NCBI GenBank assembly: GCA_017516925.1
Contig: JAFXAQ010000065.1
Location: 1-42,770, forward strand
Direction of reading: 5' to 3'
DNA from: Oscillospiraceae bacterium
Lineage (GTDB): Bacteria > Bacillota > Clostridia > Oscillospirales > Oscillospiraceae
DNA: 42,770 nt
Shown: positions 1-42,770 of the stretch, one piece after another
How positions within the stretch are numbered: position 1 is the stretch's first letter
Layout: every line of letters starts with the position of its first letter
The notes under the pieces: generated by a model
What the model was told of the DNA's origin: nothing
The model's input: the letters and a program-made list of their open reading frames with translations, nothing else
Databases searched by the model: none
Program-made: the position numbers and the translations under genes

Positions 1-1
1 C

Positions 2-1003
2 ACCAAGCGTTACCAGGGCACCTTTGCAAACCACTTCTCCACCATTGGCCTCATTGGTATGAACGAAGTGGGTCTGAACGCAAAGTGGCTGAAGGCGGAC
101 CTGACCCACGAAAAGACCCAGGAATTTGCAAAGCAGGTTCTGGACCATATGCGTGAGCGTCTTTCCGATTATCAGGAGGCTTTCGGCGACCTGTACAACC
201 TGGAAGCTACCCCTGCCGAGTCCACCACCTACCGCTTCGCAAAGCACGACAAGAAGCACTATCCCGAGATTATCACTGCCAACGAAAACGGCACCCCCTA
301 CTACACCAACTCCTCCCACCTGCCGGTTTCCTACACCGAGGACATCTTCTCCGCCTTGGAAATTCAGGACGAGCTGCAGACCCGGTACACCTCCGGTACT
401 GTCTTCCACGCATTTTTGGGCGAGAAGCTGCCTGACTGGAAGGCTGCTGCAAACCTGGTGCGTAAGATTGCGGAAAACTTCAAGCTGCCCTACTACACCA
501 TGAGCCCCACGTATTCTGTCTGTAGCGAGCACGGCTACCTGCCCGGTGAGCAGTACACCTGCCCCCACTGCGGTAAGGAGGCTGAGGTTTACAGCCGTAT
601 TACCGGTTACTACCGTCCTGTGAAGAACTGGAACGACGGCAAGAGTCAGGAGTACAAGGACCGCAAGGTTTATAACATTGCCGGCTCTCGGCTTCAGAAG
701 GAAGCACCCCAGCAGGCTGCGCCTGTGCAGGAAACCTGCGTATGTCAGGAAGCACCCAAGGCGGTTGCTGAGGGCGCAAAGGCCATTCTGTTCTCCCGGG
801 TCACCTGCCCCAACTGCCGTGTGGCGGAAACCCAGCTGAATAAGGCCGGTGTGGCTTATGAAAAGCTGATTGCCGACGAAAATCTGGCCCTGTGCCAGAA
901 GTACGGTGTCAAGGGCGCACCCACGCTGGTGATTACCGACGGTGAAAACCACGTGAATTACTACAGCGTTCCCGAGATTAAGAAGTACCTGGCAAGCCTG
1001 TAA
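2..1003 (+). CDS. nrdD: Anaerobic ribonucleoside-triphosphate reductase (class III), C-terminal part, with fused glutaredoxin-like domain
   Basis: The frame is open from base 2, so the start lies outside the window and about 333 codons remain. The protein reduces ribonucleotides with a glycyl radical under anaerobic conditions. Visible are the zinc-site cysteines (Cys codons 521-523, then CPHC ending at 571) and the radical loop RITGYYRP, whose Gly codon is 605-607, followed by NWNDGKSQEY. After a linker containing CVC comes an extra domain of about 75 residues (774-1003) that reads like a glutaredoxin: a VTCPNC redox motif at 803-817 and a cis-Pro GAPTLV segment. Most NrdD proteins stop soon after the glycyl-radical loop, so the redoxin is a fusion. 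The next gene is trxB, which suggests thioredoxin-reductase-linked electron supply (inference). The family call is certain; the domain's role is inferred. Confidence 0.95.
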   Translation, partial: TKRYQGTFANHFSTIGLIGMNEVGLNAKWLKADLTHEKTQEFAKQVLDHMRERLSDYQEAFGDLYNLEATPAESTTYRFAKHDKKHYPEIITANENGTPYYTNSSHLPVSYTEDIFSALEIQDELQTRYTSGTVFHAFLGEKLPDWKAAANLVRKIAENFKLPYYTMSPTYSVCSEHGYLPGEQYTCPHCGKEAEVYSRITGYYRPVKNWNDGKSQEYKDRKVYNIAGSRLQKEAPQQAAPVQETCVCQEAPKAVAEGAKAILFSRVTCPNCRVAETQLNKAGVAYEKLIADENLALCQKYGVKGAPTLVITDGENHVNYYSVPEIKKYLASL

Positions 1004-1021
1004 AAATAGAATTCTAAAAAA

Positions 1022-1136
1022 GGCCCCCTTGTGTAAAGGGGGCTGGCAAAAATCTTTGATTTTTGTCTGGGGGATTGTTACAACCCCTCCGACTTTTGCG
1101 TTGCAAAAGCCACCTCCCCTTGCACAGGGGAGGCTT
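1022..1136. repeat. Short element of two inverted double-hairpin units, no gene inside
   Basis: The nrdD-trxB gap holds two inverted units. The left unit has a GCCCCCTT/AAGGGGGC hairpin (1023-1043), then a CAAAAATC/GATTTTTG hairpin (1047-1065), then CTGGGGGATTG. The right unit, read on the minus strand, has a CCTCCCCT/AGGGGAGG hairpin (1113-1133), then a CTTTTGC/GCAAAAG hairpin (1093-1109), then CGGAGGGGTTG. The two tails can pair with each other. The last hairpin is followed by seven pyrimidines rich in T (1134-1140), so it may also terminate nrdD transcription. The same two unit types flank the DUF559 gene at 39321-39760. Confidence 0.8.
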
Positions 1137-1156
1137 TTTTAAGAGGAGGAAATTAT

Positions 1157-2065
1157 ATGTATGATATCTTAATTGTGGGCGGCGGTCCTGCCGGCTTAAC
1201 TGCCGCAATTTACGCTTTGCGGGCTGGCAAGTCTGTTTTGGTGGTTGAGAAAAACGGCTTTGGCGGACAGATTGCCTATTCCCCCAAGGTGGAGAACATC
1301 CCCGGCTTCCAGGTGGTTACCGGCACCGAGTTTGCCGATAAGCTGACAGAGCAGGCAATGGCTTTGGGCGCAGATGTGGAGCTGGAAAAGGTTGTGAATG
1401 TGGAGAAAAACGGCGACACCTTCGCAGTTTCCACGGAAGAAGGCAGCACCTATGAAGCCAGGGCTGTGATTTTGGCAGTGGGTGTGAAGCACCGCACCTT
1501 GGGTCTGCCCGGGGAGGAAGACCTGATTGGCAACGGCATTTCCTTCTGCGCTGTGTGCGACGGCGCCTTCTACACCGGACTGCACGCAGCTATGATTGGC
1601 GGCGGCAACTCCGCTATGCAGGAAGCGCTGCTGCTTTCCGAGGTTTGCAGCAAGGTCACCATTGTGCAGAATCTGGCGGACTTTACCGGTGAACGGAAGC
1701 TTGCCGATGCCCTCCACGCAAAGGACAATGTGGAAATCATTTTCAGCACCGTGGTCACCGGCTATCAAACCACCGACGGCGCCCTTACCGGCTTGCAGCT
1801 GCGCAACGAGGAAACCGGCGCGACCTCTGAAATTGCGGTGGACGGTGCATTTCTTGCGGTGGGTCTGCAGCCGGAGAACGAGCCCTTTGCGCCTCTTGCC
1901 AAGCTGAACAACTGGGGCTATTTCGATTCCTTGGAAGACTGCACCACCCAGACCCCCGGTGTATTTGTGGCAGGCGACTGCCGCAGCAAGACCATCCGTC
2001 AGGTGGTGACTGCCGCAGCCGATGGCGCAATTGCCGCCATGAATGCCTGCCGTTATCTGGATTAA
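1157..2065 (+). CDS. trxB: Thioredoxin reductase (FAD/NAD(P)H)
   Basis: 302 residues, the usual length for low-molecular-weight thioredoxin reductase. It transfers electrons from NAD(P)H through FAD to a dithiol partner. The N-terminal FAD-binding motif IVGGGPAGLTAAIYA, the redox pair CAVC (residues 131-134) followed by DGAFY, a second nucleotide-binding GGGNSAMQEA, and the C-terminal FAD motif GVFVAGDC are all present. The start has a good ribosome site, AAGAGGAGGA at 1141-1150. It directly follows nrdD, whose product carries a fused redoxin, so that redoxin may be its natural partner (inference). Whether it strictly uses NADPH or ferredoxin cannot be told from sequence alone. Confidence 0.95.
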   Translation: MYDILIVGGGPAGLTAAIYALRAGKSVLVVEKNGFGGQIAYSPKVENIPGFQVVTGTEFADKLTEQAMALGADVELEKVVNVEKNGDTFAVSTEEGSTYEARAVILAVGVKHRTLGLPGEEDLIGNGISFCAVCDGAFYTGLHAAMIGGGNSAMQEALLLSEVCSKVTIVQNLADFTGERKLADALHAKDNVEIIFSTVVTGYQTTDGALTGLQLRNEETGATSEIAVDGAFLAVGLQPENEPFAPLAKLNNWGYFDSLEDCTTQTPGVFVAGDCRSKTIRQVVTAAADGAIAAMNACRYLD

Positions 2066-2077
2066 AGTTTTGCCAAT

Positions 2078-2109
2078 AAAAATCCCGTGGAAAATTCCAC
2101 GGGATTTTT
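2078..2109. terminator. Bidirectional terminator between trxB and the ABC importer
   Basis: A perfect 13-bp stem (2078-2090 with 2097-2109), AAAAATCCCGTGG paired with its complement, has a 6-nt loop and T-runs on both sides. It serves the convergent genes trxB (+) and the minus-strand permease that ends at 2114. Confidence 0.9.
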
Positions 2110-2113
2110 GCGT

Positions 2114-3109
2114 TTATCTATCCTCTCTAAAGTAAGACAAACCTAAGCTCTGGGGCGGTTGGTGCTCACGCTTTTTGCGCATACTGGTGATAATCAGCAC
2201 CAGCAGGGTCACCACATAGGGAAGCATTTTGAAAAGCTCCTGGGTGGCGGTGCCCAAGCCCCGGATATAGTTGTTGGCATTACACAGCGCGCCAAAGAGG
2301 AACGAGCCGATAATTGCCATAGAGGGTTTCCAGAGAGCGAAAATGACCAGCGCAATTGCTATCCAGCCCCGGTCACCGAAGCCGTTGTTGGACCAAACGC
2401 CGTTGGTAAAGGCTACCACATACTGCAGTCCGCCCAGACCTGCCACGGCGCTGCCAATCATGGTTGCCACGTACTTATACCGGGTGACGTTGATACCGGC
2501 GGCATCGGCGGTGGCGGGGTTTTCACCCACTGCCCGCAGGTTCAGTCCCACACGGGTGCGACCCAGCACGAAGGCTGCAATCAAGGCAATGATAACGGAG
2601 CCGTAGGTGAGAAAATCGTGGGACAGGAAGAGCTGTCCAAACCAGCCCAAATCGTCGGCAAAGGGAAGGGCTGTGCGGTAAATATTACTGGTACGGGTCA
2701 GGGCGACGATGGGAAGGTCACTGTTTGCCAGCTTGGTCAGGGAGCTGCCGAAGAAGTTACCGATGCCGATACCGAAGGTGGTCAGGGCAAGACCGGTGAC
2801 ATTCTGGTTTGCCCGGAGGGTGACGGTCATAAAGCTGTAGATAAGACCCATGATTACAGAGCCCAGAATGGAGCAAAGCAGCGGGATTAAAATTGCCAGC
2901 GCAGGATTCAGCGCCACACCGGCGGCATCGCAGGCGGCTTCGTAGAAGAAAGCGCCGATAACACCGCTGATACTGCCTACATACATAATGCCGGGAATAC
3001 CTAAGTTCAGGTGACCGGATTTTTCGGTGATGATTTCACCTACAGAGCCGTACAGCAGCGGGACGCCCAGGGGAATGGAGCTGGCAAGAAAAGCGAGAAA
3101 CATTTGCAT
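2114..3109 (-). CDS. ABC transporter permease, BMP/nucleoside type, second subunit
   Basis: 331 residues, very hydrophobic, with about eight to ten membrane segments. It matches the YufQ/NupQ-like permease family (BPD_transp_2 fold) through segments such as ITEKSGHLNLGIPGIMYVG near the N-terminus and LRAVGENPATADAAGINV in the cytoplasmic loop. It would form the channel heterodimer with the permease encoded just upstream. Its ATG overlaps the upstream stop in a TAATG junction, indicating translational coupling. It is last in a four-gene minus-strand operon: lipoprotein, ATPase, permease, permease. The substrate is probably purine or pyrimidine nucleosides, judged from the family only. Confidence 0.9.
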   Translation of the reverse strand: MQMFLAFLASSIPLGVPLLYGSVGEIITEKSGHLNLGIPGIMYVGSISGVIGAFFYEAACDAAGVALNPALAILIPLLCSILGSVIMGLIYSFMTVTLRANQNVTGLALTTFGIGIGNFFGSSLTKLANSDLPIVALTRTSNIYRTALPFADDLGWFGQLFLSHDFLTYGSVIIALIAAFVLGRTRVGLNLRAVGENPATADAAGINVTRYKYVATMIGSAVAGLGGLQYVVAFTNGVWSNNGFGDRGWIAIALVIFALWKPSMAIIGSFLFGALCNANNYIRGLGTATQELFKMLPYVVTLLVLIITSMRKKREHQPPQSLGLSYFREDR

Positions 3110-4218
3110 TAGTGGCGTCCCCCTTTCTTAAGGTTACGGAGTTTTACGGTGTACTGAATGAAGAACTCACAGCCCACCAGGAACAAAATCACCACACCGG
3201 AGACGATGTCTGCATAGGAGCTGTTCAGGAAGAAGGTGTCTGCCACCTTGGCGGCGCCGGTCTGCAGGAAGGTGACAAGACCTGCCATCAGCGCCATAAT
3301 GAAGGGGTTGAACTGACCCAGCCAGGAAATCATAATGGCGGTAAAGCCTTGTCCGCCCATGGTGTTGGTGTTGATGGAGTGGTCAGTACCGGCAACCATC
3401 AGCATACCGGCAATGCCGCAGATTGCGCCGGAGATTGCCATGGTGCGGATGATGACCTTTTTCACGTTGATGCCTACGTACCGGGCGGTATTCTGGCTTT
3501 CGCCCACCACGGAGATTTCGTAGCCGTGCTTACTGTATTTCTGGTAGATGTAAAGCAGCACCATCAGAACCGCCACGATGAGAATGTTCAGGGCATATTT
3601 CTGCCCGAAGACAGTGGGCAGATTGCCGGTGCTCACCGGGTTGATAACGTTGGAGCCGCCGCCCTTGATGTAGACGTAGTAAGCAACAATCTGGGTTGCC
3701 ACGTAGTTCATCATCAGGGTGAACAAGGTTTCGTTGGTCTTGTACTGGGCCTGGAACAGAGCAGGGATTAAGCCCCAGACAGCGCCTGCCAGCACGCTGG
3801 CTGCAAAGATGATAACCAGCAGTACCGGCTCGGAGACCTTACCGCCCAGCTCAATCATACAAATCATAGCCGCCAGACCGCCGATGAGGGACTGACCCTC
3901 TGCGCCGCAGTTCCAGAAGCGCATCCGGAAGGCGGGAGTTACCGCCAGGGAAAGGCACAGCAGAATTGCGGTCTGCTGCAAAAAGCGCCACAAAAGGGTT
4001 GTTTTGCCCTGCAGGAGTCTGCCGAACACGCCCTTGAACATAATCTGGTAGCTTTCCCCCACGGTGGCTTCCGTCAGCAGGGAGGACAAAATGCCGGTGA
4101 GCAAAAAGCCCAGCAAAATGGCGCCGATACGGATGAGCCAGGCTTTCCAGCCGGGCATATGGTCCCGCTTGGCAATGTGCAGCAGCGGGTCGTGATGCTT
4201 TTTCTGATTATTCGCCAT
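3109..4218 (-). CDS. ABC transporter permease, BMP/nucleoside type, first subunit
   Basis: 369 residues with a basic cytoplasmic N-terminus (about 28 residues) and then multiple membrane spans. The loop segment ISVVGESQNTARYVGINV is the coupling-helix region shared by YufP/NupP-like permeases, and FRMRFWNCGAEGQSLIGGLAA is a family hallmark. It overlaps the upstream ATPase gene by 11 bp and the downstream permease by one base, a tightly coupled operon. The product pairs with the downstream permease in the membrane and is driven by the tandem-domain ATPase. Confidence 0.9.
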   Translation of the reverse strand: MANNQKKHHDPLLHIAKRDHMPGWKAWLIRIGAILLGFLLTGILSSLLTEATVGESYQIMFKGVFGRLLQGKTTLLWRFLQQTAILLCLSLAVTPAFRMRFWNCGAEGQSLIGGLAAMICMIELGGKVSEPVLLVIIFAASVLAGAVWGLIPALFQAQYKTNETLFTLMMNYVATQIVAYYVYIKGGGSNVINPVSTGNLPTVFGQKYALNILIVAVLMVLLYIYQKYSKHGYEISVVGESQNTARYVGINVKKVIIRTMAISGAICGIAGMLMVAGTDHSINTNTMGGQGFTAIMISWLGQFNPFIMALMAGLVTFLQTGAAKVADTFFLNSSYADIVSGVVILFLVGCEFFIQYTVKLRNLKKGGRH

Positions 4219-5767
4219 CTGCCTTGCCTCCTTCTGCAGTGTCCATTGCCTCCGATTTGGTCATCAAAAGACCGATTTGTTCCTTGGTTGCGGTGCGGGC
4301 GTCCACCAGACCGGTGATTTTGCCGGAACCAATGACCAAAATCCGGTCACACAGCTCCAGAAGCACGTCCAAATCCTCGCCCACGAAGATAACAGCGGTG
4401 CCCTTTTCCTTCTGCTCGTTGAGCAGGTTATAAATGGTGTAGGAGGAGTTGATGTCCAGTCCGCGCACCGGGTAGGCGGTCATCAGCACCTTGGGGGCAG
4501 CGGCGATTTCACGACCCACCAGCACCTTCTGCACGTTACCGCCGGAAAGACGGCGAACAGGGGTGGATGCGCTGGGGGTGACCACCTCCAGGTCGTGAAT
4601 AATCCGGTCTGCCAGGTCCTTGGGCTCCTTCCGGTGAAGGAAAAGTCCCTTGCCACGGCGGTAGCTGCGAAGCATCATATTGTCCACGATGTCCATATTG
4701 CCCACAAGACCCATACCCAGACGGTCCTCCGGCACGAAGGACAGGCGGACACCCAGCTCCCGGATTTGCATGGGGGTCTTGTTTCGCAGGTCGTCAACCT
4801 GACCGGTTTTGGGGTTGTGGTAGTAAATATCGCCCTTGGTCAGCTTTTGCAGACCGGCAATGGCCTCCAGAAGCTCACGCTGACCGGAGCCTGCAATACC
4901 GGCAATGCCCAGGATTTCACCGCTGCGGGCGGTAAAGGAAATATCGTCCAGCACGGTAGCGCCCTGACGGTTGATGCAGGAAATGTGCTGTACCTCCAAC
5001 CGGTCAACCGGGTCCTTGGGCTCGCTGCGGTCAATGTTCAGGGCAACCTTTTTGCCCACCATCATTTCTGTCAGTTCGCTTTCGTTGGTGTCACAGGTAT
5101 TAACAGTGCCCACATATTCGCCCTTGCGCAGAACGGAGACCCGGTCTGAAAGGCTCAGCACCTCGTGGAGCTTGTGGGTAATGATAATGATGCACTTGCC
5201 GTCGTCACGCATACGGCGGAGAATGTCAAAGAGCTTTTGGGTTTCCTGAGGTGTCAGAACTGCCGTAGGCTCGTCCAAAATCAGGATGTCTGCACCCCGG
5301 TAGAGCACCTTGATGATTTCCACAGTCTGCTTTTCCGAGACGGACATATCGTAGATTTTCTGGTTGGGGTCGATGGTGAAGCCGTACTGGTTGCTGATTT
5401 GGCGGATTTTTTCCGCAAAGTTCTTCAGGTTGTAGGGCTTTTCGTTCAGACCCAGAACGATGTTCTCCGTGGCGGTGAACACATCCACCAGCTTAAAATG
5501 CTGGTGAATCATACCAATCTTATAGTCAAAGGCGTCGTTGGGGGAGGCAATGGAGACCTCCTCGCCGTCGATGAAAATCTGTCCGTCATCGGGATAGTAG
5601 ATGCCGGCAATCATATTCATCAGGGTCGTTTTGCCGCTGCCGTTTTCGCCCAGAATGGAGAGGATTTCTCCCCGGTTGGCGGTGAGGCAGACGTTTTTGT
5701 TGGCGATAACTTTGGGACCAAAGGTTTTGGTAATGTTTTTCAGTTCAATTGCAGGTATTGCAGCCAA
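4208..5767 (-). CDS. ABC transporter ATPase with two nucleotide-binding domains (BMP/nucleoside type)
   Basis: About 519 residues with two ABC domains in tandem, as in YufO/NupO-like and sugar-importer ATPases. The first domain has Walker A GENGSGKTT, signature-region MSVSEKQTVEI, and Walker B ADILILDEPTAVLTP. The second has a relaxed Walker A (GIAGSGQRE), signature LSGGNVQKV, and VLMTAYPVRGLDI where family members usually have an acidic or Gln-containing Walker B; the degenerate second site is typical. A GTG at 5776 lies on the ribosome site itself, whereas TTG at 5767 sits 8 bases after AAAGGAG, so I prefer the TTG start. It hydrolyses ATP to power import by the two downstream permeases. 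Confidence 0.9.
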   Translation of the reverse strand: MAAIPAIELKNITKTFGPKVIANKNVCLTANRGEILSILGENGSGKTTLMNMIAGIYYPDDGQIFIDGEEVSIASPNDAFDYKIGMIHQHFKLVDVFTATENIVLGLNEKPYNLKNFAEKIRQISNQYGFTIDPNQKIYDMSVSEKQTVEIIKVLYRGADILILDEPTAVLTPQETQKLFDILRRMRDDGKCIIIITHKLHEVLSLSDRVSVLRKGEYVGTVNTCDTNESELTEMMVGKKVALNIDRSEPKDPVDRLEVQHISCINRQGATVLDDISFTARSGEILGIAGIAGSGQRELLEAIAGLQKLTKGDIYYHNPKTGQVDDLRNKTPMQIRELGVRLSFVPEDRLGMGLVGNMDIVDNMMLRSYRRGKGLFLHRKEPKDLADRIIHDLEVVTPSASTPVRRLSGGNVQKVLVGREIAAAPKVLMTAYPVRGLDINSSYTIYNLLNEQKEKGTAVIFVGEDLDVLLELCDRILVIGSGKITGLVDARTATKEQIGLLMTKSEAMDTAEGGKADGE

Positions 5768-5836
5768 AAAACTCACTCCTTTTTCTAGTTCTCAAAAACC
5801 TGCCGGGGAATCCCGGCGTGCTTTTCAAAACTAGGT

Positions 5837-5868
5837 AAGGCGGGGCGGGGGTTAGCCCGCCTCGCCTT
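5837..5868 (-). promoter_or_regulatory. Intercistronic stem-loop between the binding lipoprotein and the ATPase
   Basis: A GC-rich 13-bp stem with one G-U pair (5837-5849 with 5856-5868) lies in the 120-bp gap after the lipoprotein gene. It is not followed by a clear T-run on the minus strand. That fits a partial terminator or 3'-end stabiliser that lets the binding protein be made in excess over the membrane parts (inference). Confidence 0.55.
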
Positions 5869-5888
5869 GTGCAGTGAAAATAATGGAA

Positions 5889-7145
5889 TTAGTAAGCCTC
5901 GTCCAGCAGGGTGATGCCGTCGATACGTGCATCAAAGTAAGGAGCGGAGCGGAACTTGGACTCCTGGAAGATGCCGTTCTCCACAACCTCGGTGTCGGGA
6001 GTGAACTTGTCATCGGTGTCCACGTCAGCGGTGTAAGAGGTGACAGTCTCGCCCTTGATGGTGAAGTTGGCGGTGTCAAACACGTTGATGGAGCCGTCCT
6101 TCAGGCCAGCGATGACCTTGTCCAGCTCAGCCTGAGTGCCTTCAGCAACAGCAGTGCCCAGGTCGGTCAGAACAACAGACTCAGTCTCGATGGTGCCGGT
6201 CCAGTCAGCAGCAATCTCTTCACCCTTCTGAACCTGCTCAATCATATACTTGAAGTAGGGGATCCAGTTGATACGAGAGGAGACCAGGAAGGTGTTGGGG
6301 CAAGCAGCAGCGGTAGAGCCGTTGTAGGAAACGTTGGGAACACCTGCGTTCTCACAAGCAGTGGGAGCGCCCATGGAGTCAGCGTGCTGGCTCAGCAGGA
6401 CACAGCCGCCGTCAATCAGAGCTTCAGCGGCAGCCTTTTCCTTAGCCTCGTCGTACCAGGAGCCGGTGAACTTAACGTCCATAGTCACAGTGGGGCATAC
6501 GGACTTGGCACCCAGGTAGAAGGAGGTGTAGCCGGAGATAACTTCAGCGAAGGTGAAAGCGCCAACGTAGCCCATCTTAGCCTCTTCAGCCTTGATCTTG
6601 CCGTCAGCAATCATTTCGTTCAGCTTCAGACCGGCAACAACACCGGCAGCGTAACGACCCTGATAAATGGAAGCGAATGCGTTGTGGAAGTTGGCAACGC
6701 CGGCAGTGTGTGCCTGGGTGCCGGTAGCGTGGCAGAACTCTACATCGGGATATTCCTTGGCAGCCTGCAGCAGGAAGGACTCGTGACCGAAGGAGTCAGC
6801 GAAGATGATGTCGCACTCCTCAACCTCAATCAGCTCAACAGCTGCTTCGTAGCAAGCGTTGGACTCGGGGATGTCGGTCTTCTGAGCCATCTCGACGCCC
6901 AGCTCCTTGCAAGCAGCGATGGCAGCGTCGATAAAGTTCTTGTCGTAGGTGGACTGCTCGGTGTGCAGGAAGATGAAGCCGACCTTTACGTCAGCCTTTG
7001 CAGCTGCGGTGGTATCGTCAGCAGCTGCGGTGGTGTCGTTACCGGCAGCGGCGGTGGTGTCCTTGGCGTCGTCGGCAGGTGCGCCGCAGGCAGCCAGACC
7101 CAGAACCATAACCAGAGCCAGCAACAGTGCGATGAGTTTTTTCAT
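5889..7145 (-). CDS. BMP-family nucleoside-binding lipoprotein
   Basis: 418 residues. A lipoprotein signal peptide with lipobox LAAC (Cys20) is followed by a low-complexity Asp/Thr/Ala linker to about residue 50, then the BMP (Med/PnrA-like) fold: KVGFIFLHTEQSTYDKNF, ECDIIFADSFGHE, HNAFASIYQGRYAAGVVAG, MGYVGAFTFAEVISGYTSFYLG, LLSQHADSMG. It captures ligand outside the membrane and delivers it to the permeases encoded downstream. Related proteins bind purine or pyrimidine nucleosides; the ligand here is not proven. The start has AGGAGGAAC just upstream. It is first in the operon, as usual for this class. Confidence 0.93.
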   Translation of the reverse strand: MKKLIALLLALVMVLGLAACGAPADDAKDTTAAAGNDTTAAADDTTAAAKADVKVGFIFLHTEQSTYDKNFIDAAIAACKELGVEMAQKTDIPESNACYEAAVELIEVEECDIIFADSFGHESFLLQAAKEYPDVEFCHATGTQAHTAGVANFHNAFASIYQGRYAAGVVAGLKLNEMIADGKIKAEEAKMGYVGAFTFAEVISGYTSFYLGAKSVCPTVTMDVKFTGSWYDEAKEKAAAEALIDGGCVLLSQHADSMGAPTACENAGVPNVSYNGSTAAACPNTFLVSSRINWIPYFKYMIEQVQKGEEIAADWTGTIETESVVLTDLGTAVAEGTQAELDKVIAGLKDGSINVFDTANFTIKGETVTSYTADVDTDDKFTPDTEVVENGIFQESKFRSAPYFDARIDGITLLDEAY

Positions 7146-7243
7146 TTCTTGTTCCTCCTAAAAATTTGTTGTTTGGAAACGCGCTATATCAAGTCCGGAT
7201 TTTCCGGATTTAATACCGTAAAAAAGAAAAATCCCACTCTTAA

Positions 7244-7272
7244 AGACTACCACAAACTCCGGAGAAAGTCAA
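7244..7272 (-). promoter_or_regulatory. Candidate promoter for the BMP ABC importer operon
   Basis: On the minus strand TTGACT (7267-7272) is followed after 17 bases by TAGTCT (7244-7249), with a TGG extension typical of extended -10 sites. The leader to the lipoprotein start is about 90 nt and contains TCCGGA twice (7194-7208 region), separated by three bases. This is the best candidate in the gap, but the -10 is weak. Confidence 0.4.
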
Positions 7273-7352
7273 GAAAAGCAGAGAAAAATTCAGTTTTTTG
7301 GGGGGAGTTTTAGGGAAAGTGGGAATTGTTTGCTGCGCAAAGACAAATGTGC

Positions 7353-7381
7353 TTGACAATTTTCCTGTTTTTGCGTATAAT
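7353..7381 (+). promoter_or_regulatory. Consensus sigma-A promoter of the T-box/trpB transcript
   Basis: TTGACA (7353-7358), a 17-bp spacer and TATAAT (7376-7381) are exact consensus matches. Transcription should start near 7388, just before the T-box leader. Confidence 0.9.
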
Positions 7382-7387
7382 GGCGTA

Positions 7388-7657
7388 AACCGCAGAGAAA
7401 GCGTGAGTAAGTTTTGCTTATCTCCTATAGAGAGCCGGGGACGGTGGAAGCCCGGCGGCAGAGGCAGAACCCAATGGGCTTTTGAGGGCAACCAGAAAGG
7501 GAATTTCCCCAGTATGCGCGCCGGAGCAACCCTCCGTTACCAAAGGTTGGCATATGGTAGTATGCCGTAAGTGGGCGCAACAAGCGTCAAGCCGGGTGGC
7601 ACCGCAGGATATTTCCTGTCCCAGCAAAAGTATTTTTTGCATTGGGGCAGTTTTTTT
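7388..7657 (+). promoter_or_regulatory. T-box riboswitch leader, probably tryptophan-specific, with terminator
   Basis: The leader shows the Stem I apical region GAGAGCCGGGGACGGTGG followed by its complement, then the hallmark T-box sequence GGGTGGCACCGC at 7594-7605. The antiterminator (GGG 7594-7596 and AGGA paired with TCCTGTCCC) shares bases with a terminator stem at 7616-7650 that is followed by seven Ts (7651-7657), so the two are mutually exclusive. The bulge TGGC (7597-7600) would pair with a GCCA tRNA end; bacterial tRNA-Trp has G at that position. The triplet TGG at 7475-7477 is placed where the specifier codon is expected. Uncharged tRNA should therefore switch on the downstream gene. 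The Trp specificity is inferred; the T-box itself is clear. Confidence 0.9.
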
Positions 7658-7680
7658 GTCCCTAAGAAAGGAAGATTGTT

Positions 7681-9042
7681 ATGGAAATCCCTTACAAAAT
7701 TTATTTAAGTGAAAGCGAGCTGCCTAAGGCCTGGTATAACCTCCGGGCGGATATGGTCAATAAGCCTGCGCCGCTGCTGGACCCCCAGACCCATCAGCCC
7801 ATGACGGCGAAGGATTTGGAGGGGGTGTTCTGTGAGGAGCTGATTAAGCAGGAGCTGGATGAAACCACTGCTTATATCCCCATTCCCACAGAAATCCGGG
7901 ACTTTTATAAAATGTACCGTCCTGCACCCCTGATTCGGGCCTACTGTCTGGAGAAAAAGCTGGGCACACCTGCGAAGATTTACTATAAGTTTGAAGGTAA
8001 TAATACCTCCGGCTCTCACAAATTAAACTCCGCCATTGCCCAGGCATATTATGCCAAGCAGCAGGGCTTAAAGGGTGTTACCACCGAGACCGGCGCCGGT
8101 CAGTGGGGCACAGCTCTTTCTATGGCTTGCTCCTATTTTGGGCTGGATTGCAAGGTTTATATGGTCAAGTGCTCCTATGAGCAGAAGCCCTTCCGCCGGG
8201 AGGTAATGCGTACCTACGGCGCAACTGTCACCCCCTCGCCTTCTATGAACACTGCGGTGGGACGCAAGATTCTGGAAGCCCATCCCGGCACCTCCGGCAG
8301 CCTGGGCTGCGCCATTTCCGAGGCGGTGGAGGTGGCATCCACCACCCCCGGTTACCGCTATGTGCTGGGCAGCGTGCTGAACCAGGTGATGCTGCACCAG
8401 TCTGTGATTGGTCTGGAAACCAAGGCAGCGCTGGACAAATACAATGTAAAAGCAGACATCATCATCGGCTGCGCCGGCGGCGGCTCCAACTTAGGCGGCT
8501 TGATTGCCCCCTTTGTAGGGGAAAAGCTCCGGGGTGAGGCAGACTACCGGATTATTGCGGTGGAGCCCTCCTCCTGTCCCAGCCTGACCAGGGGCAAGTA
8601 TGTGTATGACTACTGCGACACCGGTATGGTGTGCCCCCTTTCCAAGATGTATACTTTGGGCTCCGGCTACATTCCGGCACCCAACCACGCAGGCGGTCTG
8701 CGGTACCACGGTATGAACTCTACCCTGTCCCAGCTGTATGCGGATGGGCTGATGGAGGCGGTTTCCGTCAAGCAGACCGAGGTGTTCGAGGCGGCGGAGT
8801 ACTTTGCCCGGATTGAGGGCATCCTGCCTGCCCCGGAAAGCTCCCACGCCATTAAGGTGGCAATGGATGAGGCGCGCAAATGCAAGGAAACCGGCGAGGA
8901 AAAGACCATCGTCTTTGGCCTGACCGGCACCGGCTACTTCGATATGTATGCCTACGAAAAGTTCCACGACGGCAAAATGGAGGACTATGTCCCCACCGAC
9001 GAGGAGCTGAAAAAAGGGCTTGCGAATTTGCCCCAGGTTTAA
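7681..9042 (+). CDS. trpB: TrpB2-type tryptophan synthase beta chain (PLP enzyme)
   Basis: 453 residues, longer at the N-terminus than standard TrpB (about 400), which marks the TrpB2 subfamily. It condenses indole with serine to give tryptophan using pyridoxal phosphate. The PLP lysine lies in GSHKLNSA (Lys114). Also visible are ETGAGQWGTALS, the phosphate-binding GCAGGGSNLGG, and the C-terminal GLTGTGYFD. No trpA or other trp gene adjoins it, so it may salvage free indole, abundant in the gut (inference). Expression is under the T-box immediately upstream, which supports a role in tryptophan supply. The gene is monocistronic, with a terminator at 9070. Confidence 0.93.
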   Translation: MEIPYKIYLSESELPKAWYNLRADMVNKPAPLLDPQTHQPMTAKDLEGVFCEELIKQELDETTAYIPIPTEIRDFYKMYRPAPLIRAYCLEKKLGTPAKIYYKFEGNNTSGSHKLNSAIAQAYYAKQQGLKGVTTETGAGQWGTALSMACSYFGLDCKVYMVKCSYEQKPFRREVMRTYGATVTPSPSMNTAVGRKILEAHPGTSGSLGCAISEAVEVASTTPGYRYVLGSVLNQVMLHQSVIGLETKAALDKYNVKADIIIGCAGGGSNLGGLIAPFVGEKLRGEADYRIIAVEPSSCPSLTRGKYVYDYCDTGMVCPLSKMYTLGSGYIPAPNHAGGLRYHGMNSTLSQLYADGLMEAVSVKQTEVFEAAEYFARIEGILPAPESSHAIKVAMDEARKCKETGEEKTIVFGLTGTGYFDMYAYEKFHDGKMEDYVPTDEELKKGLANLPQV

Positions 9043-9069
9043 AAAACAGCAAAAGCAGATACACAGTTA

Positions 9070-9102
9070 ACAGGGGACGGAGCACACAACTCCGTCCCCT
9101 GT
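9070..9102 (+). terminator. Terminator after trpB
   Basis: A perfect 13-bp stem ACAGGGGACGGAG with its complement (9070-9082, 9090-9102) and a 7-nt loop is followed by GTTTCG. The T-run is short, so termination may be partial. Confidence 0.6.
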
Positions 9103-9132
9103 GTTTCGCTTCCTGTGTTTTCCAATAAATTC

Positions 9133-9165
9133 TAGGTTGACTTCTACCTATTTTTTACGTATACT
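9133..9165 (+). promoter_or_regulatory. phd/doc promoter with candidate operator
   Basis: TTGACT (9137-9142), a 17-bp spacer and TATACT (9160-9165) precede phd. An inverted repeat TAGGT-N8-ACCTA (9133-9150) covers the -35 box, a plausible site for Phd autorepression (inference from how phd/doc systems work). Confidence 0.65.
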
Positions 9166-9187
9166 ATAGATAGAAGGAGTGAATGCT

Positions 9188-9430
9188 ATGCAAATTAACA
9201 CCAATGCTATTGTCTCCGTGACCGAGGCAAACCAGAATTTTTCCCGGGTTACCCGGATCGCAGAAAAAAACGGTCAGGCGGTAATCTTTAAAAACAACCG
9301 CCCCAAGTATATGGTCATTGATCTGGAAAGCTCTCCTATGCTGGAGCTGACCGATGACGAGAAGATCGATATTGTGGCGGCCCGCATTCTAAAGCGCTTT
9401 AAGCCTGCCTTTGAGGAGCTTGCGAAATGA
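9188..9430 (+). CDS. phd: Phd/YefM-family antitoxin
   Basis: 80 residues. The N-terminal half, TNAIVSVTEANQNFSRVTRIAE, is the Phd/YefM DNA-binding fold, followed by VIFKNNRPKYMVIDLE, the conserved second strand pair. The C-terminal tail is the part that in this family folds onto and neutralises the toxin. ATG 9188 is preferred over GTG 9179 because GAAGGAG at 9173-9179 sits 8 bases upstream of it. It overlaps doc by 4 bp (ATGA), the usual coupling of antitoxin before toxin. It probably represses its own promoter. Confidence 0.9.
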   Translation: MQINTNAIVSVTEANQNFSRVTRIAEKNGQAVIFKNNRPKYMVIDLESSPMLELTDDEKIDIVAARILKRFKPAFEELAK

Positions 9431-9804
9431 TTAAATTTTCAAAGGATAAGGTTCTGCTGCTGCACAAGCTGATTGCCCAGGAGACGGGTGGCAGCATTGG
9501 TGTCCGGGACGAAGGGTTGCTGGAATCTGCTTTGGAAGCAGCTTTTTCCGGCTTTGGTGACAAGGAGTTTTACCCAACCAAAGAAGAAAAGGGAGCAAGG
9601 CTTGGTTATAACTTAATCTCTAACCACGCCTTTGTGGACGGAAATAAGCGTATCGGTATGTATGTGATGCTGACTTTTCTGGAGGTCAACGGTATCCATA
9701 TGGATTGCACCAACGAGGAGGTTTCCGGTGTCGGCCTGGCGATTGCCGCAGGGAAAATGAAATACGAGGACCTTTTGCAATGGGTAAAAGACCACCGCCC
9801 ATAG
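9427..9804 (+). CDS. doc: Doc-type (Fic fold) toxin
   Basis: 125 residues, the normal Doc size. The catalytic motif HAFVDGNKR (residues 67-75) matches the Doc/Fic pattern H-x-F-x-[DN]-[AG]-N-K-R, and the N-terminal segment GSIGVRDEGLLESALEAAF is typical of death-on-curing proteins. Doc enzymes phosphorylate elongation factor EF-Tu and stop translation; no residue here suggests loss of activity. It is translated from an ATGA overlap with phd. Together they form a compact type II toxin-antitoxin module in a repeat-rich intergenic stretch, suggesting acquisition by transfer. Confidence 0.9.
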   Translation: MIKFSKDKVLLLHKLIAQETGGSIGVRDEGLLESALEAAFSGFGDKEFYPTKEEKGARLGYNLISNHAFVDGNKRIGMYVMLTFLEVNGIHMDCTNEEVSGVGLAIAAGKMKYEDLLQWVKDHRP

Positions 9805-9917
9805 GAAAAGATGCTGTCTCAAAATAATTTTTGTAGGGTTACCTCTGCTGAGGTGACCGCAGCAAATACGAAAAACTGAAAAAGGGCCTTGACAACCTGC
9901 GAAAGTTTAATAAATGT

Positions 9918-9949
9918 AAAAAGAGCGTGTTGCAAAACACGCTCTTTTT
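9918..9949 (+). terminator. Strong terminator after phd/doc
   Basis: A 14-bp perfect stem AAAAAGAGCGTGTT with its complement (9918-9931, 9936-9949), a GCAA tetraloop and a terminal T-run. It is symmetrical enough to work in both directions. Confidence 0.9.
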
Positions 9950-10066
9950 GCGGGCGGATGTGCCTCAATCCGCCCCTACGCCTATTTACGTTTTAATTGA
10001 TAATGAATAATGAATAATTGTGGTGTCCGCGTTGCGGACGGATTAAATTGTAGGGGACGATTGCGT
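9950..10066. repeat. Dispersed palindromic repeat region
   Basis: The stretch starts with a CGGGCGGAT...ATCCGCCC hairpin followed by CTACG (to 9981), continues with an AT-rich stretch of repeated AATGAATAAT-like words (9990-10020), then a GTCCGC-GTT-GCGGAC hairpin (10025-10039), and ends with TGTAGGGGACG (10050-10060). The CCCCTACG edge recurs beside another hairpin at 25360-25384. This looks like an intergenic repeat family with no coding content. Confidence 0.55.
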
Positions 10067-10070
10067 GTTC

Positions 10071-10256
10071 TTATTGTTCGTCTTCGTCCATATTATCCAA
10101 GGCATATTGAATCATCTGATTGATTAGTTCGTTTCTGCTGATGCCAATTTTGGCAGCCTTATCGTCAACAGTTTTCAGAACATCTGTGGAGATACGCATA
10201 GAAATAACTTCTTTTTCAGGTTTGTGTGCAATAAATTTTGTCAAAATAATCACCAT
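10071..10256 (-). CDS. Small ribbon-helix-helix (CopG/Arc-like) protein
   Basis: Up to 61 residues. The core VISMRISTDVLKTVDDKAAK followed by IGISRNELINQMIQYALDNM is a ribbon-helix-helix DNA-binding fold: a beta strand and then two helices with the SRNELI turn. An acidic tail ends the protein. ATG 10256 lies only a base or so after the ribosome site, so a TTG at 10244 (Leu5 in the longer form) is a plausible true start, giving 57 residues. It is transcribed divergently from the unknown gene at 10351. An inverted repeat between them could be its operator. It could be an orphan antitoxin or a small regulator. Confidence 0.75.
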   Translation of the reverse strand: MVIILTKFIAHKPEKEVISMRISTDVLKTVDDKAAKIGISRNELINQMIQYALDNMDEDEQ

Positions 10257-10270
10257 CCCTCTTGCATATT

Positions 10271-10327
10271 GTATTCTATTATGCTATTATTGGATATATT
10301 CTAAAATAGATGTTGAAAATAGAATAC
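10271..10327. promoter_or_regulatory. Widely spaced inverted repeat between divergent small genes
   Basis: GTATTCTAT (10271-10279) is repeated in inverted form as ATAGAATAC (10319-10327), and a partial third copy, ATTCTAAAATAG, lies between them. This AT-rich gap carries the promoters of the RHH gene and of the unknown gene. The repeat may be an operator for the RHH protein (inference). Confidence 0.4.
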
Positions 10328-10350
10328 TGAGCTTGTATGGAGGAATAATT

Positions 10351-10683
10351 ATGAACCGGTACATAGAAAACCTGAAAGACTTTCTTGCGGAGCAGACGCC
10401 GAAATTTGCCTACGGCGATGGTCAATCTGTTCTGGATATGCTGTGTTTTTATTATATGGACGATAATCCTGTGGATGGTGCGGTTATTCGCTGCCAGTTC
10501 AGCCAGGTGGATAAGGTGCTGTCAAAGCTTTCATTGGAGGATTGCGACAGGCTCTTTTTGCTTGTTGTGGGGCTGTGTACCGACCATGCAAGGCAGGCTT
10601 TTACCGAGGGTGTGCAGGTGGGGATGCGACTGTTTACGGAACTGCAGACGGAACCGGATCAGGAAACGGATTGCCACGGCTGA
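10351..10683 (+). CDS. Hypothetical protein, small, possibly DUF6809-like
   Basis: 110 residues from ATG 10351, with GGAGGAATAATT directly upstream; the longer in-frame upstream extension has no ribosome site. The protein is soluble, acidic and predicted mostly helical: MNRYIENLKDFLAEQ, SVLDMLCFYYMDDNPVD, then DRLFLLVVGLCTDHARQAFTEGVQVGMRLFTEL. The last helix resembles small clostridial proteins of the DUF6809 group, recalled from memory with low certainty. Its final residues (TDCHG) and stop codon lie inside a repeat unit that starts at 10669, so the original C-terminus may have been replaced by repeat sequence. No function is assigned. Confidence 0.7.
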   Translation: MNRYIENLKDFLAEQTPKFAYGDGQSVLDMLCFYYMDDNPVDGAVIRCQFSQVDKVLSKLSLEDCDRLFLLVVGLCTDHARQAFTEGVQVGMRLFTELQTEPDQETDCHG

Positions 10684-10769
10684 CGCAGTCAGCCTCGCAA
10701 TGACAGGGGAAAATGGGAAACGTTACGAACACCACTGTCACTGCGAGGGTCGCCAGACCCGTGGCAGTC
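10669..10769. repeat. Inverted pair of hairpin repeat units (GATTGCCACG family)
   Basis: The first unit (10669-10705) is GATTGCCACG, a 7-bp hairpin GGCTGAC-GCA-GTCAGCC, then CTCGCAATGAC. The second unit (10736-10769) is the same design inverted, with a GGGTC/GACCC hairpin and flanks CACTGCGAG and GTGGCAGTC. The outer flanks are conserved while the internal stem differs but stays complementary. It lies between the unknown gene and the feo promoter; the first unit provides the stop codon of the unknown gene. Confidence 0.75.
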
Positions 10770-10823
10770 AGCAAGAGTCACGCAGAAGACCCTGCTTTTT
10801 TGAAAAATTTTTCCAGAAAAGTA

Positions 10824-10852
10824 TTGACAAATAGGGGGAAAGCATATATTAT
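10824..10852 (+). promoter_or_regulatory. feo promoter
   Basis: TTGACA (10824-10829), a 17-bp spacer and TATTAT (10847-10852). The start site should be near 10859, with the first operator immediately after it. Confidence 0.85.
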
Positions 10853-10861
10853 AGTGGGGCA

Positions 10862-10877
10862 GTTAGCGTTGGCTAAC
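10862..10877. promoter_or_regulatory. feo operator 1 (GTTAGC-N4-GCTAAC palindrome)
   Basis: GTTAGCGTTGGCTAAC lies right after the predicted start site of the feo promoter. The half-site resembles DtxR/IdeR-type metalloregulator boxes (TTAGgnnnnCTAA). Binding there would block transcription when iron is sufficient (inference). Confidence 0.75.
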
Positions 10878-10896
10878 GTGTTTTTAACCCGGAGTA

Positions 10897-10912
10897 GTTA
10901 GCGTAGGCTAAC
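10897..10912. promoter_or_regulatory. feo operator 2
   Basis: GTTAGCGTAGGCTAAC is the same palindrome 35 bp downstream of operator 1, within the feoA leader. The 35-bp spacing, slightly over three helical turns, would allow repressor dimers to sit on related faces of the DNA. Confidence 0.75.
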
Positions 10913-10931
10913 CGGAAAGCAGGTGTCTGTT

Positions 10932-11147
10932 ATGAATTTGTTAACTGCACAGGAAGGTCAGGAGTACATCATTCAGGAAATTGAGACCGATGATGAGGAA
11001 CTGCTCGCGTTTTTGTTCTCTCTTGGCTGCTACAGCGGCGAGCCTATTACCGTCGTGTCCCGGCGCAGAGGCGGCTGCACCGTATCCATCAAGGACGGTC
11101 GCTACAACATTGACAATCAGCTGGCAGAGGCAATCGTGGTCGCCTGA
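10932..11147 (+). CDS. feoA: FeoA ferrous iron transport protein
   Basis: 71 residues, the usual FeoA length, with the SH3-like fold: NLLTAQEGQEYIIQEIE, LLAFLFSLGCYSGEPITVVSRRRGG, TVSIKDGRYNIDNQLAEAIVV. FeoA is a small cytoplasmic partner of the FeoB permease. ATG 10932 is preferred over GTG 10923 because an AGGTG ribosome site lies 6 bases upstream of it. It is first in the feo operon, behind two palindromic operators. Confidence 0.92.
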   Translation: MNLLTAQEGQEYIIQEIETDDEELLAFLFSLGCYSGEPITVVSRRRGGCTVSIKDGRYNIDNQLAEAIVVA

Positions 11148-11187
11148 CCCAATGCCCTGGGCCCGCTGATGGTCTTTTTGATATGAA

Positions 11188-11203
11188 GTTAGCATATGCT
11201 AAC
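11188..11203. promoter_or_regulatory. feo operator 3, between feoA and feoB
   Basis: GTTAGCATATGCTAAC is a perfect 16-bp palindrome of the same class as operators 1 and 2. It lies 28 bases before the feoB start. It could act as a roadblock or control an internal promoter; I see no convincing promoter there. Confidence 0.75.
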
Positions 11204-11230
11204 ACAAGAAACCAAAGGAGTTTAGCGTTT

Positions 11231-13246
11231 ATGAGAATTGCATTTGCGGGAAATCCCAATAGCGGTAAGACTACGATGTATAACGCTCTCACCGGACGCA
11301 ACGAAAAGGTGGGTAACTGGGCGGGTGTTACCGTGGATAAAAAAGAAGCGCCCATTCGAAAGCTGTACAGCCCGGAGCTGGAGCTGGTGGCGGTGGATTT
11401 GCCCGGCGCCTACTCCATGTCTCCCTTCACCTCGGAGGAGAGCATTACCAGCGCCTATGTGAAAAAGGAAAAGCCTGATGTGATTGTAAACATTGTGGAT
11501 GCCACCAATTTGAGCCGGAGCCTGTTTTTCACCACCCAGCTTCTGGAGCTGGGGGTGCCCACGGTGGTGGCGCTGAACAAGTCTGACATCAACGAGAAAA
11601 AGCACACGGAGATTGATGTAAACACCTTGTCCTGCAAGCTGGGCTGTCCGGTGGTGGAGACTGTCTCCACCAGCGCCGAGGGCTTAAAGCAGGTGGTGGA
11701 TGCGGCGGTGGCGCAGCTGGGAAAGGTCCAGCGAGCGCCCTTCGACCAGGGCAATGTGGACCTGACGGACAAAAAGTCCGTGGAGGCTGCGGACCGGAAG
11801 CGGTTTGCCTTTGTCAACAAGCTGGTTTCTCAGGTGGAAACCCGCACCCAGCTGACCAGAACCCGGAATTTCCAGGATAAAATCGACGATGTCCTCACCA
11901 GTCCCTGGTTCGGTCTGCCGATTTTTGCGGTGGTGATGTTCCTGGTGTTCCAGATTTCTCAGGCCTGGGTGGGTCCCTGGATTGCCGAGGGCTATGAATT
12001 TGCCAACGGTACCGCAATACCCGGTCTGGTGACCCTGATTGATATGTTTAAGGAGTGGGTCGGTGGACTTCTGGAGGGTGGCAACGAATTTTTGGTTGCG
12101 CTGCTCACAGAAGGCATCATTGGCGGTGTGAGTGCTGTTGTGGGCTTTTTGCCGTTGGTGATGGTGATGTACTTCCTCATTGCCCTTTTGGAGGACTGCG
12201 GCTATATGGCCCGTGCCACTGTGGTTTTGGACCCTATTTTCAAGAAGGTGGGGCTTTCCGGTAAGTCTGTGATTCCCTTTGTCATCGGCACAGGCTGCGC
12301 CATTCCCGGTGTTATGGCAGCCCGGACCATCCGCAACGAGCGTGAGCGCAATGCCACCGCAATGCTGGCGCCCTTTATGCCCTGCGGCGCAAAGCTGCCT
12401 GTGATTGCCCTGTTTGCCGGCGCATTCTTTGACGAGGCAAGCTGGGTGGGCACGCTGATGTATTTTGTGGGTATTGCCATCATTTTACTCGGCGCTCTGC
12501 TGGTAAACAAGATTGCCGGCTACAAGAACCGGAAGTCCTTCTTCATTATGGAGCTGCCGGAGTACAAGGCGCCCTCCTTCAAGCGGGCATTCATCTCTAT
12601 GTGCAGCCGGGGCTGGGCATACATCGTCAAGGCGGGCACCATTATTTTGGTGTGCAATGCGGCGGTGTTTGTGATGCAGTCCTTTGACTGGCGCCTGCAG
12701 CTTGTGGCAGAGGGCGCAGAAAAGACCTCTATTCTGGCAACCATTGCAAACCCTGTGGCTTATGCGCTGGTTCCTATTGTGGGCTATCACGCCTGGCAGC
12801 TGGCGGCTGCCGCCGTTACCGGCTTTATCGCCAAGGAGAATGTGGTGGGCACCCTGGCTGTGTGCTACGGCTTTGCGGTGAACGATGACCTGGAGATGGA
12901 AAGCGGCAACGAGGTGCTGGATGCTATGCGGGCAATGACCAAGGTTGCGGCGCTGGCTTACCTGATGTTCAACCTGTTCACCCCGCCCTGCTTTGCGGCG
13001 ATGGGCGCAATGAACGCGGAAATTAAGGATAAGAAGTGGTTCTGGGGCGGCATTGCCCTGCAGCTGAGCGTTGGCTACACCATCGGCTTTTTGGTTTACC
13101 AGATTGGTACGCTGATTACCACAGGCAGCCTTGGCGCCGGCTTTGTTCCCGGTCTTGCTGTGGTTGCGGTGATTGGGGCAATTATCGTGTATCTGTGTGT
13201 CCGGGCGGACAGCAAGGTGAAGGCTGAGTACGCACTGAGGAAATAA
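11231..13246 (+). CDS. feoB: FeoB ferrous iron permease
   Basis: 671 residues. The N-terminal G domain has G1 GNPNSGKTT at residues 8-16, G3 DLPGAYS and G4 NKSD, then the helical insertion, then a membrane domain with the gate motif VIGTGCAIPGVMAART and a second, PFMPCGAKLPV, both with the conserved cysteines. It moves Fe(II) across the membrane. ATG 11231 follows AAAGGAG at 11214-11220; the longer frame from 11183 reads through operator 3 and is not used. It follows feoA by 83 bp and is followed after 2 bp by a Cys-rich membrane peptide. Confidence 0.95.
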   Translation: MRIAFAGNPNSGKTTMYNALTGRNEKVGNWAGVTVDKKEAPIRKLYSPELELVAVDLPGAYSMSPFTSEESITSAYVKKEKPDVIVNIVDATNLSRSLFFTTQLLELGVPTVVALNKSDINEKKHTEIDVNTLSCKLGCPVVETVSTSAEGLKQVVDAAVAQLGKVQRAPFDQGNVDLTDKKSVEAADRKRFAFVNKLVSQVETRTQLTRTRNFQDKIDDVLTSPWFGLPIFAVVMFLVFQISQAWVGPWIAEGYEFANGTAIPGLVTLIDMFKEWVGGLLEGGNEFLVALLTEGIIGGVSAVVGFLPLVMVMYFLIALLEDCGYMARATVVLDPIFKKVGLSGKSVIPFVIGTGCAIPGVMAARTIRNERERNATAMLAPFMPCGAKLPVIALFAGAFFDEASWVGTLMYFVGIAIILLGALLVNKIAGYKNRKSFFIMELPEYKAPSFKRAFISMCSRGWAYIVKAGTIILVCNAAVFVMQSFDWRLQLVAEGAEKTSILATIANPVAYALVPIVGYHAWQLAAAAVTGFIAKENVVGTLAVCYGFAVNDDLEMESGNEVLDAMRAMTKVAALAYLMFNLFTPPCFAAMGAMNAEIKDKKWFWGGIALQLSVGYTIGFLVYQIGTLITTGSLGAGFVPGLAVVAVIGAIIVYLCVRADSKVKAEYALRK

Positions 13247-13248
13247 GT

Positions 13249-13416
13249 ATGAAAGATGCCATTGTGATTAGTGTGCTGGTTTTGGTGCTGGGCTTGGCAA
13301 TATATGCCATCTACAGGTCCAAAAAAAGCGGGAAAAGGTGTATTGGCTGTCCCGACAGCGGCAGCTGCAGCGGAAGCTGCGGAAATTGCAGCTGCAACTG
13401 CGGCAATAAGAAGTAA
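13249..13416 (+). CDS. FeoB-associated Cys-rich membrane protein
   Basis: 55 residues. An N-terminal membrane helix (about residues 4-22, IVISVLVLVLGLAIYAIY) is followed by a basic patch, then a tail with eight cysteines (CIGCPDSGSCSGSCGNCSC...). Small one-helix Cys-rich peptides of this kind regularly follow feoB in Clostridia and are annotated as FeoB-associated; their role, perhaps metal handling or a FeoC stand-in, is not settled. The gene starts 2 bp after the feoB stop, so it is surely co-transcribed and probably translationally coupled. Confidence 0.85.
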   Translation: MKDAIVISVLVLVLGLAIYAIYRSKKSGKRCIGCPDSGSCSGSCGNCSCNCGNKK

Positions 13417-13423
13417 AAACAAA

Positions 13424-13470
13424 AACACACCCGGTTTGGGCGACGTTCCGTAGCGCAAACCGGGTGTGTT
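13424..13470 (+). terminator. Terminator of the feo operon
   Basis: A perfect 15-bp stem AACACACCCGGTTTG with its complement (13424-13438, 13456-13470) and a 17-nt loop is followed by TTTTGTG. Confidence 0.9.
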
Positions 13471-13477
13471 TTTTGTG

Positions 13478-13506
13478 TTGCGAAGAAAGTGGGAATGTGA
13501 TACAAT
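13478..13506 (+). promoter_or_regulatory. Promoter of the lipoprotein gene at 13535
   Basis: TTGCGA (13478-13483), a 17-bp spacer and TACAAT (13501-13506), directly after the feo terminator. Confidence 0.65.
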
Positions 13507-13534
13507 TTCCTATATAGAAATAAGGAGAAGGAAT

Positions 13535-14422
13535 ATGAAGAAGATAATTGCGCTGATTTTGTGCTTAGCCATGGTGCTGAGCTTTGCCGCTTGCGGAAAC
13601 AAGGACGCCGCAGACACCACCGGTGCGGATACCACCGCCCCGGCGACCACGATGGCAACTACCCCGGCAGAAACGGAGGCGGAGGCAATCCAGCCGGTTG
13701 AAACCAAGCCTGTGGAAACCCAACCGGAGGAGACCAAGCCGGAAGAAACCAAACCCAAGGAAACCAAGCCTACCCAGCCCCAGCCCACAGTGCCGCCCAC
13801 GACCCAGGGCGCTACCGAGCCCACAACACCGTCCATCCAGAAGCTGTCCCAGAAGGAGCAGTTTGAAGCCCTGACAGGGGTTGTGGGAATGCATCTTTTT
13901 GATGCGGTGGCGAAGCTTGGCTGGAAGGAAAGCGAAATACAGGAGGAGGAAACCTGCCTGTACGCGTCTCCGATGACGGTGTATCTGGACGGCACCAAGT
14001 ATCAGGTGCTGCTAGGTGTCAGCGAGGATAATAACAAGGTCAGCGAGGTGCTGTACCGGGCGGAGCTGTCCTTCAAGGCTTTGGAGGTTGCCAAAGCAGC
14101 GCTGAAGATTGTGGACACATTGGACCAGTGGGTCGGAAAGGACAAGCAGCTGGAGACCGACGGCAGCTTTGCGCTGCGGGACACCACGGAGGTGGATGTT
14201 TCCGCCGGACTTTCTATTGATGACTTTGCCTACTGTATGGTTTCCTGGGACTATTCCAAGCAGGCAACAAAGACACAGCTGGATTTTGTCAAGGGATACG
14301 GAGAAGGGGTTGCCTTTGGCGTATTTCTGGAGGTCAGCCGGTTTTGTATAAAAGAGGAAGACAAGGTGATTTCCGACACCTGTATGATTGACTTTTCTGT
14401 GGGTGTAATCCCGGCACCATAA
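13535..14422 (+). CDS. Unknown secreted lipoprotein with Glu/Thr/Lys/Pro linker
   Basis: 295 residues from ATG 13535, with AAGGAG at 13522. A lipoprotein signal (MKKIIALILCLAMVL) ends in lipobox SFAAC (Cys20). A low-complexity linker of about 85 residues follows, first Thr/Ala-rich, then repeating ETKP units, then Pro/Thr/Gln. The remaining globular part of about 190 residues begins KLSQKEQFEALTG, and I do not recognise it; it contains alternating strands and helices and no obvious catalytic motif. The linker probably spans the cell wall. Earlier longer starts lie in the feo terminator and are rejected. It is monocistronic; the function is unknown. Confidence 0.85.
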   Translation: MKKIIALILCLAMVLSFAACGNKDAADTTGADTTAPATTMATTPAETEAEAIQPVETKPVETQPEETKPEETKPKETKPTQPQPTVPPTTQGATEPTTPSIQKLSQKEQFEALTGVVGMHLFDAVAKLGWKESEIQEEETCLYASPMTVYLDGTKYQVLLGVSEDNNKVSEVLYRAELSFKALEVAKAALKIVDTLDQWVGKDKQLETDGSFALRDTTEVDVSAGLSIDDFAYCMVSWDYSKQATKTQLDFVKGYGEGVAFGVFLEVSRFCIKEEDKVISDTCMIDFSVGVIPAP

Positions 14423-14434
14423 AGCATAATTTAA

Positions 14435-14458
14435 GGGGCTGTTCAGATGAACAGCCCC
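14435..14458. terminator. Convergent terminator between the lipoprotein and fprA
   Basis: A 10-bp perfect stem GGGGCTGTTC with its complement (14435-14444, 14449-14458) and a 4-nt loop. It separates a plus-strand gene from the minus-strand fprA gene; the flanking sequence is T/A-rich on both sides. Confidence 0.75.
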
Positions 14459-14470
14459 CTGATTATTTGT

Positions 14471-15622
14471 TTATGCCAGCTCTTTGGCAAGAGCCTGGAT
14501 TTGATTGCGGCTTTCGTCATTTAAGGCGGAGAGGATTTTTACGTTGTTCCGGCAGAGGGTCAGGTTTTTGCTGCCCTCCAGCATTTTGCCCATCGCCTTG
14601 GCAGCCATAGGCGCCCAGGAGCCGTTTTCTACAAAGGCTACGGTGCGGTTCTGGTAGCTGCGCTCGGTGAGGTGGTGGATAAATTCCTTCATAAAGGGGA
14701 AGATATCGCCGTTGTAGGTGGTGGTTGCCAGCACCAGCTTGCTGTAGCGGAAGGCATCCTCCACAGCCTCTGCCATATCCTCCCGGGCAAGGTCGGTGAC
14801 CGTGACCTTGGGGCAGCCGTTTTTCTCCAGCTCTGCAGCCAGAAGCTCGACAGCCTCCTTGGTGTGACCGTACACAGAGGTGTAGGCAATTAGCACGCCC
14901 TCTTCCTCCGGGCGGTAGGAGGACCAGATATCGTAGAGGTTTACATAATATCCCAAATTCTCCGTCAGCACAGGTCCGTGCAGGGGGCAGATGATGGCAA
15001 TATCCAGCCCGGCAGCCTTTTTCAGCAGTGCCTGGACCTGAGCGCCGTATTTGCCCACGATGCCGATATAGTACCGGCGGGCTTCGCAGGCCCAGTCCTC
15101 TTCGGTATCCAGCGCACCAAATTTGCCGAAGCCGTCAGCGGAGAACAGAACCTTGTCACAGCTGTCATAGGAGACAATGACCTCGGGCCAGTGGACCATG
15201 GGGGCGGTGACAAAGGTCAGGGTGTGCTTGCCTAAGGAAAGGGTGTCCCCCTCGCCCACCACAATACGGCGGCTTGCGTAGTCGCAGCCGAAAAACTGCT
15301 GCATCATCACAAAGGCCTTTGCAGAGGAAACCACGGTTGCCTCGGGATAGGCGGTCAAAAATGCGGCAATATTGGCGGAGTGGTCCGGCTCCATATGGTG
15401 CACCACCAGATAGTCCGGCTTCCGTCCGGCAAGGGTATTTTCCAGATTCTGAAGCCATTGCTCCTTGAAATTCCTATCCACCGTATCCATAACGGCAACT
15501 TTTTCGTCCAGAATCACATAGGAATTGTAGGACATACCGTTGGGGACCACGTACTGTCCTTCAAACAGGTCAACCTGGTGGTCATTGACGCCGACATACT
15601 GAATATCCTTGGTTATTTGCAT
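14471..15622 (-). CDS. fprA: Flavodiiron protein (A-type flavoprotein, FprA)
   Basis: 383 residues, two domains. The N-terminal metallo-beta-lactamase-like domain keeps the diiron ligands: HMEPDH (His76, Glu78, Asp80, His81), then VHWPE, FSADGFG and CPLHGPV. The C-terminal flavodoxin domain begins near residue 245 with the FMN loop AYTSVYGHTKEA. Such enzymes reduce oxygen to water, or nitric oxide to nitrous oxide, and protect anaerobes. The start overlaps the end of the upstream MATE gene by 10 bp, so the two are co-transcribed on the minus strand. Confidence 0.95.
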   Translation of the reverse strand: MQITKDIQYVGVNDHQVDLFEGQYVVPNGMSYNSYVILDEKVAVMDTVDRNFKEQWLQNLENTLAGRKPDYLVVHHMEPDHSANIAAFLTAYPEATVVSSAKAFVMMQQFFGCDYASRRIVVGEGDTLSLGKHTLTFVTAPMVHWPEVIVSYDSCDKVLFSADGFGKFGALDTEEDWACEARRYYIGIVGKYGAQVQALLKKAAGLDIAIICPLHGPVLTENLGYYVNLYDIWSSYRPEEEGVLIAYTSVYGHTKEAVELLAAELEKNGCPKVTVTDLAREDMAEAVEDAFRYSKLVLATTTYNGDIFPFMKEFIHHLTERSYQNRTVAFVENGSWAPMAAKAMGKMLEGSKNLTLCRNNVKILSALNDESRNQIQALAKELA

Positions 15623-17055
15623 AATACTTCTCCTTGTGTAATTTCTGCCGCAATATGAGCAGCTTTGACTTTTTTAAGCATTCCTATCAGAATGGGGACG
15701 GCAAGCGCCAGAGACAGCACGTCAGCTGCTGCCTGCACAGAAACAATTCCGTAACCACCGAACAGATAAGCAAGGGGGTACAGGATTGGCAGGAAGCAGG
15801 AGCCTTGCCGGGCTGTTGCCAGAAGGAATGCGCCTTTGGCGTTACCGAGACCAGCGCAGAACATATTTACTACGGCTACCCAGCCATGGATGGGCAAGGT
15901 CACCGCTTGTGTCAGGATGCACAGACCGCCCAGCTGACGCATTTGGGGGTCATCGCCGGCGAAAGCAACAATGATGGGATCGGTAAAGACAACCAGAATT
16001 GCAGCCATCAACACACCGCCTACCAGGGCAACAATTGCAGAGAAACGGTAGCTTTCCTGCACCCGGTCATACCGTTTGGCACCCCAGTTGAAGCCTGCCA
16101 CCGGCTGAAAGCCGGAGCCGAAGCCCAGAATAATGCTGAAGGGGAACATCATAATTTTTGTAGAGACGCCGATGCCTGCCAGCACCGAGTCAGAGATGTT
16201 GCCGGCCAGGTCGTTAAGCAGAATACCGGCAACCACAGCCAAGCCACTGCGGAACATCGAAGAAGAGCCCACGCTGACGATTTGCCCGATGATATCCCGG
16301 GAAGGCTTGAAATTCCGGACGGACAAACGCAGAAGGCTTCTTTTTGTCAGGTAGGGGAAAATCAGGATGACAAAGCTAACCACCTTGGAAAGGGCCGTTG
16401 CCAGAGAAGCACCGGAAACGCCCATGCCCAGACCGAAGGGCAAGGCAAAGCCAAACAGAGAATCTCCCTTGGACAGGATGAAAATCGGATCTAAAATGCA
16501 GTTGAGGATGCCGCCAAAGCCCATACCGATCATAGATAAGGTGGCGCTGCCTTCGCTGCGCAGACACTGATTCATCACAAAGCTGGTTGCCATAAAGGGC
16601 GCAGCCAGCAAAACATAAGAGGCGTAATCTTTTGCATAGCCCTCACAGGTGGGGGTTGCGCCTAAAAGCCGGACCATAGGGGTGATGAAAATACTGCCGA
16701 AAATCAGCAGCAGCGTGCCGATGGCAGCGGCGGAGAAGAAGGCGGTGGACAGCACCTGAGAAGCCTTTTTCTCGTTGTTTTCGCCTAAAAGCCGGGCGAT
16801 GTAGCTGTTGGCGCCTACCGCCAGCATAGAGCCGCACATCATAATCAGCTGGTCCAGAGATGCGTTGACACTGACGGCGGCGGTGGCGTTGGTGCCCAGT
16901 CCGCTGACAAAAAAGGTATCTGCCAGAGAATAGATGGAGTTGATTAAAAACGCTACAATCGTCGGGATTGCCATTTTGGCAATCAGCTGCGGGATGGGCG
17001 CAGAAACCATTAAGGTCTTCCGCTGCTCCTGAGAGGTTGTTTTTTTAGTTGGCAT
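15613..17055 (-). CDS. MATE-family multidrug exporter
   Basis: 480 residues with about 12 membrane helices, the MATE length. The conserved MATE opening IAKMAIPTIVAFLINSIYSLADTFFVSGLGT and the mid-protein GMGVSGASLATALSKVV repeat are visible. It exchanges cations for drugs or metabolites across the membrane. Its last codons overlap fprA by 10 bp. Pairing with an oxygen-detoxifying flavoprotein hints at a stress-linked operon, but no direct regulatory site for this is seen. Confidence 0.93.
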   Translation of the reverse strand: MPTKKTTSQEQRKTLMVSAPIPQLIAKMAIPTIVAFLINSIYSLADTFFVSGLGTNATAAVSVNASLDQLIMMCGSMLAVGANSYIARLLGENNEKKASQVLSTAFFSAAAIGTLLLIFGSIFITPMVRLLGATPTCEGYAKDYASYVLLAAPFMATSFVMNQCLRSEGSATLSMIGMGFGGILNCILDPIFILSKGDSLFGFALPFGLGMGVSGASLATALSKVVSFVILIFPYLTKRSLLRLSVRNFKPSRDIIGQIVSVGSSSMFRSGLAVVAGILLNDLAGNISDSVLAGIGVSTKIMMFPFSIILGFGSGFQPVAGFNWGAKRYDRVQESYRFSAIVALVGGVLMAAILVVFTDPIIVAFAGDDPQMRQLGGLCILTQAVTLPIHGWVAVVNMFCAGLGNAKGAFLLATARQGSCFLPILYPLAYLFGGYGIVSVQAAADVLSLALAVPILIGMLKKVKAAHIAAEITQGEVLCK

Positions 17056-17088
17056 AAGGGTTCCTCGGTTCTTTACATAGTTAAGCCC

Positions 17089-17117
17089 ATTATAACACTC
17101 TTTGACGGAGTATGCAA
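17089..17117 (-). promoter_or_regulatory. Promoter of the MATE-fprA operon
   Basis: On the minus strand TTGCAT (17112-17117), a 17-bp spacer and TATAAT (17089-17094), about 34 bp before the MATE start codon. It is divergent from the promoter at 17138. Confidence 0.8.
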
Positions 17118-17137
17118 AGGAAAATTCTGTTTTTCCC

Positions 17138-17166
17138 TTGCAATCGGCAAATTTATTCGTTATAAT
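17138..17166 (+). promoter_or_regulatory. Promoter of the ECF S component-coaX operon
   Basis: TTGCAA (17138-17143), a 17-bp spacer and TATAAT (17161-17166). The leader of about 65 nt contains a small GAGC-TAC-GCTC hairpin (17172-17182) and no riboswitch I recognise. Confidence 0.8.
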
Positions 17167-17237
17167 GCCAATGAGCTACGCTCAAATATTTGCGTTGTAT
17201 CCCTCGGACGGGGGAACGACAGCAGGAGGAATGACAA

Positions 17238-17804
17238 ATGAATACAAAAGTAAGAAACATGGTAGGCGTAGGGCTGTTTTCCGCCATTGTGGTGGTTTTA
17301 CAGCTGGTGAGCATGCAGCTGCGGTTTGCAATGTTCTCCATTACCCTGACACTGGTGCCCATTGTGGTGGGTGCGGCGGTGTACAACTGGAAGTCCGGAG
17401 CCGTTTTGGGCTTTGTCTTTGGTTGTGCGGTGCTGCTTACGGGAGATGCTGCCGCATTTATGGCAGTGAATCCTCTGGCAACGGTGCTGGTGGTGCTTTT
17501 GAAGGGCACCTGCTGCGGCTTGGTGGCGGGCCTTATCTACAAGCTATTGGAAAAGCACAGCCGGACAGTGGCTGTGGTGCTGGCGGCAATTGCCTGCCCG
17601 GTAGTCAATACCGGCGTGTTTTTGCTGGGCTGTCTGGCATTTTTTATGCCCACCATTGCCCAGTGGGGCGCAGCAGCGGGCTTTGGCAATACAGGCAGCT
17701 ATATGATTGTGGGTCTTGTGGGCACAAACTTCTTAATTGAGCTGGGTGTGAATATTCTGCTGGCTCCGGTGTGTATTCGTTTAATTAAATTAGGAAAAAA
17801 ATAA
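17238..17804 (+). CDS. ECF transporter substrate-binding (S) component, probably for pantothenate
   Basis: 188 residues with about six membrane helices, the size of an ECF S component. Characteristic is the stretch FSITLTLVPIVVGAAVYNWKS, then a glycine-rich TM region and FLIELGVNILLAPVC at the end. S components bind a vitamin and dock on a shared EcfA/EcfA'/EcfT module encoded elsewhere; no such module lies nearby. The next gene, 10 bp downstream, is pantothenate kinase (coaX), which argues for pantothenate as the ligand (PanT-like; inference). The ribosome site is CAGGAGGA just upstream of ATG 17238. Confidence 0.85.
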   Translation: MNTKVRNMVGVGLFSAIVVVLQLVSMQLRFAMFSITLTLVPIVVGAAVYNWKSGAVLGFVFGCAVLLTGDAAAFMAVNPLATVLVVLLKGTCCGLVAGLIYKLLEKHSRTVAVVLAAIACPVVNTGVFLLGCLAFFMPTIAQWGAAAGFGNTGSYMIVGLVGTNFLIELGVNILLAPVCIRLIKLGKK

Positions 17805-17814
17805 GGAGGCAAAA

Positions 17815-18594
17815 ATGCTTCTTGCCATCGATATCGGCAACTCCAACGTAGTGTTTGGTTGCCTGAATGAAGAGAATAAAGTGGTGCGGCAGTTCCGGAT
17901 GGTGACGGATTTGAAAAAAACCGAGGACGAGTATGCCGCCGGAATGAAAAGCATTCTGGAATTTAACGGCCTGAACTGCGAAAATATTGAAGGCGCAATT
18001 ATTTGCTCGGTGGTGCCGCCCCTGACGGAGATTTTCCGGGATGCGGTGGAAAAAATCATCGGGGTCCGGGCGCTGGTGGTAGGTGCCGGGGTGAAAACGG
18101 GCCTGAATATTATGATTGAAAACCCCGCCAGTCTGGGAAGCGATATCGTGGCTGCCAGCGTGGCGGCGATGGCAGAGCTTCCGCTGCCGGTGATTGTGTT
18201 CGATATGGGTACTGCCACCACCATTACGGTGGTGGACAAGGGCAATAAGTATATCGGCGGCGCCATTGTGCCCGGCGTTGCCCTTTCTATGAATGCCCTG
18301 TCTTCCGGTACGTCGCTTTTGCAGAAGGTGCCCATCGAGGCGCCGAAAAAGTGCATTAACACCACCACCACCGAGAGTATGCAAAGCGGCGCAGTGTACG
18401 GTACTGCGGCAATGCTGGACGGAATGATTGACCGGTTTGAGCAGGAGCTGGGCTGCAAAGCCAGTCTGGTGGCAACCGGTGGCATTGCCCGGACCATCGT
18501 GCCCCACTGCCGTCACCAAATTCCCTATGATGCGGACCTGCTTTTGCGGGGTCTTGCCATCATTTACCGGAAAAACAAGAGGAGTAATTTATGA
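17815..18594 (+). CDS. coaX: Type III pantothenate kinase
   Basis: 259 residues. It phosphorylates pantothenate in the first step of coenzyme A synthesis. Motifs: N-terminal phosphate loop AIDIGNSNVVFG, the central NPASLGSDIVAA (Asp as expected), FDMGTATTITVV, GGAIVPGVALSMNAL, and C-terminal VATGGIA. Members of this type need a monovalent cation and resist feedback by CoA. A good AAGGAGG ribosome site lies in the 10-bp gap after the S component. The stop overlaps the next lipoprotein by ATGA. Confidence 0.95.
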   Translation: MLLAIDIGNSNVVFGCLNEENKVVRQFRMVTDLKKTEDEYAAGMKSILEFNGLNCENIEGAIICSVVPPLTEIFRDAVEKIIGVRALVVGAGVKTGLNIMIENPASLGSDIVAASVAAMAELPLPVIVFDMGTATTITVVDKGNKYIGGAIVPGVALSMNALSSGTSLLQKVPIEAPKKCINTTTTESMQSGAVYGTAAMLDGMIDRFEQELGCKASLVATGGIARTIVPHCRHQIPYDADLLLRGLAIIYRKNKRSNL

Positions 18595-19670
18595 AAAAGT
18601 GGATTGCCGGGCTTTTGAGCCTGTGCCTGCTGCTTCTGAGCGGCTGCGGCAGTGGGGAAGCAACCCCCACAACCACGGCAGTGACCACGGTGGAGACCAC
18701 AGCGGAGACCACCGCAGAAACCACCGTTCCACCGGCGCTGAAGGTGGGGATTTCTCTGCCCAACCAGACAACGCAGCGGTGGCTTGACGAGGGAAAACGG
18801 CTGACCCGGGAGCTGATGGGGCTGGGCTATGAGGTGGACCTGGAAAATGCCCAGGACGATGCCTTTGCCCAGGCAGAGCAGGTGGAAGTGATGCTGGAGA
18901 AGGTGGATTGCCTGATTATTGCGCCGGTGGATTCCATCTCCCTGTCCCAGGTGCTGAACCAGGCGAGAATTCCGGTGATTGCTTATGACCGGCTGATTAT
19001 GAACACCGATAAGCTTTCCGGCTTTGTCGGCTATGATAGCCAGAATGTGGGCGCAGATGTGGCGCAGCGGATTGTGGAGGAAAAAGCCCTGAAAACTGCC
19101 GAAGCGGAAAACCGTAGCTATACAGTGGAATTCTTTATGGGCGATTATAAAAACCAAAACGATGTGCTGTTTTATCAGGGTCTGCTGCAGGTGCTGGAGC
19201 CTTATTTGCAAAGCGGTGTTTTGACTTGCCCCTCCGGACGCATTGCCTTTGAGGATAACTGCGTGGCAAGCTATGACAGCGAGGCAGCCGGGCAGCAGCT
19301 GGAGGAGCTTCTAAAGAAGCATTATGGAAAAAAGACCTACCCGCAGATTATTTTGACAGCCCACGATGAAATTGCGGTTGGCTGTATCCGGCTGCTGACA
19401 GAAAAACGCTGCTCTCAGGAGGACTGGCCGCTGATTACCGGTCAGCAGACCTCCGAGGCGGGGGTTGGGCAGCTGGCGGAGGGCAAGCTGTTTTTGTCGG
19501 TGCATTACGATACCCCGGAGCTGATAACCGCCTGCGCAGAGATGACCCATCAGGTGCTGCAGGGAGAACCGGCAGGTGTGATGCAGTGGCATAACGGTGA
19601 GGCGGATATTCCGGCAAATTTACTGTTCCCCACGCTGGTCAATAAAGACAACTATCATAAAGAGATATAA
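18591..19670 (+). CDS. Orphan periplasmic-binding-fold lipoprotein (ChvE/xylose-binding-like)
   Basis: 359 residues. A lipoprotein signal with lipobox LLSGC (Cys19) is followed by a Thr/Glu linker to about residue 48, then a type I periplasmic-binding fold: LKVGISLPNQTTQRWLDEGK, VDCLIIAPVDS, VIAYDRLI, GFVGYDSQNVG, ILTAHDEIAVGCI. These match sugar-binding proteins of the ChvE/XylF group. No ABC ATPase or permease adjoins it. Instead it overlaps coaX by 4 bp (ATGA), with its ribosome site GAGGAG inside coaX. It could be a receptor or have been recruited to another transporter. Ligand unknown. Confidence 0.85.
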   Translation: MKKWIAGLLSLCLLLLSGCGSGEATPTTTAVTTVETTAETTAETTVPPALKVGISLPNQTTQRWLDEGKRLTRELMGLGYEVDLENAQDDAFAQAEQVEVMLEKVDCLIIAPVDSISLSQVLNQARIPVIAYDRLIMNTDKLSGFVGYDSQNVGADVAQRIVEEKALKTAEAENRSYTVEFFMGDYKNQNDVLFYQGLLQVLEPYLQSGVLTCPSGRIAFEDNCVASYDSEAAGQQLEELLKKHYGKKTYPQIILTAHDEIAVGCIRLLTEKRCSQEDWPLITGQQTSEAGVGQLAEGKLFLSVHYDTPELITACAEMTHQVLQGEPAGVMQWHNGEADIPANLLFPTLVNKDNYHKEI

Positions 19671-19674
19671 AAAA

Positions 19675-19705
19675 CAGGCTGGATGTTGGAAACACATCCA
19701 GCCTG
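19675..19705 (+). terminator. Terminator after the coaX operon
   Basis: A 12-bp perfect stem CAGGCTGGATGT with its complement (19675-19686, 19694-19705) and a 7-nt loop, followed by ATCTTTTTC. Confidence 0.9.
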
Positions 19706-19808
19706 ATCTTTTTCAGCCATTTTTTAGAATTTACACAATGTTAATGGATTTTTGCTTTTTTCAGTGTTATGCTTATACTGCGAAAATTTGAGGCAAGGAG
19801 TAAAAAGG

Positions 19809-22800
19809 ATGTCTAAATTCAGTGTGAAAAAGCCGCTGACGGTTTTTGTGGCTGTGGTGGCGGTGATTGTGTTGGGGGTGGTGGCATTTTTGAAAATGAC
19901 CCCGGACCTGCTGCCCAATATGGACTTTCCCTACATTATGATTATGACCACCTATCCCGGCGCCAGCCCGGAGAAGGTGGAGGCGGAGATTACCAAGCCC
20001 CTGGAGCAGAGTATGGCTACGTTGGAGCATATTCAAAATGTTACCTCCACCTCCTCGGAAAACTACAGTATGGTGATGCTGGAGTTTGCCGAGGATACGG
20101 ACCTGGATGTGATTGGCGTGGACATTCAGCAGAATATCAGCGCCTTGCAGGGCGGCTGGGAGGAAACGGTTGGGGCACCGTATGTGCTGAAAATCAACCC
20201 CTCGATGCTGCCGGTGATGGTAGCCGCGGTGTCTATGAAGGGGATGGACAATGTGGAGCTGACCCAGCTGCTGGAGGACGGGCTGGGAAACAAGCTGGAG
20301 GGCATTGCCGGTGTTGCCCGGGTAAGCATTTCCGGCACTGTGCAACAGCAGCTGCACGTGGTTTTGGATCAAAGCAAGTTGAACGCAGTCAATGAGAAAA
20401 TTGCCAACGCGATCAACGGCAAAATGGATGAGGCGGAGCAGGCGCTGAAGAAGACCCAAAAGGAACTGAAGTCCGCCAAAAAGAAGCTGGACTCCGGAAA
20501 GAAAGAAATGGAGCAGGGCAAGGATGCCCTGATCAATGAGACCTCCGCGGCAAATGCAGAGATGAACTATCAGCTAAATCAGCTGATGAATGCCAAGGCG
20601 CAGCTGGAAACCACATTAAATCTTTTCAAAAGCGTAAAGTCCGGCTTGACCGCCCTGGAAAAGCAGGGAAAGGAATACCGGCAGCAGCTGGAGGAACTGA
20701 AGGCACTGCAGAAACAGGCCGAAGAAATTGCCGCCCGGCAGGCAGAAATGGATGCAAAAATCGCAGCCATTGAAAATAGCGGAAAGACACCGGAAGAAAA
20801 GGAAGCAGAGCATGCTCAGCTGAAGCAAAGTCCGGAGTATGTGCAGCTTGAAGCGGATAAAGCTGCGCTGAATGCAAAGATGGCGGCATATCAGGTTACG
20901 CCGGAAACACTGCCTGCCCGGATTGTGCTGAAAGAAAAGGCTCTGGAGGAAATTGACAAAAACATCCAAAAGCTGAAAGAGGCACTGAAAAAAGAGGGTG
21001 TGGAGCTTGACAATCTGGACACTTCTATCAAGGAGATGGAAACTGGTCTTGCCCAAATGGAAACGGGCATTCAGACCCTGAAAACCTCACAGCAGGCGCT
21101 GGATAAAGCCCAGATGGAAGGTCTTTTGCAAATGAGTCAGGCCGCCACGGATATGTCTGTGGGGCAGGCAACGATTACCACTGCGCTGACCCAGGTGGAG
21201 GGCGGTCTTACAACCCTGGAGGATACCCGCAAGCAAACGCTGGAGCAGGCAGACGTAACGAAAATTCTGACGATGGATATGGTCAGCCAAATTCTTACCG
21301 CCCAGAACTTCTCCATGCCAGCCGGTACTGTGGAGGCAGAGGGCGTGCAGTATATGGTGTCGGTAGGCGAGGAGCTTACCTCCGCGGAGGCTTTGGAGAA
21401 CCTGCTGCTTGTGGATTTGGGTATGGATGGTGTTGACCCGGTGTACCTGAAGGATGTGGCGGCAGTGATGGTCACGGACAACCGGGCGGAAAGCTACAAC
21501 CGGCTCAACGGGAAGGAAAGCGTGGTGCTGACCTTTGAGAAGCAGAGCACCTATGCTACCGCAGAGGCTACCGATAACATTCTGGAAAAATTCCAGCAGC
21601 TGGAAAAGGAAAATCCCGGTCTGGAATTTGTGCCGCTGATGAACCAGGGTGACTATATTTACCTGATTGTGGAGACTATTTTGAGCAGTTTGTTGCTCGG
21701 TGCGGTGTTTGCGATTTTGGTGCTTTGGCTGTTCTTGAAGGACTGGCGGCCTACGCTGATTACCCTGTGCGCCATTCCGCTGAGTGTGATTTTTGCCATT
21801 GTGCTGATGTACTTTTCCGGCGTGACCATCAATATGATTTCCCTGTCCGGTCTTGCGGTGGCAGTGGGTATGCTGGTGGATAACTCCGTGGTGGTGATTG
21901 AGAACATTTACCGCCTGCGGAGCAAAGGCGCAACGGTTATTCAGGCGGCAGTGTCCGGCGCCAAGCAGGTGGCAGGGGCAGTGACTGCCTCCACGCTTAC
22001 AACGGTCTGCGTGTTTTTGCCCATCGTGTTTGTGGAGGGTATTACCCGGCAGCTGTTTACGGATTTGGCGCTGACCATGACCTATTCGCTGCTGGCAAGC
22101 CTGATTGTGGCGCTGACGTTGGTGCCGGCAATGGCTTCCGGCATGCTGAAAAAGGAAAAGCCCCAGAAAAAGGGACTTTTGGATAAGCTTATGCCCGCCT
22201 ATGAAAAAGCGGTGGACTGGGCGTTGCGGCATAAGGCTGTGGTTTTGGCGTCGGCGCTGGTGCTGCTGGTGGGCAGCTGTGCATGGTGCCTGTCCCGGGG
22301 CTTTATCTTTATGCCGGAGATGGATATGCCCAATGTCAACGTGACGGTGACAATGCCGGAAGGGGCAACCATGGAGCAAGCTACGGAGCTGGCAGATACG
22401 GTTTTGGAGCGGATTGACGGCCTGGAGGGCATTGAAACCGTGGGCGCTATGATGTCCTCCGGCGGATTGCTGGGCGGAGACGGAGACAGCCACGATGTAA
22501 CCATTTATATTACCCTATCCGATGAAACCGCCTCCGGCGAGGCGGTGGCGAAGCGGATTGAGACCCTGTGCGCAGAAATGGAATGCACCGTGGAGGCAAC
22601 CTCGGCGATGATGGATATGTCTATGCTTACCGGCAGCGGCGTGAGCTTGCAGCTGTACTGCGAGGATATGGAAACACTGCAGGTGGCGGCAAAGCTGGCA
22701 GGGCAGACCCTTGGAAAGCTGAAAGGCGTTACGGAAGTGACAGACGGCCTGGAGGAGGCGGTCCCGGCGCTGCATATCCGGGTGGACCGAAACAAGGCAA

Positions 22801-23753
22801 TGAAAAAGGGCTTGACCGTGGCGCAGGTATATATGGAGCTGGCGACAGCCCTGAAAACGAAAAACACCGCCACTTCCCTGACACTGGACGGCAAAACCAC
22901 CCAGGTAATTGTGGAAAAGCCGGAAAGCGCCAAGGTGACAAAGGATTCGCTGCAGGATTATGTATTTTCGGTGAAAAACCGCGAGGGCGAGGAAGAGAAA
23001 ATCTCTCTGGCGGAGATTGCCACGATTGAAGACACCACCGGCCTGAGCACGATCAACCGGGAAAATCAGCGCCGGTGTCTGACGGTGACGGCGACACTGG
23101 CAGAGGGCAAAAACGCCACCCTGGTGACCCGGGAGGCGGAAAAGGCAATGAAAAAGCTGGATCTCGGTCAGGGGGTTACCTACCGCTTTGACGGAGAAAA
23201 TGAGGCCACGATGGAGGCAATTGAGCAGCTGGCGCTGATGCTGGTGCTGGGCGTGCTGCTGGTGTATCTGGTGATGGTTGCCCAGTTCCAGTCGCTGAAA
23301 TCTCCGTTTATCGTGATGTTTACCATTCCGCTGGCCTTTACCGGCGGTTTCCTGGCGCTGCTTATCTGCAATATGGAAATCAGCGTGATTTCCCTGATTG
23401 GCTTTGTGATGCTCACGGGCATTATCGTGAACAACGGCATTGTGCTGGTAGACTATATTAACCAGCTGCGGCTGGAGGGGACAGAGCGCCGGCAGGCCAT
23501 TATCGAGGCAGGCGCCACTCGTATCCGGCCGATCCTGATGACCACCATTACAACGATTTTGGGTCTTCTGGATATGGCGGTGCGGCAGAATGTGGGAACC
23601 TCCCTGATGCAGCCGGTGGCAGTGGTTTGCATTGGCGGTCTGCTGTATGCCACATTGATGACGCTGTTTGTAGTGCCCTGTATTTACGATATGGTTAATA
23701 AAAAAGAACTGCGAACAGTCAGCGAAGAAGAACTGCGGATCTTAGAAATATAA
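19809..23753 (+). CDS. RND efflux permease (HAE-like) with large periplasmic-side coiled-coil insertion
   Basis: 1314 residues from ATG 19809 (GCAAGGAG 8 bases upstream); ordinary RND permeases have about 1040. Layout: TM1 (about 10-30), first porter region, a charged helical insertion at about residues 195-485 made of heptad-like Lys/Glu/Leu/Gln segments, the rest of the porter domain, TM2-6 (from about 617), second porter half, and the last TM block. The proton-relay motif reads GMLVDNS, so the first acidic residue (Asp691) is kept and the second is Asn692. No membrane-fusion protein or outer-membrane channel gene is near, as expected for a monoderm. A candidate -10 TATACT is at 19774. The substrate is unknown. 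Confidence 0.93.
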   Translation: MSKFSVKKPLTVFVAVVAVIVLGVVAFLKMTPDLLPNMDFPYIMIMTTYPGASPEKVEAEITKPLEQSMATLEHIQNVTSTSSENYSMVMLEFAEDTDLDVIGVDIQQNISALQGGWEETVGAPYVLKINPSMLPVMVAAVSMKGMDNVELTQLLEDGLGNKLEGIAGVARVSISGTVQQQLHVVLDQSKLNAVNEKIANAINGKMDEAEQALKKTQKELKSAKKKLDSGKKEMEQGKDALINETSAANAEMNYQLNQLMNAKAQLETTLNLFKSVKSGLTALEKQGKEYRQQLEELKALQKQAEEIAARQAEMDAKIAAIENSGKTPEEKEAEHAQLKQSPEYVQLEADKAALNAKMAAYQVTPETLPARIVLKEKALEEIDKNIQKLKEALKKEGVELDNLDTSIKEMETGLAQMETGIQTLKTSQQALDKAQMEGLLQMSQAATDMSVGQATITTALTQVEGGLTTLEDTRKQTLEQADVTKILTMDMVSQILTAQNFSMPAGTVEAEGVQYMVSVGEELTSAEALENLLLVDLGMDGVDPVYLKDVAAVMVTDNRAESYNRLNGKESVVLTFEKQSTYATAEATDNILEKFQQLEKENPGLEFVPLMNQGDYIYLIVETILSSLLLGAVFAILVLWLFLKDWRPTLITLCAIPLSVIFAIVLMYFSGVTINMISLSGLAVAVGMLVDNSVVVIENIYRLRSKGATVIQAAVSGAKQVAGAVTASTLTTVCVFLPIVFVEGITRQLFTDLALTMTYSLLASLIVALTLVPAMASGMLKKEKPQKKGLLDKLMPAYEKAVDWALRHKAVVLASALVLLVGSCAWCLSRGFIFMPEMDMPNVNVTVTMPEGATMEQATELADTVLERIDGLEGIETVGAMMSSGGLLGGDGDSHDVTIYITLSDETASGEAVAKRIETLCAEMECTVEATSAMMDMSMLTGSGVSLQLYCEDMETLQVAAKLAGQTLGKLKGVTEVTDGLEEAVPALHIRVDRNKAMKKGLTVAQVYMELATALKTKNTATSLTLDGKTTQVIVEKPESAKVTKDSLQDYVFSVKNREGEEEKISLAEIATIEDTTGLSTINRENQRRCLTVTATLAEGKNATLVTREAEKAMKKLDLGQGVTYRFDGENEATMEAIEQLALMLVLGVLLVYLVMVAQFQSLKSPFIVMFTIPLAFTGGFLALLICNMEISVISLIGFVMLTGIIVNNGIVLVDYINQLRLEGTERRQAIIEAGATRIRPILMTTITTILGLLDMAVRQNVGTSLMQPVAVVCIGGLLYATLMTLFVVPCIYDMVNKKELRTVSEEELRILEI

Positions 23754-23756
23754 AAA

Positions 23757-23786
23757 TTGCCCGGGATGCAACCGCATCCGGGGCAA
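23757..23786. terminator. Convergent terminator between the RND gene and the first ceramidase-fold gene
   Basis: A 13-bp stem with one G-G mismatch (23757-23769, 23774-23786) and a 4-nt loop. On the minus strand it is followed by TTTTTA. It serves both convergent transcripts. Confidence 0.8.
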
Positions 23787-23795
23787 ATATGTTTC

Positions 23796-25223
23796 TTACA
23801 GGCCTTTGAGCATTTCCACAAGCTTGTCTGCCATTGCTTCGGCAACACCGGAAGCATACTGGGAGGACCAGCTTTCGTAGGAGTAATAATCATAAGCTTG
23901 CTTGGTGGGGTAGTAGCCGTGCACCTCGTTTGCCAGAGACAGCAGCAGGGTGGTCTTGAAGGGAGAGTGTTCCCGGATGTAAAGACCGGTGTCGGAGAAT
24001 AGCTCGCAGGGGGTGGTAACAATGCCCAAATCACCAATGGACAGAACGTTCAGCTCCATAGGACGGGTTGCCGGATAGCCGGAGGCGCGAACAATTGCCT
24101 GACATTCGTACACAGAGATAAAGCCCATGGTCTTTGCCTTGTCTGTGGCGGCGCTCATATTGCCGGTTTCCTTGGCATAGTTGAAAATCACCCGGGCATC
24201 GTCCAGCCGGTCCTGACCGATTTTGTTGCTTTCGTATTCAAAGGACAGCTGCTGGGTCTTAATTCCGGAGCCTTCCACAGGGGTCATATTGTCCATTGCG
24301 TCGATGGCATACTGCGCCAGGGTTTCGCTGTATGTCTGCATACCCTTGCTGCTGAGAGAGTTGGGGATTTCGTCGGGCATCTTGGTGACGGTATTCTGGT
24401 TGCCGGCGGTACCGGTGAAGTAGATAAACTGCATACCGGTCTTGGCTTCGAATACGTTACGGGTAGCGCCGATAAAGTCAGAGGAGATGTCGGTTTTCGT
24501 GCTGCCGCCGGTAAAGCAGGGGTGGGCCTGGAAGTTCATCAGCATAATGTCCTTCTTGTCTCCCTCACGGTCGGCCTTCAGCAGCACCATATCCTCGTTG
24601 GCCTTGGTGGCGTGACCTACACGCTGCTTGGAGCCGTCGCCGAAGTTGTCGCCGCAGTAGGTGCCGTCAACGAGCTCGTAGTGGCGGACGTAGGTCATAT
24701 TTTCGGTTTTGACAGTGGTGGTGTACAGCGTGGCAGGAGCAAGGTCCTCAATAGCCTTCTCGGCTGCCTTGACAATGGCAGTGTCCACCACCTCGGTCTT
24801 CCACTTCTGGACTTCCGCTTCGTTGCCGCCGGGGGCGGGGGCGGAGTGGGTGTGGGAGGCGCAGAACATAATGTTTTCCTTGGGAACACCGGTGGCCTCG
24901 TTAATGGCATTGCGGTAGTCCTCGGTCCAGTTGGACTCGGTACGCAGCAGGTCCAGAGCAAAGAGCAAAATGGTGTTGCCGTTTTCCCGGAAGGCGGTAC
25001 AGGTGGCGTAGATGATGTCTAAGTAACCGGTGGACAGTCGGGAGCCCTGGTTGCCGTAGCCTGCCATCTGGACAGGGGAGGTGGGCAGAATGGACTGGCG
25101 GTTGTAGCCAACCTGCAGACCGGTGTATTCGTCTTCTTTGCCGCCTTCGCTGCCGGAGCCGCCGCAGGCGCACAGACCCAAAATAAGTACAATTGCCAGA
25201 GTCAAAGATAAAAGCTTTTTCAT
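23796..25223 (-). CDS. Ceramidase-fold lipoprotein, paralogue 1 of 3
   Basis: 475 residues. Signal peptide with lipobox LCAC (Cys20), short Gly/Glu linker, then the neutral/alkaline ceramidase N-terminal domain from about residue 35 (LQVGYNRQSILPTSPVQMAG). Candidate zinc ligands fall in SHTHSAP (His124, His126), FQAHP (His234), PCELF (Glu407) and GYYPT (Tyr437/438). Where neutral ceramidases have the nucleophile motif G-[DN]-x-S-P-N, this protein has AGNQN, without the serine. It lacks the C-terminal immunoglobulin-like domain of true ceramidases. It is exported and membrane-anchored; the substrate is unknown. It differs more from paralogues 2 and 3 than they do from each other. Confidence 0.85.
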   Translation of the reverse strand: MKKLLSLTLAIVLILGLCACGGSGSEGGKEDEYTGLQVGYNRQSILPTSPVQMAGYGNQGSRLSTGYLDIIYATCTAFRENGNTILLFALDLLRTESNWTEDYRNAINEATGVPKENIMFCASHTHSAPAPGGNEAEVQKWKTEVVDTAIVKAAEKAIEDLAPATLYTTTVKTENMTYVRHYELVDGTYCGDNFGDGSKQRVGHATKANEDMVLLKADREGDKKDIMLMNFQAHPCFTGGSTKTDISSDFIGATRNVFEAKTGMQFIYFTGTAGNQNTVTKMPDEIPNSLSSKGMQTYSETLAQYAIDAMDNMTPVEGSGIKTQQLSFEYESNKIGQDRLDDARVIFNYAKETGNMSAATDKAKTMGFISVYECQAIVRASGYPATRPMELNVLSIGDLGIVTTPCELFSDTGLYIREHSPFKTTLLLSLANEVHGYYPTKQAYDYYSYESWSSQYASGVAEAMADKLVEMLKGL

Positions 25224-25258
25224 AATGAAACCTCCTTGGTTGTTTATAGCTACTTTAT

Positions 25259-25286
25259 ATTATAGCAAAAAGGCTTACAAATACAA
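25259..25286 (-). promoter_or_regulatory. Promoter of ceramidase-fold paralogue 1
   Basis: On the minus strand TTGTAT (25281-25286), a 16-bp spacer and TATAAT (25259-25264). The -35 is embedded in a 14-nt word (25283-25296 on the plus strand) that recurs identically at the paralogue 3 promoter. Confidence 0.65.
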
Positions 25287-25313
25287 GGTGGAAAATCCAA
25301 GTTAAAAGTAGAG

Positions 25314-25344
25314 AAAAACCCAGGTGCGTCGCACCTGGGTTTTT
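25314..25344. terminator. Terminator after ceramidase-fold paralogue 2
   Basis: A perfect 14-bp stem AAAAACCCAGGTGC with its complement (25314-25327, 25331-25344), 3-nt loop and T-runs on both strands. Confidence 0.9.
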
Positions 25345-25359
25345 GATTGTCGGATTGGC

Positions 25360-25384
25360 GGGACGGGAAACCCGTCCCCTACGA
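25360..25384. repeat. Small hairpin repeat with CCCCTACG edge
   Basis: GGGACGGG-AAA-CCCGTCCC (25360-25378) is followed by CTACG. The same edge follows the hairpin at 9950-9981, so both appear to be members of one dispersed palindromic family. Confidence 0.5.
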
Positions 25385-25402
25385 GCGCAATGGCACAAAG
25401 GG

Positions 25403-26821
25403 TTAGACAGCCTTGAGCATTTCCACAAACTTGTCAGCAGTGGCTTCGGCAATGCCGGAGGCGAACACGGCGGTGTAGCTTTCATAGCAGCCGGCGGCAA
25501 AGGCCTCTTCGGTGGGGAAGTAGTTCCAGTAATGGTTGGTAATGGAAGAAATCAGGGTGTACTTGAAGGGAGAGCCCTCCCGGATTTGGAAGGCCGAGTT
25601 GGAGAACATTTCGTAGGGCGCTGCCACGAAGCCCAGGTCGCCAATGCGGACAACATCCAGAGTCATGGTATAGGTGGCAGGGCGGCTGGCATTGGCCACG
25701 ATGCCCCGGCACTCGTAAACGGAGGTAAAACCTAAGGTTTTGGCATAGTTGCTGGCTGCTGTGGAGTTGCCGTCCTTGTCGAACATCTCCACAGCCTTCT
25801 TGGCGTCCTCCAGCCGGTCCAGACCGTAATCGTTGCTGGCATAAGTCAAGGTGTCCTGCTTGCAGGATACACCGCTGCCGCTGATTTCCTCCATATTTTC
25901 CATAGCGGTAAAGGCAAACTCACAAACCTTTTGACCAAACTGCTTCATCTGGTTCACGCCCTTGCCGTTGGGGTTCTCGCCGGGAAGTCTGGAGCTGGGG
26001 TTCTGGTTGCCGGCAGAGCCGGTGTAGTAAATGAAGTGCATACCGGTTTCCTTTTCAAATACATCCCGGATGGCTCCCACGCCATCGGCGGACAGGTTGG
26101 TGTCGCTGTCCGTGCCGATAAAGGTGGGGTGGAACTGGAAGTTCATCACCGCAATATCTTTCTTGTCCCCCTCCCGGTCGAACTTGATCATCATCAAAGT
26201 GTTGTTGGCATCGGTGGCGTGGGCTACCAGCTGGGAGGAGCTGGTGCTGCTGTCTGCATAAGAGCCATCGGACATAGTATAGTGACGCACGAAGGTCAAA
26301 CCTTCGGTCTCGATGGTAGAGCCGTAGATTTTGGCAGGCGCCAGGTCTGCGATTGCTTTTTTGGCAGAATTGACCAGAGCGCTCATATACACGTTCTTCC
26401 ACTGGAGGGCCAGCTCTTCGCTGCCGCCCACAGCGGGGCTGGAATGGGTGTGGGTGCCGCCGATTTGAATGTTGCCTTCCGGAACACCGGTAGACTCGTT
26501 AATCAGCCGCCGGGCCTCTGCGGTCCAGTTATCCTTGGCGGTGAGGGTATCGGTGGAGAACAGCAGAACGGTATTGCCGTTTTCGCTGGCGGCAATACAG
26601 GTTGCGTACATCATATCCAGGAAGCCGGTGGAAATCCGGTGCGCCTGGTTGCCGTAGCCGCTGAGATTAACCTGACCTTCCGGCAGAATAGACTCCCGGG
26701 CATAGCCCACCTGCAAGCCCTCCATAGCGGCTTGGGTGGTCTCCCCGCTGCCGGTGTTACCGCAGGCGCAAAGCCCCAGGGTCATTATAATTGCCAGAAA
26801 ATAAGCAATAAACTTTTTCAT
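25403..26821 (-). CDS. Ceramidase-fold lipoprotein, paralogue 2 of 3
   Basis: 472 residues from ATG 26821 (AGGAGG just upstream). An in-frame extension to 26944 lies in the upstream terminator and is not part of the gene. Lipobox LCAC, then LQVGYARESILPEGQVNLSG opens the domain. Zinc-ligand motifs: GTHTHSSP, FQFHPTF, PYEMF and NYFPTEEAF. The nucleophile region reads TGSAGNQNP, again with no serine. Cys residues differ from paralogue 1 in the loop TMSDGSYADSS, where paralogues 1 and 3 have TYCGDNFGD or SYCGDNFGD. It has its own promoter and terminator, so the three copies are separate transcription units in one orientation. Confidence 0.85.
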   Translation of the reverse strand: MKKFIAYFLAIIMTLGLCACGNTGSGETTQAAMEGLQVGYARESILPEGQVNLSGYGNQAHRISTGFLDMMYATCIAASENGNTVLLFSTDTLTAKDNWTAEARRLINESTGVPEGNIQIGGTHTHSSPAVGGSEELALQWKNVYMSALVNSAKKAIADLAPAKIYGSTIETEGLTFVRHYTMSDGSYADSSTSSSQLVAHATDANNTLMMIKFDREGDKKDIAVMNFQFHPTFIGTDSDTNLSADGVGAIRDVFEKETGMHFIYYTGSAGNQNPSSRLPGENPNGKGVNQMKQFGQKVCEFAFTAMENMEEISGSGVSCKQDTLTYASNDYGLDRLEDAKKAVEMFDKDGNSTAASNYAKTLGFTSVYECRGIVANASRPATYTMTLDVVRIGDLGFVAAPYEMFSNSAFQIREGSPFKYTLISSITNHYWNYFPTEEAFAAGCYESYTAVFASGIAEATADKFVEMLKAV

Positions 26822-26853
26822 AGAAAAACCTCCTAAGAAAATGTGTGTGTTTG

Positions 26854-26882
26854 ATTTTAGCAAATTTTGCAAGGAAAAGCAA
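26854..26882 (-). promoter_or_regulatory. Promoter of ceramidase-fold paralogue 2
   Basis: On the minus strand TTGCTT (26877-26882), a 17-bp spacer and TAAAAT (26854-26859), about 32 bp before the start codon. It lacks the shared upstream word of paralogues 1 and 3. Confidence 0.6.
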
Positions 26883-26922
26883 TACACAAAAACGCTCCCA
26901 ATTTGCACAAAACGATACAAAA

Positions 26923-26953
26923 ACGGGTGGCTTGCTTCTTGCAAGCCACCCGT
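26923..26953 (-). terminator. Terminator after ceramidase-fold paralogue 3
   Basis: A perfect 13-bp stem (26923-26935, 26941-26953) ACGGGTGGCTTGC with its complement and a 5-nt loop; on the minus strand TTTTG follows. Confidence 0.85.
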
Positions 26954-26958
26954 AAATC

Positions 26959-28383
26959 TTAGATACCCTTAAGCATTTCCACAAACTTAGCTGCGGTAGT
27001 TTCGGCAATGCCGGAAGCAAAGGAAGCGGTGAAGCTTTCATAGCAGCCGTAGCCGTAGGCCTTTTCCGTGGGGAAGTAGCCCCAGCTGTTGTTGGTGATG
27101 GTGGAGATCAGGGTGTATTTGAAGGGAGAGCCCTCACGAATTTGGAAGGCAGAGTCAGAGAACATTTCGTAAGGTGCGGCAACGAAGCCCAAATCACCGA
27201 TACGAACTACGTTCAGCTCCATATCGTAAGTAGCGGGGCGGCCGGCATTGGCCACGATGCCGTTACATTCATACACGGAGTGGAAGCCCATGGATTGTGC
27301 CAGGGCAGAAGCCTTGGAGGAGTCGCCGGTTTGCCGGAACAGATCCGTTGCCTTCTGGGCATCGGCCAAACGCTCCAGGCCGTAGTCGTTACTCTTGTAG
27401 TTGAGGATTTCCTGCTTGGAACTGACGGTGGTGCCACCGATCTCTTCCAGGTTTTCCATAGCCTTGGCTGCGTACTGGTAAAGCTCTTCACCGTACTTCT
27501 TCATTTGGGTCGTGCCCTTGCGGTTTTGGGTTTCGTTGGGGAGTCTGGAGTTGGCATTCTGATTGCCGGCAGAGCCGGTGAAGTAGATAAAGTGCATACC
27601 GGTCTCTTTTTCGAACACATCCCGGATGGAAGCGATGCCGTCAGCAGACAGAACGGTTTCCTGACTGCCACCGGTGAAGCAGGGGTGGAACTGGAAGTTC
27701 ATCACGGCGATGTCCTTCTTGTCGCCCTCACGGTCGAACTTGATCATCATCATAAGCTCGTTGGCAGTGGTAGCATGACCCTTGTAGCCCTTCTTGGGGT
27801 CGCCAAAGTTATCGCCGCAGTAAGAGCCGTCCAGCATTTCATAGTGACGGACGTAAGTCATACCCTCGGTCTGAATGGTTGCACCGTAGATCTTGGCAGG
27901 GGCCATATCGGCAATGGCCTTTTTAGCAGCGTTGACCAATGCGTCCATATAGACAGTCTTCCACTGGAGGGTCAGGGGTTCGCTACCGCCCACAGCGCCA
28001 CTGGAGTGGGTGTGGGTCGCGCCGACCTGGATGTTATTGCCGGGAACGCCGGTAGCCTGGGAGATCAGGGTACGGGCTTCGGCTGTCCAGTTGGACTTTG
28101 CGTTCAGGGTGTCGGTGGAGAACAACAGAACGGTATTGGTGCCGTCGGTGGCGGCAATACAGGTAGCGGCAATGATGTCCAGATAACCGGTGGAAACACG
28201 GTGCTCCTGGTTGCCGTAGCCACTCATATTGACGTTGCCGGAGGGGATCAGGGACTCACGGGCATAGCCGATCTGCAAGCCCTGGGGCGCCTGGGTCTCG
28301 TCAGCGCCGCCGGCACCGCCGGTACAGGCGCACAGACCCAGAACAATCACGAAAGATAACAAACAAGCGATCAATTTTTTCAT
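26959..28383 (-). CDS. Ceramidase-fold lipoprotein, paralogue 3 of 3
   Basis: 474 residues. Lipoprotein signal with lipobox LCAC, a Gly/Ala linker, then LQIGYARESLIPSGNVNMSG. Zinc-ligand motifs: ATHTHSSG, FQFHPCF, PYEMF and GYFPTEKAY. The nucleophile region is TGSAGNQNA, with no serine. It is very similar to paralogue 2 across the whole domain, including the C-terminal YESFTASFASGIAETTA, and shares a cysteine-bearing SYCGDNFGD loop with paralogue 1. The promoter at 28424-28452 is divergent from padR. Exported and lipid-anchored; the substrate is not known, perhaps an amide-linked lipid or a peptide-like conjugate (inference from fold only). Confidence 0.85.
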   Translation of the reverse strand: MKKLIACLLSFVIVLGLCACTGGAGGADETQAPQGLQIGYARESLIPSGNVNMSGYGNQEHRVSTGYLDIIAATCIAATDGTNTVLLFSTDTLNAKSNWTAEARTLISQATGVPGNNIQVGATHTHSSGAVGGSEPLTLQWKTVYMDALVNAAKKAIADMAPAKIYGATIQTEGMTYVRHYEMLDGSYCGDNFGDPKKGYKGHATTANELMMMIKFDREGDKKDIAVMNFQFHPCFTGGSQETVLSADGIASIRDVFEKETGMHFIYFTGSAGNQNANSRLPNETQNRKGTTQMKKYGEELYQYAAKAMENLEEIGGTTVSSKQEILNYKSNDYGLERLADAQKATDLFRQTGDSSKASALAQSMGFHSVYECNGIVANAGRPATYDMELNVVRIGDLGFVAAPYEMFSDSAFQIREGSPFKYTLISTITNNSWGYFPTEKAYGYGCYESFTASFASGIAETTAAKFVEMLKGI

Positions 28384-28423
28384 AATAACAACTCTCCTTG
28401 TATGTAGGGTATGCGCTTATTGG

Positions 28424-28452
28424 ATTATACCAAAGAAGCAAGGGATAAACAA
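28424..28452 (-). promoter_or_regulatory. Promoter of ceramidase-fold paralogue 3
   Basis: On the minus strand TTGTTT (28447-28452), a 17-bp spacer and TATAAT (28424-28429). The word ACAAGGTGGAAAAT (28449-28462, plus strand) is identical to that at the paralogue 1 promoter. Confidence 0.75.
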
Positions 28453-28520
28453 GGTGGAAAATGGTATAAAATATGTGTTTTTGTTTTGTGCAATATGCTA
28501 AAGCAATGTTAAAAATTTTC

Positions 28521-28553
28521 TTGACAAGCAATGCTATGCGTTGTATAGTATTG
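28521..28553 (+). promoter_or_regulatory. padR operon promoter with dyad operator
   Basis: TTGACA (28521-28526), a 17-bp spacer and TATAGT (28544-28549). A near-perfect dyad CAATGCTAT (28529-28537) and ATAGTATTG (28545-28553) spans the spacer and -10 box, the position expected for autorepression by the PadR product (inference). Confidence 0.75.
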
Positions 28554-28571
28554 TGCGAGAGGAGGTATCTT

Positions 28572-28889
28572 ATGGATATTCAGCTTAAACGCGGTTTGTT
28601 GGATGTATGTGTCCTTGCCGCCATTAAGAACAAGGATTCCTACGGCTATCAGATTATTAAGGATATGAAGCCCTTTGTGGAAATTTCCGAATCCACCCTG
28701 TACCCCATTTTGCGGCGCTTGGAGGCGTCAGCCTTGCTTACGGTCCGTTCTGCCGAGCATAACGGCAGACTGCGGAAATACTACCGCATCACCGAAAAAG
28801 GGCTTGCAAGAATTGCGGAATTTCAGGAGGAATGGAAGCAAATTCTTGCCATCTATGATTTTGTGGCAAAGGAGGAGGACAATGGATAA
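28572..28889 (+). CDS. PadR-family transcriptional regulator
   Basis: 105 residues, the short PadR type. The winged helix is clear: LKRGLLDVCVLAAIKNKDSYGYQIIKDM, then the recognition helix SESTLYPILRRLEASALL and wing GRLRKYYRITEKG. The C-terminal helix supports dimerisation. ATG 28572 follows GAGAGGAGG. It overlaps the next gene by 8 bp. Regulators of this type usually repress their own operon and respond to membrane or small-molecule stress; the dyad over the promoter fits that. Confidence 0.92.
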   Translation: MDIQLKRGLLDVCVLAAIKNKDSYGYQIIKDMKPFVEISESTLYPILRRLEASALLTVRSAEHNGRLRKYYRITEKGLARIAEFQEEWKQILAIYDFVAKEEDNG

Positions 28890-29400
28890 GACTACCTTTT
28901 TGTCCCAGCTGCAAAAGCGGCTGAAGGGACTTCCGGAGGAAGAGCTTCGGCAAACGCTGGAGTATTACGCAGAAATGATTGACGACCGTATGGAAGAGGG
29001 CTTTTCCCAGGAGGAAGCGGTAGCCGAGGTGGGAACCGTGGAGGAAATTGCCCGGCCGCTGCTGCCCAAAACACCCCGGCGGAAAAGGAAGGGCTGGGAG
29101 CTTGCGCTGCTGATTTTGGGATTTCCGCTATGGTTTCCGCTGCTGATTGCAGTCTTTGCGGTGGCGATTTCCCTGATTGCCAGCCTTTATGCGGTGGTTG
29201 TTTCCTTTGCTGCCTGCTGCGTGGGCGGTATGCTGTGCAGCGTGCTGTATGGGCTTCAGCGGAGCTGGGCAGGGGCAGCATTTGTGTTTGGCTGCGGGCT
29301 TGCCTGCGGCGGATTTGCCCTTTTGGGCTTTTGGGGCAGCAACGGGCTGATGAAGGTAAGCGGCAAAGCCCTGAAAACGCTTTTTAGAAAGGAGCGCTGA
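28882..29400 (+). CDS. HAAS-domain membrane protein (DUF1700)
   Basis: 172 residues from ATG 28882, with GGAGGAGG inside the end of padR. The N-terminal 65 residues (FLSQLQKRLKGLPEEELRQTLEYYAEMIDDRMEEG..EEAVAEVG) form the HAAS helical domain that commonly accompanies PadR regulators. Four hydrophobic helices follow (about residues 73-160), then a short basic tail. It may sense the envelope state and control PadR or the DUF4097 partner (inference from gene association). Confidence 0.88.
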   Translation: MDKTTFLSQLQKRLKGLPEEELRQTLEYYAEMIDDRMEEGFSQEEAVAEVGTVEEIARPLLPKTPRRKRKGWELALLILGFPLWFPLLIAVFAVAISLIASLYAVVVSFAACCVGGMLCSVLYGLQRSWAGAAFVFGCGLACGGFALLGFWGSNGLMKVSGKALKTLFRKER

Positions 29401-29402
29401 CG

Positions 29403-30308
29403 GTGAAAAAGAAAATCATAAGCCTTTCTGTTTGTCTGATTGTTGTGGGGCTTGCGGTGGCGGCGGCAGGGCTGATTGCCGTAGACTTTGATTTTACCAA
29501 GCTGTCCTTGGCACGGCTGACCTCCAACGTCCATTCGGTAGAGGGAGCGTTTACCGATATTTCCATTGACACGGACATCAGCGACGTGCGTTTTGAGCTG
29601 TCCCAGGATAGCGCCTGTCAGGTCATCTGTCTGGAAGAAGTGAATTATTTTCACAGGGTTTCGGTGGAAAATAACACCTTGACCATTACCACAGAGGACA
29701 ACAGAAGGTGGTACGAACACATCGGTATCAATTTTGGCGATTTTCACAGCGTAACCATTCGTCTTCCCAAGCAGGTGTACAAGGACCTGACGGTGAACTG
29801 CCGTACTGCCGATGTGGAAATTCCCAAGGACTTTTCCTTTCATTGGGCGGATATCACCACAACCACCGGGGATGTCAAATGGCAGGGTAGTGAAGTGGAC
29901 ACCCTTTCCGTGGATGTTTCCACCGGAGATATTTTGGTAAAGGACATCGCCCTCTGCAAAAACATCACCGCAAAAACCAGTACCGGAGACATTACCCTGA
30001 GTAATAGCATTGCCACAAATGATTTGATTGCCAAAACCGGTACCGGGGATGTGCTGTTTGACAGATTTGATGCCGGTTCTATGGAAGTGAAGACAACCAC
30101 CGGCGATGTGACAGGCACGCTGCTGTCCTACAAGCGGTTTACCGTGTACACGGACACCGGAAAGCTCCGGCTGCCGCCGATGCCTGACGAAAAAACCACC
30201 TTGGTGGTCACTGACGAAAACGGAAAGGTTTTGGGCACTTCCACACCGAAAGCCGGACCGTGTAATATTACCACAACCACCGGCGATATTGATATTGCAC
30301 TTTCCTGA
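29403..30308 (+). CDS. DUF4097 (putative adhesin-like) beta-repeat protein
   Basis: 301 residues from GTG 29403 (AAGGAG 8 bases upstream). One N-terminal membrane anchor (residues 5-27) is followed by a repetitive beta-strand domain with a recurring T-T-G-D pattern (TTTGDVKW, VSTGDILV, TSTGDITL, TGTGDVLF, TTTGDVTG, TTTGDIDI), each about 20 residues apart, which predicts a beta-helix typical of DUF4097. It is the output of the padR-HAAS operon and sits at the membrane exterior. The molecular function of the family is unknown. Confidence 0.9.
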   Translation: MKKKIISLSVCLIVVGLAVAAAGLIAVDFDFTKLSLARLTSNVHSVEGAFTDISIDTDISDVRFELSQDSACQVICLEEVNYFHRVSVENNTLTITTEDNRRWYEHIGINFGDFHSVTIRLPKQVYKDLTVNCRTADVEIPKDFSFHWADITTTTGDVKWQGSEVDTLSVDVSTGDILVKDIALCKNITAKTSTGDITLSNSIATNDLIAKTGTGDVLFDRFDAGSMEVKTTTGDVTGTLLSYKRFTVYTDTGKLRLPPMPDEKTTLVVTDENGKVLGTSTPKAGPCNITTTTGDIDIALS

Positions 30309-30310
30309 AT

Positions 30311-30349
30311 ACACAAAGGGCGCACGGAAACTCTGTGCGCCCTTTGTGT
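30311..30349 (+). terminator. Terminator-like hairpin after the padR operon
   Basis: A perfect 15-bp stem ACACAAAGGGCGCAC with its complement (30311-30325, 30335-30349) and a 9-nt loop. The downstream T-run is poor, so its efficiency is uncertain. Confidence 0.7.
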
Positions 30350-30434
30350 GTTGTGCGGGAAGTGCAAGAAAGGGGTTTCGTTTTTGGAAAAATTGTGATA
30401 AAATTAAAACATACAGGAATAAGGAGGGTGTGCT

Positions 30435-31061
30435 GTGAAGAATTGTGTGATTTTTTGCGCCGGGGATTTTCGGCGGCTGGCAGAGCCCTTGGTGGAGACG
30501 GATTTTGTGATTGCTGCCGACGGCGGGCTGAAGCATCTTTCGTTTCTGGGGGTGCAGCCGGATGCGGTTCTGGGGGATTTTGATTCTCTGGGCTATGTGC
30601 CGGAGGGCGCCAGGGTGTATCCGGTGGAAAAGGATGATACGGATGCCATGCTTGCCATCCGGCTGGGTCTGGAGCAGGGCTGCGACCGGTTTATGATTTA
30701 CGGCGGACTGGACGGCGACCGGGTAGACCACACCGTTGCCAACTTTCAGGCGCTGCGGTTTCTGGAGCAGCGCAATGCCCGGGGCTATTTGCTGGGGCTG
30801 ACCCAGGCTGCCACGGTGATAGAAAATCGCCGGATTACCTTCCCGCAGAACCAAAGGGGCATTTTGTCGGTGTTTTGTATGGGTGACCGGGCCCGGGGCG
30901 TGACGCTGCGGGGACTGAAATACAACCTGGAGGACGGAACCCTGGAGGGCGGGCTTCCTCTGGGGGTCAGCAATCAATTTGTGGGCGAAAAAGCGGAAAT
31001 TTCCGTAAAAAACGGCTGTTTGCTGCTGATTTGGCAGCGGGAATGGCTTGATATACGATGA
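30435..31061 (+). CDS. thiN: Thiamine pyrophosphokinase
   Basis: 208 residues, the usual length. It makes thiamine diphosphate from thiamine and ATP. Motifs: IAADGGLKHLSFLGVQPDAVLGDFDS, KDDTDAMLAI, and YGGLDGDRVDHTVANFQAL, the substrate and magnesium site. The C-terminal beta domain ends with GLPLGVSNQF. The GTG start has AAGGAGGG just upstream. No TPP riboswitch is visible in the 126-bp gap before it. Confidence 0.94.
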   Translation: MKNCVIFCAGDFRRLAEPLVETDFVIAADGGLKHLSFLGVQPDAVLGDFDSLGYVPEGARVYPVEKDDTDAMLAIRLGLEQGCDRFMIYGGLDGDRVDHTVANFQALRFLEQRNARGYLLGLTQAATVIENRRITFPQNQRGILSVFCMGDRARGVTLRGLKYNLEDGTLEGGLPLGVSNQFVGEKAEISVKNGCLLLIWQREWLDIR

Positions 31062-31076
31062 AAAAAGAGATATAAT
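31048..31076 (+). promoter_or_regulatory. Promoter within the end of thiN, for the next gene
   Basis: TTGATA (31048-31053), a 17-bp spacer and TATAAT (31071-31076). Confidence 0.75.
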
Positions 31077-31099
31077 GTAGAAAAACAGGAGGTGGGTAT

Positions 31100-32188
31100 A
31101 TGGACGAAAAGGTAAGCGCGCTCAGCGGCGGGTTGCTGGGTATGGCGGTTGGGGATGCCATGGGCTATCCGGTGGACAGGAAAATCTGGGATGAAATTGC
31201 CCAGATGTACGGTCCCAACGGGCTTTTGGGCTACGACCTTGCCAACGGCAATGCAGAAATTACCTCCTATACCCAGCTTGCCACCTTTGTTTGCAACGGA
31301 CTGCTGCTGGGCGCCATTCGCCAGAACCCGGAAAAGTACGGCCGATATATTTTGCTGAGCCTGCGGGAGTGGGCGAAAAGTCAGCAGCCCCGTATCAACC
31401 CGGAAAAGACCTTCTGCTGGGTGGCCCAGGTGCCCACCATGCGCCGGCGGCTGTGTATGGACACCCGGATGCTGGATGCCCTGACAAGAGATGTGGTGGG
31501 AACCCCGGAAAAGCCGGTGTTCCGGTCTGTGTTTCCCGGCGCCTTATCTGCGGCGGCGGCGGTGGGACTTTCGGGACTGTCCTGCAAGCTGACAAGAGAC
31601 GCCGTTGCCCGGTTGGGCATGGAGGCGGTGGCGGTAACCCACGGCGAGCCGGAGGCATTTTTGTCCGGCGCGTTTGCGGCGCTGGCGGTGGATGGGGTGC
31701 TGCGTACCCCGGGAATGCCGCTGACGGAGCTGTATGAGCAGCTTTGCCTGTATATAGAGGAAACCTACGCACAGGTCTATCCGGAGGCGGTGCAGGGATT
31801 GACAGCCGGGGTGCGTCAGGCGCTGGTGCTGACCAGGGATGCAGAGCTTTCTCCGCTGGCGGCGATGACCCTTTTGGGGTGCGCCACTGCTGCTGAGTGT
31901 GTGGCGGGAATGGTGTACGCATCTGCGGTACATCCGGCGAATTTTGACGAGGCGATGATTGTTTCGGTGAACCATTCCGGCAGAAGCAGCTGTGTGGCGG
32001 CGCTGACCGGTGCGGTGCTGGGTGCAAGGCTGGGCAAGGATGCGCTGCCGGAATTCTATCTGGAATCGCTGGAGAGCACTTGGGTGATGGAGGAGCTTGC
32101 CACGGATATGACCCAGGTCCGGCAGGTGAGTAAAATCTTCGATGACAGCTGGGACCATAAGTATGTGCAGGGTCTTCCCACAAGATAA
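31100..32188 (+). CDS. ADP-ribosylglycohydrolase-family protein lacking metal-binding residues
   Basis: 362 residues, all-helical. The family opening GGLLGMAVGDAMGYP (residues 10-24) and the C-terminal helix AALTGAVLGARLG are preserved, so it belongs to the DraG/ARH fold. Active members bind two metals through a T-D-D-T motif and a G-D-x-D-[ST] motif. Here the first reads TSYT (residues 55-58) and the second GRSSC (294-298), so the acidic ligands are gone in both. It is probably not a hydrolase, and may bind ADP-ribosylated or nucleotide ligands (inference). It has its own promoter, and ATG follows CAGGAGG. Confidence 0.85.
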   Translation: MDEKVSALSGGLLGMAVGDAMGYPVDRKIWDEIAQMYGPNGLLGYDLANGNAEITSYTQLATFVCNGLLLGAIRQNPEKYGRYILLSLREWAKSQQPRINPEKTFCWVAQVPTMRRRLCMDTRMLDALTRDVVGTPEKPVFRSVFPGALSAAAAVGLSGLSCKLTRDAVARLGMEAVAVTHGEPEAFLSGAFAALAVDGVLRTPGMPLTELYEQLCLYIEETYAQVYPEAVQGLTAGVRQALVLTRDAELSPLAAMTLLGCATAAECVAGMVYASAVHPANFDEAMIVSVNHSGRSSCVAALTGAVLGARLGKDALPEFYLESLESTWVMEELATDMTQVRQVSKIFDDSWDHKYVQGLPTR

Positions 32189-32222
32189 ATTGAAATAATC
32201 ATATTTTTTCTTCAAAAAACCC

Positions 32223-32251
32223 TTGCAAAATTCAAAAAAGGGTGGTATACT
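32223..32251 (+). promoter_or_regulatory. Promoter of the rimP-nusA-infB operon
   Basis: TTGCAA (32223-32228), a 17-bp spacer and TATACT (32246-32251). Confidence 0.85.
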
Positions 32252-32279
32252 ACCTAAAGTAAGAATAAGTTTTGATGGA

Positions 32280-32306
32280 GAGAGGGGTTCAGCCCCTCTC
32301 TTTTTT
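32280..32306 (+). terminator. Attenuator-like terminator in the rimP-nusA leader
   Basis: An 8-bp perfect stem GAGAGGGG with CCCCTCTC (32280-32287, 32293-32300), 5-nt loop and six Ts lie about 25 nt after the expected start site and 150 nt before rimP. In Bacillus, NusA controls its own operon by terminating transcription in this leader, and this hairpin is in the matching place (function inferred). The remaining leader to 32453 holds no other structure I can name. Confidence 0.8.
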
Positions 32307-32453
32307 GCAGGTTTCTTGCCGCCAATGCTTCGTAAAAGCTCTTGGCAATACAGCAAGTGTTCCCTGCGAAATTTTACTTGTCTTGACGGCAAGCTACTCT
32401 GCAAAACCCTTTGCTGTGGCAGGGAAAGGCTGAAAAGCGAAAAGGAGGAAGCT

Positions 32454-32906
32454 ATGAAAATTACAGAGCTGGTGGAAAGCTTTGCAAAGCCGGTGGTGGA
32501 AGCAAACGGCTGCAGGCTGTGGGACGTGGAATACGTCCGGGAGGGCTCGGAGCGTTTTTTGCGTCTTTATATTGATAAGGACGGCGGCGTGGATATTGAC
32601 GACTGCGAAAAGGTCCATCGGGCAATGGACCCGATTTTGGATGAAAAGGACCCGATTGCGGAAAGCTACCATTTTGAGGTATGCTCCGCCGGATTGGAAC
32701 GGGCGCTGAAACGCCCCTCGGATTTTGAAGCTTTTATGGGAAGTCCCATTTTGATTAAGCTGTACCGCCCCAGAAACGGTCTGAAGGAAATTCCTGCGAT
32801 CCTGCAGGGCTATGAGGACGGTCGTATTACCGCGCAGGCAGGAAAAGAAACCGTTACGTTTGAAAAATCAGAGGTGGCGTTGGTGCGCCTCAGAGTAGAG
32901 TTTTAA
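32454..32906 (+). CDS. rimP: Ribosome maturation factor RimP
   Basis: 150 residues, the normal size. The N-terminal domain has the family segment VEANGCRLWDVEYVREGSERFLRLYIDKDGGVDIDDCEKVHRAM and then YHFEVCSAGLERALKRPSDFE, and a C-terminal SH3-like domain follows. It helps assemble the 30S subunit. AAAGGAGGA precedes ATG 32454. It is first in the operon and 13 bp before nusA. Confidence 0.95.
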   Translation: MKITELVESFAKPVVEANGCRLWDVEYVREGSERFLRLYIDKDGGVDIDDCEKVHRAMDPILDEKDPIAESYHFEVCSAGLERALKRPSDFEAFMGSPILIKLYRPRNGLKEIPAILQGYEDGRITAQAGKETVTFEKSEVALVRLRVEF

Positions 32907-32919
32907 GGAGGAAGGAACA

Positions 32920-34023
32920 ATGGCAAGAAATACAAAAGCCAAGAAGCAGGCTGCCCCCCAGGTGGATATCGGCGCAGAGATTTTTGCCTCTTTGCGGGAT
33001 TTGGAAAAGCTGAAGGGCATTCCGGTGGAGTATATGGTGGAGCGGCTGAAGCAGGCGCTGACCAATGCCTACCGTAAGGACAGAGAGGACCATCGGGACA
33101 TCCCCGGTGAAAATGTGGAAGTGAACCTGTCTGAGCAGGGACTTTCTATGTATCTGGTGAAGACGGTTGTGGAAGAGGTGGAGGATACCGCCCTGGAAAT
33201 CCACATCGACGCTGCCCGGAACCTGAACCCCAATGCCCAGCCCGGAGACACTGTCCGGCAGGAAATCGACATTCAGAAATTCGGCAGAATTGCTGCCCAG
33301 ACCGCCAAGCAGGTGGTGATTCAGGGCATTCGTGAGGCAGAGCGTGGCGCGGCCTTTGAGAATTACTCCTCCAAGGTGCAGGAGATGCTCACCGGCACTG
33401 TGCTGCGGCTGGACCCCTCCGGGGATGTGTTTGTCCGGCTGGGTCAGGGCAATGAGCAGAACGACGCAATGCTCCGCCTTTCCGAGCAAATCCCCGGCGA
33501 GAGCTATGCCCCCGGCGATTTGGTCCGGGTGTATGTGCTGGGTGTGCACAAGGGTCAAAGAGATACCCTGGTGCAGGTGTCCCGCACCCACCCCAATCTG
33601 GTGCGCCGCCTGTTTGAGCTGGAGACCCCGGAAATTGCCGACGGTCAGGTGGAAATCCGCAACATTGCCAGAGAGCCCGGCAGCCGTACCAAGATTTCCG
33701 TCCGTGCCGCAATGGAGGACGTGGATCCCGTAGGCGCCTGCGTCGGTCCCAGAGGCGGACGTGTGGCAGCGGTTGTGGAGGAGCTCCACGGCGAGAAGAT
33801 TGATATTGTGGTCTACAGCGAAGACCTTTGTGAGTATGTCCGCGCTGCGCTGAGCCCTGCAGAGGTCATCAGCGTAACCCCGGTGGAGGGTCAGAAGGCC
33901 TGCACCGTGGTGGTACCGGACAATCAGCTGAGCCTTGCCATCGGCAAGGAGGGTCAGAATGCCCGTCTGGCTGCAAAGCTTACCGGCTGCAAGATTGACA
34001 TCAAGCCGGAAAGCCAGGCATAA
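32920..34023 (+). CDS. nusA: Transcription termination/antitermination factor NusA
   Basis: 367 residues, the short Firmicute form without the proteobacterial acidic repeats. Order: N-terminal RNA-polymerase-binding domain (about 15-130), S1 domain with GTVLRLDPSGDVFVRLG (about 157), then KH1 containing DPVGACVGPRGGRV and KH2 containing LAIGKEGQNARLAAKLTG. It controls pausing and termination, and possibly its own operon through the leader terminator at 32280. GGAGG precedes the ATG. Some lysine-rich residues extend the N-terminus. Confidence 0.96.
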   Translation: MARNTKAKKQAAPQVDIGAEIFASLRDLEKLKGIPVEYMVERLKQALTNAYRKDREDHRDIPGENVEVNLSEQGLSMYLVKTVVEEVEDTALEIHIDAARNLNPNAQPGDTVRQEIDIQKFGRIAAQTAKQVVIQGIREAERGAAFENYSSKVQEMLTGTVLRLDPSGDVFVRLGQGNEQNDAMLRLSEQIPGESYAPGDLVRVYVLGVHKGQRDTLVQVSRTHPNLVRRLFELETPEIADGQVEIRNIAREPGSRTKISVRAAMEDVDPVGACVGPRGGRVAAVVEELHGEKIDIVVYSEDLCEYVRAALSPAEVISVTPVEGQKACTVVVPDNQLSLAIGKEGQNARLAAKLTGCKIDIKPESQA

Positions 34024-34049
34024 TCAAACGAGTTTCAGGAGGGAGCGTT

Positions 34050-34322
34050 ATGCAGAAGAAAATCCCTCAGCGTCAATGTATGGGTTGCCGGGAGCGAAAG
34101 GCAAAGAAGGAGCTGATCCGGGTGGTTCGGGAAACCGACGGCACGGTCAGTCTGGATTTCAGCGGAAAGCGCAACGGCAGAGGTGCCTATCTCTGCCCCA
34201 GGACGGAATGCCTGCAAAAGGCACAGAAGGCAAAGTCTCTGGAGCGCAGCCTGGAGGTGCCCATTCCACAGGAGGTTTATGACCGCCTTGCCAAGGAAAT
34301 GGAGGCGGAGGTTTGTGGATAA
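34050..34322 (+). CDS. rnpM: RNase P modulator RnpM (YlxR)
   Basis: 90 residues. The family signature PQRQCMGCRERKAKKELIRVVR at the N-terminus, with a CxxC pair, and GRGAYLCPRTECL in the middle are clear. YlxR proteins bind RNA and have been shown in Bacillus to modulate RNase P; the name rnpM follows that. GGAGGGAG lies upstream of ATG 34050. It overlaps ylxQ by 8 bp. Confidence 0.93.
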   Translation: MQKKIPQRQCMGCRERKAKKELIRVVRETDGTVSLDFSGKRNGRGAYLCPRTECLQKAQKAKSLERSLEVPIPQEVYDRLAKEMEAEVCG

Positions 34323-34731
34323 AGCGCTGAATTATATGGCTCTGGCCCGGAAGGCCGGACGGATTGAGCTGGGAGAGGAGCCGGTGGGCGCAGCAGCCCG
34401 GGCGCAGCATGCCCGGCTGGTGGTGGTTGCCCAGGACGCTTCCGACCACACCTGGCGCAGAGCGAAAAGCTTTGTGGCAGGCACCCAGCAGCAATGTATC
34501 AAGGTTCCCTTTTCCAAGGATTTTATGGGGATGGCCGTTGGCCGAACCAGTCTTGCCATTTGCGCATTTACCGACCCGGCGCTGGCGCTGGCCTTTGTAC
34601 AGGCGCTGCCTCAGCCGGAAGCCTATCGGGAGGTGCTGGAGGAACTGACCTTGCGGACAAAGCGTGTCCGGCAGCGTCAGGCAGAACAGAGAGCCCATCA
34701 GAAGAACAAGCAAAAAGGCAAGCGTAAGTAA
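34315..34731 (+). CDS. ylxQ: L7Ae-family ribosomal/RNA-binding protein YlxQ
   Basis: 138 residues from GTG 34315, with GGAGGCGGAGG inside the end of rnpM. The fold opens [19 protein letters not shown], and continues LVVVAQDAS and a strand-helix pattern typical of the L7Ae/L30e superfamily. A highly basic C-terminal tail (about 25 residues of Arg/Lys/Gln) is extra, probably for RNA contact. Between rnpM and infB it is in its standard place. Function: a K-turn RNA binder of unknown target. Confidence 0.88.
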
Positions 34732-34748
34732 TTATCGGAGGTGCGAGT

Positions 34749-37097
34749 ATGAGTTTAGAAAAATATCGTTTAAAAGACGTAGCTACGGATTTTGGTGTTG
34801 CACCCAAGCAGATTTCCCAGATTATGGAACAGTTTTTTGAGAAACCCAAGTCCAACACCCAGGTTCTTTCCGAGGAAGAACTGAATGTGATTTTTGATTA
34901 TATGACCCAGACCAACCAGATCGAATCTCTGGAGGTTGTGTTTGCGGTACAGCCTGCCGCCAAAGCGGAGCCCAAGGAAGAACCCAAGGCAGAGCCGAAG
35001 GCTGCGCCCAAGGCGGAGAAAAAAGAGGAAAAGCCCGCTGCCCAGCCCAAACAGGAGCAGGCAGCGCCCCAGCCCAAGCAGGAAGCGCCTGCCAAGCCCC
35101 AGGAGCCGGAACGGAGACGGGAGCGCCGGGTGGTGGATACCTCTGCGGTGCAGGTGAACACCCGCCGTTTCGACGATGTGGATAATCTGGTGTCCGAGCG
35201 TGTGCAGAACTACCAGGGCGGTAAGCAGAAGTTCGGCAAGAAGGGTCAGCAGCAGAATAAGAAGGACAACAAGTTCAAGGGCAACAAGGCAAGAAATGAG
35301 GAGCAGGAGAAGCTGCGCCGTCTGCAGATGGAGGTTGCCCGGAAAGCTCCGGTTACGGTGAAGATTCCCGAGGAAATTACCGTGGGCGAGCTGGCTTCCC
35401 GGATGAAGAAAACCGCCGGTGAGGTCATTAAGTGCCTGATGAAAAACGGCGTAATGGCTGCCATCAACCAGACCATTGATTTTGACACCGCAGAATTTGT
35501 GGCGGTGGAGCTGGGCTGCAAGGTGGAAAAGGAAATCACCGTCACCATTGAAGAACGGATTATCGACGACCACGTGGATACTGCCGAGGAGCTGGTTACC
35601 CGTGCCCCCGTTGTGGTGGTGATGGGTCACGTTGACCACGGCAAGACCTCTACGCTGGATGCTATCCGCAAGACCAATGTGACCACCGGTGAGGCTGGCG
35701 GCATTACCCAGCACATCGGCGCATATACCGTGGAAATCAACGGACAGATGATTACCTTCCTGGACACCCCCGGTCACGCAGCCTTTACCTCTATGCGTGC
35801 CCGTGGCGCAAAGTCTACGGATATTGCCATTCTGGTGGTTGCCGCCGATGACGGCATTATGCCCCAGACCATTGAGTCTATCAACCATGCCAAGGCTGCC
35901 GAGGTGCCTATCATTGTTGCCATCAACAAAATGGATAAGCCCGAGGCAAACCCCGACCGGATTAAGCAGCAGCTGACCGAGCACGAGCTGATTCCCGAGG
36001 AGTGGGGCGGCGATACGGTGATTGTTCCCATTTCCGCCAAGACCGGTATGGGTCTGGAAGAGCTGCTGGAAATGGTGCTGCTCACTGCCGAGGTGCAGGA
36101 GCTGAAGGCAAACCCCAACCGCCGTGCCAAGGGTACGGTTATCGAGGCCCGTCTGGACAAGAACCGTGGTCCGATTGCCACCCTGCTGGTGCAGAACGGT
36201 ACCCTCAACCAGGGCGATATCGTCATTGCCGGTACCGCTGTGGGTCACGTCCGTGTGATGACCAACGACAAGGGTCGTACCGTCAAGTCCGCAGGTCCTT
36301 CCGTGCCTGTGGAGATTACGGGTCTGGCGGAAGTGCCCGCCCCCGGCGACGAGTTCAATGCTGTTACCGACGAGCGTATGGCAAGAGAATTGGTGGAGCA
36401 GCGTAAGCAGGCTGCCAAGGATGCTGCCGCCAACGCTATGCAGAAGGTGACCCTGGATAATCTGTTTGCCAAGATGCAGGAGGGCCAGATGAAGGAGCTG
36501 CCCCTGATTGTCAAGGCAGACGTGCAGGGCTCTGCGGAAGCGGTGAAGGCCTCTCTGGAGAAGATTTCCAACGAGGAAGTTCGTGTGAAGGTGATCCACA
36601 CCGGTGTGGGCGCCATCAACGAAAGCGATATTCTGCTGGCTACCACTGCCGGGGCTATCATTGTGGGCTTTAATGTCCGTCCCGATGCCGGTGCCCAGGC
36701 CAGCGGTCAGCGTGCCAACGTGGATATGCGGTTCTACCGGGTTATCTACGATGCCATCGACGAAATCGAGGCGGCAATGAAGGGTATGCTGGCGCCCAAG
36801 TTCGAGGAAGTGATTATCGGTCACGCTGAGGTGCGTATGACCTACAAGGTTTCCGCCATTGGTACCATTGCCGGCTGTATGGTCAAGGACGGCAAGGTTA
36901 CCCGGGAGTCTCAGGTCCGTGTGCTTCGTGACAACATTGTCATTCACGAGGGCGAAATCGGCTCTTTGCAGCGGTTTAAGGACGCTGCCAAGGAGGTCAC
37001 TGCCGGTTATGAGTGCGGCATGAGCGTTTTGAAGTTCAACGACATCAAAGAGGGCGATATCTTTGAATGTTTTGAGATGCAGGAGATTAAGCAGTAA
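34749..37097 (+). CDS. infB: Translation initiation factor IF-2
   Basis: 782 residues. A short N-terminal IF2 subdomain (residues 3-55) is followed by a low-complexity Ala/Pro/Lys/Glu linker (75-120), a second IF2-N segment (about 205-255), then the G domain starting near residue 288 with GHVDHGKTS, the switch II DTPGH and NKMD. The C-terminal IF2-C domains end with [11 protein letters not shown]. It places initiator tRNA on the ribosome. ATTATCGGAGGTGCG lies just upstream of ATG 34749. Confidence 0.97.
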
Positions 37098-37157
37098 AAG
37101 CGTTAGCCGCACCGCCAAAACGCGGTGCGGCGAGCTTGCTATTTAGGAGGATGAACT

Positions 37158-37535
37158 ATGGCATCCAATCGAATTGGAAGAATCAACGAAGAAATTCAGA
37201 AGGAATTATCTGCCCAGCTGCGCAGTGTCAAGGACCCCAGGGTGGCGGAGACTATGATTTCCGTGACCCACGTGGAGACCACCCCGGATTTGCGCTATGC
37301 CAAGGTGTATGTGAGCTTCCTGCAGGAGGAAAAGGCGGCGGAGGCAATGAAGGGGCTGAAGTCTGCCGGGGGCTATCTGCGCCGGGAACTGGGTCGCACC
37401 CTGAATTTGCGGTATACCCCGGAGCTGGTGTGGACGCTGGACGATTCCATTACCTACGGCGCAAAGATGATGAAGCTGATTAACTCCCTGGAGGTAAACA
37501 AAGATGACCGGGATGACGATAGCGCAGACAGCTGA
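37158..37535 (+). CDS. rbfA: Ribosome-binding factor A
   Basis: 125 residues. KH-like fold with RIGRINEEIQKELSAQLRSVKDPRV, the family hallmark DLRYAKVYVSF, and LRYTPELVWTLDDSI. It supports 16S rRNA 5' end maturation in the cold and in general. AGGAGGATGAACT precedes ATG 37158. A small GC-rich hairpin (about 37106-37133, CGCACCG/CGGTGCG) lies in the 60-bp gap after infB. It overlaps nrnA by 32 bp. Confidence 0.95.
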   Translation: MASNRIGRINEEIQKELSAQLRSVKDPRVAETMISVTHVETTPDLRYAKVYVSFLQEEKAAEAMKGLKSAGGYLRRELGRTLNLRYTPELVWTLDDSITYGAKMMKLINSLEVNKDDRDDDSADS

Positions 37536-38463
37536 CTGGCTGCTGGCGCGGGACAATTTTGTGCTCCTGACCCACCGCAAGCCTGACGGGGATACCCTGG
37601 GCTCTGCCGCCGCCCTTTGCCGGGGTCTGCGGCAGAAGGGGAAAACTGCCCACGTTTTGGAAAATGACGAGGTCACTGCGCTGTATGCCCCTTTGCTGGA
37701 AGGGCTCACCAAGCCCCATCCGGAGGAAGGTGATATTCTCGTTGCGGTGGATGTGGCGGCGGACAATATGCTGCCCCAGGTCTTTATGGAGATGAAAAAC
37801 TGCATCGATTTGCGGATTGACCACCACGGCTCCGGGCGGGAGTATACGCCCTATGAGCTGGTGGATGCCCAGTCTGCCGCCTGCGCAGAGCTTGTCTGGG
37901 AGCTGCTGCTGGATATGGGTGTGGACCCGGACAAGGAAATGGCAGAGGCAGTTTATGTGGGTGTTTCCACAGATACCGGCTGCTTCCGCTATGCCAATAC
38001 CAATGCCCATACCTTTGATGTAGCTGCCGATTGCGCTGCCACCGGGGCGGATGTGTTTGAATGGAACCGAAAGCTCTTTGACACCAATTCTCTGGCAAAG
38101 CTGCGGCTGCAGGCCTGGGTCGTGGATAACCTGAAGCTTTTGTGCGGCGGCGAGGTTGCCCTTTGCGCTTTGCCCAAGGCGGTGGAAGCGGAAATCGGTG
38201 TGGATGAAGACGATATGAACAACATTTCCGGCTTTTTGCGGAGCATTGAGGGCGTGTGCATTGCAGCGCTGCTGCGGGAGGCTTGTGAGGGAAGCACCAA
38301 GGTTTCCGTCCGTTCCGTTCCCGGGTATAATGCGGCATATTTCTGCGAGCAGTTTGGCGGCGGCGGTCATGCCGGCGCAGCTGGCTGTTCCATCCGCAAG
38401 AGCTTGGCAGAGGCTGCCGCGGAAGTGGAAGAAGTGCTGAAAAAATGGGGCGAGGCGCTATGA
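37504..38463 (+). CDS. nrnA: DHH-family phosphoesterase (NrnA-like oligoribonuclease/pAp phosphatase)
   Basis: 319 residues. Motifs in order: HRKPDGDTLGSAAAL (I), VAVDVAA (II), DHHGSG (III), VYVGVSTDTGCFRYANT (IV) and the DHHA1 end GGGGHAGAAG. NrnA degrades short RNA and removes the 3'-phosphate of pAp. ATG 37504 follows GGAGG at 37490 by about 9 bases; a second ATG 37513 would also work. It overlaps rbfA by 32 bp and shares TATGA with truB. Confidence 0.93.
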   Translation: MTGMTIAQTADWLLARDNFVLLTHRKPDGDTLGSAAALCRGLRQKGKTAHVLENDEVTALYAPLLEGLTKPHPEEGDILVAVDVAADNMLPQVFMEMKNCIDLRIDHHGSGREYTPYELVDAQSAACAELVWELLLDMGVDPDKEMAEAVYVGVSTDTGCFRYANTNAHTFDVAADCAATGADVFEWNRKLFDTNSLAKLRLQAWVVDNLKLLCGGEVALCALPKAVEAEIGVDEDDMNNISGFLRSIEGVCIAALLREACEGSTKVSVRSVPGYNAAYFCEQFGGGGHAGAAGCSIRKSLAEAAAEVEEVLKKWGEAL

Positions 38464-39332
38464 ACGGCATTGTAATTGTGGACAAGCCCCAAGGCTGGAC
38501 AAGTCAGGACGTGGTGAGCAAGCTGCGGGGTGTTTTGCATACCCGGCGCATTGGCCACGGCGGCACCCTGGACCCGATGGCTACCGGCGTTTTGCCGGTG
38601 TTTGTGGGCAGGGGCACCCGGGGTGTGGAGTTTTTCGAGCACGCAGAAAAGACTTATGAAACTGTTTTGCGGCTGGGTGTGACCACCGACACGGAGGATA
38701 TTACCGGCGAGGTGCTGGAAAATCGAACAGTCAATGTGACAAAAGAGGCTTTTTTGGCTGCTTTGGATAGGTTTCGTGGAGAAATTCAGCAAATTCCGCC
38801 TATGTACTCAGCGCTCAAAATCAACGGACAAAAGCTCTGCGACCTTGCCCGCAAGGGTAAGGAGGTGGAGCGAAAGCCCCGGACCATTACCATATTTGCG
38901 CTGGATTGCCTGGACTTTGACGGGGTGAATGCCACCTTGCGGGTCCGCTGCTCCAAGGGTACGTATATTCGAACCCTGTGCAAGGATATCGGCGAAGCCT
39001 TGGGCTGCGGCGGCTGTATGGCAAGTCTGCGCAGGACCGCTGCCGGGGCATATACCCTTGACCGGGCGGTACCGCTGCAGACCCTCATTGAAGCGGAAAA
39101 TCCGGAAAGCTATCTTCTGCCTCTGGACAGCATGTTTGAAAAATACCCGGCAATGACCCTGACGGCAAAGCAGGAAAAGTGCTGCCGCAATGGGGCTGGC
39201 TTTACGTATCCGGGGGAGAACGGCACCTACCGGGTGTACGGACAAACTGGGGAATTTTTGGCGCTGAGCCAGATAGAAGACGGCGTTATGTCAACCGTAA
39301 AGAGCTTTTTTGATGCTTCTGCCTCCCTCTGA
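38460..39332 (+). CDS. truB: tRNA pseudouridine-55 synthase TruB
   Basis: 290 residues from ATG 38460, overlapping nrnA's stop. The catalytic motif GGTLDPMATGVLPV contains the nucleophilic Asp, and YEWVL-type ETVLRLGVTTDTED and CSKGTYIRTLCKDIGEALG are present, then a short C-terminal PUA-like part. It makes pseudouridine 55 in tRNA. The last codons (ASL) and the TGA stop at 39330-39332 lie inside the left repeat unit of the DUF559 element, so the element provides the end of the gene; the original C-terminus was probably a few residues different. Confidence 0.95.
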   Translation: MNGIVIVDKPQGWTSQDVVSKLRGVLHTRRIGHGGTLDPMATGVLPVFVGRGTRGVEFFEHAEKTYETVLRLGVTTDTEDITGEVLENRTVNVTKEAFLAALDRFRGEIQQIPPMYSALKINGQKLCDLARKGKEVERKPRTITIFALDCLDFDGVNATLRVRCSKGTYIRTLCKDIGEALGCGGCMASLRRTAAGAYTLDRAVPLQTLIEAENPESYLLPLDSMFEKYPAMTLTAKQEKCCRNGAGFTYPGENGTYRVYGQTGEFLALSQIEDGVMSTVKSFFDASASL

Positions 39333-39760
39333 TGAGGGAGGTGCCCCGAAGGGGCGGAGGGAGAGATATGAAACCTTACAATCGGGCAAACATACCGCTA
39401 GCCAAAGAACTCCGCAAGAATATGACCCCTTGGGAACGAAAATTGTGGTATGACTATCTGCGGTATTATCCAATTCGCTTTCAACGGCAAAAAGCGATTG
39501 GTGATTACATTGTGGATTTTTACTGCGCAAAAGCAAGGCTTGCCATAGAATTGGATGGCAGCGGACATTATGAACCGGAACAGGAAAGAAAAGACACCCT
39601 CCGTACTGCGCAACTGGAGAATATGAATTTGACGATTGTGCGAATTTGTAACCTGGATATAGACAAAAATTTTGCGGGTGTCTGTGAGTATATTGATATG
39701 ATCGTGCAAAATTCTCTCCCCCAGTCAGCTTCGCTGACAGCCCCCTCATCAGAGGGAGCC
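39321..39760. mobile_element. DUF559-carrying element with inverted double-hairpin ends
   Basis: Left end (39322-39365): hairpin CCTCCCTC-TGAT-GAGGGAGG, then GCCCC-GAA-GGGGC, then GGAGGGAGAG. Right end (39714-39760), read on the minus strand: hairpin GGCTCCCTC-TGAT-GAGGGGGC, then GTCAGC-GAA-GCTGAC, then CTGGGGGAGAG. The tails form a terminal inverted repeat. Between them lies a DUF559 gene starting 3 bases after the left end. The two ends are of different subtype (AGGTG...CGGAGGG and GGCTG...CTGGGGG), and the gene-less element at 1022-1136 has one of each as well. Mobility is inferred from structure and position, not proven. Confidence 0.75.
39368..39712 (+). other. DUF559 (PD-(D/E)xK-like endonuclease fold) portion of the fused frame
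   Basis: About 115 residues: LAKELRKNMTPWERKLWYDYLR, then FQRQKAIGDYIVDFYC, then LAIELDGSGHYEPEQERKD, LRTAQLENMNLTIVRICNLDI. DUF559 proteins share the Vsr/restriction-endonuclease-like fold; the IVDF aspartate and IELDG glutamate/aspartate are the expected metal ligands, and all are present here. The start ATG 39368 sits just after GGAGGGAGAG of the left repeat, which doubles as ribosome site. Its natural stop codon is missing, so it reads on through the right repeat into ribF. Confidence 0.85.
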
Positions 39761-40657
39761 TTGGTGCGGGGGACAACAGAAAAGACAATTTATGCCCTGG
39801 GGTTTTTTGATGGGGTGCATTTGGGTCATCAGGCGCTGCTGAAGGCGTGCAGAGCGCTGGCAGATGCCCGGGGCTGCAAGGCCGGTGCGGTGACCTTTAC
39901 CTCTCATCCGGAGACGGTGCTTTTGGGAAAAGCCCCGGCATTTATCAACACAATCGATGACCGCCGGCGGCTCCTTACCCAATACGGGATGGATGCCGTG
40001 GTATGTCTGCCCTTTGATCAAGGGCTGATGTCTACACCGTGGCAGGACTTTTTGGATGACCTTATGGCAAAGGATGCGGCAGGCTTTGTTTGCGGGGATG
40101 ATTTCCGCTTTGGCTATCGAGGTCAGGGCAACGCAACCTTATTGACGGATTACTGCAGGGAAAGGCAGCTTTCTTGTGTGGTAGTGCCGGAACAGCTGGT
40201 CGATGGCATCCGGGTTTCCTCTACCTACATCCGGAAGCTTTTGGAAAGTGGCAAAACGGAGGAGGCAGTTCAGTTTTTGGGACACCCCCATATGCTTACC
40301 GGGATTGTGGTTGCCGGAAAGCAGCTGGGCAGAACCCTGGGCATTCCCACGGCAAATCTGGAATTACCGGAAGAATTGGTGCAGATGAAGTTCGGCGTAT
40401 ATGCCTGCAAAGCTGTGGTTGACGGCAAGGAATATCTTGCGGTGACCAATGTGGGAAATCGTCCTACGGTAGGCGGCGAGAAAATTACTGTGGAGCCGTG
40501 GCTTCTGGATTTTGCGGGCGATTTGTACGGCAGGGAAATCACCGTGGAATTTTATGCCTTTCTCCGCCCGGAGGAAAAATTTGCGGATTTGACTGCGCTG
40601 CAGACACAAATTCGCCGGGATGGGGAAAAAACCCGGACTTTTTTCTTGGAAAAGTGA
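39368..40657 (+). CDS. ribF: Fused frame: DUF559 endonuclease-like domain + bifunctional riboflavin kinase/FAD synthetase
   Basis: The frame runs 429 codons without a stop. Residues 1-115 are the DUF559 domain, residues 116-135 are translated from the right repeat unit (LPQSASLTAPSSEGAL), and the rest is RibF: FAD synthetase motifs LGFFDGVHLGHQALL and TFTSHPETVL, then flavokinase GKQLGRTLGIPTANLELP and VTNVGNRPTVGG. RibF turns riboflavin into FMN and FAD. RibF alone could be translated from GTG 39764 (or TTG 39761), with GAGGGAG at 39752-39758 as ribosome site, giving 297 residues, close to the normal 300-310. Which form is made is unknown; the intact RibF motifs argue that FAD synthesis is retained. 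Confidence 0.9.
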   Translation: MKPYNRANIPLAKELRKNMTPWERKLWYDYLRYYPIRFQRQKAIGDYIVDFYCAKARLAIELDGSGHYEPEQERKDTLRTAQLENMNLTIVRICNLDIDKNFAGVCEYIDMIVQNSLPQSASLTAPSSEGALVRGTTEKTIYALGFFDGVHLGHQALLKACRALADARGCKAGAVTFTSHPETVLLGKAPAFINTIDDRRRLLTQYGMDAVVCLPFDQGLMSTPWQDFLDDLMAKDAAGFVCGDDFRFGYRGQGNATLLTDYCRERQLSCVVVPEQLVDGIRVSSTYIRKLLESGKTEEAVQFLGHPHMLTGIVVAGKQLGRTLGIPTANLELPEELVQMKFGVYACKAVVDGKEYLAVTNVGNRPTVGGEKITVEPWLLDFAGDLYGREITVEFYAFLRPEEKFADLTALQTQIRRDGEKTRTFFLEK

Positions 40658-40666
40658 AAATTTTCC

Positions 40667-40695
40667 TTTACAACCGGGAAAACTTGTGATAAGAT
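40667..40695 (+). promoter_or_regulatory. rpsO promoter
   Basis: TTTACA (40667-40672), a 17-bp spacer and TAAGAT (40690-40695) with a TGTG extension, just after the ribF stop. A leader of about 120 nt (40702-40820) follows, with a GTTGC...CAAC stem-loop (about 40741-40762); in many bacteria S15 binds such a leader to control itself, but the specific fold here is not one I recognise. Confidence 0.65.
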
Positions 40696-40820
40696 AGTCG
40701 GGCTGGCTATGTCCGGCGGAATTTTGATGCCCATTGCTCAGTTGCGGGAGAAGGCGAACAACGCATTCCACTGACCCTTACTTAGCTATGTGGCGAATAT
40801 TTAGAAAGGTGGACTTTGAA

Positions 40821-41087
40821 ATGATTTTGAAGGACAAGAAGACCCAGGTGATCCTGGAAAACGCTACCCACGAGGGTGACACCGGTTCCCCCGAGGTTCA
40901 GGTTGCTATCCTGACCGCCCGTATCAACGAGCTGACTGAGCACCTGCGTGTGCACAAGCACGACAACCACTCCCGTCGTGGTCTGCTGATGATGGTTGGT
41001 AAGCGCCGCAATATGCTGGACTATCTGGCAAAGAAGGACATCAACCGTTACCGTGCTTTGATTGCGAAATTAGGCATTCGTAAGTAA
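40821..41087 (+). CDS. rpsO: 30S ribosomal protein S15
   Basis: 88 residues, exactly the usual size, including [36 protein letters not shown] and [25 protein letters not shown], the 16S-binding region. ATG 40821 follows AAAGGTGG at 40805; the longer upstream extension of the frame runs back into the leader and is not used. Its own promoter precedes it and pnp follows, the common rpsO-pnp order. Confidence 0.97.
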
Positions 41088-41097
41088 GAAAGCATAC

Positions 41098-41129
41098 AAG
41101 TGGGGCGACGGGCAGTTGCCCCACTTTTT
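41098..41129 (+). terminator. Terminator between rpsO and pnp
   Basis: A perfect 9-bp stem AAGTGGGGC with its complement (41098-41106, 41118-41126) and an 11-nt loop is followed by TTT. Readthrough to pnp may be partial. Confidence 0.75.
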
Positions 41130-41144
41130 GCAAATTCACCAAAA

Positions 41145-41214
41145 TCGGGAGACACTTTAGCAGTTGAAAATGGGCTTTGACACAGAACCTATTTTCAAGT
41201 GCTAAACCTCCCGA
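41145..41214 (+). ncRNA. Long stem-loop in the pnp leader
   Basis: Three consecutive paired blocks: TCGGGAG with CTCCCGA (41145-41151, 41208-41214), TTTAGCA with TGCTAAA (41156-41162, 41200-41206) and TTGAAAATGGG with CCTATTTTCAA (41164-41174, 41188-41198, one G-U pair), broken by a 4/1 internal loop and a G-G mismatch. The apical loop is about 13 nt. It sits 27 nt before the pnp start and has no T-run after it, so it is not a terminator. In Escherichia coli a pnp leader stem cut by RNase III underlies PNPase autoregulation; a similar role here is inference. Confidence 0.75.
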
Positions 41215-41241
41215 AACAAATAAAAATAGGAGGAAATACAA

Positions 41242-42770
41242 ATGATTACACGTAAACAGTATCCCAACCATCACGTATATGAGATGGAAATCGGCGGCCG
41301 CCCCTTTACTGTGGAAACCGGTAAGGTTGCTGAGCTTGCCAACGCAGAGTGCATCTGCCGCTACGGCGATACCGTGGTGCTGACTACCTGCACCTGCAAC
41401 CCCATTCCCAAGGCCGGTATTGACTACTTCCCTCTGACCATCGAGTTCGAGGAGAGAATGTACGCTGTGGGTCGTATTCCCGGCTCCTTCAACCGCCGTG
41501 AGGGCAAGCCCTCTGACCGGGGCATCCTGAACAGCCGTATCATCGACCGCCCCATGCGTCCTTTGTTCGACGAGGAGCTGCGGAACGATACCGTTGTGAC
41601 CTGCACCGTTCTGGCAAACGATTTTGACAATCCTGTGGAAATCGTGGCTTCTCTGGGTGCTTCCATTGCCATCGCATCGAGTGATGTGCCCTGGAACGGA
41701 CCTGTGGCAACCACCAACGTTGCCCACGTGGGTGACCGTTATATTATCAACCCCTCCAACGATGAGCGTGAGGCTTGCGACTGCTTCGTGTGCATCAGCT
41801 CTACCTTCGAGAAGGTGGTTATGATTGAGACCGAGGCCAACGAGGCTCCCGAGGCGGTTGTGCTGGAGGCTATCCGCATTGCCCACGAGACCAATATGGA
41901 AATCGTGAAGTTCATTAACGGTATCGTTGCGGAAATCGGCAAGCCCAAGTTCACCTTCGAGAAGGCTGCTGTGAACCACGACCTGCTGGACGACCTGATT
42001 GCTTACGGTCTGCCCCAGATTGAAAATGCGCTGGACACCGACGATAAGAACGTCCGTGAGGAGCGCCTGACTGCTGCAAGACTTGACTTCCAGGAGAAGT
42101 TCGGCGAGAAGTACGAGGACTTCGAGACCCACATTGAGGTCTGCCTGTACAAGATGCAGAAGAAGGTCGTTAAGAAGTGGCTGCTGGCCGGCAAGCGTGT
42201 TGACGGCCGTGGTATGGACGAGATCCGTCCCCTGGACGCTGAGGTCGGCATTCTGCCCCGCGTTCACGGCAGTGGTCTGTTCGCCCGTGGTCAGACACAG
42301 GTTCTGTCCATCTGCACCCTGAACACCCTGTCCGCTGCACAGAAGCTGGACACCATCTACGCAGAGGATACCAAGCGCTATATCCACCACTACAATTTCC
42401 CCAGCTTCTCCACCGGCGAAGCCCGTGCTGCCCGCTCCACCTCCCGTCGTGAGATCGGTCACGGCGCTCTGGCTGAGAAGGCATTGCTGCCCGTGATCCC
42501 CTCCGTTGAGGAGTTCCCCTACGCCATCCGCGTGGTTTCCGAGGTTCTGTCCTCCAACGGTTCTACCTCTCAGGGCTCTATCTGTGGCTCTACTCTGGCT
42601 CTGATGGATGCCGGCGTGCCCATCAAGCGCCCCGTTGCAGGCATTTCCTGCGGTCTGATCTCCGATCAGGAGACCGGCGAGTGGAGAACCTTCACCGATA
42701 TCCAGGGTGTTGAGGACTTCCACGGCGAAATGGACTTCAAGGTTGCCGGTACCACCGAGGGTATCACCGC
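41242..42770 (+). CDS. pnp: Polyribonucleotide nucleotidyltransferase (PNPase), N-terminal 509 residues
   Basis: The frame is open to the window end; the complete protein is about 700 residues. First RNase PH-like domain with GRIPGSFNRREGKPSDRGIL and SRIIDRPMRPLF; the all-alpha linker; then the second, catalytic RNase PH-like domain with RGQTQVLSICTL, SSNGSTSQGSICGSTLALMDAGVPI and the metal-site region EDFHGEMDFKVAGT. PNPase degrades RNA by phosphorolysis and is part of the degradosome. ATG 41242 follows TAGGAGG. It lies after the rpsO terminator and a strong leader stem-loop. Confidence 0.97.
   Translation, partial: MITRKQYPNHHVYEMEIGGRPFTVETGKVAELANAECICRYGDTVVLTTCTCNPIPKAGIDYFPLTIEFEERMYAVGRIPGSFNRREGKPSDRGILNSRIIDRPMRPLFDEELRNDTVVTCTVLANDFDNPVEIVASLGASIAIASSDVPWNGPVATTNVAHVGDRYIINPSNDEREACDCFVCISSTFEKVVMIETEANEAPEAVVLEAIRIAHETNMEIVKFINGIVAEIGKPKFTFEKAAVNHDLLDDLIAYGLPQIENALDTDDKNVREERLTAARLDFQEKFGEKYEDFETHIEVCLYKMQKKVVKKWLLAGKRVDGRGMDEIRPLDAEVGILPRVHGSGLFARGQTQVLSICTLNTLSAAQKLDTIYAEDTKRYIHHYNFPSFSTGEARAARSTSRREIGHGALAEKALLPVIPSVEEFPYAIRVVSEVLSSNGSTSQGSICGSTLALMDAGVPIKRPVAGISCGLISDQETGEWRTFTDIQGVEDFHGEMDFKVAGTTEGIT

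What the first reader, a model, noticed from the sequence alone, without database searches (positions are those of the whole stretch)
39321..40657. Mobile-looking DUF559 element between truB and ribF, fused in frame to RibF
Seen directly: two inverted double-hairpin units surround a DUF559 endonuclease-like gene; the left unit supplies the truB stop codon, and the DUF559 frame continues through the right unit into RibF without a stop, so an essential FAD synthetase gene now begins inside element sequence. Established: truB-ribF is a conserved adjacent pair in Firmicutes, and DUF559 has a nuclease-type fold. Inference: the element moves by a process tied to its structured ends, with DUF559 as its enzyme, and has domesticated itself as a 5' extension that provides translation start signals for ribF. 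I do not know of a described element family of this form, though scattered DUF559 genes are common in gut Clostridia.
Basis: partly seen in the sequence, partly recalled or inferred. Interest (0 to 1): 0.85.

Follow-up and report, generated by a model that had tools for sequence, protein, structure and literature searches.

The report
Tiny DUF559 transposon fused to ribF
A very small mobile DNA element, carrying one nuclease gene between two folded ends of an unusual mirror-symmetric design, has landed between two housekeeping genes; relatives of it occur in several bacterial phyla and look like a class of transposable element that has not been described.

Summary
In detail: two inverted double-hairpin units (39318-39365 +, 39714-39763 -) enclose an intact DUF559 gene (likely start 39368) between truB and ribF, and its frame is open into RibF. 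The mobile-element reading is well supported. 44 of 54 DUF559 genes examined in the genus have an inverted repeat across them, mostly these units (0 of 44 displaced controls). In 596 kb of two relatives, 103 inward unit pairs were found; all 7 long ones enclose DUF559, the other 96 are short. Sister species show filled and empty sites, including at truB-ribF. RAYT-like genes of the genus carry other, mostly GTAG-tagged repeats; 0 of 30 lie between such units. Unit type follows the DUF559 clade, not the host. Each unit is hairpin H1, T, hairpin H2, tail; the tail mirrors H1's purine arm, with the substitutions of a purine-motif DNA triplex. New sequence triples confirmed the rule. Similar ends flank DUF559 in some Alphaproteobacteria, Cyanobacteria and Deinococcota, often without H2. 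The ribF fusion is mostly incidental: this DUF559 subclade often has no stop codon inside the element; only here is the host start codon lost too. Enzyme activity, triplex and transposition chemistry are inferred, not shown.

The parts
39318..39365 (+). left unit: H1 hairpin 39322-39341 (CCTCCCTC/GAGGGAGG), linker T 39342, H2 hairpin 39343-39355, mirror tail 39356-39365; its H1 loop holds the truB stop
39368..39712 (+). DUF559 endonuclease-like gene (domain 39398-39700), no stop codon inside the element; frame runs on through the right unit
   Evidence: all invariant residues of the 26-member alignment kept
39714..39763 (-). right unit, inverted: H1 39740-39759, linker 39739, H2 39724-39738, tail 39714-39723
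39760..39764 (+). outer flank cttgg (CCAAG read outward), like the CAAG/CTTG outer flanks of other elements
39761..40657 (+). ribF; canonical ATG missing; possible starts TTG 39761 or GTG 39764, or made as a DUF559-RibF fusion
38463..39332 (+). truB; its last few residues and stop come from insert sequence (compared with relatives' C-termini)
1019..1137 (.). second inward unit pair in the window (1019-1077 + and 1081-1137 -), short form without DUF559

Best explanation
This is an autonomous copy of a roughly 450-550 bp transposable element whose only gene is a DUF559 (Vsr/EDxHD-like) nuclease. Its two ends are inverted units H1-T-H2-tail. Short copies (two inward units, little or nothing between) are non-autonomous relatives. 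Proposed working: when the end is single-stranded or extruded, H1 folds and the purine tail folds back antiparallel on H1's purine arm as a triplex, with H2 as the turn. DUF559 of the matching clade recognises this end and cuts, and host repair or replication completes the move into intergenic DNA. Later recombination between the two palindromic H1s can delete the inside and leave a solo H1. The left tail serves as Shine-Dalgarno for DUF559. In the window the insertion replaced the truB stop and the ribF start. Shown: the architecture, its specificity for DUF559, presence/absence between species, purifying selection, the mirror rule. Inferred: DUF559 as mobility enzyme, triplex, cut-and-repair chemistry, trans-mobilisation of short copies, solo-H1 origin.
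For: Inverted repeat (score >=17) across 44 of 54 genus DUF559 genes examined (54 of 61 places; 7 partial pieces dropped) vs 0 of 44 displaced controls; 45 of 78 named loci vs 0 of 57. In 596 kb of G055 and G018: 217 model hits = 103 inward pairs + 11 singles; gaps -4 to 114 in 96 pairs, 350-441 in 7, and those 7 hold 7 of the 8 DUF559 genes there. Empty/filled sites between species, also for the truB-ribF DUF559 copy. H1 type changes 11 times on the DUF559 tree (minimum 10; shuffled mean 27.2, min 23 of 300). All 33 DUF559+ genomes have at least 10 units; 15 of 28 without DUF559 have any. Mirror rule 6.24/8 vs permuted 4.56, 0 of 10000; 25 new triples 5.8/8 vs 4.42, max 5.24. Median dN/dS 0.075, 10 pairs. 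PDB relatives: endonuclease-like 3HRL E 2.4e-24, mobile intron protein 3R3P E 0.0011.
Against: No nuclease or transposition assay exists. Some genomes have many units but no DUF559 hit (e.g. G004, G010, G013, G021, G022); MAG gaps may explain part, as several G021 contigs end at units. 10 of 54 genus copies lack a clear inverted repeat, in a few of the 44 the matching repeat is a more distant neighbour, and some family copies have outward units. In other phyla 8 of 24 DUF559 loci lack an inverted repeat. The clade-to-H1 match also follows from simple linkage. No target-site duplication was recognised and exact cut sites are unknown. Type-specific copy number is only enriched where the matching DUF559 is present: more than 2 copies in 13 of 18 vs 36 of 165.
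Confidence: 0.75

Rival explanations
1. The units are ordinary REP/REPIN repeats moved by a tyrosine (RAYT, IS200/IS605-type) transposase, and DUF559 is a passenger that happens to be flanked by them.
For: Y1 transposase genes occur in 33 of 61 genus genomes; some unit-rich genomes lack DUF559.
Against: 0 of 30 Y1 loci examined lie between units; the model finds only 4 units in all 30, none flanking on both sides. 14 of 30 have their own inverted repeat, and in 11 of these 14 it contains GTAGGG, the GTAG-REP tag. Every long unit pair in two genomes holds DUF559. (Odds lowered from 0.08.)
Confidence: 0.05
2. DUF559 works as a homing endonuclease: it cuts unit-like or long target sites and spreads by gene conversion rather than transposing to new sites.
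For: Sequence relation to the EDxHD homing endonuclease 3R3P (EDxHD passages in PMC3943268); the same gap is used repeatedly, e.g. truB-ribF in G000, G055 and G266.
Against: Insertions lie at many unrelated intergenic sites, and several empty sites have no resident unit. Deinococcus copies sit at different places in one hpa operon. Short copies without the gene are abundant.
Confidence: 0.12
3. The units are transcription terminators or RNA regulators of the host, and DUF559 genes are simply tolerated between them; nothing here is mobile.
For: H1 resembles a terminator stem, units lie between genes, and they fold well as RNA.
Against: Presence/absence at orthologous gaps, strict inward pairing with size classes, and H1 type following the DUF559 clade. 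A terminator role does not explain the tail rule.
Confidence: 0.03
4. The DUF559-ribF frame is an assembly error or a decaying copy, so the fusion itself means nothing.
For: One fragmented MAG, 83.55% complete; only case without the host ATG.
Against: A DUF559 element sits in the same gap in G055 and G266. The C-terminal extension through the right unit is nearly identical in relatives such as L253 and L254. The DUF559 residues are conserved.
Confidence: 0.1

Closest known systems
REPIN / RAYT system (IS200/IS605-like, HUH Y1 transposase)
   Same: Dozens to hundreds of short structured units per genome, mostly as inverted pairs between genes, plus a few copies enclosing one nuclease gene.
   Different: Enzyme is DUF559, not a Y1 HUH transposase; the unit has two hairpins plus a mirror tail and no GTAG tag; the genus also has Y1 genes, with other, mostly GTAG-bearing repeats.
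CGTC-tagged REPs (Di Nocera 2013, PMC3733652, passages read)
   Same: Type A units read in reverse as CGTC-stem-CCA; mostly head-to-head pairs; the Novosphingobium unit L339 also has the stem that begins AT. [quoted passage not shown]
   Different: Its sequence figure was not readable; Clostridial H2 stems are very variable and mostly do not begin AT; H1 and the mirror tail are not in the passages seen. Membership is a lead.
EDxHD homing endonucleases (I-Bth0305I, PDB 3R3P) and PDB 3HRL
   Same: Sequence-detectable nuclease relatives; conserved E, D, E-x-D, H residues.
   Different: About 115 aa, no extra DNA-binding region seen, bounded by structured inverted ends rather than an intron or intein.
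Classical IS plus MITEs
   Same: Autonomous form plus short forms sharing ends.
   Different: No DDE or HUH gene; no target duplication recognised; ends are hairpins with mirror tails.

Membership tests
DUF559 (PF04480) | profile match above gathering score | tested here: met
   87.5 bits vs cut-off 20.6
REPIN/RAYT | Y1 HUH transposase gene inside or beside the units | tested here: not met
   gene is DUF559; 0 of 30 Y1 loci lie between units
REPIN/RAYT | short palindromic units mostly as inverted pairs between genes | tested here: met
   103 inward pairs, 11 singles in stretches of two genomes
REPIN/RAYT | GTAG tag at the hairpin foot | tested here: not met
   no GTAG at the hairpin foot in the 50-unit alignment, by inspection; present instead in the repeats of 11 Y1 loci
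CGTC-tagged REP | CGTC tag, stem of 8-9 bp beginning AT, CCA tail | tested here: inconclusive
   tag and CCA in type A units; AT stem in L339; published consensus figure not available
CGTC-tagged REP | mostly head-to-head dimers | tested here: met
EDxHD homing endonuclease | homology to I-Bth0305I | tested here: met
   3R3P E 0.0011 with profile A2, weak
EDxHD homing endonuclease | insertion only at a cognate long target site | tested here: not met
   varied intergenic sites and empty sites without a unit
Insertion sequence | target-site duplication | tested here: inconclusive
   none recognised in 13 aligned sites; flanks too diverged to exclude 2-4 bp
Insertion sequence | demonstrated transposition by the encoded enzyme | not testable with these tools
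   needs experiment

The most novel reading that the evidence does not exclude
DUF559 nucleases are the mobility enzymes of an ancient, multi-phylum class of transposable elements whose ends work as intramolecular DNA triplexes (hairpin plus mirror-image purine tail, H2 being an optional turn). These include the CGTC-tagged REPs, reported as lacking a dedicated transposase, and the repeats around DUF559 in Cyanobacteria and Deinococcota.
Probability: 0.35. Interest if true: 0.95.

Novelty: categorically new. Interest (0 to 1): 0.85.

Why it matters
A gene family named only 'protein of unknown function' would get a role: running one of the smallest autonomous mobile elements, in gut bacteria and beyond. 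It offers a candidate enzyme for repeat families whose spread has had none. The ends follow a rule (C-G to G, T-A to A or T, G-C to T) that equals the code of purine-motif DNA triplexes as I recall it. If that holds at the bench, it would be a natural system in which a triplex marks DNA for a nuclease. It also shows how an essential gene (ribF) can come to depend on mobile DNA for its start signal.

Tried and rejected
Rfam: no match in the window at gathering score; in seven sources one match, a ZMP/ZTP riboswitch in L139, not at a unit. RAYT as carrier: rejected. Direct-repeat reading of the tail: weaker than mirror at offset 0. Target-site duplication: none recognised. 'Unit count strictly needs a resident cognate DUF559': rejected. 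Defence role: only weak PADLOC matches (mREase_II, DpdF), not pursued. PDB rows at E 0.4-1 to enterotoxin chains are chance rows and were not followed. A looser unit finder was replaced. Swapping upstream and downstream flanks between different genus loci gave scores with median 11, 90th percentile 23.5, maximum 42, because units of one type recur between loci; the displaced-flank control (0 of 44, maximum 13) is the fairer one. Broad hairpin-plus-code test in other phyla (15 of the 16 repeat-bearing loci): 21 of 74 hairpins had a perfect tail vs 43 of 825 in the null; the listed tails are mostly at a fixed 2-3 nt offset; many of the 74 are unrelated hairpins or repeated counts.

Rows dropped before counts: one search used 151 of the 157 rows; with all 157, one search gives 74 pairs and 9 singles in G055 (three of them weak hits overlapping a stronger hit on the other strand), and these are the numbers used here. 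One search also left out the weakest rows (22.4 bits or less, mostly half-length matches).

Literature, all in one open-licence library: 'DUF559' gave 14 papers, of which I opened one (passages of PMC9403480); DUF559 + inverted repeat + transpos: 0; REPIN + RAYT: 18, 15 listed (passages of PMC3733652 read); palindromic + intergenic repeat + Faecalibacterium: 0; MITE + Vsr + transposase + inverted repeat: 0; I-Bth0305I: 5 (passages of PMC3943268 read); miniature inverted-repeat + Oscillospir: 0; mirror repeat + triplex + transposable element + bacteria: 9, listing only; repetitive extragenic palindromic + endonuclease domain-containing protein: 0; dRS3 + Neisseria + endonuclease: 3, listing only.

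Full report
What is there. Between truB and ribF the window holds two inverted double-hairpin units around a DUF559 gene. The DUF559 protein keeps every invariant residue of a 26-member alignment, including E23, D50, E61, D63 and H67. Its ATG at 39368 follows the left unit's tail, a good Shine-Dalgarno (GGAGGGAG); the seven near relatives printed (L253, L255-L259, L261) show the same, one of them with GTG. In the genus, truB-ribF gaps may be nearly empty (L070) or hold other repeats. G055 and G266 have a DUF559 element in the same gap (DUF559 read in G266). G011 (L219) lacks it; G265, G264 and G262 show only a single H1-like hairpin or remnant.

One element, not a chance neighbourhood. DUF559 was found in 33 of 61 genus genomes. 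I examined 54 of the 61 places and dropped 7 partial pieces; 44 of 54 have an inverted repeat of score 17 or more between upstream and downstream flank, against 0 of 44 flanks displaced by about 1 kb (maximum 13). Most of these repeats are the double-hairpin units next to the gene; in a few (e.g. G002 C4:5897, G032) they are farther out. In an unbiased look at 400 kb of G055 and 196 kb of G018, a covariance model (R1, trained on genus DUF559 flanks) gave 217 hits: 103 inward pairs and 11 singles. In 96 pairs the gap is -4 to 114 nt; in 7 it is 350-441 nt, and all 7 enclose DUF559 with no room for another gene. Seven of the eight DUF559 genes in those stretches are inside such pairs; G018 C2:184816 is not. 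In ten G021 contigs or contig pieces (no DUF559 hit in that genome) there were 8 pairs, all short, and 14 singles, several at contig ends.

A sharp contrast with RAYTs. The same genus has tyrosine-transposase (Y1) genes in 33 of 61 genomes. Of the 30 loci fetched, two cut by contig ends, none lies between units. Fourteen have an inverted repeat of their own, and in 11 of the 14 it contains GTAGGG, as expected of GTAG-tagged REPs. So each enzyme family sits in its own kind of repeat.

It moves. Flanks of all 73 G055 pairs first counted were compared with syntenic stretches; 32 could be placed in at least one relative. I aligned 13 of these, chosen because a relative had a small gap; most show the element in G055 and its absence in one or more relatives, pair 6 being unclear. 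No target duplication was recognised. Outer flanks are mostly CTTG...CAAG, AAAG...CTTT or ATA...TAT by type. Single H1 hairpins at some empty sites look like deletion between the two palindromic H1s; that is inference.

Units and gene travel together. On a quick tree of 44 DUF559 proteins (those of the 54 with a parsed unit and no internal stop), H1 type changes 11 times for 11 types, against a shuffled mean of 27.2 (min 23 of 300). Host identity changes 21 times over 26 rows from 10 multi-copy hosts. G055 alone holds four clades with four H1 types. Linkage alone could give this pattern. The window's closest named relatives (70-78% identity, L253-L261, gut Clostridia MAGs) mostly show its H1 type. 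DUF559 pairs show median dN/dS 0.075 in the 10 of 90 pairs with dS under 1.5.

Short copies and the enzyme. For three H1 types, units of the type occur in 18 of 18 genome-type cases with the matching DUF559 (its own ends count) and in 58 of 165 without; more than two copies in 13 of 18 against 36 of 165. This is enrichment with clear exceptions (G013 and G022 for one type; G004, G021 and G025 for another).

The mirror rule. 81 of 94 detected units parse as H1-T-H2(G...C)-tail. The tail is the reverse of H1's 3' purine arm: 6.24 of 8 positions over 21 distinct triples, against 4.56 for permuted tails, 0 of 10000 as high. On named loci, using 25 triples not seen before and a finder that ignores the tail, it is 5.8 against 4.42, best permutation 5.24. 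Triples are not independent of each other by descent. The departures are regular: C-G pairs take G (108 of 125), T-A pairs take A or T (26 and 18 of 51), G-C pairs take T rather than the mirror base C (11 of 14 against 2). G on G-C, A or T on A-T, and T on C-G in an antiparallel third strand is the purine-motif triplex code as I recall it; no call confirms that chemistry. The order purine arm, turn, tail gives the right polarity. H2, which differs in sequence between the two ends of most elements, would be the turn.

Beyond the genus. In the GTDB family 62 of 200 genomes have DUF559; of 29 loci examined, 16 have inward units on both sides, 10 on one and 3 on none. In the phylum sample strong short DUF559s (over 85 bits) outside the family are two; L226 has the same grammar. 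Of 79 named loci, 45 of 78 testable have an inverted repeat against 0 of 57 displaced controls; a strict finder sees inward units on both sides in 26 of 79 and on one side in 33. Of 24 plasmid or phage records that I chose and fetched (22 plasmid, 2 unverified faecal phage scaffolds), 16 have it against 0 of 23 controls: sphingomonads, Qipengyuania, S. meliloti, Azospirillum lipoferum, Deinococcus, Pseudanabaena. One of the 16, phage scaffold L335 (score 17.0), does not look like a unit. Eight lack it: two Synechocystis, Sinorhizobium sp. K101, A. brasilense, Picosynechococcus, Methylobacterium, Photobacterium, Shinella. In L337 the DUF559 stretch lies inside a larger annotated gene. Many of these ends have no H2, only a 2-3 nt linker between arm and mirror tail, often with T opposite A. 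Tail orientation varies: outward in the four Deinococcus loci, inward or mixed in the others.

The ribF fusion. In at least 5 of the window's 9 nearest relatives the frame also runs past the right unit (typically SLPQSASLTAPSSEG...), so the stop lies in flanking DNA. Of 133 DUF559 frames looked at (54 genus, 79 named), five run into a host gene: RibF here, RNase HI in L319 and L330, an RlmL-like and a NagA-like protein in L051 and L032, the latter four with their own Met (the last two named from the sequence by recall). A sixth, L325, runs on for 183 nt without an identified gene. The window is special only in that the host start codon is gone. Whether RibF starts at TTG/GTG in the unit or is made as a fusion is open.

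Compared with what is known. As a population it resembles REPIN/RAYT, but the enzyme and the ends differ, so it is not a member. CGTC-tagged REPs, described as apparently lacking a dedicated transposase (PMC3733652, passages), share tag, CCA tail and head-to-head pairing with type A units; membership needs their consensus. I found no paper linking DUF559 to such repeats in the searches listed under Tried and rejected; the library holds open-licence papers only, and most listed papers were not opened.

Noticed in passing
window 1019-1137: A second inward unit pair without DUF559, of another H1 type (CCCCTT arms).
   Followed up: partly
L319 and L330 downstream of DUF559: DUF559 frame continuous into RNase HI in two distant Clostridia (a Ruminococcaceae MAG and Pseudoflavonifractor phocaeensis).
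   Followed up: partly
L109, L110, L112, L113, L116-L122: Y1 (RAYT-like) genes between their own inverted repeats that contain GTAGGG: GTAG-tagged REPs in Clostridia.
   Followed up: partly
L338, L345, L353: DUF559 elements at three different places in the same hpa operon of three Deinococcus species.
   Followed up: no
L339: Novosphingobium DUF559 units contain a stem that fits the published description of CGTC-tagged REPs.
   Followed up: partly
L337 409-3336: Pseudanabaena galeata: the DUF559 stretch and its repeats lie inside one larger annotated gene, perhaps an in-frame insertion.
   Followed up: no
G021 contigs (L370-L373, L376): MAG contigs often end inside or next to units, so DUF559 copies may be missing from assemblies.
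   Followed up: partly
L064 and L065: Identical DUF559 domains with shared outer flanks in two different species (G055, G057), suggesting recent transfer of a larger piece.
   Followed up: no
L142, L145, L148 flanks: A short GC hairpin (GGCGGC..GCCGCC type) often lies just outside the elements.
   Followed up: no
L282: Bifidobacterium biavatii carries a DUF559 gene with a long inverted repeat of this style (score 61.5), outside the Clostridia.
   Followed up: no
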